Part shown: one piece after another, positions 1 through 47,198 of the stretch | Position numbering within the stretch: the first letter of the stretch is position 1 | How the letters are laid out: each line of letters starts with the position of its first letter | Source of the DNA: an uncultured Prevotellaceae bacterium | GTDB lineage: Bacteria; Bacteroidota; Bacteroidia; Bacteroidales; Muribaculaceae | Direction of reading: 5' to 3' | DNA length: 47,198 nucleotides | Assembly: GCA_900318345.1 (NCBI GenBank) | Contig: ONKD01000020.1 | Span: forward strand, 1 to 47,198 | Notes under the pieces: model-generated | What the model saw: only the letters and a program-made list of their open reading frames with translations | Database searches by the model: none | What the model was told of the DNA's origin: nothing | Translations under genes and position numbers: made by a program

Positions 1-67
1 TGCCGGCATCGATGTGTGCCATGATGCCGATGTTGCGTGTATATTTCAGTTGTGCGTCGGTGCCCAT
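1..67 (-). CDS. fusA: Elongation factor G, N-terminal fragment (cut by window edge)
   Basis: The reverse strand from an ATG at 67 reads MGTDAQLKYTRNIGIMAHID followed by AG. This is the N-terminus of translation elongation factor G leading into the P-loop (G1) of its GTPase domain. Only 22 codons are in the window. EF-G drives ribosome translocation and recycling in the cytoplasm. It lies 23 bp downstream of rpsG on the same strand, the usual rpsL-rpsG-fusA order of the str operon. The identification rests on this short but characteristic start plus the neighbouring genes. Confidence 0.93.
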   Translation of the reverse strand, partial: MGTDAQLKYTRNIGIMAHIDAG

Positions 68-90
68 TGTCAGTTCACGTCGTCGCTAAA

Positions 91-567
91 TCAGAATCTG
101 AAGTGAGCAAATGCGCGGTTAGCCTCGGCCATGCGGTGCATGTCCTCCTTGCGCTTGAACGCGCCACCCTGCTCGTTATAAGCGTCCATGATTTCAGCAG
201 CGAGCTTGTCGGCCATAGTCTTGCCTCCACGCTTGCGAGCGAAAATGATCATGTTCTTCATCGAAACCGACTCTTTGCGGTCGGGGCGGATCTCGGTGGG
301 CACCTGGAAGGTTGCGCCACCCACGCGGCGGGACTTCACCTCCACTTGGGGAGTGATTTTCTCCAACGCGGCTTTCCAGATCTCGAGAGGGGTCTTCTCT
401 TCACTGGCCATCTTCTTGCCCACGAGGTCGAGGGCGCTGTAGAAGATACGGTAAGACGTGTTCTTCTTACCATCATACATGAGGTGGTTGACGAACTTAG
501 TTACGCGAACGTCACCGAACTTAGGATCGGGGAGAATGATCCGTTTTTTTGGCTTAGCCTTTCTCAT
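91..567 (-). CDS. rpsG: 30S ribosomal protein S7
   Basis: The 158-residue product starts [20 protein letters not shown] and contains the S7 core [14 protein letters not shown] and the region [14 protein letters not shown]7 nucleates assembly of the 3' major domain of 16S rRNA and lines the E site. Length fits the 155-160 residues normal for bacteria. It is second in the str operon, 184 bp after rpsL, an unusually wide gap for this operon, and 23 bp before fusA. In other bacteria S7 represses its own operon by binding the intercistronic mRNA; whether the wide gap serves that role here is inference. Confidence 0.97.
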
Positions 568-751
568 TTTTTAAACACAGTTGTAGTTTTAAGTCTGCTT
601 GGTTGTCTTTTGCTTTGTTCTTCAACGCCCGCCGCTGCGGCGCGTTTACTCAACCAAATGTCCAATCCAATAAAACTGAAAACTAAGTTTGAAATTAATT
701 TTACTTCTTTGAATTGATTTTTAGTAAGTCAGGGCCTGAACTGGTCACGGC
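568..751 (-). promoter_or_regulatory. Long rpsL-rpsG intercistronic region, possible S7 control site
   Basis: This 184-bp spacer is AT-rich except for a short GC-rich patch at about 628-645 (minus strand CGCGCCGCAGCGGCGGGC), which can form a compact hairpin. No full TAnnTTTG promoter box was found in it. The wide spacing and local structure would suit translational feedback by S7, but no S7 target was identified. Confidence 0.3.
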
Positions 752-1132
752 TTATTTTTTCTTCTTGGGACGCTTGGCACCGTACTTGCTGCGGCGCTGG
801 GTGCGGCCTTCAACACCGGCGGTGTCGAGGGTGCCGCGGATGATGTGATAGCGTACACCGGGAAGGTCCTTAACGCGGCCACCGCGTACCATGACGATTG
901 AGTGCTCCTGCAGGTTGTGGCCCTCACCAGGGATGTAGGAGTTCACCTCCTTACCGTTGGTAAGACGGACACGGGCAACCTTGCGCATAGCCGAATTCGG
1001 CTTCTTGGGCGTGGTCGTGTAAACACGAACACAAACACCGCGACGCTGCGGACACGCGTCCAGAGCGGGCGATTTGCTGGTCGATTCCAGCGCAGTGCGG
1101 CCTTTTCTTACTAATTGCTGAATAGTAGGCAT
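752..1132 (-). CDS. rpsL: 30S ribosomal protein S12
   Basis: The 126-residue product starts [20 protein letters not shown] and has the S12 signatures [19 protein letters not shown] and [16 protein letters not shown], ending in a lysine-rich tail. S12 sits at the decoding centre of the 30S subunit. The lysine positions classically linked to streptomycin resistance are the wild-type lysines (TPKKPNSA and GRVKDLPG). It is first in the str operon. The start at 1132 is preceded by about 125 nt of leader and a good promoter at 1266-1297. Confidence 0.97.
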
Positions 1133-1258
1133 CTTAGTTTGATAGTTTTTAATTAATTTGACAAATATTTTTCAGTTTGCTTCGCTGCGCTTTTCAGCCC
1201 TTAACCACCCACGCTATCAAGCGTTTAGCAGGCGTTTTTGAACCAACTGGCGCAAAAA
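1133..1258 (-). promoter_or_regulatory. 5' leader of the rpsL operon with hairpin
   Basis: This is the predicted untranslated leader between the promoter -7 box and the rpsL start. On the minus strand it holds a small perfect hairpin (ACGCT, loop TGAT, AGCGT, 1211-1224) and further short complementary stretches, then an A/T-rich run before the ATG. Such leaders often carry ribosomal-protein feedback sites, but no known motif was recognised. Confidence 0.4.
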
Positions 1259-1265
1259 AGCGATG

Positions 1266-1297
1266 CAAAATTACAACAAATTCCCTTAACAGCCAAA
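1266..1297 (-). promoter_or_regulatory. Promoter of the rpsL-rpsG-fusA operon
   Basis: On the minus strand TTTG (1297-1294) is followed after 20 bp by TAATTTTG (1273-1266), the full Bacteroidetes TTTG / TAnnTTTG primary sigma factor pattern. Transcription should start near 1260. Confidence 0.75.
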
Positions 1298-1621
1298 CTT
1301 TTCGACCTTTTTATTTTATATATAATGTAAACCACAACTGATTATAAATCAGCCACATAGACTTAAATCGGTATATTTCAAGCACTTCCAACATAGTTAA
1401 ATTTATTCAAATTTCACATTATTTAACATCATTTAATCAAAATCGGAGGATTTTGATAGACTTTTTGTCCACATCTCCTACCGATATTGACAAGAGCGAG
1501 AAGCAGATTCCATAGTCGATTAAGCGCTACACAATATATAATATAAATAGTTACTTATAAAAGAATCGATATGAGTTGAAATCCATTGAGCAATGGTATA
1601 ATGAGGAACTTTTTGGCATAA
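1298..1621. other. AT-rich non-coding spacer with repeated TA-rich motif
   Basis: No coding frame is seen. It holds a TA-rich 14-mer at 1318-1331 (ATATATAATGTAAA) and 1534-1547 (ATATATAATATAAA), the second being repeated exactly at 1930-1943 on the other side of the hairpin cluster. A short palindrome CCATTG-AG-CAATGG lies at 1583-1596. Confidence 0.5.
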
Positions 1622-1905
1622 GGGGGCTTACCTTAACGGGAGAGCAGACCGACTAGCTAAACAAGGCCGACGGCCTTGAATTGAGTTAGCCCCAGGGCGC
1701 ATAGGCCTTCGGCCTATGTGGCCTGGGGTTCAGGTGCATAAAGGGATGGGCCTCGAAGAGGGCCAATCACAGCCTGATTTGTGGCCCCCTACGGGGCCCG
1801 ATTAGGATAGCATCTCTTTCACCAAGCCACGAGGACCTACGGCCCTCGCGCCATGGTGTTGGTTCAAGTCAAGGCCTACTGGCCTTGTGCAGACCTTCGG
1901 CCTGC
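1622..1905. ncRNA. Candidate structured RNA: GC-rich cluster of hairpins, unknown family
   Basis: No coding frame is seen. On the plus strand at least six stems can be drawn: 1662-1668/1672-1678 (CAAGGCC, loop GAC); 1690-1696/1722-1728 enclosing 1698-1707/1711-1720 (loop TTC); a long-range stem 1740-1748/1811-1819 extended by GGTG 1733-1736 with CACC 1820-1823; inside it 1749-1754/1758-1764 and 1783-1788/1793-1798 (loop CTAC); 1821-1825/1859-1863 enclosing 1831-1837/1841-1847; 1871-1876/1881-1886; and 1889-1895/1899-1905. Many stems share a GGCC-triloop-GGCC core. Strand is unresolved: the stems at 1690-1728 and 1740-1819 use G-U pairs that exist only on the plus strand, while those at 1831-1847 and 1889-1905 have an A-C mismatch on plus that becomes G-U on minus. 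It does not resemble tmRNA, RNase P RNA, 6S RNA or SRP RNA as I know them. It could also be a cluster of REP-like palindromes. Confidence 0.5.
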
Positions 1906-1949
1906 ATTTTACGCGTTTAACCTCACATTATATATAATATAAAGACTAA

Positions 1950-1975
1950 GGGCAATTAGCTATCGCCGACTGCCC
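1950..1975 (-). terminator. Possible terminator of the tlpA-trxB-DUF3784 operon
   Basis: On the minus strand GGGCA and TGCCC can pair (1975-1971 with 1954-1950) and a T-rich stretch follows. The stem is short and the loop long, so this is a weak call. Confidence 0.35.
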
Positions 1976-2003
1976 CAAGCATCAAATATCATATAAAAGT
2001 GCT

Positions 2004-2318
2004 CTATTTCTTTTTGCGACTTCGGTTGGTGATGATGATTCCGGCAAGATAGACGAAAAGCAAAACAGGCAGCCCCACCAGCATGGTGACCGCAGAGTCG
2101 TCAATCAAAGCCATAAACCAAACGAAGGCCAAAGTAAACAATATCAGCACGGCGACAACGGCCCTCAGTTGCTTGATATTATACTGCTCGCGTTTCTCTT
2201 CACGTGCTGTGTTATAACCTGCAATCAACCCATCACCCTTGCCCGTCATGATGACGACGGCCAGGACGATCATCAGCAGGCTAATCGCCGATATCACGAA
2301 AATCAACGCGGCGTCCAT
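2004..2318 (-). CDS. DUF3784 family small membrane protein
   Basis: The 104-residue protein has three hydrophobic segments, at about residues 5-25, 50-70 and 78-97, separated by the conserved cytoplasmic-type segment GKGDGLIAGYNTAREEKREQ and followed by a basic end (NRSRKKK). The GKGDGLIAGYNTA signature is that of the DUF3784 family of small integral membrane proteins, whose function is unknown. It starts 11 bp after the trxB stop and is the last gene of the apparent tlpA-trxB-DUF3784 operon. The context suggests a link to envelope redox or stress biology, but that is only association. Confidence 0.75.
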   Translation of the reverse strand: MDAALIFVISAISLLMIVLAVVIMTGKGDGLIAGYNTAREEKREQYNIKQLRAVVAVLILFTLAFVWFMALIDDSAVTMLVGLPVLLFVYLAGIIITNRSRKKK

Positions 2319-2329
2319 ACAGGCATTTT

Positions 2330-3256
2330 TTAGGACAGGTACTGCTTGACGTCAATGGCGGCGCGGCAGCCTCCAGCGGCAGCAACGATGGCCTGGCGGT
2401 AGTGCGGGTCGGCCACGTCACCGGCGGCAAACACGCCCTCGACGCTGGTGGCGGTGTTAGGTCCCGTAAGCTTGATGTAGCCCTGCTCGTCAAGGTCAAT
2501 CTGTCCACCCAGGAAGTCGGTGTTAGGACGGTGGCCGATGGCGAGGAAGAAGCCATCAATGGCGATATCAAACAGTTCCTCCTTGTCGGTGCCCTTGAAG
2601 CGCACCAGGTGAGCCCCCTCTACCCCATTGTCGCCAAACAGGCCAACGGTGTTGGTGTTGAACAGGATCTCGATTTTCTCATTGTCCTTGACGCGCTGCT
2701 GCATGGCCTCGCTGGCGCGCAGGTAGTCCTTGCGCACGATGAGATAGACCTTGCTGGCGAGATGGCTCAGGTAGTCGGCCTCCTCACAGGCGGTGTCACC
2801 GCCGCCCACGACTGCCACGACCTTCTTGCGATAGAAGAAGCCGTCGCAGGTAGCGCACGCCGATACGCCCTGACCCGCATACTTCGTCTCGTCGGGCAAG
2901 CCCAGATACTTGGCGGTGGCGCCGGTGGCCACGATCATGGTGTCGGCAGTGAGTTGCTCGCCGCCGTCCAGGGTGACCAAGAACGGGCGCTGGCTCATGT
3001 CGATGCCAGCCACGAGGCCCGATTTCATCTTGGCGCCCAGGTTCACCGCCTGCTGACGCATGTTCTCCATCAACTGGTAGCCGTCAATGCCGTCGGGGAA
3101 ACCAGGGAAATTCTCAATCGTGGTTGTCTGCGTCAGTTGGCCACCCACCTGCAGGCCCTCGATGAGCAGGCAGTCGATAGCAGAACGCACCAGATATATC
3201 GCGGCTGTGTAACCGGCAGGGCCGGAGCCGATAATCAAACACTTTGTATGTTCCAT
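2330..3256 (-). CDS. trxB: Thioredoxin-disulfide reductase
   Basis: The 308-residue FAD/NADPH flavoprotein reduces thioredoxin in the cytoplasm. The N-terminal FAD-binding motif is GSGPAGYTAAIYL (about residues 11-23), the redox-active pair is C134-A-T-C137 in the sequence SACATCDGFF, the NADPH-binding motif is VGGGDTACEEA, and the C-terminal FAD motif is GVFAAGDVADPHYRQ. Length is typical. It lies 26 bp after the TlpA-like gene and 11 bp before the DUF3784 gene, all on the minus strand, with no promoter of its own visible, so it is probably co-transcribed from the promoter at 4448-4479. The short spacer before its ATG is made of repeated CTAAC units. Confidence 0.96.
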   Translation of the reverse strand: MEHTKCLIIGSGPAGYTAAIYLVRSAIDCLLIEGLQVGGQLTQTTTIENFPGFPDGIDGYQLMENMRQQAVNLGAKMKSGLVAGIDMSQRPFLVTLDGGEQLTADTMIVATGATAKYLGLPDETKYAGQGVSACATCDGFFYRKKVVAVVGGGDTACEEADYLSHLASKVYLIVRKDYLRASEAMQQRVKDNEKIEILFNTNTVGLFGDNGVEGAHLVRFKGTDKEELFDIAIDGFFLAIGHRPNTDFLGGQIDLDEQGYIKLTGPNTATSVEGVFAAGDVADPHYRQAIVAAAGGCRAAIDVKQYLS

Positions 3257-3282
3257 ATTAGTTAGAAGTTAGATGTTAGGAG

Positions 3283-4419
3283 TTATTTTATTACTTCGTC
3301 GAGGTAATCATAGAAAGCGGGATCCTCGCCCACGATGGTCTTGGCCACCTTGCCCTCGGGGTCAATGACGACCTTGGTGGGAAATCCGCGCACGCTATAG
3401 AGTGCCACGGGGTTGTCTCCTTTCTCCTTGTCCCAATAGACGTGGAGCCAGGGTATCTCGTGCTCGGCAACAGCTTTTTTCCACTTCTCGACCGTGTCGT
3501 TGCAGTCCACGCCCAGGATTTCGAGTTTGCCAGCATACTTGGCATAGTATTCCTTCATCTTGGGCATGCCCTTGATGCACCATCCGCACCACGAGCCCCA
3601 GAAGTCGATAATCACCCACTTGCCGCGCAGGCTGCTCAGCGCCAGCGGCTTGCCGTTGATATCGTTGAGTGTGAAGTCGGGTGCCAAATTACCCTCTAGT
3701 CCCTCTTGGAGCTCCTGATTGGCTTTTTCCTCCTCGATGGCGGCTAGAATGCCCTTGTACATGTTGGCTGCAAGACTGCCACGGGCACGCTCGGTCAACA
3801 GCGCTGCTCCCTCTTTCATGTGGTCGACATCATCGCCCAAATCGGCGAGCAACATGGCCGAGGCGTCAGCATCGGGATGAGCCTTGACATAGCCCAGCAC
3901 CGCATCGGCCAGGGCCTGTTCCAGAGCGGGATATTTCTCCTCAAACTCTTTGTCTATCTCCTCCTCGGGGACACCGGCACTGAACTTGCTCTGGCACTCC
4001 TTGATGAAGGCTTGAGCTGCCTCTTGAGGGGCTTTGATCAGATTAGATGCCTCGTAATAATCGCGATAGAACTGTGAGCCGCCCAACGTGAAGTCATCGG
4101 CACCGCCCTCAATGACTGCATACTCACCTGGCAAAGCAGGAATGGAAAACGCATTGACACGACTCAATTCTCCATCCTCCAGAGCGAACACATAGAGCAT
4201 CGCCGCATTGTTCAGGTCATCAAATGTCATGTCAAACTTGTCACCAGCAACGGCACGGCTCTCCTGAACCAGCATCTCATTGTCAGCGTCGACAAGATAA
4301 ACCCGCACCGAGTCGCCCAGGCCCTTGAAAGAAGCATTCACCGTGAATTTTGCACCCTGGGCCACTGCGCCCATTGTCATCATGCCCGCGAGCATGACCA
4401 TCAATAATTTCTTCATCAT
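3283..4419 (-). CDS. TlpA-like secreted thiol-disulfide oxidoreductase (DUF4369 + thioredoxin fold)
   Basis: The protein has a signal peptide (MMKKLLMVMLAGMMTMGAVA), then a DUF4369-like beta-rich region (roughly residues 20-120), a helical linker, and a C-terminal AhpC/TSA-Redoxin domain with the active site WCGWC, cysteines at about 277 and 280 counted from the ATG at 4416. Such proteins act in the periplasm as thiol reductants. An upstream in-frame start at 4470 is rejected because the promoter -7 box lies at 4448-4455, inside that extension; either ATG of the MM pair (4419 or 4416) is possible. It heads the tlpA-trxB-DUF3784 operon, divergent from msrA. Confidence 0.88.
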   Translation of the reverse strand: MMKKLLMVMLAGMMTMGAVAQGAKFTVNASFKGLGDSVRVYLVDADNEMLVQESRAVAGDKFDMTFDDLNNAAMLYVFALEDGELSRVNAFSIPALPGEYAVIEGGADDFTLGGSQFYRDYYEASNLIKAPQEAAQAFIKECQSKFSAGVPEEEIDKEFEEKYPALEQALADAVLGYVKAHPDADASAMLLADLGDDVDHMKEGAALLTERARGSLAANMYKGILAAIEEEKANQELQEGLEGNLAPDFTLNDINGKPLALSSLRGKWVIIDFWGSWCGWCIKGMPKMKEYYAKYAGKLEILGVDCNDTVEKWKKAVAEHEIPWLHVYWDKEKGDNPVALYSVRGFPTKVVIDPEGKVAKTIVGEDPAFYDYLDEVIK

Positions 4420-4447
4420 CTTGTAGTTAATTATACTTTTCTTGCTG

Positions 4448-4479
4448 CAAATATAGCAGTGTTTCTCCAAAGGAGCAAA
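4448..4479 (-). promoter_or_regulatory. Promoter of the tlpA-trxB-DUF3784 operon
   Basis: On the minus strand TTTG (4479-4476), 20 bp, then TATATTTG (4455-4448), the full Bacteroidetes consensus. It decides the downstream start codon at 4419/4416. Only 16 bp separate it from the divergent msrA promoter. Confidence 0.75.
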
Positions 4480-4495
4480 TTATCTTCCTGTTAAT

Positions 4496-4527
4496 GTTGC
4501 CCAGCATTGGCAAAAGTGGTAACTTTG
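4496..4527 (+). promoter_or_regulatory. Promoter of msrA
   Basis: GTTG (4496-4499), 20 bp, then TAACTTTG (4520-4527). The start of transcription is expected near 4532, which excludes the upstream in-frame ATG at 4494 and supports the ATG at 4554. Confidence 0.7.
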
Positions 4528-4553
4528 TGGCAAACTTAACGGACAAGATAGTT

Positions 4554-5057
4554 ATGAAGGAAATTTATTTTGCAGGAGGCTGTTTCTGGGGAACAGAGCA
4601 TTACTTCAAGATGATAAAGGGCGTGAAAGAGACCGAGGTGGGCTATGCCAACGGCCACACCGAGAACCCCACCTATCAAGACGTTTGCACCGACAAGACG
4701 GGCTTTGCCGAGACCGTGCGCATCGCCTATGACCCCGATGAGGTATCGCTGCAGTTCCTGACCGAGATGTATTTCAAAGCCATCGACCCTGTGAGCGTTA
4801 ACCAGCAGGGGCACGACAAGGGCACCCAATACCGCACGGGCATCTACTACACCGACGAGGCCGACGTGCCGACGCTGCAAGCTGTGTATAACCGCGTGCA
4901 GGCCGAGGTGAAAGTGCGCCTCGCCGTCGAGCTGCTGCCGCTCAAGAATTTCTACACTGCCGAGGAATACCACCAGGACTACCTCGACAAGAACCCTGAC
5001 GGCTACTGCCACCTGCCGCTGGAACTGTTTGAAATGGCCAAGAAAGCCAATCAATAA
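4554..5057 (+). CDS. msrA: Peptide methionine (S)-sulfoxide reductase
   Basis: From the ATG at 4554 the product is 167 residues and starts MKEIYFAGGCFWGTEHYF. GCFWG is the MsrA signature and Cys10 the catalytic nucleophile. The fold continues with VGYANGHTENPTY and ends in the family-typical region YHQDYLDKNPDGYCH, whose cysteine can be a recycling residue. MsrA repairs S-methionine sulfoxide in proteins using thioredoxin. This fits its position divergent from trxB and the TlpA-like gene. No MsrB domain is fused and none is in the window. A short unrelated-looking segment at the C-terminus ends five bases before the next gene. Confidence 0.95.
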   Translation: MKEIYFAGGCFWGTEHYFKMIKGVKETEVGYANGHTENPTYQDVCTDKTGFAETVRIAYDPDEVSLQFLTEMYFKAIDPVSVNQQGHDKGTQYRTGIYYTDEADVPTLQAVYNRVQAEVKVRLAVELLPLKNFYTAEEYHQDYLDKNPDGYCHLPLELFEMAKKANQ

Positions 5058-5061
5058 TCAA

Positions 5062-6048
5062 ATGACCCTGCAAGGCGCCAAACAACTTATCCGACAATGG
5101 ACTGACCGTGATCACCGGTGGATCACCGTGCCCGTCACTGTTGCCGCGCTGCTGGTGCTGTTTGTTCTCGTCAAGAGTTGCCAGGGCATTGCCTACAACT
5201 TCACCAACGAGTGCCGCATCTACCGCTTGGGCTATCCCATCGACCAGGCCCGTGCCCTTGCCGCTGTGTTGAGCGACGAGCAGGCCGACTCACTCATCGT
5301 GCGCGGCGAACACGACACCATCGCCTATCCCTTATTGAGCGAGCGTTATTTCATCGCCAAGAACTTCGATCGCTACCTCGCCTATCACAAGGTGGACACG
5401 ACCCTGACCTCACTCAAGGATATCGTCGCCATTGTCAACGTGGGGCGCGACCTCGACCGTGAAACCGTCGCTGTTCCCTGCGACACCAGCAAGGGCCATC
5501 TGATGCTGGTCAACGGGCGCCATTACCTTGACGAGAACTACAAGCCAGACAGCCTGGTGCAGTTCCAGAAGACTTACTGCTATGAGGAGCAAAGAGCACT
5601 CGGTGATGTGGTTCAAGCCTTCATGGCCATGCAGCAGGAGTGCAAGAAACAGACCGATGCCCAGTTGATGGTCAACTCGGCCTATCGCTCCTATCAGCAA
5701 CAAATAGGAACCTACAAACGCAACGAGAAGGGATATGCCGCCCGCGCAGGAAGCAGTGAGCACCAGACGGGACTTGCCCTCGACGTCACGTCGCTGCAGC
5801 ACCCCATGAGGTGGCCGTTCGACACGTCCAAGGAGGGCGTGTGGATGCGGGAACATTGCCATGAGTTTGGCTTTATCCTGCGCTACCCCAAAAAACAGGC
5901 AAACGTGATGGGTTACAACTACGAGCCGTGGCACTTGCGCTACGTGGGCAAAGAGACGGCTAAACGCGTCCACGACGAGGACATCACCTATGACGAGTAC
6001 TACGCCTACTACATCGAAGGGCCCCACGCGAAGACGCAAAGTCGCTAA
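5062..6048 (+). CDS. VanY-type D-alanyl-D-alanine carboxypeptidase (peptidase M15B)
   Basis: From the ATG at 5062 the protein has 328 residues: a short cytoplasmic N-terminus, one membrane anchor (about residues 16-38, VPVTVAALLVLFVLVKSC), an extracytoplasmic region of unclear fold, and a C-terminal VanY domain. Zinc-ligand motifs are SSEHQTGLALDVTS (SxHxxGxAxD) and EPWHLRYVG (ExxH). Such enzymes trim the terminal D-Ala from peptidoglycan stem peptides. The gene starts 4 bp after msrA ends, so the two are probably co-transcribed although their functions are not obviously linked. It converges on the ATP-grasp gene. Confidence 0.9.
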   Translation: MTLQGAKQLIRQWTDRDHRWITVPVTVAALLVLFVLVKSCQGIAYNFTNECRIYRLGYPIDQARALAAVLSDEQADSLIVRGEHDTIAYPLLSERYFIAKNFDRYLAYHKVDTTLTSLKDIVAIVNVGRDLDRETVAVPCDTSKGHLMLVNGRHYLDENYKPDSLVQFQKTYCYEEQRALGDVVQAFMAMQQECKKQTDAQLMVNSAYRSYQQQIGTYKRNEKGYAARAGSSEHQTGLALDVTSLQHPMRWPFDTSKEGVWMREHCHEFGFILRYPKKQANVMGYNYEPWHLRYVGKETAKRVHDEDITYDEYYAYYIEGPHAKTQSR

Positions 6049-6066
6049 GATAATGCAAGTTCAACG

Positions 6067-6101
6067 AAAATAAAGCATTGATAATCAAGACTTTATTTTT
6101 T
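6067..6101. terminator. Bidirectional AT-rich terminator between convergent genes
   Basis: AAAATAAAG (6067-6075) pairs with CTTTATTTT (6091-6099); a T run follows on plus and an A-rich side lies on the left. It sits between the VanY gene and the convergent ATP-grasp gene. Confidence 0.5.
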
Positions 6102-6111
6102 CGAGTTCACA

Positions 6112-7149
6112 CTAAGATAAGTTTAGTGAATAACCGGATTTGTTGGCGGTGATTGTGAAGTTGCCACGCAGGCCGTGACGGCTGCCCATGGCGGCAGTAA
6201 CCATGCCCATGGTCATGCGCAGGTTGACCTCCACACAGGGATTCAGAGCGATTTTGCCGTTTTCATCCCAATAGAACATCATATCGATACCCAACGGGCC
6301 GTCATAGTGCGGCGCGACAAGATCATCTATGGCCATAAGCAACTCACCAATAACCGGGTCAAGATCGGGATACATCCCGAGTAGGAACTCGTGCAGTTCC
6401 TCCATCGGGGCTACCCTACCCGACCCAAACTGGCTATGGAAGTCGCTGTCAAACACCGAATAACCCATGAACATGGTTTGGCCGTCACGGCACATGCACT
6501 CGATGGCAAAATCCTGAATCCTATCCAGCCCCACCTCACACAGCAGCGAGCCTTGCTTTTTCAGCGCTCCCTCAATCCAGCGGGGCACATGGTTGTCGCC
6601 CTCAGGGTCAATCACGCGGTAGATGCCCTTACCGCTGCCCGACCACGGCATCTTGAGGTAGCAACCGGGATGACGCTTGATAAACGCATTAACCTCCTCT
6701 ACAGTAGTTAGTTCCACAGGACAGGGAGAAAAAGCGTTCCCCAAGGCCTGATGCACAGCGATGCTTGTGCGACGATGAGACAAGCGCCTGATACAGTCCA
6801 ATTCAGCATCAGTCGGGAGATATTCGGGCGACACTCCCGCTTGCAGCAAACGGTAACGCAACGCGGCATCCCATCCCCATGGATGGATGCGGCAAGGACC
6901 CAGTCCAGCGATTTGGCTAATGGGAACGGGCTTTACGTCAAGAGCATGCTCTTGCAACCAATGGCGGTCCTCCTCAATCGGGGCATCATCGGGGACAGCA
7001 ATATAGGAGCCGGCTGTCGCCACCCAGGCTGGCAGCAACCGCAGGTCATGGCGGAACTGGCGGGCAAACGGCGGCGCGGTGTAATTGTGCGCCCCATGCG
7101 CCAGCGCCAGGTCATGCTCAGGATTGAAAAGATAAACGTTGACCATCAT
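6112..7149 (-). CDS. ATP-grasp fold protein of unknown substrate
   Basis: From the ATG pair at 7149/7146 the protein has about 345 residues and starts MMVNVYLFNPEHDLALAHG. Visible ATP-grasp features are the nucleotide-binding loop YLKMPWSGSGKGIYRV in the middle and the C-terminal metal/ATP-binding strands GPLGIDMMFYWDENGKIALN and PCVEVNLRMTMGM, with acidic and Asn ligands in the usual order. ATP-grasp enzymes join a carboxylate to an amine or thiol, but the substrate cannot be read from sequence. The NPEHDLAL N-terminus is shared by Bacteroidetes proteins of unknown function as I recall them. A longer frame to 7386 is rejected because it overlaps the preceding gene and lacks signs of coding. 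Confidence 0.7.
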   Translation of the reverse strand: MMVNVYLFNPEHDLALAHGAHNYTAPPFARQFRHDLRLLPAWVATAGSYIAVPDDAPIEEDRHWLQEHALDVKPVPISQIAGLGPCRIHPWGWDAALRYRLLQAGVSPEYLPTDAELDCIRRLSHRRTSIAVHQALGNAFSPCPVELTTVEEVNAFIKRHPGCYLKMPWSGSGKGIYRVIDPEGDNHVPRWIEGALKKQGSLLCEVGLDRIQDFAIECMCRDGQTMFMGYSVFDSDFHSQFGSGRVAPMEELHEFLLGMYPDLDPVIGELLMAIDDLVAPHYDGPLGIDMMFYWDENGKIALNPCVEVNLRMTMGMVTAAMGSRHGLRGNFTITANKSGYSLNLS

Positions 7150-7181
7150 GTGCAGGATAACAATATTATCACAATCAACAA

Positions 7182-7189
7182 CAAAAATA
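7182..7189 (-). promoter_or_regulatory. Possible -7 box for the ATP-grasp gene
   Basis: TATTTTTG on the minus strand, 33 bp before the ATG at 7149. A good -33 TTTG at the usual distance was not found. Confidence 0.4.
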
Positions 7190-7252
7190 ACTGAAGCGTT
7201 CGAGCCATGCGACAAGAATTGCAAATCAGACTTTTCAGATGATTCAGTTGTT

Positions 7253-8428
7253 TTATTCTTTTGGCCTGAGGGTGACGACCTTGGGGCGGTCGTCGGGGTT
7301 GACGATGCGGGCGAGGTAGTGGAGGACGCGCACACCTTGGACATCGTACAAAAGGCGGGATGCGGGCAGGAATACAGCCTTGCCATCAGCAGCCACGAGC
7401 CGTGCCGACATATTGCCGCGCCGGTCCTTGAACTCGGTGGTGAGCGTCAAGGCCACTTCGGGCAAGTCACTGTAGAGAAAATCGTCGAGAGCGGCAAGCG
7501 AGGCCTGATAGAGAAAACGGTTGTCACGGACAGGCTGCGTATCGGCAGGAACACTCTGGCGCAGGCGCTGATAGAAGTCGCTCAGGTGCCAACCGTTGCG
7601 GGTGTAGATATCACGATACTGGCGCAACTCGCATGCCGCTTCGGGAAACCTATTCTCCTTGATGAGCAATTGGGCAAGGCCCAGGTGGAGCCGCCCCGTC
7701 TTGTTCACGTCACGTTGCAGCAATAAAGCCTTGCACAAAGCGGCCTTGCGCTGGACGGGATCGGTCAAGAGAGCAGCGAGGTCGCTCCAGATGTAAGACT
7801 GGCCCGTAATCAACGCCAATTTCTTGTAGGCCTTCAACGCTTTGGCTTTTCGGCCAGTAGCGGCATACAAGCGGGCAAGGTAATACTTGTACAGGCTCTG
7901 TGTGGGGTATTGCTTAACGGCCTTGACCAATAGGGGCTCAAAATCGGAATTGAAGTCCTTGGCTCGCGTTTCATGCAACTCTTTAGCATACAGGCGGATG
8001 GCATGCTCAGCCACTGAGACAAACGTCACTATGCCTTCCCGACCCTCCTTCTTGTCTTGCTGCCAATCCTCGTCGGTGAGGTTGTCCATGCCCCACATCT
8101 CGAAAAACTTGCCGAACTTGAACTCGGCATCGCGAGCCTTGAGGCGTGTCGCCATCAGCAAGATGCGCGAGTGCAGACGTGAAGGGCGCTCATTGTCCAG
8201 CGACAGATAAGCCGCCAACGCTTGCCGCATCTCCAGCGAAGGCATCGTCTCTTGCTCGTGACGCACGTGGTAGTAGATGACCCATGCGAAGGAATTATTC
8301 AACCGAGCTGGTAGATTGCCTTGCTTCCACACGGGATAAAGGGCCTCGTAGGCTTCACGCGCCCGCGTGTGGTCCTTAATACCCGCGTCGGCGAGGTTCT
8401 TCAGACGGCTGTATTCGGTATTGTCCAT
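7253..8428 (-). CDS. TPR-like helical repeat protein, function unknown
   Basis: The 391-residue protein has no signal peptide and is mostly helical. Residues of about 150-290 read like tetratricopeptide repeats (YKYYLARLYAATGRKAKALK, GRLHLGLAQLLIKENRFPEA). The last 60 residues look beta-rich (GNMSARLVAADGKAVFLPAS) and may form a small OB-like domain. I do not recognise a specific family. Its ATG lies one base before the stop of the upstream GH2 gene, so it should be translated from the same mRNA as yihA and the GH2 gene. It is probably a cytoplasmic scaffold or regulator; that is inference. Confidence 0.75.
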   Translation of the reverse strand: MDNTEYSRLKNLADAGIKDHTRAREAYEALYPVWKQGNLPARLNNSFAWVIYYHVRHEQETMPSLEMRQALAAYLSLDNERPSRLHSRILLMATRLKARDAEFKFGKFFEMWGMDNLTDEDWQQDKKEGREGIVTFVSVAEHAIRLYAKELHETRAKDFNSDFEPLLVKAVKQYPTQSLYKYYLARLYAATGRKAKALKAYKKLALITGQSYIWSDLAALLTDPVQRKAALCKALLLQRDVNKTGRLHLGLAQLLIKENRFPEAACELRQYRDIYTRNGWHLSDFYQRLRQSVPADTQPVRDNRFLYQASLAALDDFLYSDLPEVALTLTTEFKDRRGNMSARLVAADGKAVFLPASRLLYDVQGVRVLHYLARIVNPDDRPKVVTLRPKE

Positions 8429-8429
8429 T

Positions 8430-10835
8430 TTACTTGACGGTAATGTTGACGCTGGATTTCATGCCGGTGGCAGGATCCTTGACGGTGAGGGTCATCACGC
8501 CTGGGGTTTTACCAGCCTGACAAACAACGACTAATTTGCCGTGGAAGAGGCTCATCTGGGGCTGGGTGAAGGGCTCCAGTGAGGTGGCGTCGCCATTGCA
8601 AGCGGCCTTGTAGGTGCCCGCGCCAGTCACGCTGAACTGCAAGCGGTTAGCAGCATCGGGACACAAGGTGCCGTTCTTGTCCACAAGGCTCACGGTGATA
8701 TAGGCCAGATCGTTGCCATCGGCCTTGATGGTCTTGCGCTCGGGCTCGAGCAGCAGGCGCTTGGGTTTACCGGCAGTGCGGATAATCTTCTGCCCTGCCT
8801 TGTTTCCGTTTTCGTCATAGACGACTACTTTTAGCTCTCCAGGCTGATAGATGACGTCACGCCAACGCAGGCGATAACGGTCCAGGCGAGTGGTATCATT
8901 CTTGGTGATGCGGCCCTGGCTCTTACCATTGACAAAGAGTTCGGCGCTGGGATAGTCGGTATAGCAATAGACGGGGGTCACCTTGCCCTTGCGGTCGGGC
9001 CATGTCCAGTGGGGCAACAGGTGGATGGTGTGCTCCTGCTTGTTCCAGTGGCTGCGATAGAGGTAATAACGGTCCTTGGGCAGGCCAGCGAGGTCGCAAA
9101 TACCGAAGTAGCTGCTGCGCGAGGGCCAGTATTCGTCGTATGGCGTGGGTTCGCCCAGATAATCATAACCCGTCCACACAAACTCGCCCACGGTCCAGTC
9201 AAAGTCGTCCTGCATCTTCCAGTCGTCGTCGGGCAGGTTGCTCCACCAGCAGTATTCCACGTCATAGCCCGAGCACTGGCCGTCAGGCCAAGCCTTGTTG
9301 GTGGCGACGGTGTCTGGGAAACAGTAATGGCCGCGCGTGCTCACGGTCGAGGCCGTCTCGCTGCCCAGGATAAAGCCCTGTGGCAGGCGCTGGATCATTT
9401 CCTCATACTTGTGTACACGGTAGTTATAGCCGGGCACATCGGCCACCTGGGCAAAACCGCACCAGATGGTGCCGTCGGGCTGGTCCATGCCGCAAGTCAC
9501 CATGCGGCTGGGGTCATACTGGTGGCACAGGGCGATGAGGTCCTTGTAGCGTTTCACGCCCTCGGGCTTCCATTGCTCGGGAATCTCGTTGCCCACGCTC
9601 CACATGATGATGCTGGGATGGTTGCGGTGGTTGAGCACCAGGTTGCGGATGTCCTGCTGCCACCACTCGTCCCAATAGCTGCCGTAGCCGTTGCGCACCT
9701 TGGGCTCCTTCCAGCCGTCAAAGCTCTCGGCCATGACCATCATGCCCAGGCTGTCGCAGACCTCCATCTGCATCGTCGAGGGCATATTGTGGCTCGTGCG
9801 GATGGCATCGGCACCCATGGCTTTCATCATCTCGATCTGGCGGATGAGGGCTGCCTTGTTGATGGCGGCACCCAACGGACCGAGGTCATGGTGCAGGCAA
9901 ACGCCTTTAATCTTGCGGCGCTCGCCGTTGAGCTGGAAACCGCCCTTCTTGCTGAAGGATACAGTGCGGATGCCCACACGCGTGCTCTGGCGGTCCATCT
10001 CCTTGCCTTCACAGGTCAGTACGGTCGTGATGCGGTAAAGATAGGGCGACTCGGGAGACCACAGCGAGGGATGATCCACTGTCATCTGCGTGGCAAAGTG
10101 GCCCATGCCGTCGGGAGCAGTCCGCTTGGTAGCCACCACCTTACCCGATGCGTCGGTCAACGTGATGGCCAACTCATAATCCCAGTCGAGCGAGCTGCTG
10201 GCATCGAGCTGATGCTCAACCTGCAGGGTGGCCTTGTCGGCGTCAATGCCCAGTGTGCGCACATACATGCCCCAGGTATCCAAGACATTAAATCCTTGAG
10301 TCATCACCACCTTCACGGGACGATAGATGCCGCCACCGGGATACCAGCGGTTGCTCTCCTCCTTGTTCTCGAGGCGCACCTCCAGGTCGTTGGCCGTGTT
10401 ATTGGCATAAATATAGGGGGAGGCATCGACGATAAAGGCATTGTAGCCGTAAGGCCAATGGCCAGCCTCCTGACCGTTGACATAGACGTGGGCATCGGCC
10501 ATCGCACCGTCAAACACGAGTTGAACGTGCTTGTAACTTACAGGCACGGTGAATGTGGTCTTATAATAGCCCTTGCCAATCCATGGCAGCGCGCCAGAGC
10601 GGCCCGACTTCTCGGTGGCCACATCCTCGCCGTTCTCCTTGATGGCGACGACCTGCAGGTCCCATTTCTTTTCAAAGGGGCCATCGATGGCCCAATCGTG
10701 GGGCACAGTCACCGTGCGCCACTGAAGTTGATCGCGTGAGAATTGCCAATTCTCGCACAGATATACGTCTCTATGGCTCTGAGCCAATGTCGTTAAGATA
10801 ACTAGTGCCGAAATCAGGGAAAAAATCGCTCTCAT
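8430..10835 (-). CDS. Secreted glycoside hydrolase family 2 enzyme (beta-galactosidase-like)
   Basis: The 801-residue protein has a signal peptide ([20 protein letters not shown]), a jelly-roll sugar-binding domain (about 25-180, containing [12 protein letters not shown]), an Ig-like domain (about 185-295), a TIM barrel (about 300-600) and C-terminal beta domains. The catalytic acid/base is E417 in WSVGNEIPE and the likely nucleophile is E493 in [16 protein letters not shown] and ESFDGW are further GH2 barrel motifs. Such enzymes cleave terminal beta-galactosides or related beta-glycosides; the substrate cannot be set here. The start ATG overlaps the yihA stop by 4 bp, an odd pairing of a secreted glycosidase with a ribosome-assembly GTPase, and there is no SusCD pair directly beside it. 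Confidence 0.92.
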
Positions 10836-11437
10836 TGTTGTTTAAGTTGCTGATTTATAGAGTCAATATAACCCAGGACCTCATCACGGCCACGGCTATC
10901 CTCGCTTGATGTCATAAAAATAGGAGGTAGCTCTTCCCATGTCTCGAGAAGCACTTTCTTGTATTCCTCGACGGCGGCGGGGCCAGCCACCTTGCCCAGC
11001 TTGTCCATCTTGGTAAACACGATCGAGAACGGCACTCCATTCTCGCCGAGCCACTCCATGAACTCGAGATCAATCTTCTGCGGCTTGAGGCGGCTGTCAA
11101 CAAGGACAAACAGGTTGGTCATTTGCTCACGGCCCAGCACATAGCCCTCAATCATGCGCCGCAACTGCTCACGGCTCTCCTTGCTGCGCTTGGCAAAGCC
11201 ATAGCCCGGCAAGTCGACGATATACCACTCGCCGTTAATCAGGAAATGATTGATGAGTAATGTCTTGCCCGGCGTGGAACTGGTTTTGGCCAGCGCCTTG
11301 CGGCCTGTGAGCATATTGATGAGTGAAGACTTGCCCACGTTGCTGCGCCCGATAAAAGCATACTCGGGCAATTGAGTGGCGGGACACTTGCGGTAATCGC
11401 TGTTACTGATTTTAAACTCGGCTGATTTGATATTCAT
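10832..11437 (-). CDS. yihA: Ribosome biogenesis GTPase YihA/YsxC (EngB)
   Basis: The 201-residue EngB-family GTPase has the full set of G motifs: G1 [12 protein letters not shown] (about residues 31-42), G3 [10 protein letters not shown]4 TKMDKL and G5-like TSSED. It is cytoplasmic and assists late assembly of the 50S subunit. Length is typical (about 200). It is first of the tightly packed operon yihA - GH2 - TPR protein, with a promoter -7 box at 11476-11483. Confidence 0.96.
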
Positions 11438-11475
11438 ATTCTATTCGGTTGCTGTGTTGGTCGTTATCGTGTGTG

Positions 11476-11483
11476 CAAAATTA
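11476..11483 (-). promoter_or_regulatory. -7 box of the yihA operon promoter
   Basis: TAATTTTG on the minus strand, 38 bp before the yihA ATG. It lies directly after the T-tract of the terminator of the upstream gene, so terminator and promoter abut. The -33 element is poor. Confidence 0.6.
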
Positions 11484-11484
11484 C

Positions 11485-11530
11485 AAAAAAAAATGATTGG
11501 GTCGAAATTCCATGACAGGAATCTCGACCC
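11485..11530 (-). terminator. Rho-independent terminator after the large secreted protein gene
   Basis: GGGTCGA (11499-11505) plus ATTCC (11507-11511) pair with GGAAT (11518-11522) plus TCGACCC (11524-11530), one mismatch, loop of 6. On the minus strand a run of nine T (11493-11485) follows. It ends transcription of the SusC-to-11587 operon. Confidence 0.8.
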
Positions 11531-11586
11531 ATAATCGTGATGATGCTAAACGGTTATGTTACCGCCACATCATTTTTCAGCTATGA

Positions 11587-13521
11587 TTACTTGTTGAAAA
11601 CCTTGCGGGCACTGCCATCGCTCATCTTAACGATGTTGATACCCTGCTGCATGCCACTGAGCTGACGGCCAGTTACATCATAGTAACCAACGGGAACTGC
11701 ATTGGTGTTAACGAGTTCCTCCTCGAGGCCATTCATATACTGAGAGAACTTGTAGTCAACATAAGCACCGGGAATGCTGAAGCGGATAGTTGCCGTACGA
11801 CCAATTAAACCTTCGGGCAGCGGAGCACAAGTCACGTGGCCAAGGATGAGACCACTGAACTCGCCACTCTCGTCAACCTCGTCCTCAAGCTCAACTTCCA
11901 GCCAATCGGGGAGCTCGTCTGAACCGTTCCAGGTAATCTCCCAATCCTCAGATGCATTGTATGAGAAGAACTCAATTGCGTCACAAACGACGGTAGTGTC
12001 GCTAAACTCAAATTCTTTCTCAAACTCGCCACCCTCCTGGGGGAACTGGTATTCGCCATCCTCAATGTCATAGTTGAAAGTGATGAAGGGGTTCTCGGTA
12101 CCAATGAACAGGGTCAAACCGGTCTTCATGGTAGCTCTCTTCTCGGGCCACTCCTCATCGTCACCAGCCATGAAGCGGTTGTTCAAACCACGCCAGCGGT
12201 ATTCGCCAGTGAAGTACCTCCTGGGGTTACCAGTCTCCTCGTCAAAGATGGTGTCACCATTCTGATCGAGCTCAACCTCAAAGATACCTTCCTTCAGATA
12301 GCACAACTCACCGTAACCCTCATCGGTCTCGTCATCAATGCAGCAGAAAGCTGAGAACTCAACGAGGTTCTCCATGCCCTCATCATTGTAGCCTTCAACG
12401 GTAACCAGGATGGGATAATCAATGGTGGGATTGTACTCATAAACCAGGTCGGGATCATCCTCATCGTAGCCGTAGAGGGTGAACTCAATCAGACCGTTCT
12501 TATCCTCACCAGTGGTGGGAGTTACAGTGGCCTCACCAGTGCAAATCAGAGTACCAGGCTCGGCGGGCAGAACAGCTGAAGTCAAGTTATCATCGATATA
12601 AGCAGGAATTTCATCCAGTTTATAGATCTTACAGGTCATCTTGACGGGAGCGGTAACTACCATGTCGGTATAAGCCTGCAGATAAACTTTCTTCAACAGA
12701 TAGGGATTCTCGGGTTTCTCAAAGGCCATAGCCATACCGTCAACCTTAGAGGCGTTCTTACCGAACCACCAGCCATACTGGTTGTCACCATAAGGATCAG
12801 CACCATAATATCTTGAGAAGATACCATCAACGTTGCCATTGCGGCCACCATTGACCATGGTCTTACTTGAGTACATGAATTCTACACCCTCCTCGTATTG
12901 CTCATTATAAACAATGCTCAAGATCTGCAGAGGAATGGGAGTGCCATCATCGTTGTAGCTCTTCATCTGATAATCATACCAGTCGGCAGCGGGATCTTCC
13001 AGGTCGCCATCGATAGCATAGAAAATAGGAGCATCATCAACGGCAATCCAGTCGGCAAACGTGATTGACATCACGTCATCAGCGCCATAATACTCACCCC
13101 TGATCCATAAATCCCATGCGCAGTGGGTTGTCTCGTCAGCACCACCGATGCTACCTTCCCAAGTGTAGGGGCCAAAAGGCTTGTTCATCAAGAAAGCAAC
13201 GTTACCATAGGAATAGAAACCCTTACCACCATCGGCTACGATCAGCGGAGAGCAATACATACCGGCAGGACGGCGATAGAAAGGAGCCAGGAAACCAGCC
13301 TTCTTGGGAGCATTGGCACTATTAGGTGCTACATAGGCACCAGACTTCATTTCCTTCATCGAGACCTGAGAGAGATCCAACTGATGGGCAGGAGCATGTT
13401 TTTGAAGCTGGGTCAGCTTCTCTTTTGCGTCGGCCGCATGGTTCTGATAGGCCGGCTTCAATTGTGCGCTCGCAGTCGATACCATAAGAGCTGCGGCAGC
13501 TAAAAGTAAATACTTTTTCAT
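11587..13521 (-). CDS. Large secreted protein with T9SS-like C-terminal tail (paralogue of 43456-45309)
   Basis: The 644-residue protein has a signal peptide (MKKYLLLAAAALMVSTASA), a low-complexity region to about residue 75, then the motif PFYRRPAGMYCSP and a long beta-rich acidic body. Near the C-terminus comes an Ig-like stretch with SEDWEITWNGSDELPDWLE, then the tail GYYDVTGRQLSGMQQGINIV ending in KVFNK, which resembles the type A sorting signal of type IX secretion clients. It is last in the SusC-SusD-Mx1-DUF4302 operon, separated by 110 bp and a hairpin. A paralogue lies 30 kb away. No enzymatic domain is recognised; a surface or secreted binding protein is a guess. Confidence 0.8.
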   Translation of the reverse strand: MKKYLLLAAAALMVSTASAQLKPAYQNHAADAKEKLTQLQKHAPAHQLDLSQVSMKEMKSGAYVAPNSANAPKKAGFLAPFYRRPAGMYCSPLIVADGGKGFYSYGNVAFLMNKPFGPYTWEGSIGGADETTHCAWDLWIRGEYYGADDVMSITFADWIAVDDAPIFYAIDGDLEDPAADWYDYQMKSYNDDGTPIPLQILSIVYNEQYEEGVEFMYSSKTMVNGGRNGNVDGIFSRYYGADPYGDNQYGWWFGKNASKVDGMAMAFEKPENPYLLKKVYLQAYTDMVVTAPVKMTCKIYKLDEIPAYIDDNLTSAVLPAEPGTLICTGEATVTPTTGEDKNGLIEFTLYGYDEDDPDLVYEYNPTIDYPILVTVEGYNDEGMENLVEFSAFCCIDDETDEGYGELCYLKEGIFEVELDQNGDTIFDEETGNPRRYFTGEYRWRGLNNRFMAGDDEEWPEKRATMKTGLTLFIGTENPFITFNYDIEDGEYQFPQEGGEFEKEFEFSDTTVVCDAIEFFSYNASEDWEITWNGSDELPDWLEVELEDEVDESGEFSGLILGHVTCAPLPEGLIGRTATIRFSIPGAYVDYKFSQYMNGLEEELVNTNAVPVGYYDVTGRQLSGMQQGINIVKMSDGSARKVFNK

Positions 13522-13585
13522 AAATGAATCTTTGTTATGTTAATAAAAAATGAATATTATCTTTTTTGGGATTTACTGCCCCGGA

Positions 13586-13613
13586 GCATTGGCTCGCCAT
13601 GACGAGCCAATGC
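13586..13613. repeat. Perfect 11-bp hairpin between the DUF4302 gene and the secreted protein gene
   Basis: GCATTGGCTCG (13586-13596) pairs exactly with CGAGCCAATGC (13603-13613), loop 6. No adjacent T-tract is present on the minus strand, so it may act as an mRNA-stabilising or attenuating hairpin rather than a full terminator. Confidence 0.6.
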
Positions 13614-13631
13614 CCGAGCAGCAACTAATTA

Positions 13632-15014
13632 TTATTGCAGGTTCCAAACCAAGTAGTTCTCGGCATGGCCATCCTGAGCCATCGTGATGGCAACAGGAGC
13701 CAGCATCGAAACTGAGCTCAGATTAAAATTATTTGAGCCGATGAACTCGATAAACTCTGCAACCTTGGTAGAATTCTGAAGCAGACGGTTGGCATAATCG
13801 TTAGAGCCAGCAAAATTGAACTTCACTTGAGATGTGCTCACAGTCGTGGGAGTGAAGTAGAAGTGAGCCTCGGGAGAAACTGAAGCCGAACGTCTAACCT
13901 TCATGTTCAGTACAAATGTTGACAGGTCACTGTTATAGGTGATCACAGCCTCCTTGAGCTTTGAACCGCTCTTCTCACCAGGAACGCTGGGCAGCTGCTG
14001 GTTGATCTCTTTAACCAAATCCAGGAATCGGCCACTCATATCGGTGCTCTTGGTCACGTCAAAGTCGCACTTCCACTTGAGCGCATCCTTTGAGTTGAAC
14101 AGGTTATTCTCCAGGGCATCGGCAACGATGAGCGTCTGATTGTCCTCAACACACAGGAGCGTACCGTCGGCCTGCTTTTTAAACCATTGAATGGTGTAGC
14201 CATCGAGCGTCACAGGGTTCATAAACGCCATGCCATCATGAGTAATAATGGTGTTGTGATACTCAGAGCTGCTGATCTTATCATCACCCTCACGATACAG
14301 TCTCATGTTGCATGATGAAGCACTCTCAGCAATCCAACGCTGTCCGTTAGGCAGAATGATGAACACATAAGGAATAGTTCCGCTGAAGAGGGTCTTGTTC
14401 ATCACATTCACCTCGTTGAGGTAAGTCTCGTCATCGATCGAGGTCGACAAGCGCGTCATCACCATGGGCAGATTGTACTTCTTACCAGTCAAGTAGATGG
14501 TATCGCCCGAGTACTTCATGATATTGAACTCGTAATCACCCTCGTGGCCGTAGCCCTCGGTGTTAGCGATACCGTCACCACCAGCACCACCAGTGGGCAC
14601 CTTGTCGGGGGAGGCAAAGAGATGGAAGTACTTGTTATAGGTATTGAACGAGAGCACAAGGCTATTGTCCAAGATCAGCTCCCACATTGAGTCCTCGCTA
14701 CCAAAGGCAGATGCATTCAAGGAATTATTCTTGATGTAGTTGATCCACTTGTTGTGGCCCGACATGGTCACCATGCCATCTTTCTTGAAGGACAGGATGT
14801 AGGTATAACCGGGCTCGCCAGTGTTGGAGAAATACTCCAGTTTCCACTTGCCGCCATCACGAGTGAGGATATCAAAATACTCAGTCCTGGCATTTTCCAG
14901 TCTGATGACTGCATCCTCGTCAAAGATGTCGTCCATTTCATTCGAGCATGAACCCAGCGAGAGCGAGGCCAATGCAACGAAAGTCAATAATGAAATATTT
15001 AAAAACTTTTTCAT
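13632..15014 (-). CDS. DUF4302-like surface lipoprotein
   Basis: The 460-residue protein has a lipoprotein signal (MKKFLNISLLTFVALASLSL-GSC); the cysteine is followed by SNEMDD, acidic residues of the kind that mark surface-exposed Bacteroidetes lipoproteins. The segment ENARTEYFDILTRDGGKWKL leading into LEYFSNTGEPGYTYILSFKK matches my memory of DUF4302, a family found next to SusCD pairs and Mx1-type metallopeptidases. Function is unknown. It follows the Mx1 gene by 31 bp and is probably part of the same outer-membrane uptake complex. Confidence 0.8.
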   Translation of the reverse strand: MKKFLNISLLTFVALASLSLGSCSNEMDDIFDEDAVIRLENARTEYFDILTRDGGKWKLEYFSNTGEPGYTYILSFKKDGMVTMSGHNKWINYIKNNSLNASAFGSEDSMWELILDNSLVLSFNTYNKYFHLFASPDKVPTGGAGGDGIANTEGYGHEGDYEFNIMKYSGDTIYLTGKKYNLPMVMTRLSTSIDDETYLNEVNVMNKTLFSGTIPYVFIILPNGQRWIAESASSCNMRLYREGDDKISSSEYHNTIITHDGMAFMNPVTLDGYTIQWFKKQADGTLLCVEDNQTLIVADALENNLFNSKDALKWKCDFDVTKSTDMSGRFLDLVKEINQQLPSVPGEKSGSKLKEAVITYNSDLSTFVLNMKVRRSASVSPEAHFYFTPTTVSTSQVKFNFAGSNDYANRLLQNSTKVAEFIEFIGSNNFNLSSVSMLAPVAITMAQDGHAENYLVWNLQ

Positions 15015-15045
15015 TTCCTTTTCATCATGTTAGATTGGTAAAACA

Positions 15046-16164
15046 TTACTGGATCTCAGAGACCCACTTGCGCAATTCAACGATGTTATAGGTTTGCTGA
15101 CGATCGCGAACCTCTTGACGCAACGCATCAAGGTCGATACCCCATGCGTCGTGGAACCACTGGCGCGCAATCTGAACTTTCTGCTCAATGGCTTTCTTGC
15201 CATCGATACCATCCTCGTCCACTACGTCATAAACGATGAACGGGTCACGGGGGTTCTCGGGATTGTAGTAATACCTGTGAACAGTACCGTCGGGATCGGT
15301 CTTGGTAGTTACCTGGGTGTCACCCTGGACTACGTAAACGGGATCCTGAGTGGCATCATTCTGGGGATAGTAGAAGAACCTGCAATAATTGCCCTTCTTA
15401 TCCTTGTGCCAGCCACATGATGCAGTCTCGAGCAGTTGCTCCCAGCGGGCGTCGGTATAAGTGATGTAGCAAGCTACGGTCTCGGCAAAGTCCTCGTTAT
15501 ACTCACTAGCAGCATAACCGGTCACGAAACCCTCGGAGCTGATCTCAACGCCACGGTCACGCCACTCACTGGGCACATAGTGACCATTGGAAATCTCACG
15601 GAACTCGGTGGGATAGATCTTGGTCTGGTGCAACACGTGAGCAAACTCATGGTGCATCGTGTGGAAGTAAGAGTCATTCATCTCCCAGAAGTTGTAGGGA
15701 TTCATCGCGTTCACCTTGAACAGAGTGATCTTCACACCACCCTCGGCAAGACCTACGGTCTCACCGTAATTAGGTGAAATCTGAGCTGAACCCACCAGCA
15801 GAATGATGCGGGGACCATAGGTCTTCAGGAACTCCTTGCTGGCCACGGTCTCATACACATCAAACCACAGATACTTGCAAGCTACAGCCATATCAATAGC
15901 CTTAGTATACTCGGCAGGCACCAGATTGTAGTTCATGTTGGTGCTGACATCCGGCATCTTGTAGAGGAACGTCAAGTTGAAAGGATCAAGGTAATTATCC
16001 TTGAGGAACTTGTCTAGCTTATAGGTCGTGGATGAGGGGTCGAGCGACTCGTCTACCTCAGGAAAGATCGTCGGGCCCAATTTATCATCATCGCATGACG
16101 ATAATGACATGGCGGCAACTGCCACGAGCAAGAAAGCTGAAATATAATATTGTATCTTTTTCAT
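15046..16164 (-). CDS. Lipoprotein zinc metallopeptidase, Mx1 type
   Basis: The 372-residue protein has a lipoprotein signal (SLSSC) followed by DDD, suggesting surface display. The zinc-binding motif HHEFAHVLHQ (HExxH) lies near residue 170, and a downstream region ASEYNEDFAETVACYITY supplies a likely third ligand (E in DFAE). This arrangement fits the putative zinc-binding metallopeptidase family (Peptidase_Mx1) seen in many Bacteroidetes SusCD operons. It probably cuts proteins or glycopeptides at the cell surface before uptake; the substrate is unknown. It lies 36 bp after susD and 31 bp before the DUF4302 gene. Confidence 0.87.
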   Translation of the reverse strand: MKKIQYYISAFLLVAVAAMSLSSCDDDKLGPTIFPEVDESLDPSSTTYKLDKFLKDNYLDPFNLTFLYKMPDVSTNMNYNLVPAEYTKAIDMAVACKYLWFDVYETVASKEFLKTYGPRIILLVGSAQISPNYGETVGLAEGGVKITLFKVNAMNPYNFWEMNDSYFHTMHHEFAHVLHQTKIYPTEFREISNGHYVPSEWRDRGVEISSEGFVTGYAASEYNEDFAETVACYITYTDARWEQLLETASCGWHKDKKGNYCRFFYYPQNDATQDPVYVVQGDTQVTTKTDPDGTVHRYYYNPENPRDPFIVYDVVDEDGIDGKKAIEQKVQIARQWFHDAWGIDLDALRQEVRDRQQTYNIVELRKWVSEIQ

Positions 16165-16200
16165 TGTAATCTTTTTCTTATTGATTTTACATTTCTATGC

Positions 16201-17841
16201 TTAGCGGGCATTGGGCTCCAGACCGGCACCAATAACCTCGGCAGGAATCTGGATAGCATAACGCGGGTCAAGCACCTCGAGCGTGTAGACGTCATCCTTG
16301 CCCATCTTGTGGGTATAGGTGAAACCATAACGCTTGATGTCAAACCAACGCTGACCCAGGTGAGCGGTCTGCATGCGGCGGAAGTGCTGTACACAGTTCA
16401 GATAAGGCTCAATTTCAGGAGTCAGTTGGTACTTATCGCTCGGGCACACCTCATCGATGTGGAATTTCTTCACGATGCCGTAACCCGGATTACCGTTGTA
16501 GAAGCTGACAATCCTGCTCTTCTCCAACTCGGACATTGAACCGTTATTGCTTGCCATGGCACCTTGCATGATGTGCTCGTGGTTCCAACGGTACAGGTCC
16601 TCAAAGGCGGCGTCAATATTGCCCAGGAACAGGTAAGCCTCGGCACGGAACAGGAGGGTCTCCTGGCTCGTGAACTCGGGACGAACCATGTGTACATAAC
16701 CGATACCAGCAATCTTGTCGGTATACTCAAACTGCTCCCAGCAGTTGCCGTAGAAGATGTAGCCATACTCAGGGTGAACGCTCGAGCCGAGCACACTGTA
16801 CCTGAAGAAGGGCATGTAGTCACCATTCCAAGAGGGACCAGGGCCCTGGATGCTGGCGTGGAAGCCATCACGGCTAGACCAGAAGCGGTTACCCCAACGA
16901 CGCAACCAAGTGCTGTAGGTATCCATCAACATGTAGTTGCCGGGACGGTCAACGCTGGTGTAATAGCGGGCACCATCATCAAACTCGTAGAAGTCCTCCT
17001 GCATATCCCAGAAATCGTTGCGCAGTGACTCGGGATCGTTGCCCTTGAATGAAGCGGTAGCATACTGAACCACCTTATCATACTCGCGCTTGGCCAGATA
17101 GAAACGGGCAGCAAAAGCGTTAGACGCAGCAACGTTGAAGTGGTACTTGGGAACTTCATAGTACTCATCGGTAACATTGGCCAAACCAATCAGCAAGTCG
17201 GCCTCGATCTTCTGGTAGGTCTCCTCGAGAGTACCACGGTCATACTTGGGATAGAGCTCAGTCTCGGGCTCGGTAGCATAAGGAATGCCAGGGAGAGTAG
17301 CGCTGATCTGCGGGCCACGGTAGGGCATGCAGAAGATCTGAGCCAGGATGTAGTGGTGATAGGCACGAATCATGTGAGCCTCACCCTTGATAGCTGCCAG
17401 ACGGGCTTTGTCACGATAGGACATGGGCTGACCCTCGATTTCGCCGGTAGCTTCAAACTCATCAACTTTTTCAATTACCGCATTGGCGGCAGCAATAGCC
17501 GAGTAGCAACCATTCCACAGGCCTGAAGGAGTGTCAGAGTCACTGATATCCAGATCCACATCCTGCCAAGCAAAGATCTGCTCGTCATAGCGATTGTAGG
17601 AGGAATAGTTATATCGGTTACCATCCTTATCGGGAGCATTGGTGTCATCAACATTATCGCTTGACAACTCACCGATAACAGCATAATTAGTCTGGCAGTA
17701 ACCCGTAATAAGCAGCTGTTCCAGCTGGTCTAAATTAACAAGATAGACGCGGGTATCGGGCACCTTCTCCAAGAAATCGCTGCAAGAGCTCAAACCGATC
17801 AATGCCACCGCAATGAATAAGATTTTATATCGTAATTTCAT
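16201..17841 (-). CDS. SusD/RagB family outer-membrane lipoprotein
   Basis: The 546-residue protein has a lipoprotein signal (IALIGLSSC region, cysteine near residue 20) followed by SDFLEKVPDTR, the classic SusD opening. Helical TPR-like content follows (GEAHMIRAYHHYILAQIFCM is the conserved SusD region). The C-terminus has the typical HFRRMQTAHLGQRWFDIKRY. SusD proteins cap the SusC barrel at the outer membrane and bind the nutrient, here possibly a peptide or glycopeptide given the neighbouring peptidase. It lies 39 bp after susC. Confidence 0.95.
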   Translation of the reverse strand: MKLRYKILFIAVALIGLSSCSDFLEKVPDTRVYLVNLDQLEQLLITGYCQTNYAVIGELSSDNVDDTNAPDKDGNRYNYSSYNRYDEQIFAWQDVDLDISDSDTPSGLWNGCYSAIAAANAVIEKVDEFEATGEIEGQPMSYRDKARLAAIKGEAHMIRAYHHYILAQIFCMPYRGPQISATLPGIPYATEPETELYPKYDRGTLEETYQKIEADLLIGLANVTDEYYEVPKYHFNVAASNAFAARFYLAKREYDKVVQYATASFKGNDPESLRNDFWDMQEDFYEFDDGARYYTSVDRPGNYMLMDTYSTWLRRWGNRFWSSRDGFHASIQGPGPSWNGDYMPFFRYSVLGSSVHPEYGYIFYGNCWEQFEYTDKIAGIGYVHMVRPEFTSQETLLFRAEAYLFLGNIDAAFEDLYRWNHEHIMQGAMASNNGSMSELEKSRIVSFYNGNPGYGIVKKFHIDEVCPSDKYQLTPEIEPYLNCVQHFRRMQTAHLGQRWFDIKRYGFTYTHKMGKDDVYTLEVLDPRYAIQIPAEVIGAGLEPNAR

Positions 17842-17880
17842 AATCTTCTTATTATATTATATAATGTGTAACATCAATTA

Positions 17881-20800
17881 TTACATACCCAAACGCACGG
17901 TAAGAGTAAACTGCTTGGGGTTAGGCGATGCCACACCACCACTGTTGTAGAACTCGGGATCCTGACCATAGAGCTTCTTGTCGGCATAGAGCAGGCAGAT
18001 GTTGGTAGCAGCCAGCTTGACCGAAGCATTAGAGAGACGCAGGTGAGAAATCAAGGTCTTGGGAAGGTCATAGGTCAAAGAGATCTCTTTCAGACGGATG
18101 AATCCACCATCGGCAATGCGAGCAGTGCTGTAGTTGTAAGCATTGTAGGCCATGCCCAGATAGTAGTTAGCATACACCTGACGACGCGAAGCAATAGCGG
18201 GGATATCGGTATAAGCCTCATCACCGGGCAATACCCAACGGTTCTTGAAGTCCTTACCAAATGCTCTCAAGTCACTATAGGCTGAAGCGAAGGTGGGATC
18301 AAGACGCAGCTTGTTGCCAAAGGCGTAGGTCATGAAGACATTCAGGTGGAAGCCCTTCCAGTCAAAGGTGTTACCAAAACCACCAGTGATTGTGGGATCA
18401 ACGGGACCCTCATACTTGAGGAAGTCGAGCAGCTCGGTCTCCTGGAAGTTCAGACCTTCACCAGAGACATTACCATTCTCGTCAATAACCAGGGGCAGAC
18501 CGTGAGAGTCAAGACCTGCGAAAGGAATTGAGAAGATAGCACGGTGGGGATAGCCCTGCAGAGCGAAACCGGTACCAACTACCAGGTCGATGACGCGTGA
18601 ACGTGCCGTCAGCTTGGTGATCTCGGTCATAGCATAAGAGAAGGTCAAGTCACTAGTCCAGCCGAAGTCTCCACGATTCTTGGGCTGAATGTTATGAGTG
18701 GTGAGGGTGAACTCAACACCATGTGACTTCATCTCGGCAACGTTACCAAACTTCTCGGTCTCGCCACCGATACCCTGGGTGCGGATGCGACCAATCAGGT
18801 CGAAGTTGTTACGTACATACCAGTCAAATACCAGGTTGATGCGGTTGTAGAGGAAACCGAGGTCAACACCAAGGTCAAACTCATGCTTCTTCTCATAGGT
18901 CAGGTCACTGTTGCCCAGACCACTCAGGTAAAGACCCATCTCATAGGCGCTGAGCTCTTGACGCCAGCGCAGGGTGGGATAATACAGAGCCTCGGCATGA
19001 CCGAGCGACATGGGACCACTCTCGGCAGTCAGCGAGTAGCTCAAACGCAGCTTGGCAGTTGAGAGGGCACCCTTCTGATAGAGGCTAGAATTCTGGAAGA
19101 AAGGCTCGTCAGAAACGTTCCATGCGGCCGATACGTTCCAGGTGGGGAGCCAACGGTTCTGAGTGGTGCGGCCCATCTGGTTAGAACCCTCATAACGGAT
19201 GGTTCCATTCAAGATGTAGCGGCCCAGCAGAGCGTAGTTGAGGTTGGCGAAGTAAGCCATATCGCGGCGGAAGTAACTACCAATGTTGTAATAGCTACCA
19301 TTCTCCTCCTGAATCTGCTTGAACAATTTATAATTGGTGTAAGGCAGGTTACCGTTAGCGTAAACAACGCCCCAAGCATCAAACGACTGGCTGAAGCGGT
19401 CCAAGCGGACAGCCTCCATACCGGCGAAGAGGTTGAGCAGGTGCTTGCCATTGTTGAAGTCCTTCATGTACATACCCGAAGCACGGAAGGTGAAGGTCTT
19501 GGTGTTGTACTTCTGATAGAACAACATACCACCCTTGTCGAGCACGGTCTCTGGAAGCGTGTTCTTGATGTCGGGGTCGGTGTACAGGTAGGAGTTTGAC
19601 GAACGGATGATAGAATTCTCGGGATCGATACCAGCACGATAGGCGTTAGCCATGTTACTGTTGTCCCTCACATAGTGGTTCTGCTCAGAGTTAGCCACGC
19701 GCATCGAACCCAGGACATTGAACTCGAGAGACTGATCCTGCTTCATGATGGGCTTGTAATTGAGCTCACCCTGGAACTTGAGGTCGGTAACCGTCAAGTC
19801 GATGTAGTTCTGCTCCAACTCATCAAAGATGTTGAAGGTGGTGTAGTTGCGGGTGTAACGCATATCGGGATCAACCGTACGGGCAGTGTTCAACGAGAAA
19901 CTGTAGGGGTTGATATCGAAGTCACGACGAACCTCACCAAACACAACGTCCACGTTCTGGCTCAAGGTACCAGGAGCCTTCTGATCACGGAAACTGTCAC
20001 TGTTCAAGATTTTCAGTTTCAGGTTATCGGTGATGTTATAGATGGCGTTAGCGTTAAAGGTGTAACGCTCAACGCGGCTGCTCTTGTACCATCCCGGATC
20101 GAGCATTACCGAAGCCGAGGTGTAGAACGAACCCTTGTCGGTACCGCCCGAGATGCTCACCGAGTGGTTCTGCATGACGTTGTTGTCAAACAACAGGTCA
20201 AACCAGTTGGTGTTGCGGAACTCAGCCTCACGCAGGAATGAATTGCGGCCATTCTCGGTGTTGGGCAGAGCATAGGTTCCGGTTGAGGGATCATAAGTGT
20301 TCATCAGGTTATACATCTGACCATAGATACCAGAAGTGGTGCTGTTCACCAGGTTGGCATACTCCAGCCAACCCTTCTGCTCCATCTCACGCAGGATACT
20401 CATTTGCTCCTGAGAGTTACAGATGTTGAAGTCACGGTAGTTGGGCTTCAAGCGATAGGTGAACTCGCCCGTGTAGTTGATCGAGCTTGTTCCCTTGCGA
20501 CCGGTCTTGGTCGTGATAACGATCACACCGGCGTTAGCCTTTGCACCATAGATTGAGGTTGCCGAACCGTCCTTAAGGATCTGGAAGCTCTCGATATCGT
20601 CGGCGTTAAGGCCGGCAACAGCCGAGGCAATCAGCGTGTTGGCATCACCCGATGACAGATCATCGGCGCTGATGTCCACGTTATCCTCAAGAACAACACC
20701 GTCAACTACCCACAGGGGCTTGGAGCTACCATAGATTGAGGTAGCACCACGCACGCGGATCTTGGGCGCAGTACCGAAGGTACCCGAGACGTTTTGCACC

Positions 20801-21234
20801 TGCACACCAGACACGCGGCCTTCAAGACCACGGCTGACGTCAGCGACACCCGAGAGTTTGGTCTTCTCGGCATCAACGCTCTGGGTTGCACCAGTAAAGA
20901 GTCGCTTGTCCACCTTCTGGTAACCGGTGACTACGACCTCGTTCAAAATCTCACCTTTGGGCTTGAGGATGATCTTCATGCCAGCGCTAGCGGCAACGAC
21001 AGCATCTTCATAACCCACATAGGTGACCTTAATCTTTGTGCCTGCTGGCACATTCAAAGAGAAATGACCGTCAAAATCGGTAGCGACGCCGTTCTTGGGA
21101 TTGCTCTGCTGAACGACCGAAGCACCGATTACGGGCTCGTTGTTCTCATCAAGCACCGTACCGCTAACTTGTGCCGAAACACCAAGCGAGGCGAGTGCCA
21201 TGACTAGGAACAATAGAAAATGTTTAAGACTCAT
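17881..21234 (-). CDS. SusC/RagA family TonB-dependent transporter
   Basis: The 1117-residue protein has a signal peptide (MSLKHFLLFLVMALASLGVSA), a carboxypeptidase-regulatory-like domain (about 22-105, VSGTVLDENNEPVIGASVV), then the plug domain with LNEVVVTGYQKVDKRLFTGA and the SusC signature YGAKANAGVIVITTKTG, and a long outer-membrane barrel ending LTVRLGM. No N-terminal STN signalling domain is present, so it is not the type that talks to an anti-sigma factor. It imports the substrate captured by SusD using TonB energy. It heads the operon, with a roughly 230-nt leader. Confidence 0.96.
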   Translation of the reverse strand: MSLKHFLLFLVMALASLGVSAQVSGTVLDENNEPVIGASVVQQSNPKNGVATDFDGHFSLNVPAGTKIKVTYVGYEDAVVAASAGMKIILKPKGEILNEVVVTGYQKVDKRLFTGATQSVDAEKTKLSGVADVSRGLEGRVSGVQVQNVSGTFGTAPKIRVRGATSIYGSSKPLWVVDGVVLEDNVDISADDLSSGDANTLIASAVAGLNADDIESFQILKDGSATSIYGAKANAGVIVITTKTGRKGTSSINYTGEFTYRLKPNYRDFNICNSQEQMSILREMEQKGWLEYANLVNSTTSGIYGQMYNLMNTYDPSTGTYALPNTENGRNSFLREAEFRNTNWFDLLFDNNVMQNHSVSISGGTDKGSFYTSASVMLDPGWYKSSRVERYTFNANAIYNITDNLKLKILNSDSFRDQKAPGTLSQNVDVVFGEVRRDFDINPYSFSLNTARTVDPDMRYTRNYTTFNIFDELEQNYIDLTVTDLKFQGELNYKPIMKQDQSLEFNVLGSMRVANSEQNHYVRDNSNMANAYRAGIDPENSIIRSSNSYLYTDPDIKNTLPETVLDKGGMLFYQKYNTKTFTFRASGMYMKDFNNGKHLLNLFAGMEAVRLDRFSQSFDAWGVVYANGNLPYTNYKLFKQIQEENGSYYNIGSYFRRDMAYFANLNYALLGRYILNGTIRYEGSNQMGRTTQNRWLPTWNVSAAWNVSDEPFFQNSSLYQKGALSTAKLRLSYSLTAESGPMSLGHAEALYYPTLRWRQELSAYEMGLYLSGLGNSDLTYEKKHEFDLGVDLGFLYNRINLVFDWYVRNNFDLIGRIRTQGIGGETEKFGNVAEMKSHGVEFTLTTHNIQPKNRGDFGWTSDLTFSYAMTEITKLTARSRVIDLVVGTGFALQGYPHRAIFSIPFAGLDSHGLPLVIDENGNVSGEGLNFQETELLDFLKYEGPVDPTITGGFGNTFDWKGFHLNVFMTYAFGNKLRLDPTFASAYSDLRAFGKDFKNRWVLPGDEAYTDIPAIASRRQVYANYYLGMAYNAYNYSTARIADGGFIRLKEISLTYDLPKTLISHLRLSNASVKLAATNICLLYADKKLYGQDPEFYNSGGVASPNPKQFTLTVRLGM

Positions 21235-21439
21235 AAATTTTTGATTAAGTAATTAATTATTAATGTTTTATAAGTTTACCAAATATCATTTCAACTGTCA
21301 AGGGACATGTCGCTCCAAAACATCAAATCAATTCATACCCTTTACAATGACCATGCTTCAGGTTCGAAATTTCAATCACTACAACAGATTGAGAATATAT
21401 CGTTTTTTGGTTTTAGTTTCTTAACCACACGTCAAAAAA

Positions 21440-21475
21440 GACAGGCTTGTCCAATTAGACAGGCTTGCAAAATTA
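21440..21475 (-). promoter_or_regulatory. susC operon -7 box with adjoining 11-bp direct repeat
   Basis: TAATTTTG on the minus strand (21475-21468). Directly downstream, in the first transcribed bases, an 11-bp sequence (AGACAGGCTTG on plus) occurs twice, at 21439-21449 and 21457-21467, 18 bp apart. The repeat could be an operator. The -33 element is weak. Confidence 0.5.
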
Positions 21476-21806
21476 AGTGTTTTTTTTTAATAAAGTATAC
21501 ATTTGTTGAAAACTTTTTCGATTTTCTTCACTTTTTTCTAGCAACAGCCCTTAAAAAAAACGAAAATTCCAAACCAATCAACTGATAATCAATAAAATAC
21601 ATCAAACCCAAAAACAACAGACCTCATTAAAAATAGTTAATAAACTGAAACACAACACCTTAGGTTGTATTTGGCAAAAATTTAACATTTGACCGACGAG
21701 TGAACAGCCTCACTTCGCTTTATCCACCGCGCCTCTTGAACGGGCTTTTACTCATTCCAGTAGTATTTTTAAAGGTAAAAAAAAGCAAAATTAGCAGGAT
21801 TTGATG
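21476..21806. other. AT-rich intergenic spacer between divergent susC and rluA-type genes
   Basis: Very A/T-rich with homopolymer runs of T and A. I see no gene, RNA or repeat here beyond short inverted stretches. Confidence 0.4.
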
Positions 21807-21814
21807 TAATTTTG
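21807..21814 (+). promoter_or_regulatory. -7 box for the RluA-family gene
   Basis: TAATTTTG followed by C, matching TAnnTTTG. It lies upstream of the ATG at 21851 and excludes an in-frame ATG at 21812 as start. No clear -33 TTTG. Confidence 0.55.
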
Positions 21815-21850
21815 CACACCCTCCCATTTTGGAGAGTTTATTTTTTTGCA

Positions 21851-22519
21851 ATGGAAGTAGTTTACGACGACAATCACATCATCATCGTCAACAAGAGCGC
21901 TGGCGAGCTGGTGCAGGGCGACCGCACCGGCGACGTCACCCTCATCGACACGGTAAAAGCGTGGATCAAAGAGAAATATGACAAGCCCGGCAACGTGTTC
22001 CTGGGCGTGACACACCGCATCGACCGCCCCACCTGCGGGCTGGTCGTGATGGCCAAAACCAGCAAGGGGCTGTCACGCATGAACGAACTCTTCCGCAAGG
22101 GAAAGGTACACAAGACCTACTGGGCCGTTGTGGGCAATGAGCCCCCTGAGGCCGAAGCCACCCTGACCCACTACTTGAAGAGCATTGAGCAAGGCAACAA
22201 GACCCGCGTGAGCATCGTGCCGCGCGAGGGTCATCAAAAGGCAGTGCTCAATTACCGCATCATCGCCGCCAGCCGGCGCTACTGGCTGCTGGAAATCGAC
22301 CTGATCACGGGCCGCAAGCACCAGATCAGGGCCCAACTGTCGGCCATCGGATGCCCCATCAAGGGCGACCTCAAGTATGGAGCGCCACGCAGCAACCCCG
22401 ACGGCGGCATCTCGCTGCAAGCCCACCGCATCCGCTTCACCCACCCCGTGAGCGGCAAGGAAATCGACATCACGGCCCCGCTGCCCGACGACTTCAAGCG
22501 ACTAGGCTTTGACATGTGA
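21851..22519 (+). CDS. RluA-family RNA pseudouridine synthase
   Basis: The 222-residue protein has the family motif GVTHRIDRPTCGLVVMAKTS, whose aspartate (RIDRPTCG) is the catalytic residue, and the C-terminal motif DLITGRKHQIRAQLSAIGCPI followed by GDLKYGA. It isomerises uridine to pseudouridine in rRNA or tRNA. No S4 RNA-binding domain precedes the catalytic domain, so it is a short-form enzyme; the exact target base cannot be assigned. Start 21851 is chosen because the promoter box overlaps the longer alternative. The fumarase promoter overlaps its stop codon. Confidence 0.9.
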   Translation: MEVVYDDNHIIIVNKSAGELVQGDRTGDVTLIDTVKAWIKEKYDKPGNVFLGVTHRIDRPTCGLVVMAKTSKGLSRMNELFRKGKVHKTYWAVVGNEPPEAEATLTHYLKSIEQGNKTRVSIVPREGHQKAVLNYRIIAASRRYWLLEIDLITGRKHQIRAQLSAIGCPIKGDLKYGAPRSNPDGGISLQAHRIRFTHPVSGKEIDITAPLPDDFKRLGFDM

Positions 22520-22538
22520 AGAAAAATCGCTATTTTTG
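22508..22538 (+). promoter_or_regulatory. Promoter of the class I fumarase gene
   Basis: TTTG (22508-22511), 19 bp, then TATTTTTG (22531-22538). The -33 box lies inside the last codons of the pseudouridine synthase gene. Leader of about 45 nt to the ATG at 22589. Confidence 0.75.
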
Positions 22539-22588
22539 CAGCACCGAAATCAACTATTAACATATCAAGTAACTTTTAAACTCAGATT

Positions 22589-24214
22589 ATGGCAAACAAT
22601 CCCGAATTCCGTTATGCGCCCATGTTCCAACTGGGCAACGACGACACTGAGTACTACAAACTCACCAGTGACTATGTGTCGGTGGGTGAGTTTGAGGGCA
22701 AACCCATCCTCAAAATCGAGCCCGAGGCTCTGACAATGCTTGCCCAGCAGGCCTTCCGTGACGTGAACTTCCTGCTGCGCCGCTCACACAACGAGCAGGT
22801 GGCCAAGATCTTGCGCGACCCCGAGGCCAGCGACAACGACAAGTATGTGGCCCTGACCTTCCTGCGCAATGCCGAGGTGGCCGCCAAGGGGCAGCTCCCC
22901 CTGTGCCAGGACACCGGCACAGCCATCATCCACGGCGAGAAAGGCCAGCAGGTGTGGACAGGCTTCTGTGACGAGGAAGCCCTCGCCCGCGGCGTCTATA
23001 ACACTTACACCCAGGAGAACCTGCGCTATTCACAGAATGCTCCGTTGAGCATGTATGAGGAGGTGAACACCCGCTGCAACCTGCCCGCCCAGATCGACCT
23101 GGAGTGCACCGAGGGCATGGAATACCGTTTCCTGTGCGTCACCAAGGGTGGCGGCAGCGCCAACAAGACCTACCTCTATCAGATGACCAAAGCCGTCCTC
23201 AACCCCGGCACACTGGTTCCCTTCCTGGTAGAAAAGATGCGCACCCTGGGCACCGCAGCATGCCCGCCCTATCACATCGCATTTGTGATTGGCGGCACCA
23301 GTGCCGAGAAGAACCTGCTCACCGTCAAGCTGGCATCGACCCACTACTATGACAACCTGCCCACCACGGGCGACGAGACTGGCCGCGCCTTCCGCGACGT
23401 GGAACTCGAGAAGCAAGTGCTCGAGGAGGCTTACAAAATCGGCTTGGGGGCTCAATTTGGCGGCAAATACATGGCCCACGACGTGCGCATCGTGCGCCTG
23501 CCCCGTCATGGCGCATCATGCCCCATCGGCCTAGGCGTGAGCTGCAGTGCCGACCGCAACATCAAGGCAAAAATCAACCGTGACGGCGTGTGGATCGAGA
23601 AACTCGACGACCAGCCCACACAACTCATCCCCGAGGAACTGCGCCAGGCAGGCGAGGGCGACGGCATCAAGATTGACCTTGACCGTCCCATGAGCGAGAC
23701 GCTCGCCATCCTTGACAAGTACCCCGTTTCGACCCGCGTATCGCTGAGCGGTACCATCATCGTGGGCCGCGACATCGCCCACGCCAAGTGGAAAGAACGC
23801 TATGACCGCGGTGAGGGCATCCCCCAGTACATCAAGGATCACCCCGTTCTGTATGCCGGTCCCGCCAAGACCCCGAAGGGAATGCCTTGCGGCTCTATGG
23901 GCCCGACCACTGCCAACCGCATGGACCCCTATGTGGACCTGTTCCAGAGCCAGGGTGGCAGCATGGTCATGATTGCCAAAGGTAACCGCAGCCAGGAAGT
24001 GACCGACGCCTGCAAGAAACACGGTGGCTTCTACCTGGGCAGCATCGGCGGCCCCGCCGCTATCCTTTCCCAGGAGAGCATCAAGAGCATCGAGTGTATT
24101 GAATACCCCGAGCTGGGCATGGAGGCTGTGTGGAAAATCCGCGTCGTGGACTTCCCCGCATTCATCCTCGTTGACAACAAGGGCAACGATTTCTTCAAGA
24201 AAATCGGTCTGTAA
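22589..24214 (+). CDS. Class I (iron-sulfur) fumarate hydratase
   Basis: The 541-residue enzyme interconverts fumarate and malate; in fermenting Bacteroidetes it mainly serves the reductive branch to succinate. The three cysteines expected to bind the labile 4Fe-4S cluster are C106 ([10 protein letters not shown]), C225 (GTAACPPYH) and C319 (GVSCSADRN), nearly the same numbering as in E. coli FumA. The N-terminal alpha domain and C-terminal beta domain ([20 protein letters not shown]) are both present in one chain. It has its own promoter and is followed by a good terminator at 24244-24276. Confidence 0.96.
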
Positions 24215-24243
24215 GCATCAAGGTTGAAAATTCACATTTATCA

Positions 24244-24276
24244 CTGCCGCAGGACAACAATCCCGCGGCAGTTTTT
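24244..24276 (+). terminator. Rho-independent terminator after the fumarase gene
   Basis: CTGCCGC (24244-24250) pairs with GCGGCAG (24265-24271), followed by TTTTT. Confidence 0.85.
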
Positions 24277-24481
24277 ATATTCAATCTTTACTTTAAATTT
24301 TCATTTAAAATCTATTGGACTACAAAAATTTATATAACTTAATATTTCAAGTAATCATTAATAAAACTTAAAGTGTTTCTTGAAGAAATTTACACCCAAG
24401 AACAGGCTTTTGGGCCAACTGCCCACTACTACTGTTTTTGGTAAAAATATGTTAAAAAGCACATTTTTTTCATCCTAAGTA
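24277..24481. other. AT-rich spacer, nothing recognised
   Basis: No coding frame, hairpin with T-tract, or repeat was recognised between the fumarase terminator and the tRNA promoter. Confidence 0.5.
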
Positions 24482-24511
24482 TTGCCAGGTCATAAAAAAG
24501 CATTACCTTTG
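24482..24511 (+). promoter_or_regulatory. Promoter of the initiator tRNA gene
   Basis: TTG (24482-24484), 19 bp, then TACCTTTG (24504-24511), 11 bp before the mature tRNA 5' end. Confidence 0.7.
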
Positions 24512-24522
24512 CAGTCGCAAAT

Positions 24523-24594
24523 TGCGGGATGGAGCAGTGGCAGCTCGTTGGGCTCATAACCCAAAGGTCGTCAGTTCGAGTCTGGCTCCCGCTA
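24523..24594 (+). tRNA. Initiator tRNA-fMet (anticodon CAT)
   Basis: A full cloverleaf can be drawn: acceptor 24524-24529 with 24587-24592, D stem GAGC/GCTC, anticodon stem TTGGG/CCCAA around loop CTCATAA, T stem GTCAG/CTGGC with TTCGAGT loop. The anticodon is CAT. Initiator features are the three G-C pairs next to the anticodon loop and an unpaired first base pair (T1 with T72). CCA is not encoded. The D loop is short, 7 nt. Confidence 0.9.
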
Positions 24595-24602
24595 CTAACA
24601 AG

Positions 24603-24635
24603 AAGGTTAAGTCGTCATGGCTTGACCTTTTTTTT
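24603..24635 (+). terminator. Rho-independent terminator after the tRNA
   Basis: AAGGTTAAG (24603-24611 region) pairs with CTTGACCTT (24621-24629), one internal mismatch, then a T run to 24635. Confidence 0.8.
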
Positions 24636-24666
24636 CTATCGTTTGCCATGATTTTTCAACCTGCCG

Positions 24667-24697
24667 TTGCTGGTTTCAATTATAATGTGTATTTTTG
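24667..24697 (+). promoter_or_regulatory. Promoter of the GT4-priA operon
   Basis: TTG (24667-24669), 20 bp, then TATTTTTG (24690-24697). It excludes the upstream in-frame start at 24667 and supports ATG 24721. Confidence 0.65.
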
Positions 24698-24720
24698 CTA
24701 AGCTAAAACACGACGATGAG

Positions 24721-25905
24721 ATGAAACAGATTGCGGTAATTTTTGAAGGCGAAATCAATAAGCGGTTGGGAGTGTTTAACGCGGTCATCAACCGCGTGAA
24801 GCACTTGCAGGAAATCGCTGACTACAAGATCGATGTATATATGTTTGAAGTGTATGACGGTTGGCTCATGCGGCGCTTGCGACACAGTCCTAAGGAGGAC
24901 TGGCGCCCCGATGAGATCGAATCCAACGGAATTAAGGTACACGTGACATGGTTTCGCCGCCGCTGGGGAGATGTTATCATGCACCGCTTCTTTCATCAGC
25001 CGCCTCGTGCCATGTTGCGCAGGTTGCATCGCCTGGGATGGGAAATGCGAGGCTACGACTTGGTGAGCGCCCATGACCGCATTGCCGGCCATGCCGCCAC
25101 CTTTGCAAGCAAGCACCTGCACATCCCCTGTTTCATCACCTGGCACGGATCGAGTATCCACACCCAGCCCGTCCAAGACGACATCACCAAAGAGATGACA
25201 ATCAAGCAGTTGAAGCAGGTGAACTGCAATTTCTTTGTCAGTCAGGGGCTCCTTGATAAAGCCCGTGCCGAAATCACTAGCGATTTCCGCGCCGAGTTAC
25301 TCTACAATGGCGCCAGCGCCCAATTTCAACGTTACAGCGACGAGCGCCGCAAGGAGCTGCGTGAAAAGTACGGCCTAAGGGCCGAAGATAAGGTCGTTGC
25401 CTATATCGGCCTCTTTGCCCCAGTGAAGAACGTTACTTCGCTACCCGAGATTTACCAGAAAATCCAGCAAAAGTCTCATCAGCCCATCACTTTTTGGGCG
25501 ATTGGTAATGGAATGCAATTAACTGAGGTACAGCAACTCATGAAATCAAAAAGCATCAACTGCCGGTTCTTTGGCAAGGTCACCCATACCGAGGTCCCCG
25601 ACATACTCAATTGTGTTGACCTGCTCGTGCTGCCCAGCAGGCAGGAAGGCATGCCTCTCGTGCCCATCGAGGCCCTCTCGTGTGGTGCCCGCGTGATAGC
25701 CTCCAATGTGGGCGGATCGGCCGAAGCCGTGGGGCGCGACAACGCGATCGACCTGGGCGAGAACTTTGTTGACCGCTTTACCTCTAGGGCAGTGGAATTG
25801 CTCAAGGGAGACATTGTGCAACAAGTGCCCCAAGACATGAATTGGGTTGCCACAGCCGAGAAAGAGAACCGCATTTACCATCAATACCTCGACAGCAACG
25901 ATTGA
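24721..25905 (+). CDS. Glycosyltransferase family 4 (GT-B fold)
   Basis: From ATG 24721 the protein has 394 residues, starting MKQIAVIFEGEINKRLGVFN. The C-terminal half carries the GT4 pattern: VVAYIGLFAPVKNVTSLPEI, then FWAIGNGMQLTEVQ, and the donor-binding motif SRQEGMPLVPIEALSCGARV with the E(x7)E pair. Acceptor-side sequence WHGSSIHTQPV is typical of retaining GT4 enzymes. It probably adds a sugar to a surface glycan; donor and acceptor are unknown. Its stop lies one base before the priA ATG, so the two genes are co-transcribed. Confidence 0.88.
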   Translation: MKQIAVIFEGEINKRLGVFNAVINRVKHLQEIADYKIDVYMFEVYDGWLMRRLRHSPKEDWRPDEIESNGIKVHVTWFRRRWGDVIMHRFFHQPPRAMLRRLHRLGWEMRGYDLVSAHDRIAGHAATFASKHLHIPCFITWHGSSIHTQPVQDDITKEMTIKQLKQVNCNFFVSQGLLDKARAEITSDFRAELLYNGASAQFQRYSDERRKELREKYGLRAEDKVVAYIGLFAPVKNVTSLPEIYQKIQQKSHQPITFWAIGNGMQLTEVQQLMKSKSINCRFFGKVTHTEVPDILNCVDLLVLPSRQEGMPLVPIEALSCGARVIASNVGGSAEAVGRDNAIDLGENFVDRFTSRAVELLKGDIVQQVPQDMNWVATAEKENRIYHQYLDSND

Positions 25906-25906
25906 C

Positions 25907-28369
25907 ATGCCAAAATTTGCCGAAACCCTGCTGCCGCTTGCCCTGCCCGGCACTTACACCTACCGCATTCCTGACGGGATGACGCTCTCTATCGGCATGC
26001 GCGTGCTGGTACCTTTTGGCCGCAAAAAGATTTTCACTGCCATCGTCACCATGCTGCATGACAGGGAGCCCAAGGGGTATGATGTGAAGGAAATCCTGAC
26101 TACGCTTGACGATAAGCCCATCCTTAGGCACCCGCAGCTGGAATTCTGGCAGTGGATTGCCGACTATTACCTGTGCTCGATGGGCGAGGTGTATAAGGCC
26201 GCTGTGCCCTCGGGACTGAAGGTGGAGAGCGAAACAACCATCAGCGCCAACCCTGACTTTGAGGAGAGTGAACCAGGACAACTGACCGACCGCGAACGCG
26301 TCATCCTGGACTTCACAGCCCAGCGTGGACGCGTTCAGATTGCCGAAATTGCCAAGGCAACCGGTTTTAAGACCGTAGAGCGCAGTGTCAGCCACTTGTT
26401 GGACTTGGATGCGCTACACGTGAGCGAGCGAGTAATCGACAACTACCGCCCCAAAACCGAGGCATGTGTCAGACTGACAGCAGCCCGTGACGACGAGGCT
26501 GCCCTGCACCAGTGGTTTGACCAACTCAAGCGTGCGCCCAAACAGGAGGCGCTGCTGCTTGCCTTCCTGGACCTGTCACGCTGGCTACAAAGCGGCGACG
26601 TGAGAGAAGTGAGCAAGGACAGTCTGCTCAAGCGCTCTGGCGTGAGCGCTGCCGTGCTCAGCGAGGCCGTAAAGCGGGGCATGTTTGAGATCTACAAGAA
26701 GGAAATCAACCGCTTTGCCGAGCTGGGAAGCGTCCTCGAGGAGCCACCCACGTTGAGCGACGAGCAGCGGCGTGCCTACAACGAGATCCACCAATCGATG
26801 CGCGAGCACGCCATCACCCTGCTGCATGGCGTGACCAGCAGCGGCAAGACATCGGTTTATATGCACCTCATCGCCGATGCCCTCAAGCTGGGCAAGCAGG
26901 TGCTCTACCTCGTGCCCGAAATTGCCCTGACCACTCAACTGACACACCGCTTGAGGCGTGTGTTCGGTGACCGACTGCTCATTTATCACTCACGCTTCAG
27001 CGACAACGAGCGCGTTGACATCTGGAAACGCTTGCTTGACACGAGCGAGCCATGCGTCATCATCGGCGTGCGCTCGTCGGTTTTCCTCCCCTACTCCAAC
27101 CTGGGACTCGTCATCGTTGACGAGGAGCACGACAGCAGCTACAAGCAGCAAGACCCCGCTCCACGCTACAACGGGCGCAATGCCGCCCTGGTGCTCGCCC
27201 AGATGCACGGCGCGAAAACCGTCCTCGGCTCGGCCACGCCTGCCATCGAGGTCTATCACAATGCCCTAGCCGGGAAATATGGTCTGGTCAAGTTACTCAC
27301 CCGCTACGACGACATCCAGATGCCCCAAGTCAATGTCATCGACACCAATGATGCCCGCAAGCGCCGCGAGATGAACGGCATGTTCAGTAACCAACTCCTG
27401 GCCCAATGCCGTCAGGCGCTGGCCAACGGTGAGCAGGTCATCCTGTTCCAGAACCGCCGCGGCTATTCGCCCATGGTGCGCTGCAAGGAATGTGGCTGGG
27501 TGCCCAAGTGCGAGCATTGTGACGTGTCACTCACCTATCACAAGCACAACCGCAGCCTGGTGTGCCATTACTGCGGTTATTCCATCCCGATTCCTGACCT
27601 GTGCCCCGCCTGCCAGTTACCTGGCATTGAGATCGTTGGCTACGGCACCGAGCGCATCGAGGACGACATTGACGCCGTCTTTCCCGGCGAAAAAATCTCA
27701 CGCATGGACCTGGACACCACGCGCAGCAAAAACAGCTATGACCGCATCATCGACGAGTTCTCACAGCACCGCACCAACATCCTCGTGGGCACGCAAATGG
27801 TGACCAAGGGACTGGACTTTGACGCGGTGAGCATCGTGGGCATCCTCAATGCCGACACGATGATCAATTTCCCGGATTTCCGCAGCCACGAGCGCGCCTT
27901 TGACATGCTCGAGCAGGTATCGGGCCGCGCTGGCCGAGCCCACAAGCAAGGCCAGGTCATCATCCAGACCAGCAACCCCGAGCACGATGTCATCAAGTTT
28001 GTGCAAGCCCACGATTATGAGGGATTTTATCAGCACGAACTCGCTGACCGCGAGAAATTTGGCTATCCACCGTTCACCAAGGTCATCAATATCTACATCA
28101 AGCACCGCGACGATGCCACGGTGGGTGAGTTAGCGGTCAGATACAGCAACATGTTACGGCAGGTGTTCGGCACACGAGTCTTGGGGCCCATGGCGCCATT
28201 TGTGGCAAGAATCCAAAACATGTACATCCGCCAAATCATGCTCAAGATGGAAACGGCAGCCTCGATGGCTAAGGTCAAGGCTATCCTGCGCAACCTCTAT
28301 GAGCAGATGATTGCCGCCGACGCCCGCATGAAGGCCGTGCGCCTCTACTACGACGTCGATCCCGTGTGA
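25907..28369 (+). CDS. priA: Primosomal replication restart helicase PriA
   Basis: The 820-residue protein has an N-terminal 3'-OH-binding domain (MPKFAETLLPLALPGTYTYR), a winged-helix region, then helicase motifs: Walker A GVTSSGKT (G308-T315), the DEEH box D405-H408, LGSATPA (motif III), and the zinc-binding cysteine cluster C-x2-C, C-x2-C, C-x2-C, C-x2-C around residues 525-565 (CKECGW, CEHCDV, CHYCGY, CPACQ). QVSGRAGRAHKQGQV is motif VI. PriA reloads the replicative helicase at stalled forks. The ATG at 25907 is chosen over an overlapping upstream one because the N-terminus then matches the family. Confidence 0.95.
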   Translation: MPKFAETLLPLALPGTYTYRIPDGMTLSIGMRVLVPFGRKKIFTAIVTMLHDREPKGYDVKEILTTLDDKPILRHPQLEFWQWIADYYLCSMGEVYKAAVPSGLKVESETTISANPDFEESEPGQLTDRERVILDFTAQRGRVQIAEIAKATGFKTVERSVSHLLDLDALHVSERVIDNYRPKTEACVRLTAARDDEAALHQWFDQLKRAPKQEALLLAFLDLSRWLQSGDVREVSKDSLLKRSGVSAAVLSEAVKRGMFEIYKKEINRFAELGSVLEEPPTLSDEQRRAYNEIHQSMREHAITLLHGVTSSGKTSVYMHLIADALKLGKQVLYLVPEIALTTQLTHRLRRVFGDRLLIYHSRFSDNERVDIWKRLLDTSEPCVIIGVRSSVFLPYSNLGLVIVDEEHDSSYKQQDPAPRYNGRNAALVLAQMHGAKTVLGSATPAIEVYHNALAGKYGLVKLLTRYDDIQMPQVNVIDTNDARKRREMNGMFSNQLLAQCRQALANGEQVILFQNRRGYSPMVRCKECGWVPKCEHCDVSLTYHKHNRSLVCHYCGYSIPIPDLCPACQLPGIEIVGYGTERIEDDIDAVFPGEKISRMDLDTTRSKNSYDRIIDEFSQHRTNILVGTQMVTKGLDFDAVSIVGILNADTMINFPDFRSHERAFDMLEQVSGRAGRAHKQGQVIIQTSNPEHDVIKFVQAHDYEGFYQHELADREKFGYPPFTKVINIYIKHRDDATVGELAVRYSNMLRQVFGTRVLGPMAPFVARIQNMYIRQIMLKMETAASMAKVKAILRNLYEQMIAADARMKAVRLYYDVDPV

Positions 28370-28403
28370 TAGGCAGTGGCTAAAATAATTACTACAACTT
28401 GCA

Positions 28404-28432
28404 TTGTTTTTCAAAAATGATTTGTAACTTTG
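28404..28432 (+). promoter_or_regulatory. Promoter of the mntA-hepT pair
   Basis: TTG (28404-28406), 18 bp, then TAACTTTG (28425-28432). An in-frame upstream start at 28430 would overlap this box, so ATG 28457 is preferred. Confidence 0.6.
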
Positions 28433-28456
28433 CAATACAACAAAATCACTCCAGCC

Positions 28457-28759
28457 ATGACCAGAGAAATGATACAACAGAAGATAGCTGAGTACTTTGA
28501 GACACAACCCGTCCTCAAGGCATGGATCTTTGGCTCCTTTGCCCGTGGCGAAGAGACGCCCCAAAGCGATGTTGACATCCTTTTTGTTCCGGACAGATCT
28601 GGTAAACCATTTACACTATTCACGATGGGGGGGATGTATATGGACTTGAAAGAATTGCTAGGCCGAGAAGTGGATTTAATTGAAGAAGGCTCACTTCGCC
28701 CATATGCTGTGGAAAGTGCCAACCGAGATAAAATCTTGATATATGAGAGAAAGGGTTAG
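28457..28759 (+). CDS. mntA: MntA-like minimal nucleotidyltransferase (antitoxin)
   Basis: The 100-residue protein is a minimal nucleotidyltransferase with the motif G26-S27-FARG followed by SD38-VD40, plus a third acidic site in REVDLIEEG. In characterised HepT/MntA systems this enzyme AMPylates the HepT toxin and so silences it. The gene overlaps hepT by 17 bp, which points to coupled translation. M14 (28469) is an alternative start. Confidence 0.85.
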   Translation: MTREMIQQKIAEYFETQPVLKAWIFGSFARGEETPQSDVDILFVPDRSGKPFTLFTMGGMYMDLKELLGREVDLIEEGSLRPYAVESANRDKILIYERKG

Positions 28760-29249
28760 AGATAAAGGTAGACTTGAAGATATTGTAGAGCACTGTATTA
28801 ATGTTACAATGCTCATTGAAGGGTACTCCTTAGAGGAATTGATAGCAGACAAGCGCACCTACTATGCTGTAATGAAAAATGTCGAAATTGTGGGTGAAGC
28901 CTCATATATGCTGACCAAAGCCTTTAAAGAAGCGCACCCCGATACGCCGTGGAAAGTGGTGCAAGGGATGCGCCATGTACTCGTACATGACTATGCCAAC
29001 ATTGTATCTGAGACTCTATATGATACAGCGATCAACAGCATCCCAGAATTACGCAAACAAGTGGAGCGTTATCTGGCTGATACCGACTGGGATGCATGGG
29101 AGGCTGCCGAGGAACTAACGGAAACAGATAGACCAGAAGCTAAAGACAGCATTATGAATATAGTCCAAAAGATGAAAGCCAAAGGTTATCCCATAGAAGA
29201 CATTGCAGACATCACAGGACTATCTCTTGAAGTCATCAAAGAATTGTAA
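28743..29249 (+). CDS. hepT: HepT-like toxin (HEPN, DUF86) with extra C-terminal helical tail
   Basis: The 168-residue HEPN-family protein has the RNase motif R77-x4-H82-x-Y84 (RHVLVHDY), with Tyr84 at the position modified in known HepT proteins. Typical HepT chains are about 110-140 residues. Here residues after about 118 add a linker and a helical end (MNIVQKMKAKGYPIEDIADI, TGLSLEVIKEL) resembling the short helix-turn-helix-like tail found at the end of Rpn/PD-(D/E)XK transposase-type proteins. Paired with MntA, it should be a toxin-antitoxin module acting in the cytoplasm, probably on RNA. A 14-bp perfect hairpin follows. Confidence 0.85.
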   Translation: MRERVRDKGRLEDIVEHCINVTMLIEGYSLEELIADKRTYYAVMKNVEIVGEASYMLTKAFKEAHPDTPWKVVQGMRHVLVHDYANIVSETLYDTAINSIPELRKQVERYLADTDWDAWEAAEELTETDRPEAKDSIMNIVQKMKAKGYPIEDIADITGLSLEVIKEL

Positions 29250-29275
29250 CTCCTAATCTTATACATGGTTAAACT

Positions 29276-29323
29276 ATCGGGTTGTTGAAATGTTATGATT
29301 CTGACGCACTTCAACAACCCGAT
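29276..29323 (+). terminator. Hairpin terminator after hepT
   Basis: ATCGGGTTGTTGAA (29276-29289) pairs perfectly with TTCAACAACCCGAT (29310-29323), followed by ATTTTAT. The loop is 20 nt. Confidence 0.65.
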
Positions 29324-29341
29324 ATTTTATGAACCCAATTG

Positions 29342-29640
29342 CTAGAGGGCAATAGGTAACTTCTGGCTGTCGTACGTACCTAACGACATATAGCCTCCAA
29401 TATATGATGGCTGGTAGTAACGACGGTACGACACACGACAGTTTGTGGCATTGGAGTACCAACAGCATCAACAGAAGACGCTGCAATAGCGCCAGTAGAG
29501 GAACCAGTAGAATTCGTCTGCGAGGTGATGTAGCTGTCATTCCACAACTCATCGACATAGCCCCTCATGACAACAAGGCCCAATTCATTTGGCAATTTAG
29601 TGGCAACAGGTTGAGTCGATGAATAGTTACTCATCCTCAC
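29342..29640 (-). pseudogene. Frameshifted 3' fragment of a SUMF1-type gene
   Basis: On the minus strand one frame reads TQPVATKLPNELGLVVMRGY then VDELWNDSYITSQTN, which lines up without gaps with THPVGTKAPNELGLYDMSGN then VWEWCNDWYGNYTS of the intact gene at 33674-34573. A second frame then reads CWYSNATNCRVSYRRYY, matching GGSWWWSDSHCRVSCRGWF, and stops at 29344-29342. The two parts are in different frames, conserved tryptophans are lost, and everything upstream of residue about 190 of the intact protein is missing. It is a decayed duplicate. The parent need not be the nearby gene; another family member is possible. Confidence 0.75.
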
Positions 29641-29711
29641 CGTAAACATAAAAAAGCTAAAGTGAGATTGAAAAGTTGGACACAAGTCCACTGTAATTGA
29701 CAAATTTTGAG

Positions 29712-29719
29712 TAATTTTG
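29712..29719 (+). promoter_or_regulatory. -7 box for folD
   Basis: TAATTTTG, about 109 bp before the folD ATG at 29828. No good -33 element at the right spacing. Confidence 0.45.
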
Positions 29720-29827
29720 TCGCTTGATTTTGCGCCAAGGAGAATTGTTTCAGGTTTAAAATCAACCAAATTGGCTCAATATCAACACATTAATAATAAC
29801 ACAACTAAAACAAAAGAGACATATAGC

Positions 29828-30706
29828 ATGAAACTGATAGACGGAAAAGCGACAGCTGCGGCCATCAAGGAAGAGATCAAGGCCGAGGTAGATCAGATGA
29901 TAGCTGCGGGCATGAAGCGCCCGCATTTGGCAGCCGTGCTCGTCGGTCACGACGGCGGATCGGAGGCCTATGTGAAGAACAAGGTCATCGCATGTGAGAA
30001 ATGCGGCTTCAAGTCGTCGCTCATCCGCTTGGAGGAGGACACGACCGAGGAGCAACTGCTCGACTGCATCAAGAAGCTCAACGAGGACGACGATGTTGAC
30101 GGCTTTATCGTTCAACTGCCGTTGCCCAAGCACATCAACGAGCAGCATGTCATTAACGCCATTGATTACCGCAAGGACGTTGACGGCATCCACCCGATGA
30201 ATGCCGGCCGCATGACCCTGGGTCTGCCCAGCTTCATCTCAGCTACCCCGCTGGGCATCATCACCCTGCTGAAGCGCTACAACATCCCCACCTCGGGCAA
30301 GAAGTGCGTGGTGCTGGGCCGTAGCAACATCGTGGGCAAGCCCATGGCACAGCTCATGCTCCAGAAAGAGCATGGCGACGCCACGGTAACCATCTGCCAC
30401 AGCCACTCGGCTACGCTCAAGGAGGAGTGCCGCCAGGCCGACATCATCATCGCTGCCATCGGTCGCCCCAACTTTGTCACCGCCGACATGGTGAAGGACG
30501 GTGCCATCGTCATTGACGTGGGTACCACTCGCGTTGCTGACCCTGAGAGCAAGACCGGTTACCGCCTGAATGGTGACGTGAAGTTTGACGAGGTGGCTCC
30601 CAAGTGCGAGTACATCACGCCTGTCCCCGGTGGCGTGGGTCCCATGACAATCTGCTCACTGATGAACAACACTCTTGCAGCAGCAAAGAAGGAGTATTTC
30701 AGTTAA
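29828..30706 (+). CDS. folD: Bifunctional methylenetetrahydrofolate dehydrogenase / cyclohydrolase
   Basis: The 292-residue FolD converts 5,10-methylene-THF to 10-formyl-THF with NADP+. Motifs: [16 protein letters not shown] (catalytic Lys in YxxxK), [12 protein letters not shown], and the C-terminal Rossmann segments [18 protein letters not shown] and [16 protein letters not shown]. Start 29828 gives the standard N-terminus [17 protein letters not shown]; a longer frame to 29717 overlaps the promoter box. The stop codon is followed at once by a four-copy heptad repeat. Confidence 0.96.
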
Positions 30707-30729
30707 TAGTTAATAGTTAACAGTTAACA
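30701..30729 (+). repeat. Heptad repeat array AGTTAAT/AGTTAAC (4 units)
   Basis: Four tandem 7-bp units starting in the last codons of folD. The 29 bp are the exact reverse complement of 34875-34903. Related degenerate arrays lie at 33391-33415 and 46503-46526. Confidence 0.8.
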
Positions 30730-30758
30730 ATAACTACCTCTATAAAATATAAAAAATG

Positions 30759-30845
30759 AGGGTGTGTCATAAATGTTCGCCCGAAATAATAACCGCTCTA
30801 ACGAGCGGGAAATTAAAACAAATTTTGTATTTAAATTAAGCAAAT
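30759..30845 (+). repeat. MITE-like dispersed repeat, copy 1 (short form)
   Basis: Begins AGGGTGTGTCATAAATGTTC, contains the hairpin CCGCTC-TAAC-GAGCGG, and ends GGGAAATTAAAACAAATTTT. It matches 35863-36000 except that copy 2 holds 65 extra bp between two CGGGAAA direct repeats. Confidence 0.75.
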
Positions 30846-30878
30846 TAAATTTTTTCATTTTTATTAACTATTATCTGA

Positions 30879-30921
30879 TAACACAAAGAAGCCGAGCAAA
30901 TTGCTCGGCTTCTTTGTGTTA
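30879..30921. terminator. Bidirectional terminator between folD and the PBP1A gene
   Basis: A perfect inverted repeat of up to 19 bp: ACACAAAGAAGCCGAGC (30881-30897), loop AAATT, GCTCGGCTTCTTTGTGT (30903-30919). It includes the TAA stop of the minus-strand PBP1A gene. Confidence 0.75.
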
Positions 30922-33378
30922 GTCGAAGAGCCCTTCGACGGCTTCGTCTTGGCCGCCGCCACCACCGCCTTCTCCAGCGTTGCCGCCGCCACCTCCGCCG
31001 CCGCCATGCCAGCCGCTACCGCTGCCAGCATAGCCGCTCCACTCATCACCACAGGCGTTGAAGTTCTTGGGGAACTCAAACTTGGTGCTTTGCTTGTAGG
31101 GCAGGGTCTTGTCATCATAAATCCACTTCATGAAATAGCCCAAGATAGGCAGCGCCGCCTCGGCACCCTGACCCATCGCCATGCTGTTGAAGTGGATGTA
31201 ACGCTCCTCGCCACCGACCCAAACGCCGGTCACCAGCTCGGGCGTGAAGCCCATGAACCAACCGTCGCTGTGGAAGTTGGTGGTACCAGTCTTGCCACCC
31301 ATCTCGGCCGTGATGCCATAGGCGTAACGCAATCGCGCACCCGTACCGCCATCCACAACCTCGGTAAGCATCGAGAGCATCTTCAGATAGGTGTCCTCGC
31401 TCATGATCTCGGTCTGGCTGCCCGTGAACTCGGCCAGCACATTACCACGGTTGTCAGTAATGCGAGACACATAAACCGGCTCGACGCGCATACCGCCGTT
31501 AGCAAAGGCCGAATAGGCAGCGACCATCTCGCGTAGTGTCACCTCACAGGAACCCAGGCTCAATGCAGGCACGGGGTCGAGATAGCTCGTGATGCCGAAG
31601 CTGTGCATCCACTTGGCCAGCTCCTCAGGGGTCATGGTGTAATAGCCGTTGCGCTCAATCCAGTTCTCGCGGGTACCGCGCATGAATCCGGCCGAAATCC
31701 AGTTCTTGGAGTACTTCAACGCGTTGCGCAGGTCCATACCGCCACCGCTACCCTCGTTCTGCGGGTTGTACACCTCATTATTCCATATAATGTTAGGCGC
31801 GCCGCCTGGACGGGTCGAGCAAGGCGTCAATCCACCAAACTCAATAGCCTGGGAATAGACAAAGGGCTTAACCGTCGAACCAATCTGGCGACGACCGGTC
31901 GATACCATGTCATACTTGAAGAAGCGGAAGTTGGGACCACCCACATAGGCCTTGACAAAGCCCGTGACGGGATCCATCGACATCATGGCACAACGCAGGA
32001 ACGACTTGGTGTAAAGCAGCGAGTCGAGCGGCGACATCTGGGCATCAAAGCCACCCTCATAGTTGAACAGGTGCATCTGCACCGGCTTCTTGAAGTTCTC
32101 CATAATCTCGGCGTCGGTCTTGCCCGCTTTCTTGAGCACGCGGTAACGCTCGCTGTGGCGGATGGCAGCGTTGATGAGCGCCAGCTTACCCGCGCTGGAG
32201 AGCTCCTGCTTGTTGTTGGTGTAAGGATTCTTGGTACCGCCGCGCTCACGCAGGAAGGCCGGCTGCAACGTCTTGCTCATGTGCTTGCGCACCGCCTTCT
32301 CGGCATACTCCTGCATGCGTGAATCGATGGTGGTGTAAATCTTCAAGCCATCGGTGTAGATATCATAGTGTGAGCCGTCGGGCTTAGTGTTCTTGTTGCA
32401 CCAGCCGTAAAGCGGATTCACGGCCCATGCCACCGAGTCGTCGATAAATGCCTGCTGGTTCCATGAGGGATAGTCGCTGCGTTTGGGCTTCTTGGCGCTC
32501 ATCACGCGGCGCAACTCCTCACGGAAATAGGGCGCGGGACCGTCGTTGTGGTCAAGCTTCTTGAACTTGACAACGAGGGGTGTCTCCTTCAACTGGTTGC
32601 ACTCAGCCTCGCTCAGGTAGCCTGCCTTGACCATCTGTTCAAACACCACGTTGCGGCGCAGGCGCGTGCGCTCGGTATAACGCACAGGGTTGTAGTAGGA
32701 CGGGTTCTTGCACATGCCCACCAGCGTCGCGGCCTCCTGGATGTTCAAGTCCTTGGGGTCCTTGTCAAAATAGACCTCCGAGGCCATCTTGATGCCCACG
32801 GCATTGTTCAGGAAGTCAAACTGGTTGAAGTACATCTTGATGATCTCGTCCTTGGTGTAATAGCGCTCGAGCTTCACGGCGATGACCCACTCGACGGGCT
32901 TTTTCAGGGCGCGCTCAAAGATGTTGTGAGATTCGGGCGAGTATAGCTGCTTGGCCAGCTGCTGGGTGATGGTACTACCGCCACCGGCGCTCTTCTGGCC
33001 CAAGATGATGCGCTTGATGATCGCGCGCCCGATGGCCTTCACGTCAACGCCCGAGTGCTCGTCAAAGCGCGAGTCCTCGGTAGCGATCAACGCCTCGGTC
33101 AAGTAGGGCGACATCTCGTCAAAGTCCACATAGATGCGGTTGCTACGGCTGCGGTAATAGCGACCCATCTCCACACCATCGGCACTATAGATGGTCGATG
33201 CAAACTTGTCGGTGGGATTCTTCAGCTGATCGATGGGGGGCATGTAGCCAATCACACCATTGTAGATCAACACAAACATCAGCACCACCAGAGCAACCAG
33301 GATGGCAAACCACGTCCACATCTTGCGGACGATGCTACGGCGCTTGTTTTTCTTCTTTCCACTAGTTTTCTCGCTCAT
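30919..33378 (-). CDS. mrcA: Penicillin-binding protein 1A (bifunctional peptidoglycan synthase)
   Basis: The 819-residue protein has a basic cytoplasmic start, one membrane anchor (about 22-43, WFAILVALVVLMFVLIYNGV), a GT51 transglycosylase domain (EDSRFDEHSGVDVKAIGRA, GGSTITQQLAKQLY, then RYYTKDEIIKMYFNQ), and a transpeptidase domain with S501-T-V-K504 (RQIGSTVKPF) and KTGTTNF. It polymerises and cross-links peptidoglycan at the inner membrane. The C-terminus ends in a run of glycines (about residues 785-810) with an acidic tail (QDEAVEGLFD), unusual for the family. The gene is monocistronic: terminators flank it. Confidence 0.95.
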   Translation of the reverse strand: MSEKTSGKKKNKRRSIVRKMWTWFAILVALVVLMFVLIYNGVIGYMPPIDQLKNPTDKFASTIYSADGVEMGRYYRSRSNRIYVDFDEMSPYLTEALIATEDSRFDEHSGVDVKAIGRAIIKRIILGQKSAGGGSTITQQLAKQLYSPESHNIFERALKKPVEWVIAVKLERYYTKDEIIKMYFNQFDFLNNAVGIKMASEVYFDKDPKDLNIQEAATLVGMCKNPSYYNPVRYTERTRLRRNVVFEQMVKAGYLSEAECNQLKETPLVVKFKKLDHNDGPAPYFREELRRVMSAKKPKRSDYPSWNQQAFIDDSVAWAVNPLYGWCNKNTKPDGSHYDIYTDGLKIYTTIDSRMQEYAEKAVRKHMSKTLQPAFLRERGGTKNPYTNNKQELSSAGKLALINAAIRHSERYRVLKKAGKTDAEIMENFKKPVQMHLFNYEGGFDAQMSPLDSLLYTKSFLRCAMMSMDPVTGFVKAYVGGPNFRFFKYDMVSTGRRQIGSTVKPFVYSQAIEFGGLTPCSTRPGGAPNIIWNNEVYNPQNEGSGGGMDLRNALKYSKNWISAGFMRGTRENWIERNGYYTMTPEELAKWMHSFGITSYLDPVPALSLGSCEVTLREMVAAYSAFANGGMRVEPVYVSRITDNRGNVLAEFTGSQTEIMSEDTYLKMLSMLTEVVDGGTGARLRYAYGITAEMGGKTGTTNFHSDGWFMGFTPELVTGVWVGGEERYIHFNSMAMGQGAEAALPILGYFMKWIYDDKTLPYKQSTKFEFPKNFNACGDEWSGYAGSGSGWHGGGGGGGGNAGEGGGGGGQDEAVEGLFD

Positions 33379-33390
33379 ATCTTCTTATAG

Positions 33391-33415
33391 ATAATAGTTA
33401 ACAGATAACAGTTAG
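33391..33415 (+). repeat. Degenerate heptad repeat upstream of the PBP1A gene
   Basis: ATAATAGTTAACAGATAACA then GTTAG, same unit type and orientation as 30701-30729 but with substitutions. Confidence 0.55.
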
Positions 33416-33473
33416 TCGTCTCTGAAAACTCTTTATAATTCAGTTCATTGTTATTAATTCATTATCATTCAAC

Positions 33474-33524
33474 CCATTGAACAACTCAATGGGCCAAAAC
33501 GATACCTTTTAATCTGCAAAAATA
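33474..33524 (-). promoter_or_regulatory. Possible PBP1A promoter and leader hairpin
   Basis: TATTTTTG on the minus strand at 33524-33517, no good -33. In the predicted leader lies a perfect 8-bp hairpin, CCCATTGA-acaac-TCAATGGG, at about 33474-33494. Confidence 0.4.
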
Positions 33525-33601
33525 ATGATATTTTTTGAGATTTTAGATTATCACGAGAAAAAACTCGGGGCAACCTCACCAAAATTCGAGCGAAAACGAA
33601 C

Positions 33602-33625
33602 AAAAAAGACGCCCAATGGGCGTCT
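33602..33625 (-). terminator. Terminator after the dockerin-like/SUMF1 gene
   Basis: AGACGCCC (33607-33614) pairs with GGGCGTCT (33618-33625), loop AAT; on the minus strand TTTTTT follows (33607-33602). Confidence 0.8.
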
Positions 33626-33673
33626 ATCACTCCTCCATTATGGTTCACATCGCAACAGCGATAATCCCCACTA

Positions 33674-34573
33674 TCAAAGACTAAGGGCAAGGCGCAAACC
33701 AATATTATCGTCATGGCTCGATGGTCCTGTGAACCAGCCTCGGCACGACACACGGCAATGCGAGTCACTCCACCACCAGCTGCCACCACGGAACACGCGG
33801 TAAGAGCCTGAGGTAGGACCTGTGGGGTTCGTCTTTTCTCCACTTGTATAGTTGCCGTACCAGTCATTACACCACTCCCAGACGTTACCGCTCATATCAT
33901 ACAGACCCAACTCGTTAGGGGCCTTGGTGCCCACTGGATGGGTCGTACCGCCGGCATTACTGGTGTACCAAGCCACTGTGCCAACCGTATTGCTGCCGGC
34001 ATACTTGTAGCCCTGGCTCTTGTTGCCACCACGGGCGGCAAACTCCCACTCGGCCTCGGTCAGCAGACGGAAGTTCAAGCCCGTTAGCTCGTTCAAGCGA
34101 GAAATAAACGTCTGGCATTCGCTCCAAGACACCTGCTCAACTGGACGCTTAATGTTCCCCAAGAACTTGCTGGGATTGGTGCCCATCACTTCACGCCATA
34201 GTTCTTGAGTGACCTCAGTCTGACCGATGTAGTAGCTCGACAGATGCACGCGGTTCACTGGGGTCTCATAACTGTCATAATCTCCAGCTTGCTCGTCGGT
34301 AGCGCCCATCCAGAATGTGCCACCCTCGACATATACCATATTGAACGGTACCGAGTTCACGAAATAAGTGAACACATCGCCATCGGTGGGTTGGGTCGGA
34401 TTGTCCACCCAGCTACCACTGAGCAGATAGTCAATCAGGGTGGTCACGTCGGCAATGGTCACATTACCGTCTTCGTTACAGTCGCCACGCACAAAATCAT
34501 CTGCAGATGTCTGGAAAGGCACAGCAAGCATCAATAACACGGGAATCAGATAAAGAAAAGAAAACTTCTTCAT
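33674..34573 (-). CDS. Secreted dockerin-like / SUMF1 (FGE-sulfatase fold) protein
   Basis: The 299-residue protein has a signal peptide (MKKFSFLYLIPVLLMLAVPF), a single dockerin-type calcium-binding-like repeat (GDCNEDGNVTIADVTTLIDY, residues about 30-50), and a SUMF1 domain (about 75-299) with MVYVEGGTFWMGAT, EVTQELWREVMG, LTEAEWEFAARGG and NELGLYDMSGNVWEWC. Near the end it has HCRVSCRG. Relative to true formylglycine-generating enzyme, the two catalytic cysteines (spaced C-x4-C) are not at matching positions, so sulfatase activation is unlikely; a C-type-lectin-like binding role is more plausible. A decayed relative lies at 29342-29640. Confidence 0.85.
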   Translation of the reverse strand: MKKFSFLYLIPVLLMLAVPFQTSADDFVRGDCNEDGNVTIADVTTLIDYLLSGSWVDNPTQPTDGDVFTYFVNSVPFNMVYVEGGTFWMGATDEQAGDYDSYETPVNRVHLSSYYIGQTEVTQELWREVMGTNPSKFLGNIKRPVEQVSWSECQTFISRLNELTGLNFRLLTEAEWEFAARGGNKSQGYKYAGSNTVGTVAWYTSNAGGTTHPVGTKAPNELGLYDMSGNVWEWCNDWYGNYTSGEKTNPTGPTSGSYRVFRGGSWWWSDSHCRVSCRGWFTGPSSHDDNIGLRLALSL

Positions 34574-34874
34574 GATGAAAATAGTATTAGTTTTGCCCTA
34601 TAACACCCCAAAATTCAGGCAGGTAATTAGTATAAAAGAAACGACGTGGGGAGTTCTCTTGTCACTTGTCCCATGCGCAAAGGCTCTAGCATGTTAAGTC
34701 AGCTAGCTTCTTACGCGTCATGACACAAAGCGCCAAGTGTAACGCCGCATAAAAAACGAAATGTCTGTCTCCACTACGCTAACCCACCCCAAGGCGGGCC
34801 ATGGCCCGAGAAACACCACAAAATTAACATAAAAAACGGGAACTATCACGCCAAAAATCAAAAAAACTGCTCAC
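34574..34874. other. Non-coding spacer between divergent SUMF1 and EamA genes
   Basis: No gene is recognised. It contains a 14-bp perfect palindrome CGGGCCATGGCCCG near 34795-34808. No clear TAnnTTTG box for the SUMF1 gene was found. Confidence 0.4.
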
Positions 34875-34903
34875 TGTTAACTGTTAACTATTAACTATTA
34901 ACT
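34875..34903 (+). repeat. Heptad repeat array, inverted copy
   Basis: TGTTAACTGTTAACTATTAA then CTATTAACT: exact reverse complement of 30701-30729. It abuts the -7 box of the EamA gene and takes the place of its -33 region. Confidence 0.8.
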
Positions 34904-34910
34904 ACCTTTG
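34903..34910 (+). promoter_or_regulatory. -7 box of the EamA transporter gene, possible leaderless start
   Basis: TACCTTTG ends 5 bp before the GTG at 34916. The start of transcription should fall on or next to the start codon. The -33 region is the heptad repeat, with no TTTG. Confidence 0.55.
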
Positions 34911-34915
34911 CAGCC

Positions 34916-35842
34916 GTGCAATACATTGGCGAAATCATATCGATAGGCGTGGCCTTCTCGTGGACGGCGACCGCGCTGCTGAGCGAGTTCGGCAGCAAGC
35001 GCATGGGCAACCTGACGCTCAACCTGATGCGCATGGTCATCACGCTCGTTTTCTCGTGCATCCTGTTCTGGGCGGTGGGCGGTTCACCGCTGCCCGCCGG
35101 CGCGAGCACCGAGGCCTACTTGTGGATGCTGCTCTCGGGACTTGTGGGCTACGTCATCGGCGACTTTTGCCTGTTCCAGTGTTACATCATCATCGGGTCA
35201 AAATTCGGCCAGTTGTTTATGACCCTGGCTCCCATCACTGCCGCCATCATGGCCTGGTTCACGCTAGGCCAGCAAATCCGTCCCACAGCCATGCTCGCGA
35301 TGCTGGTCACGCTGGCCGGTATCGCCATCAGCGTGCTCGGCCGCGGCGACAATCACAAGGTGTCGCTCAAGCTGCCGCTGGCCGGCGTGCTATTCGCCAT
35401 TGGAGCGGCTGTGTGCCAAGGTGTTGGACTGGTGCTGAGCAAAATAGGCATGAACCAATATGAGGCCTCGCTCACGACCGAGTTGCAGTCGTGGATGTTG
35501 CCCTTCCATGCCAATTTTTTCCGCTGCATCGCCGGAACAATCGGCTTCGCATTGCTGATGGCCTGGCGCGAGGGCTTCAAGCCCTTGCAGCGTGGCATGC
35601 GTGACCGCAAGGGTGTAATCGCCGCTGTAGCGACGACTATATTCGGTCCGTTCGTTGGTGTGGGAGCGTCGCTGCTGGCTGTGCAATATACCGCTGCCGG
35701 CATCGCCAGCACGCTCATGGCATTGACACCCATCATCATCATCCTGCCAGCGTGGTGGATCTTCAAGCAGCCCATCACACTGAAAAGCCTCGTCGGCGCC
35801 TTCATCTCGGTCATCGGCGTGTCGCTCTTCTTCCTACTGTAA
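34916..35842 (+). CDS. EamA/DMT-family membrane transporter
   Basis: The 308-residue protein has about ten hydrophobic segments in two halves, each with EamA character: GEIISIGVAFSWTATALLSE (TM1), FMTLAPITAAIMAWFTLGQQ, then AGVLFAIGAAVCQGVGLVLS (second repeat) and STLMALTPIIIILPAWWIFK. Such inner-membrane transporters export or exchange small metabolites; the substrate is unknown. The start is GTG at 34916: an in-frame stop lies 8 codons upstream (34892-34894) with no other start between, and the next ATG would delete TM1. No ribosome binding site is possible if transcription starts at the -7 box given above. Confidence 0.87.
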   Translation: MQYIGEIISIGVAFSWTATALLSEFGSKRMGNLTLNLMRMVITLVFSCILFWAVGGSPLPAGASTEAYLWMLLSGLVGYVIGDFCLFQCYIIIGSKFGQLFMTLAPITAAIMAWFTLGQQIRPTAMLAMLVTLAGIAISVLGRGDNHKVSLKLPLAGVLFAIGAAVCQGVGLVLSKIGMNQYEASLTTELQSWMLPFHANFFRCIAGTIGFALLMAWREGFKPLQRGMRDRKGVIAAVATTIFGPFVGVGASLLAVQYTAAGIASTLMALTPIIIILPAWWIFKQPITLKSLVGAFISVIGVSLFFLL

Positions 35843-35862
35843 TATCCATTCACCTAACATCT

Positions 35863-36078
35863 GGGGGTGTCATAATTGTTCGCCCGAAAAAAAGAACCGC
35901 TCTAGCGAGCGGGAAAACTTGTGCAAACCGAAGGCCATGAAGTTTACTTCAATGGTTGAGGTGACGCCAAGTTTCGGGAAATTAAAACAAATTTTGAATT
36001 AAAATTTTTATAATAATTTGTTTGAATTTCTCGAGCGAAGCTCGATTTATGTTTCAATCGAGTGTTTTGCAACACCCT
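35863..36078 (+). repeat. MITE-like dispersed repeat, copy 2 (long form)
   Basis: Starts GGGGGTGTCATAATTGTTCG and contains CCGCTC-TAGC-GAGCGG, 65 bp absent from copy 1, then GGGAAATTAAAACAAATTTT. A tentative right end at 36064-36078 (GTTTTGCAACACCCT) mirrors the GGGTGT start. It includes a 21-codon frame from 35938 (MKFTSMVEVTPSFGKLKQIL), perhaps a transposase remnant, and ends close to the thrC stop. Confidence 0.65.
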
Positions 36079-36104
36079 GCATTACTTTTCCAGGATACCA
36101 ATTA

Positions 36105-37412
36105 TCAATTGTTGCTCAAGAGTAGCCGCTTGAAGCTGGTAAAGCCGTTCTTCATGGGCAGGACATGCCGTTCACTTTTCAGGAATTCAGATAACTGCCT
36201 GGGCATCGCTATAGGATATTCTATTATCCTCTCCATCAATGGCTTGAGCTTAGCTGGATGAGCGGTGGCTAGGGTCACGCAGGTCTCACCCGGCTGGACG
36301 TCTTCTTTCATGGCACGATAGGCGACTGCGGTGTGCGGATCAAGCAGATAGCCTTCTTCACGGTAGGTCTGCTGGATGGTTTCAATGATCTGGTCATCGT
36401 TATAGCTATAGGCATGGATGTGACGGCAGATGTTCTCATGAGAGCCTAGCAATTCCATCACGCGCCCGAAGTTATTGGGGCATCCCGCATCCAGAGCCGG
36501 TGCGATGCTGTACTGTGTGGGCTTGGGCGTAAACTTACCCGTCTTAACGTAGTTATAGAAAATGTTGTTCTGGTTCTCAACGCTGATAAAGCGCTTCACG
36601 GGCAGCCCCATCCGTTGCGCCATCAGGCCGCTCGTGAGGTTTCCCAAGTTGGAGCACGGCACAGCAAAAACGAGATTGCTGGTGTCAACGCCACTGTTTG
36701 CCAGCTGCACATAAGCCCAGAAATAATAGATCATCTGGGGAATGAGCCGGGCATAATTGATGGATGTGGCACTCGTGAGCCGCATGGCCGCGTTGAGTTC
36801 GTCGTCCAGGAAGGCTCTCTCAACCAGTATCTTGCAGTCATCAAAAGAGCCGTTGACCTCGATGGCTGTGACATTGCGTCCCAGCGAGGCAAATTGGGCC
36901 TTCTGGATAAGCCCCACTGCGCCACGAGGATAAAGCACATAAACCTTAACCCCAGGCATATCCAGGAAGCTGTTGGCCACTGCGCTACCCGTGTCGCCAC
37001 TGGTGGGCACCAACACGTTGAGCGTCGTCCACTCGGGATGGCGCGTGCTGTAATACCTGAGCAATCTGGACATGAAACGTGTGCCCACGTCCTTGAACGC
37101 CATGGTGGGCCCATGAAAGAGTTCAAGCAGATAATTGCCTCCAGCCGTTTTGACCAGCGGGATATCGAAATCCATCGACTCGAACACAATCTCGTGCAGC
37201 ACGTCGGTGGGCACGTCACCCTGCAGGGCAAACGAGGCGATCGCATGTCCCAGCTCGGGCAACGTCATCGCGCTCATGTTGCGCAGGAAGGCCTTGGGCA
37301 GGCGCGGCAACCGCTGCGGCACATACAAGCCGCCATCGGCAGCCAGTCCCTTGATGACCGCCTGCTCGAGCGTGGCTGTGTTCTGCCTGTTGGTTGTGCT
37401 ATAGTATAACAT
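36105..37412 (-). CDS. thrC: Threonine synthase
   Basis: The 435-residue PLP enzyme converts O-phosphohomoserine to threonine. The N-terminal motif is MLYYSTTNRQNTATLEQAVI, the PLP lysine K107 lies in HGPTMAFKDVGTRF, the phosphate/PLP loop is VPTSGDTGSAVANSF, and SNLGNLTSG follows. Length is normal for the short (Thr synthase type 2-like) form. ATG 37412 lies 2 bp after the aspartokinase stop, so translation is coupled. A TTG two codons earlier is less likely. Confidence 0.95.
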   Translation of the reverse strand: MLYYSTTNRQNTATLEQAVIKGLAADGGLYVPQRLPRLPKAFLRNMSAMTLPELGHAIASFALQGDVPTDVLHEIVFESMDFDIPLVKTAGGNYLLELFHGPTMAFKDVGTRFMSRLLRYYSTRHPEWTTLNVLVPTSGDTGSAVANSFLDMPGVKVYVLYPRGAVGLIQKAQFASLGRNVTAIEVNGSFDDCKILVERAFLDDELNAAMRLTSATSINYARLIPQMIYYFWAYVQLANSGVDTSNLVFAVPCSNLGNLTSGLMAQRMGLPVKRFISVENQNNIFYNYVKTGKFTPKPTQYSIAPALDAGCPNNFGRVMELLGSHENICRHIHAYSYNDDQIIETIQQTYREEGYLLDPHTAVAYRAMKEDVQPGETCVTLATAHPAKLKPLMERIIEYPIAMPRQLSEFLKSERHVLPMKNGFTSFKRLLLSNN

Positions 37413-37414
37413 GG

Positions 37415-38305
37415 TCAATCAACGATTACCGTTCCGGGAGCGGCAGGGTTGAAGGTGTTTTTCACCCACACGGGGATATGCTTCATGGCCACAGGGGCAA
37501 TGGTGGGCGGGTAGATAACCTTGGCGCCAGCATCACACATTTCCTGGGCCTGGGCATAGGTCATCTGCGGGATGACAGTTGCATCGGGATGAGTACGCGG
37601 GTCAGCGGTCATGAAACCGTCCACGTCGGTCCAGATCTCCAATGCCTCGGCGTCGAGCAATGCGGCAAGGATCGCGGCGGTGTAGTCGCTGCCGCCCCGC
37701 CCCAGATTGGTCACATCGCCCGAGTCTTTATCGCGCGAGATGAAGCCCTGGGCAACATGCACGCCCTCGTCCATCGAGGAGAAATCCTCCTTGACTAGGC
37801 GCTCGGTCTCCTCCCAATCGAGGACACGCCCGGCACCATCGGCTCTCGTGCGCATGTAATTGAGCGACAAGTGGGGCACACCATCCTCAAACATACCGGT
37901 CACGATGGCCGACGACAGAATCTCACCATGAGCGACAATGGCATCGCACAAGCGCTGCATCTCGTCCACACCCATGCGGGGATTGGTCGCCAGGGCCAGA
38001 TAATAGGGTTTGAGGCTCTCGTCAATGAAGCGGTCGATGGTCGCATGCACCTGGTCACGCATCGACTCGACCACCACGCCGTCGATGGCCTCGTGGTGGC
38101 GCTGACGCGCCTGTTCGAGGGTATCGAGACATGATATGTCGCGTTGCTGTGCCTGCTCGCACATCGCCAGAAGCTGATTGGTAAATCCACCCATTGCCGA
38201 AACCACCACCAGCACGGGCTTGGGAGCGGCATTAACTATATCTCGCAGGTTGCGCAGACTCTCGATGCTACCGACCGAGGTTCCGCCAAATTTCATCACT
38301 TTCAT
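37415..38305 (-). CDS. Aspartokinase catalytic domain without ACT regulatory domains
   Basis: The 296-residue protein starts MKVMKFGGTSVGSIESLRNL (KFGGTSV signature), has GHGEILSS-like AHGEILSSAIVTGMFE, VTNLGRGGSDYTAAILAALL (GRGGSD motif) and ends at AMKHIPVWVKNTFNPAAPGT. It phosphorylates aspartate, the first step to threonine, methionine and lysine. Usual aspartokinases have 430-470 residues, and ThrA-type fusions about 810. This chain stops exactly where the kinase fold ends, with no ACT domains and no homoserine dehydrogenase, and the next gene (thrC) starts 2 bp on. Loss of feedback control by lysine or threonine is a reasonable inference. Confidence 0.92.
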   Translation of the reverse strand: MKVMKFGGTSVGSIESLRNLRDIVNAAPKPVLVVVSAMGGFTNQLLAMCEQAQQRDISCLDTLEQARQRHHEAIDGVVVESMRDQVHATIDRFIDESLKPYYLALATNPRMGVDEMQRLCDAIVAHGEILSSAIVTGMFEDGVPHLSLNYMRTRADGAGRVLDWEETERLVKEDFSSMDEGVHVAQGFISRDKDSGDVTNLGRGGSDYTAAILAALLDAEALEIWTDVDGFMTADPRTHPDATVIPQMTYAQAQEMCDAGAKVIYPPTIAPVAMKHIPVWVKNTFNPAAPGTVIVD

Positions 38306-38437
38306 TGCTATCAGGTATTATTCTTATTTTATAACGAGAAAACCGGCTTTTTATTAGAGGGAATGTGTGAAAAATTCTTTAGGGGCAGCAAGAACAAGTT
38401 TTTATCGATTTTAAGCCCCTGAAAAGCGATTTTGTTG

Positions 38438-38445
38438 TACATTTG
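38438..38445 (+). promoter_or_regulatory. -7 box of the yqgE operon, possible leaderless start
   Basis: TACATTTG ends 4 bp before the yqgE ATG at 38450, so the mRNA may have no or almost no leader. The -33 element is unclear. Confidence 0.55.
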
Positions 38446-38449
38446 CAAC

Positions 38450-39055
38450 ATGAACGACCTGGAACAGGACATCTATCATCTCAACGATGAGCAACCGCAA
38501 CCCGTGCGCGGCTCATTGCTCGTGGCTAAACCCACTGTGGGCGACTTCTTTTTCAGGCGCTCGCTGGTGCTCATCGTCGACCCTGACGAGGGCGAGGGTG
38601 CAATGGGTGTGGTGGTCAACAACTACACGGGCTACAACCTGCGCGACATCATGCCCGAGATCGAGACCGTCGAGGAAGTGCCAGTGATGCTGGGAGGCCC
38701 CGTGGGCATGCAGATGATGTTCTATGTCCACACGTTGGGTCCTAAGATCGTACCCGAGGCCATCGACGTGGGCGACGGAGTGTGGTTTGGCGGTGACTTT
38801 GACGCCTTGAAACGCTATGTGGAACTGGGCGGCCCCATCGAGGGACACATCAAGTTCATTGTGGGCTACAGTGGTTGGGAAAAGGGGCAGATCGCCGATG
38901 AGCTTAAGCGCCATGACTGGGCTGTGCTCAACAATGGCGGGCGCAACCTGCTCATGGGTGAAGGCGACGATAACCTGTGGCGCGAGGCCGTTTCACGGTT
39001 TGGCGACCAATACCGCCTGTGGCTCAACCTGCCCAACGACCCATCAAACAACTAA
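38450..39055 (+). CDS. yqgE: YqgE/AlgH family protein (DUF179)
   Basis: The 201-residue protein matches the YqgE family: GSLLVAKPTVGDFFFRRSLV then LIVDPDEGEGAMGVVVNN, and near the middle VPVMLGGPVGMQMMFYVHTL, with GYSGWEKGQIADELKR in the C-terminal half. The family is widespread; its biochemical role is unsettled. It is cytoplasmic. The gene leads a plus-strand run with pantothenate kinase (17 bp gap), GT2 and GNAT genes. The start at 38450 gives the usual short lead before the conserved core. Confidence 0.92.
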   Translation: MNDLEQDIYHLNDEQPQPVRGSLLVAKPTVGDFFFRRSLVLIVDPDEGEGAMGVVVNNYTGYNLRDIMPEIETVEEVPVMLGGPVGMQMMFYVHTLGPKIVPEAIDVGDGVWFGGDFDALKRYVELGGPIEGHIKFIVGYSGWEKGQIADELKRHDWAVLNNGGRNLLMGEGDDNLWREAVSRFGDQYRLWLNLPNDPSNN

Positions 39056-39072
39056 AAAAGAAATCAGTTCAA

Positions 39073-39909
39073 ATGAGTATTGTCATCGGTATAGACGTGG
39101 GCCTCAGTTCCACTAAGATTCTGGGCATCGAGAACGGGAAGCGCATCAAGTCTCCCATGTGTGTCAAGGGCATTGAGGACCCCGAGGCAGCGCTTTATGG
39201 TGCACTGGGTAAATACATCAGTGAGAACGACATTGACCTCAACGATATTGAACACCTGATGATTACAGGTGTGGGGACAAAGCAGGTCAAGTCGCCCATC
39301 TATGAATTGCCCACCGAGTTTGTTGACGAGTTCATGGCCAATGGTCTGGGCGCGCGCTTTGACAGCGGCCTGGACCACATCATTGTCGTGTCGATGGGAA
39401 CCGGCACATCGCTGGTGCGCGTTGACGGGAATGACATCAGCCACATCGGCGGCATTGGCATGGGAGGCGGCACGCTGCAAGGACTGTCCCACCTGTTGCT
39501 TGGCACCAGCAACGTGCAGCACGTGCAGGACATGGCTGTGAGAGGGGAAATCAGTCAAATCAACCTGTCGATTGGAGACATCACCACCGATGGCCTGAGC
39601 GAATTGACCGCCGACGCCACGGCATCGCTGTTTGCCAAAGCCCATAAGACCAATCCCGATGACCATGACATCGCCAAGGGCCTCGTGTGGATGGTGCTTG
39701 AAACCATCGGCTCATGTGCCGTGCTGTCGCAACGGAACGGCGGTTTCAAGGACTTTGTGCTCATCGGCAACCTCACGCGCCTCGAGGAATGTAAAGAGGT
39801 GTTCCCCATGATGGAGGAATTGTATGGCGTGCACTTCATCATTCCCAAGTATGCCCCCTATTGCACGGCGCTTGGAGCCGCAATCAGCTATGGATACCAA
39901 AAAGAATAG
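39073..39909 (+). CDS. Type II pantothenate kinase
   Basis: The 278-residue protein starts MSIVIGIDVGLSSTKILGIE, the phosphate-1 motif of the actin/hexokinase-like fold used by type II pantothenate kinases. IIVVSMGTGTSLVRVDGNDI leading into SHIGGIGMGGGTLQGLSHLL is the family core, with the phosphate-2 and adenosine segments at DFVLIGNLTRLEE and YCTALGAAISYGY. It phosphorylates pantothenate at the start of CoA synthesis. Type II enzymes typically escape CoA feedback in staphylococci; whether this one does is unknown. Start 39073 is chosen over a longer frame overlapping yqgE. Confidence 0.9.
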   Translation: MSIVIGIDVGLSSTKILGIENGKRIKSPMCVKGIEDPEAALYGALGKYISENDIDLNDIEHLMITGVGTKQVKSPIYELPTEFVDEFMANGLGARFDSGLDHIIVVSMGTGTSLVRVDGNDISHIGGIGMGGGTLQGLSHLLLGTSNVQHVQDMAVRGEISQINLSIGDITTDGLSELTADATASLFAKAHKTNPDDHDIAKGLVWMVLETIGSCAVLSQRNGGFKDFVLIGNLTRLEECKEVFPMMEELYGVHFIIPKYAPYCTALGAAISYGYQKE

Positions 39910-39927
39910 CCTAGGGCTAACCGAGAT

Positions 39928-41049
39928 ATGGAATTGAGTGTAGTTATCGTCAACTATCGCGTCAAGTATCTGCTGGAGCAGACTTTACGCTCGGTGGAGC
40001 AAGCCATGCAAGGCATGACGGGCGAGGTCATCGTCGTCGATAACCTGTCGGGCGATGACAGCATCGCATTCTCGCGTGAGCGGCACCCTGGAGTCACATT
40101 CATCGAGAACCAGGAGAACGTGGGCTTTGCCCGCGCCAATAACCAAGCCATCATGCAGGCTCGCGGTGAATTCACACTCATCCTCAACCCTGACACCATT
40201 ATCACGCCACGCTGCCTGCAAGAGGGCTTAGCCTGGATGCGCTCCCATCCCAAGTGTGGCGCCATCGGGGCAAGGATGATGGACGGTAACGGCGTGTTCC
40301 TGCCCGAAAGTAAACGGGCCTTCCCCACCCCTTGGGTGTCGTTCTGTAAGATCTTCGGCTTGTCTAAACTGTTCCCACGGTCGCCGTGGTTTGCCAAGTA
40401 TCACCTGCGCTACCTCAGTGATCTGGAGCCTCAATGCATCGACATCCTGTCTGGAGCCTATATGTTTTGCCGCACCGATGTGTTACAGCAGTTGGGTGGC
40501 TTTGACGAGGATTTCTTCATGTATGGCGAGGACATTGACCTGAGTTACCGCATCGTCAAGGCCGGTTATGAGAACTGGTTCCTGCCCACACCCATGATTC
40601 ACTACAAGGGCGAGAGCACCAAGAAAGACTCGATGCGCTATGTGAGGATTTTCTATGACGCGATGCTCATCTTCTATCGCAAGCATTTCCCTCGCTTCAA
40701 CCTCATTTTCTACCCGTTTGTCAAGCTGGGTGTCGTAGTCAGGGCGGGCATGGCAATGGTCAAGCGGCTCGTGAAACGCATGTTGCCCAGCAGCGGCAAG
40801 CCCGCCAGCGAGACCTGGCCATGGGCCATCATCAGCGACAATCCGTCAACGGTAGCCGAGCGAGCCGGAATCCATATTTATCGCGACAGCATTCCCGCCG
40901 ATGGTAATTGTAATGTGCTCATCGATGACGGTTGCCACAGTTACGCCCAGATAGTGGACTACATCAGGGAGCATAGCGAGAAGGACCGCCTGGCATACCA
41001 CATTTTTGCTGATAGGCACAATATCATCATCTCACCCAAAATGTCATGA
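39928..41049 (+). CDS. Glycosyltransferase family 2 (GT-A fold) with C-terminal extension
   Basis: The 373-residue protein has a GT2 domain in residues 1-230: ELSVVIVNYRVKYLLEQTLR, EVIVVDNLSGDDS, ENVGFARANNQAI, LILNPDT (DxD-like) and GAYMFCRTDVLQQLGGFDED with a following YGEDIDLSYRI. This resembles WbbL-type rhamnosyltransferases. A membrane-associating basic segment around residues 250-285 is followed by a roughly 85-residue C-terminal part (ERAGIHIYRDSIPADGNCNV) of a kind I recall behind GT2 domains in Bacteroidetes. It probably adds a sugar to a surface polysaccharide. It overlaps the next gene by 4 bp (ATGA). Confidence 0.9.
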   Translation: MELSVVIVNYRVKYLLEQTLRSVEQAMQGMTGEVIVVDNLSGDDSIAFSRERHPGVTFIENQENVGFARANNQAIMQARGEFTLILNPDTIITPRCLQEGLAWMRSHPKCGAIGARMMDGNGVFLPESKRAFPTPWVSFCKIFGLSKLFPRSPWFAKYHLRYLSDLEPQCIDILSGAYMFCRTDVLQQLGGFDEDFFMYGEDIDLSYRIVKAGYENWFLPTPMIHYKGESTKKDSMRYVRIFYDAMLIFYRKHFPRFNLIFYPFVKLGVVVRAGMAMVKRLVKRMLPSSGKPASETWPWAIISDNPSTVAERAGIHIYRDSIPADGNCNVLIDDGCHSYAQIVDYIREHSEKDRLAYHIFADRHNIIISPKMS

Positions 41050-41570
41050 GCCAACTGCTGAGTAACGAACAAATCACATTGAGGGCGCTAGAGCCTACCG
41101 ACCTCGACACGCTGTATCGATGGGAGAACGACACCGCGTTGTGGGCGGTGAGCGACACCGCTGCCCCCTACTCGCGCGAGACGCTGTGGCATTATCTGGA
41201 AGGCTACACGGGCGACATCTATGCCCAACGCCAGCTGCGCTTGATGATCACGCTATCGGCCGACGGCACGCCAGTGGGCACCATCGACTTTCTCAATTTT
41301 GATCCGCTGAACAACCGGGCCGAGCTGGGCTTGTTCATCGATGGTAACTACCGCGGTCAAGGCTTGGGACGACAAGCCCTAGACCTACTCACCGCTTATG
41401 CCCGTGACCACATCGGCCTGAGGCAACTGTATGTTTTCATCGCTCTTGATAACGAGGTGTGCCTCAAGCTGTTTGAGGACTATGGATACAGCCGCGTCGG
41501 GGTACTCAAGTCATGGGTAAAACGGGGCTCAACCTACCGCGACGTCGCCCTGCTGCAAATGCTATTTTAA
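41046..41570 (+). CDS. GNAT-family N-acetyltransferase (RimJ/RimL-like)
   Basis: The 174-residue protein begins with ITLRALEPTDLDTLYRWEND, and has the acetyl-CoA motif A region LGLFIDGNYRGQGLGRQALD (Q/RxxGxG/A) and a C-terminal FEDYGYSRVGVLKSWVKRG. It transfers an acetyl group from acetyl-CoA to an amine; RimJ/RimL-like enzymes act on protein N-termini or on sugars and polyamines, and the target here is unknown. It is translationally coupled to the GT2 gene and followed by a terminator, so it ends the yqgE operon. Confidence 0.9.
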   Translation: MSQLLSNEQITLRALEPTDLDTLYRWENDTALWAVSDTAAPYSRETLWHYLEGYTGDIYAQRQLRLMITLSADGTPVGTIDFLNFDPLNNRAELGLFIDGNYRGQGLGRQALDLLTAYARDHIGLRQLYVFIALDNEVCLKLFEDYGYSRVGVLKSWVKRGSTYRDVALLQMLF

Positions 41571-41575
41571 TCAAA

Positions 41576-41612
41576 ACAAAAAATGCGGCTGATAGCCGCA
41601 TTAATTTTATTA
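41576..41612. terminator. Bidirectional terminator between GNAT and thioredoxin-fold genes
   Basis: AATGCGGCT (41582-41590), loop GAT, AGCCGCATT (41594-41602); T-rich on the right for plus and an A run on the left giving T6 for minus. Confidence 0.8.
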
Positions 41613-41631
41613 AGTTGCTTCAAAAAGACTG

Positions 41632-42105
41632 TTAAAGGGATTTAGCATCGGGATCGATGGCGATGATGACGCCATTGGGATCGATGAGGAATGAATGGTA
41701 GCCATCTTCAAGTCGCCAATTCCTGATGATGGCGTCCTGCATATCGCGGGCGGCGCAAAACTGTGCCGAACGGTTCAAATTGTCTATTGAAACGATGTTA
41801 TTGAATACGCTCTCGCTGCGATCCAGATTCACCGACACATGAGTGCAGCTGGCACCCGTGGCCCTCGACAATCGGTCATATCGCAAGTTATTGAGGCGGG
41901 ATTGAGCATCGTCAGATGACCAGAAGGTGAGCAGGATTTTCTCGCCTAAATGCTGCTTGAGCGGAGACAGGTCATTGTTGGTATCACCCAATTGGAGCGA
42001 TGGAGCCTTGCTGCCAATGCGGCCGTCGGCAGGCGCCGTATAGTAAGCCGAGGTGAATAACGTCAGCAATCCCACAATAGCGATGATCAAAAAGAACTTA
42101 TTCAT
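41632..42105 (-). CDS. Thioredoxin-fold protein lacking catalytic cysteines
   Basis: The 157-residue protein has an N-terminal signal or anchor (MNKFFLIIAIVGLLTLFTSA) and a redoxin-like fold: GSKAPSLQLGDTNNDLSPLK, then LLTFWSSDDAQSRLNNLRYD, and near the end SFLIDPNGVIIAIDPD. In TlpA/ResA enzymes the FW segment is followed by CxxC; here SSDD takes that place. Its only cysteines (CTHVSVN and FCAARDM) lie elsewhere. It is probably periplasmic and not a thiol oxidoreductase of the usual kind. It has its own promoter at 42218-42246 and stands alone. Confidence 0.75.
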   Translation of the reverse strand: MNKFFLIIAIVGLLTLFTSAYYTAPADGRIGSKAPSLQLGDTNNDLSPLKQHLGEKILLTFWSSDDAQSRLNNLRYDRLSRATGASCTHVSVNLDRSESVFNNIVSIDNLNRSAQFCAARDMQDAIIRNWRLEDGYHSFLIDPNGVIIAIDPDAKSL

Positions 42106-42217
42106 TCATTCTTAGTTTTGGTTTGCAATCGAGGCTTTGTTTGGCCACCTGGGCCTCGCGCCACCTTGTCGATTCTCGACATGCCTCTACCAAATTCACT
42201 CAACTTGATAGGGACTG

Positions 42218-42246
42218 CAAAAGTAATCAAAAAAAGTTATTAACAA
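42218..42246 (-). promoter_or_regulatory. Promoter of the thioredoxin-fold gene
   Basis: Minus strand TTG (42246-42244), 18 bp, TACTTTTG (42225-42218); leader of about 105 nt. Confidence 0.6.
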
Positions 42247-42372
42247 CTCTCATAGGGGATTTTTTGTGCATTTTTGATTATTTTTCACCTTTTTGGCCCC
42301 TTAAAAACACTCGATAAAGCATAAAAACCGACTATCACGACTGATGTCCAGCAACAATTATTATTACCGATT

Positions 42373-42404
42373 TTTGGTGAATTGACAAATTTACTTTAAC
42401 TTTG
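42373..42404 (+). promoter_or_regulatory. Promoter of the small lipoprotein gene
   Basis: TTTG (42373-42376), 20 bp, TAACTTTG (42397-42404), 30 bp before the ATG. The rest of the 42106-42434 spacer is AT-rich without other recognised features. Confidence 0.75.
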
Positions 42405-42434
42405 CCCCGAATAAATAACATCAACCCGTAAAGT

Positions 42435-42899
42435 ATGAAAAGAGTCCAAAAATTTTCATTGTTGCTGGCATGTGCAATATTGTCCGTCATGACCTTCTTG
42501 TCTTGTGGGCTTGGCGACAAAACCGATCCTGACCATCCCCTTTTTGTATCTTATGAGATCTCAGTTGGATGTGAAGAATTCAATGGCCCAGATCAGTTGT
42601 TGACCGACATCAACAAATGGATTTCAGATAATTCGGTATATTATGACGTCGAGATCAACTACACCACTGGATCCAAGGAAGAGTTTGCTCAAAGTGATAC
42701 CAATGCCCTCAAGAAATATGATGAATTCCTCGAGAAATTCAAGTCTTACCTGAACGAGCTCAATGGCAAGCTGTCTAAGGGTGCTTATAGCGGCGTCTCA
42801 AGGATTGACATTGATTTCTTTGTCTATGCCAAGCGCCTCCAGGGCCAGGGCAAAGACCTCAAAAACGAGCACGTGAAATTCATTTACCCGAGTAATTAA
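42435..42899 (+). CDS. Small lipoprotein, function unknown
   Basis: The 154-residue protein has a lipoprotein signal (LLLACAILSVMTFLSCG; cysteine near residue 25). The mature part is acidic and mixed alpha/beta, with a helical middle (NALKKYDEFLEKFKSYLNEL). I do not recognise a family. The residues after the cysteine (GLGDKTD) give a weaker surface-export signal than the SusD-type lipoproteins here. It has its own promoter and terminator, so it is a single-gene unit. Confidence 0.75.
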   Translation: MKRVQKFSLLLACAILSVMTFLSCGLGDKTDPDHPLFVSYEISVGCEEFNGPDQLLTDINKWISDNSVYYDVEINYTTGSKEEFAQSDTNALKKYDEFLEKFKSYLNELNGKLSKGAYSGVSRIDIDFFVYAKRLQGQGKDLKNEHVKFIYPSN

Positions 42900-42944
42900 A
42901 AATTCATGACATCAAGCAATGATTGCATGATTGATACAACCCTA

Positions 42945-42972
42945 TGCGCTAGAACCAACTGGCGCATTTTTT
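42945..42972 (+). terminator. Rho-independent terminator after the small lipoprotein gene
   Basis: TGCGCTAG (42945-42952) pairs with CTGGCGCA (42959-42966), loop 6, followed by TTTTTT. Confidence 0.8.
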
Positions 42973-42994
42973 ATTCCTAACACGACTTGAAAAT

Positions 42995-43444
42995 ATGGCA
43001 CGATTAAGAATAAGTGACGATTGGTGGACCGCACCAGCCGAGGGCGAGAACGGCAACCTTATCCTCGTCACTGGCCGCCGTGGCATGCAACCCGTCATCG
43101 ACACGGGTCACTATCGTTATCGCATCGAGATCACCTGGCAATATGAGGGTGACTCTAAGGCCTTGCCCCAGTTTGAGGACAGCAAGATGATGGAGGCAGT
43201 CACCGACGCTCTCAACGATTGTTTTGACCGTGACCCGGTCGCCGTGCTCACGGGCATTTACACTGGTGACAACCAGCGCAACTGGGTACTCTACACCCGC
43301 AGCCTGCCCATCTTCCAGCGCAAACTCAACGAGGCACTGGCACCCTTCCCCGCCCTACCCCTGCAATTCGAGGCCGAGGAAGATCCCGAATGGCAGGAGT
43401 ATCGCGAGATGTGCCAGTGTGAAGTCGCCGAGGGCGAAGACTAA
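42995..43444 (+). CDS. DUF695-like protein
   Basis: The 149-residue soluble protein starts MARLRISDDWWTAPAEGENG and contains YRYRIEITWQYEGDSKALPQ, VAVLTGIYTGDNQRNWVLYT and RSLPIFQRKLNEALAPFP. The combination of a D-W start, a beta strand with R-I-E-I-T-W and the later LTGIYTG...N-W-V-L-Y-T strand matches the DUF695 family as I recall it, whose function is unknown. No signal peptide. It is separated from the lipoprotein gene by a terminator; I could not find a convincing promoter in the 20 bp left before the ATG. Confidence 0.7.
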   Translation: MARLRISDDWWTAPAEGENGNLILVTGRRGMQPVIDTGHYRYRIEITWQYEGDSKALPQFEDSKMMEAVTDALNDCFDRDPVAVLTGIYTGDNQRNWVLYTRSLPIFQRKLNEALAPFPALPLQFEAEEDPEWQEYREMCQCEVAEGED

Positions 43445-43455
43445 TCCAACTTTTT

Positions 43456-45309
43456 TTACTTCAGGAAGATTTTCCTAGCGGTGCCGTCGCTCATCCTAAC
43501 GATATTAAGACCCTGCTGCAGGCTTGGCAACTTGTGGCCCATGATGTCATAGTAATCCACAGCCACAGCATCCTGGCCATCGAACTGCTCAGCCACACTG
43601 TTAGCCTTTCCTTGCATGAACTTGTAATCCTGATAGTCGCCTGGTATCTCAAAGCGGATAACAGCCTCGCGATAACCGACGCCATCGGGCAGCGGAGCAG
43701 CAGTCACGTTAACACCAACGGCGTCAGTGAAATCGCCACTCTCGTCAAGCATATCCTCAACCTCAAATTCCAACCAATCGGGAAGTACAGATGAACCATT
43801 CCAGGTAATCTCCCAGTCCTCAGATGCATTGGAAGACAAGAACATAATGCTGTGATACACATCGTCACTATACACTTGTGGATGTACGGGGTACTTATCC
43901 ATCAAGCCACCGTTACGAGGGAAGACATACTCGCCGTCGTCATTGTTACTAAACGCCAAATATGGCTGGTCAGCGACAATAAATATGGATAAGCCTGTCT
44001 TCATCTCCCAATCATGATAGAAATGGTTCAGGCCTGTCCATTCATATCTGCCTGTGAAATTTCCCTCGTCATCATTGATTGGGGCTTTGAGATAAGCCAA
44101 TTCTCCATAGCCTTCGTCCTCATTGTAGTCGGCACAGATAAAGGCCGTAAAGTCCTCAAGGTCGGCCGCATCAGGTTCATTGTAGCCTTCAATGGTGACT
44201 AAAATCGGATAGTCAATCGTGGGGTTGTACTCAAAAACCAGATCGGGATCATCCTCGTCGCAGCTTAAGAGGATAAACTCAACCAAACCATTCCTCTCCT
44301 CCATTGTCATTGGATCCACTGTTCCTTGTCCAAACGCAATCAGTTCTCCTGGATCTTCAGGCAAGATGGCGCAGCCTTCATCCTGATAGGGAGGAATATC
44401 TTCAAGGCGATATACCCTACAGGTGAGACTGACGGGGGCATTGCATTGAATTGAGGTGATATTCAGACATACTTTCGTGAGCAAATAGGGATGCTCGGGA
44501 CGTTCAAAGGCCTGCGCCATGCCATCAACGTGTTTTGTATTCTTGCCAAACCACCGCCCAGTGGGGTCAATGACAGACGGGGCAGCCCCACTATAAAAAT
44601 CGGTTATCCAAGTGTAATCGAGATCATTTTTACGGCCGCCCCGACAGGCCGTCTTGCTCGACAACAGAAACTCAACCTCCTCATCATCATCGTTAAAGAC
44701 CACATAAGGATCGGGTACCGCCCACGCCTCGGCATAAGGCAGGTTTTCGACAACATTGCCATTTGACGTTGAGTAATAGGGCATCTGGTAAGAATACCAG
44801 TTGGCTGAGGGATCATCCAGCGGGCCATCTGTAGCATAGAACATGGGCATCGGCTGGATAGAAATGCCATATGATGTTTTCAATATCGACTCATGGTCTA
44901 CTGCTATAGGGTTATCATTTGCAGCATGGTAAACAACCCAAGCAACATCAGTATTCTCATCAGCGTTTTGGACTGACCCATAGAAAGTATACTCAGCATA
45001 GGGCTTAAACAGGACAATGTCATTATAAAGGCTATATCCACCTACACCGTTTACAGCAATCCCCGGGCAATAGAATGCCCCGGCAGGACGCCGATAGAAG
45101 GGCTTCAAGGGCGCATTATCCCGTACTGGCGCAGCGACAGGAGTGCGCTTGGGCATTTCATTTACATTTGCATCAGCTTGAAGGTCCATGCGACTTAATG
45201 GCGGGCGCTGCAACGACCGAGTCATGTCGGACTTTCGTGACTGGGCTCCTACGCTCAAGGTCATGAGCGAGGCCACCACTACAACAAAGAGTAAAGATTT
45301 TCTATTCAT
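43456..45309 (-). CDS. Large secreted protein with T9SS-like C-terminal tail (paralogue of 11587-13521)
   Basis: The 617-residue protein has a signal peptide (MNRKSLLFVVVVASLMTLSV-GA), PFYRRPAGAFYCPGIAV, the shared block DDPDLVFEYNPTIDYPILVT followed by IEGYN, GYGELAYLK, SEDWEITWNGSSVLPDWLEF, and a tail VDYYDIMGHKLPSLQQGLNI ending RKIFLK. All of these recur in the same order in the protein at 11587-13521. The tail resembles type IX secretion sorting signals. Function is unknown. Unlike its paralogue it is not in a SusCD operon and has its own strong promoter (45373-45403). Confidence 0.8.
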   Translation of the reverse strand: MNRKSLLFVVVVASLMTLSVGAQSRKSDMTRSLQRPPLSRMDLQADANVNEMPKRTPVAAPVRDNAPLKPFYRRPAGAFYCPGIAVNGVGGYSLYNDIVLFKPYAEYTFYGSVQNADENTDVAWVVYHAANDNPIAVDHESILKTSYGISIQPMPMFYATDGPLDDPSANWYSYQMPYYSTSNGNVVENLPYAEAWAVPDPYVVFNDDDEEVEFLLSSKTACRGGRKNDLDYTWITDFYSGAAPSVIDPTGRWFGKNTKHVDGMAQAFERPEHPYLLTKVCLNITSIQCNAPVSLTCRVYRLEDIPPYQDEGCAILPEDPGELIAFGQGTVDPMTMEERNGLVEFILLSCDEDDPDLVFEYNPTIDYPILVTIEGYNEPDAADLEDFTAFICADYNEDEGYGELAYLKAPINDDEGNFTGRYEWTGLNHFYHDWEMKTGLSIFIVADQPYLAFSNNDDGEYVFPRNGGLMDKYPVHPQVYSDDVYHSIMFLSSNASEDWEITWNGSSVLPDWLEFEVEDMLDESGDFTDAVGVNVTAAPLPDGVGYREAVIRFEIPGDYQDYKFMQGKANSVAEQFDGQDAVAVDYYDIMGHKLPSLQQGLNIVRMSDGTARKIFLK

Positions 45310-45372
45310 GTTCAGAAGAATTAAATAATTAATAAAAATGTAATACTTCCATCATCCTATTGACGTAGGCTG

Positions 45373-45403
45373 CAAATATAGGCATATTTTTCTTATTTTC
45401 AAA
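45373..45403 (-). promoter_or_regulatory. Promoter of the 43456-45309 gene
   Basis: Minus strand TTTG (45403-45400), 19 bp, TATATTTG (45380-45373); leader of about 60 nt. Confidence 0.75.
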
Positions 45404-45468
45404 CAAAAATCAAGAAAAAAAACACTTAGCGCCATTGTGTCTTTGCGCGGGGTTATGCCACAGAATAA

Positions 45469-45521
45469 CCTTTTAAAAACAAGGGCGCCTCATTTGATTT
45501 GGCGCCCTTGTTTTTAAAAGG
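45469..45521 (-). terminator. Terminator after fabG with 21-bp perfect stem
   Basis: CCTTTTAAAAACAAGGGCGC-C (45469-45489) pairs perfectly with 45501-45521, loop of 11. On the minus strand the GC core is followed by TTGTTTTT. Symmetric, so it could also act on plus-strand transcripts. Confidence 0.75.
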
Positions 45522-45539
45522 TATCTCTTCAGGAAGAAA

Positions 45540-46286
45540 TTACATGTTCATGCCACCATCGACCTGGATGACCTGGCCGGTGACGTAGCTCGACATGTCG
45601 CTGGCGAGGAAGGTGGCCACGTTGGCGATGTCCTCGACTGTGCCGCCGCGGCGCAGGGGGATACGCTGGCACCACTCCTTGCGAACCTCCTCGGGGAGTT
45701 CCTGGGTCATGGCGGTGTCGATAAAGCCCGGAGCGATGGCGTTGGCGCGGATGCCGCGGCTACCCATTTCCTGTGCGATGCTCTTGGCAAGAGCGATGAG
45801 GCCGGCCTTGCTGGCTGCGTAGTTGGCCTGTCCGGCGTTACCGTGAACACCAACCACCGATGCCATGTTGATGATAGAGCCATTGCGCTGACGCATCATG
45901 ATGGGCACCAGGGCATGGATAAAGTTGAACGCGCTCTTGAGGTTAACAGCGATGACGGCGTCCCACTGCTGCTCGGTCATGCGCAGCATGATACCGTCCT
46001 TAGTGATGCCGGCGTTGTTAACAAGAATGTCGATGTGGCCAAAGTCCTCATGGATCTGCTTCACCACGGCCTCGGTCTCCTCAAAGCTCGCTGCGTTGCT
46101 GGCATAACCCTTGGCCTTCACGCCCAGGGCAGCGATTTCCTGCTCGGTCTGCTTGCCGTTCTCGTCGATAACGAGGTCGGTAAAGGCGACATCAGCGCCC
46201 TCAGCGGCAAACTTCAGGGCGATGGCTTTGCCGATGCCCCTGGCGGCTCCAGTGATGAGCGCCACTTTTCCTTCTAACATTTTCAT
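45540..46286 (-). CDS. fabG: 3-oxoacyl-[acyl-carrier-protein] reductase
   Basis: From ATG 46286 the product has 248 residues and starts MKMLEGKVALITGAARGIGK. TGAARGIG is the NADPH-binding motif of short-chain dehydrogenases, NNAG follows (DILVNNAGIT), the catalytic set is S in NMASVVG and Y-x3-K in NYAASKAG, and the end VTGQVIQVDGGMNM is the FabG hallmark. It reduces beta-ketoacyl-ACP in fatty acid synthesis. A purine-rich GAAGAAAAG stretch lies before the ATG. The longer frame to 46442 lacks family similarity. No clear promoter was found in the 240-bp gap upstream. Confidence 0.95.
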   Translation of the reverse strand: MKMLEGKVALITGAARGIGKAIALKFAAEGADVAFTDLVIDENGKQTEQEIAALGVKAKGYASNAASFEETEAVVKQIHEDFGHIDILVNNAGITKDGIMLRMTEQQWDAVIAVNLKSAFNFIHALVPIMMRQRNGSIINMASVVGVHGNAGQANYAASKAGLIALAKSIAQEMGSRGIRANAIAPGFIDTAMTQELPEEVRKEWCQRIPLRRGGTVEDIANVATFLASDMSSYVTGQVIQVDGGMNM

Positions 46287-46464
46287 TGTCTTTTCTTCTT
46301 TATTTAATGATAGTTCAGTGATTGATGAGACCGCCAAACCTGCGACCCGCAACAGGTTATTTACCAGTTGCCATAATTTAAATAACAACTGAAATTTCTG
46401 AATCTTCTGAATGGCATCCGAGCGCCTGATGTTGAAAAACAACTCTGACTGCTTCTACAACCAA

Positions 46465-46498
46465 GCATCCGCACCCCGAAAAATCGAAGCGCGGATGC
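46465..46498. repeat. Inverted repeat downstream of glyA
   Basis: GCATCCGC (46465-46472) and GCGGATGC (46491-46498) pair perfectly, with CGA-AAAA-TCG inside the loop. No strong T-tract on either side; it may be a weak terminator of glyA. Confidence 0.45.
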
Positions 46499-46502
46499 CT
46501 AT

Positions 46503-46526
46503 CTGTTATCTATTAACTGTTAACTG
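46503..46526 (+). repeat. Degenerate heptad repeat directly after the glyA stop
   Basis: CTGTTATCTATTAACTGTTA then ACTG; same unit family as 30701-30729, in the opposite orientation. Confidence 0.55.
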
Positions 46527-46529
46527 AAT

Positions 46530-47198
46530 TTACCAAGCGAACATGGGATAATCCTTCATCATCTCGTTAACCTTGCCGCGAACAGCTGCGATAACAGCCT
46601 CGTCCTCGGGAGCGCGGAGCACGGTGTCGATGAGCTCGACGATGTCGCCCATCTTGTCCTCCTTGAGGCCACGGGTGGTGATGGCGGGAGTACCCAGACG
46701 CAGACCGCTGGTCTGGAAGGCGTTGCGGTCGTCGAAGGGAACCATGTTCTTGTTGACGGTGATGTCGGCAGCAACGAGGGCAGCCTCAGCCACCTTACCG
46801 GTCAACTCAGGATACTTGGTGCGCAGGTCAACCAGCATGCAGTGGTTGTCGGTACCGCCCGAGCAGATCTTGTAACCCTTGTCGATGAGGGCCTGGGCCA
46901 TAGCGGCAGCATTGGTGCGTACCTGGATGGCGTAGTCCTTGAATGAGGGTTGGAGGATCTCGCCAAAGGCGACAGCCTTAGCGGCAATCACGTGCTCGAG
47001 GGGACCGCCCTGAACGCCGGGGAAGACGGCGCTGTCGAGCAGCGACGACATCTTGCGGATAACGCCCTTCTTGGTGGTCTTGCCCCAGGGGTTGTCAAAG
47101 TCCTTACCCAGCAGGATGATACCGCCACGGGGACCGCGCAGGGTCTTGTGGGTGGTGCTGGTCACGATGTGGGCATACTTCAAGGGGTTGTTCAGCAG
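46530..47198 (-). CDS. glyA: Serine hydroxymethyltransferase, C-terminal part (cut by window edge)
   Basis: About 222 C-terminal residues are visible, reading [20 protein letters not shown] then RGPRGG from the window end. The lysine of [13 protein letters not shown] binds PLP. Further on, [20 protein letters not shown] and [20 protein letters not shown] then [12 protein letters not shown] are diagnostic of GlyA. The enzyme interconverts serine and glycine with tetrahydrofolate and supplies the methylene-THF used by FolD. The N-terminal half lies beyond 47198. The first in-frame start-like codon inside the window is not the true start. Confidence 0.96.

Follow-up and report, generated by a model that had tools for sequence, protein, structure and literature searches.

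A gene-less pair of inverted four-hairpin units between rpsL and trxB in an uncultured Prevotellaceae bacterium, most likely a copy of a small mobile DNA element

Introduction

REPINs and their RAYTs are a prime case of short hairpin repeats that persist in bacterial genomes alongside a transposase, and REPINs are thought to be moved in trans by RAYTs. Among elements of the IS200/IS605 group, the ends of IS608 are single short subterminal hairpins. REP units have lengths of 20–40 or 21–65 nt according to two papers (PMC3733652, PMC6006769). In the subclass descriptions of Quentin et al. 2018 (PMC6006769), TnpA-Y1 subclass 1.2, which has the motif Y-x3-Q-x2-HH in the motif table, is described without REPs and generally without terminal structures of the IS200 type.

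Here we describe a structured segment in a 47,198-nt stretch of DNA (hereafter the window; GenBank assembly GCA_900318345.1, contig ONKD01000020.1) from an uncultured Prevotellaceae bacterium. An earlier note had taken this segment for a candidate undescribed structured RNA. We conclude that it is most likely a copy of a small mobile DNA element and not a new RNA gene, and that the most fitting interpretation is a REPIN-like pair that lacks a gene. With a probability of roughly 80%, this copy is a non-autonomous element of a system associated with Y1 transposases, with carriage by DDE-type elements as a live alternative or addition.

Results

Structure and location of the window copy

The segment lies in an intergenic gap (1133–2003) between the S12 ribosomal protein gene (752–1132, minus strand) and the gene of a DUF3784 protein (2004–2318, minus strand); the gap measures 871 nt, not 680 bp as first reported. 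The DUF3784 gene adjoins a gene for a pyridine-nucleotide-disulphide oxidoreductase, taken as thioredoxin reductase (trxB; 2330–3256, minus strand). Folding of positions 1600–1920 gave z-scores of −5.7 on the plus strand and −6.7 on the minus strand, and 0/100 shuffles were as good on either strand. Comparison of the segment with its own reverse complement revealed one long unit, repeated imperfectly in inverted orientation. It consists of two inverted copies of a four-hairpin unit of about 123 nt, giving eight modelled stems, one of them degenerate. The hairpins of the earlier note are thus confirmed, as is the shared GGCC-loop-GGCC core that it had seen in most of them.

Unit A occupies 1644–1765 on the plus strand, outer end first (model R1, 102.3 bits, E 1.7e-22; nhmmer). 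Its degenerate H1 (1644–1660) is seen in row L001:1585-1706 of alignment A1; H2 (1662–1678, CAAGGCC-GAC-GGCCTTG), H3 (1690–1728, a long stem with a G-G mismatch) and H4 (1748–1764), all on the plus strand, were placed by the alignment and the consensus fold. Unit B (1782–1905, minus strand; model R1, 124.3 bits, E 5e-28) is inverted relative to unit A, and the same alignment and fold place its H4 at 1783–1799, H3 at 1820–1858, H2 at 1870–1887 and H1 at 1889–1905, all on the minus strand. The centre between the units (1766–1781) is the position that the transposase gene occupies in gene-bearing copies. A long-range stem proposed between 1733–1748 and 1811–1823 is complementary in the window copy, as is expected with two inverted copies present, but it falls outside the consensus pairs: its site is the H3–H4 spacer, a region that varies among the 57 aligned rows and is unpaired in the consensus fold.

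To the left of unit A is an arm (1549–1643, plus strand; its exact left end is a guess) that resembles the arm of a DDE-type carrier, or MITE, which in another genome holds pairs of this kind. A 31-codon open frame ending at 1656 was considered as the end of a gene and this reading was rejected; in 41 genomes, the sole other match to the frame was a copy in the same genome with internal stops.

At the gathering score, the structured segment matched no Rfam family, and at E<=1 there was a single chance match (19 bits, where the gathering score is 98). In the whole window, a tRNA gene (24523–24594) was alone in reaching the gathering score of an Rfam family. As far as Rfam goes, therefore, the statement that no known RNA family is represented was right. 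Whatever its origin, the element might also, passively or after domestication, terminate transcription or insulate the rpsL and trxB units from each other, a role suited to its position between two operons and to its very stable hairpins; we regard this as unlikely, as a hairpin with a T-run was absent inside the element and the sole site in the terminator scan lies outside it, at 1951–1967 (shuffles averaged 1.0).

The insertion site in relatives

We fetched 30 S12 loci, that of the window's genome included, and aligned 10 relatives. In 10/10 of these the element was absent within about 600 nt upstream of S12. The aligned relatives have one ACACATTATATATAATATA-like box in that orientation, whereas the window has two, which flank the element: an A/T-rich box at 1529–1547 to the left (direct-repeat family D1; alignment read by eye) and a second copy, 89% identical, at 1925–1943 to the right. 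These boxes are possibly a target sequence that was duplicated on insertion. An exact empty site was not found among the 10 aligned relatives, and insertion with target duplication is unproven because the sequence downstream of the box differs in them. As a separate observation, the A/T-rich boxes at 1310–1328 and 1925–1943 stand in inverted orientation upstream of S12, have counterparts in the 10 aligned relatives, and are perhaps divergent promoters.

A conserved fold with covariation

From its outer to its inner end, the unit comprises a variable H1, a nearly invariant H2 (CAAGGCC-loop-GGCCTTG), H3 with 17 pairs and a constant G-G mismatch, and an innermost H4. The alignment set of 69 distinct full-length units was reduced to 58 below 95% identity, and one unit with an internal gap was dropped to leave the 57 rows of A1. 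The RNAalifold consensus had 33 pairs, 17 of which showed double changes. In a hand-drawn structure of 37 pairs, 95.4% of cells pair (86.4% in shuffled alignments), and there were 182 cells with double changes (53.7 shuffled), 19 pairs with double changes (12.2) and a covariation score of 0.303 (0.148); further pair types were less striking (51 vs 47.6, reached by 36/500 shuffles). The observed values were reached by 0/500 shuffles on four of the five measures, a result to be read with the caveat that related rows can beat shuffles and that the structure was derived from these same rows. When the structure was slid along the alignment as a control, the paired fraction dropped to 25–52%. Pairing in H1 is lowered (89.7% paired) because some of its rows are shifted by one column in A1. 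The covarying changes that the earlier note had suggested looking for are thus present; they indicate a conserved fold and do not tell DNA from RNA.

On the outer-to-inner strand of the unit, G-T wobbles outnumber A-C mismatches by 160 to 33 (74 to 33 after removal of two columns that are mostly G-T), in a structure drawn on this same strand with G-U allowed and A-C not, a choice in favour of G-T. The excess is a hint that each unit acts on its own strand, which for the two units of a pair means opposite strands.

The strong covariation, the many hairpins and the excess of G-U over A-C (under the drawing rule just given) are what a structured non-coding RNA, for example one that regulates the adjacent rpsL or trxB operon, might present. 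Such an RNA is nonetheless highly improbable: Rfam gave no match, the 10 aligned relatives lack the segment at this place and its copies lie at unrelated ones, and, since the units are oppositely oriented, a single transcript has one of them on the weaker-pairing strand. An RNA function is not needed to explain the element. The absence in relatives, the opposite orientation and the association with transposases described below all go against the proposal of an undescribed structured RNA gene, which is not supported.

Dispersed units in the genome and the genus

A BLAST search of the window's own genome gave 28 matches at E<=10, many of them due to chance, and 13 at E<=0.01, among which are the window itself and some two-strand echoes. 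At E<=0.01, 21/61 genomes were positive; 20 of these were among the 37 same-genus genomes (own included), and the 21st (G050) had a 28-nt match inside a gene. Iterated profiles on the fetched loci defined a unit of 123 nt with 142 matches, a figure that counts overlapping loci plus weak reverse-strand echoes. A covariance model built from the 57 units below 95% identity found matches at E<=1e-5 in 62/81 genomes of the genus, with 0 to 42 per genome and 7 in the window's own, where weak matches may be units of sister types. Among 80 genomes spread over the order, only the window's own had a match, so the sequence family of the unit is confined to the genus at that sensitivity, which was lowered by stricter filters in scans over 40 genomes, with weak matches lost. 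The earlier note had named scattered REP-like repeats as one of the outcomes that would count against an RNA, and both BLAST and the model find such repeats in the same genome and genus.

Most units occur as pairs, plus then minus, with a spacing of about 17–50 nt, or of about 500 nt where they enclose a gene. In genome G035, two pairs with units about 110 nt apart enclose a piece of the transposase gene; single units and a tandem run (L084) were also found.

Association of the units with Y1 transposase genes

Pfam Y1_Tnp gave 129 matches and was present in 38/41 genomes of the genus. The set tested here comprised 68 short genes (about 150 aa) in 67 loci, several of them near-identical copies; left out were five short Y1_Tnp genes (G031:C357, G064:C218, G005:C73, G005:C79 and G003:C66) and longer or weaker matches. 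Strong units bracket the HUH/Y1 transposase gene in 9/67 loci scanned (L062, L064, L065, L070 (the same as L054), L074, L075, L076, L077 and L198), with one unit cut by a contig end in L062 and L198. Weaker unit matches were found at about twenty more transposase loci. The cluster of mobile palindromes, offered in the earlier note as the other option beside a folded RNA, is therefore supported, as the units are scattered and bracket transposase genes; the RNA gene is not.

Two Y1_Tnp matches are present in the window's own genome. One is a gene at C81 that sits between divergent, weaker units (41.5 and 49.2 bits), a unit type with further copies at C71 and C28; the other is a weak partial match at C59 in a 347-aa frame. 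This genome (90.6% complete) yielded no member of the strong-unit clade.

We placed the transposases on a tree of 66 rows that has several long branches, on which 9 rows were labelled as having strong units, 20 weak ones and 37 none (matches at E up to 0.1). The nine strong-unit transposases form one clade (support 100/99), and 13/20 of those with weak units fall in the group neighbouring it. The unit label requires 7 changes on the tree, compared with 17.4 when shuffled.

A model-free test asked whether the upstream and downstream flanks of a gene match each other in inverted orientation with a score above 1.5 times that of the best among 30 dinucleotide shuffles. This held for 48 of the 56 testable genes (of 68) and for 0/57 controls; the best shuffle was exceeded by 51/56 genes and by 5/57 controls, none of the latter by 1.5 times. 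Clear inverted flanks were missing in 8/56 genes, five of which were not above the best shuffle. Controls were window genes and the fixed stretch 1501–1878 of the S12 loci (S12 in most, not all), and many of them are consequently orthologues of one gene. A plain-shuffle version scored some of the remaining 12 genes, with L181 not above shuffles.

In a further set of 35 loci, with flank results for 29, several loci outside the genus by name were positive (L251, 63.5 vs a best shuffle of 20.5; L253, 43.0 vs 20.5; L254, 33.0 vs 21.0), one was less clear (L263, 25.0 vs 17.0) and two were not positive (L252, 18.0 vs 17.5; L258, 15.0 vs 19.5). In contigs named Planctomycetaceae and Algoriphagus, such genes lie between inverted hairpin flanks whose sequence is unrelated. 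In most of twelve chosen cases, the shared flank looked by eye like small hairpins around a long interrupted hairpin, again of unrelated sequence. Close matches to a G035 transposase came from assemblies named as uncultured Prevotellaceae, Bacteroidales and Muribaculaceae, some with a rumen label.

Two other loci deserve mention for their location. The S12 gene has a transposase with units at a distance of about 1.4 kb in G032:C50 (L123), and units at about 0.8 kb in G035:C8 (L121); these places differ from that in the window, and the region is perhaps a preferred one.

Classification of the transposase

The motif Y-x3-Q-x2-HH was present in 66/68 genes, and HuH in the form [DN]H[ILV]H in 62/68 (in the other six, the first match of the script was another string). 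In 22 chosen rows (alignment A2), both H of HuH, the Y, the Q and the two H were invariant, within a total of 12 invariant columns. Three proteins scored 57.0–64.6 bits with the IS200/IS605 model NF033573 (cut-off 55) and failed with the RAYT model NF047646 (24.0–32.7 bits, cut-off 80). At E<=1e-3, 22/22 proteins matched the NCBIfam IS200/IS605 model and 19/22 also weakly matched the RAYT model. A protein profile retrieved the ISDra2 and IS608 structures from the PDB, and not RAYT 4er8. With an AlphaFold model (pLDDT 89), a fold search ranked ISDra2 and IS608 first and RAYT-REP 4er8 30th, the TM-score of the latter (0.63) being level with that of IS608. Given this TM-score and the 19/22 weak RAYT matches, the fold does not decide the family.

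By the published motif, the genes belong to TnpA-Y1 subclass 1.2, and the description of the subclass given above, with no REPs and generally no terminal structures of the IS200 type, does not fit them. Since the subclass is listed there without REPs (PMC6006769), the pairing of transposase and unit looks new within the open-licence literature searched.

Carriers of the units

Several pairs were found inside larger elements. In G035, two copies of the transposase gene together with both units share 99.3% identity over 828 nt, although their surroundings are unrelated; with GGyTCACCyGATAAAAGGTGGGG at both ends and apparent 8-bp duplications (both by eye), they resemble a DDE-type carrier. A carrier of about 416–430 nt with other ends, ATTACTGTCC / GACACCAATG, holds six further G035 pairs, and five of these six show A/T-rich 9–10-bp duplications (by eye). 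A third kind is seen in L013/L030 and L029/L057, which share longer elements with CCTGTTTTC-type ends (by eye). Carriage of unit pairs as cargo is thus frequent. Similar arms hold another unit type in G035:C43 and G000:C49 (weak matches, by eye), and in L297 (G085:C10:2742-2847) carrier arms enclose a single H1-like hairpin and no unit (by eye), which is either an empty carrier or a collapse between palindromes. The carrier-end pattern was found in 3/61 genomes.

The target duplications seen belong to the carriers, and no conserved guide tetranucleotide or cleavage site was seen around the units. The clearest recent movements, those in G035, look like DDE-type transposition with terminal repeats and 8–10-bp duplications, not Y1 chemistry.

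The left arm of the window copy is 85% identical to G000:C33 (query 5–119), and its local score with the arm of the C33 copy is 55, compared with 19.5 for the best of 300 shuffles. It also resembles the G035 carrier arm (19.5 vs 16.5 for the best shuffle, 0/300) and is not above shuffles with the G000:C49 arm (14.5 vs 18.0, 6/300). For the right arm, 162/300 shuffles were as good with the G035 carrier and 24/300 with the C33 copy. A search for CCTGTTTTC-type carrier ends in the window did no better than chance.

Two side observations were made at other loci. In G000:C33 (L003) and C56 (L002) there is a second A/T-rich element with GTGTCATAATTC at one end, which lies beside the unit copies in C33 and inside in C56, and looks like another MITE. 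In G028:C42:618-1032 (L140, L141) the S12 match is split (residues 1–49 and 70–126, about 97 nt apart), through an assembly error, an insertion or a broken gene.

The units could then chiefly be passengers or structural components of DDE-type MITEs that a DDE transposase has spread, with the Y1 link ancient or incidental. We hold this to be possible, if rather doubtful. Pointing to it are the G035 carriers with their ends and duplications, the elements with CCTGTTTTC-type ends, the resemblance of the left arm in the window to the ATTACTGTCC / GACACCAATG kind, and the similar arms around another unit type. It leaves unexplained why Y1 genes lie between the units and why the units follow the Y1 tree, and why inverted hairpin flanks occur in the Planctomycetaceae and Algoriphagus contigs; moreover, the right arm in the window is unlike the carrier, and by eye a DDE gene with such ends was not evident in four listed loci outside G035. 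The two readings are not exclusive, as a pair of the Y1 system could still arrive as cargo.

Discussion

The system found here resembles REP/BIME/REPIN repeats and their RAYTs (TnpA-REP) in several respects: palindromes are dispersed in many copies, they form inverted doublets (here with single units and tandem runs as well), a Y1 gene is bracketed by its own repeat type (in relatives; the units of the own-genome gene are weaker), and repeat and transposase cluster together. It differs in that the unit is about 123 nt long with four hairpins, that no GT[AG]G was seen at the hairpin foot (69 units with 25-nt flanks and the 57-row alignment, by eye), that the three proteins compared are far below the RAYT cut-off and pass that of IS200, and that some species have several transposase genes per genome. 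It appears to work like a REPIN; we do not file it in the REP-RAYT family because enzyme and unit lack the defining features tested.

Subclass 1.2, as summarised in PMC6006769, shares with the genes described here a length of about 148 aa, HuH, Y-x3-Q-x2-HH and occurrence in Bacteroidetes, whereas our genes are mostly bracketed by multi-hairpin inverted units. Subclass 2.6 of the same source is also known from Bacteroidetes and has atypical flanking secondary structures with copies elsewhere in the genome; by its description it is set apart by the motif YIH[QN]NP and a median of 179 aa, neither seen here, and identity with it was rejected on the motif. The IS200/IS605 elements IS608 and ISDra2 have the closest solved transposases by profile and lead the fold search, whereas the ends found here are inverted four-hairpin units and gene-less pairs are common. 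MITEs of DDE transposons are alike in that several genomes have pairs inside carriers that end in terminal repeats and show apparent target duplications, and unlike in that the carrier ends vary between copies while the hairpin pair is constant.

In our preferred reading, a non-autonomous element of a Y1-associated system, the Y1 transposase would recognise and bind one or more hairpins on single-stranded DNA, and would cut and rejoin it at the putative ends of the element, so that gene-less pairs might be moved in trans, by analogy with REPINs and RAYTs. Against this reading stand the failure to find a strong-unit-clade gene in the window's genome, the DDE-like look of the G035 movements, the lack of a visible guide or cleavage site and of an exact empty site, the eight genes with no clear inverted flanks, and the weak RAYT matches together with the TM-score of 4er8. 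Either a Y1 or a DDE enzyme could have brought in the window copy, which may have reached the rpsL-trxB gap as cargo, since its left arm resembles the arm of a DDE-type carrier.

More broadly, transposases of subclass 1.2 could form a second REP-REPIN system in Bacteroidota and beyond, with clade-specific inverted units of several hairpins (small hairpin, long interrupted hairpin, small hairpin) and gene-less pairs spreading in trans; we see the chances of this as evenly balanced. If true, a parallel system with an IS200-type enzyme and much larger multi-hairpin units would make it possible to study which hairpin features a single-strand transposase requires, and would give a name to structured intergenic DNA in these Bacteroidales that might otherwise pass for RNA genes.
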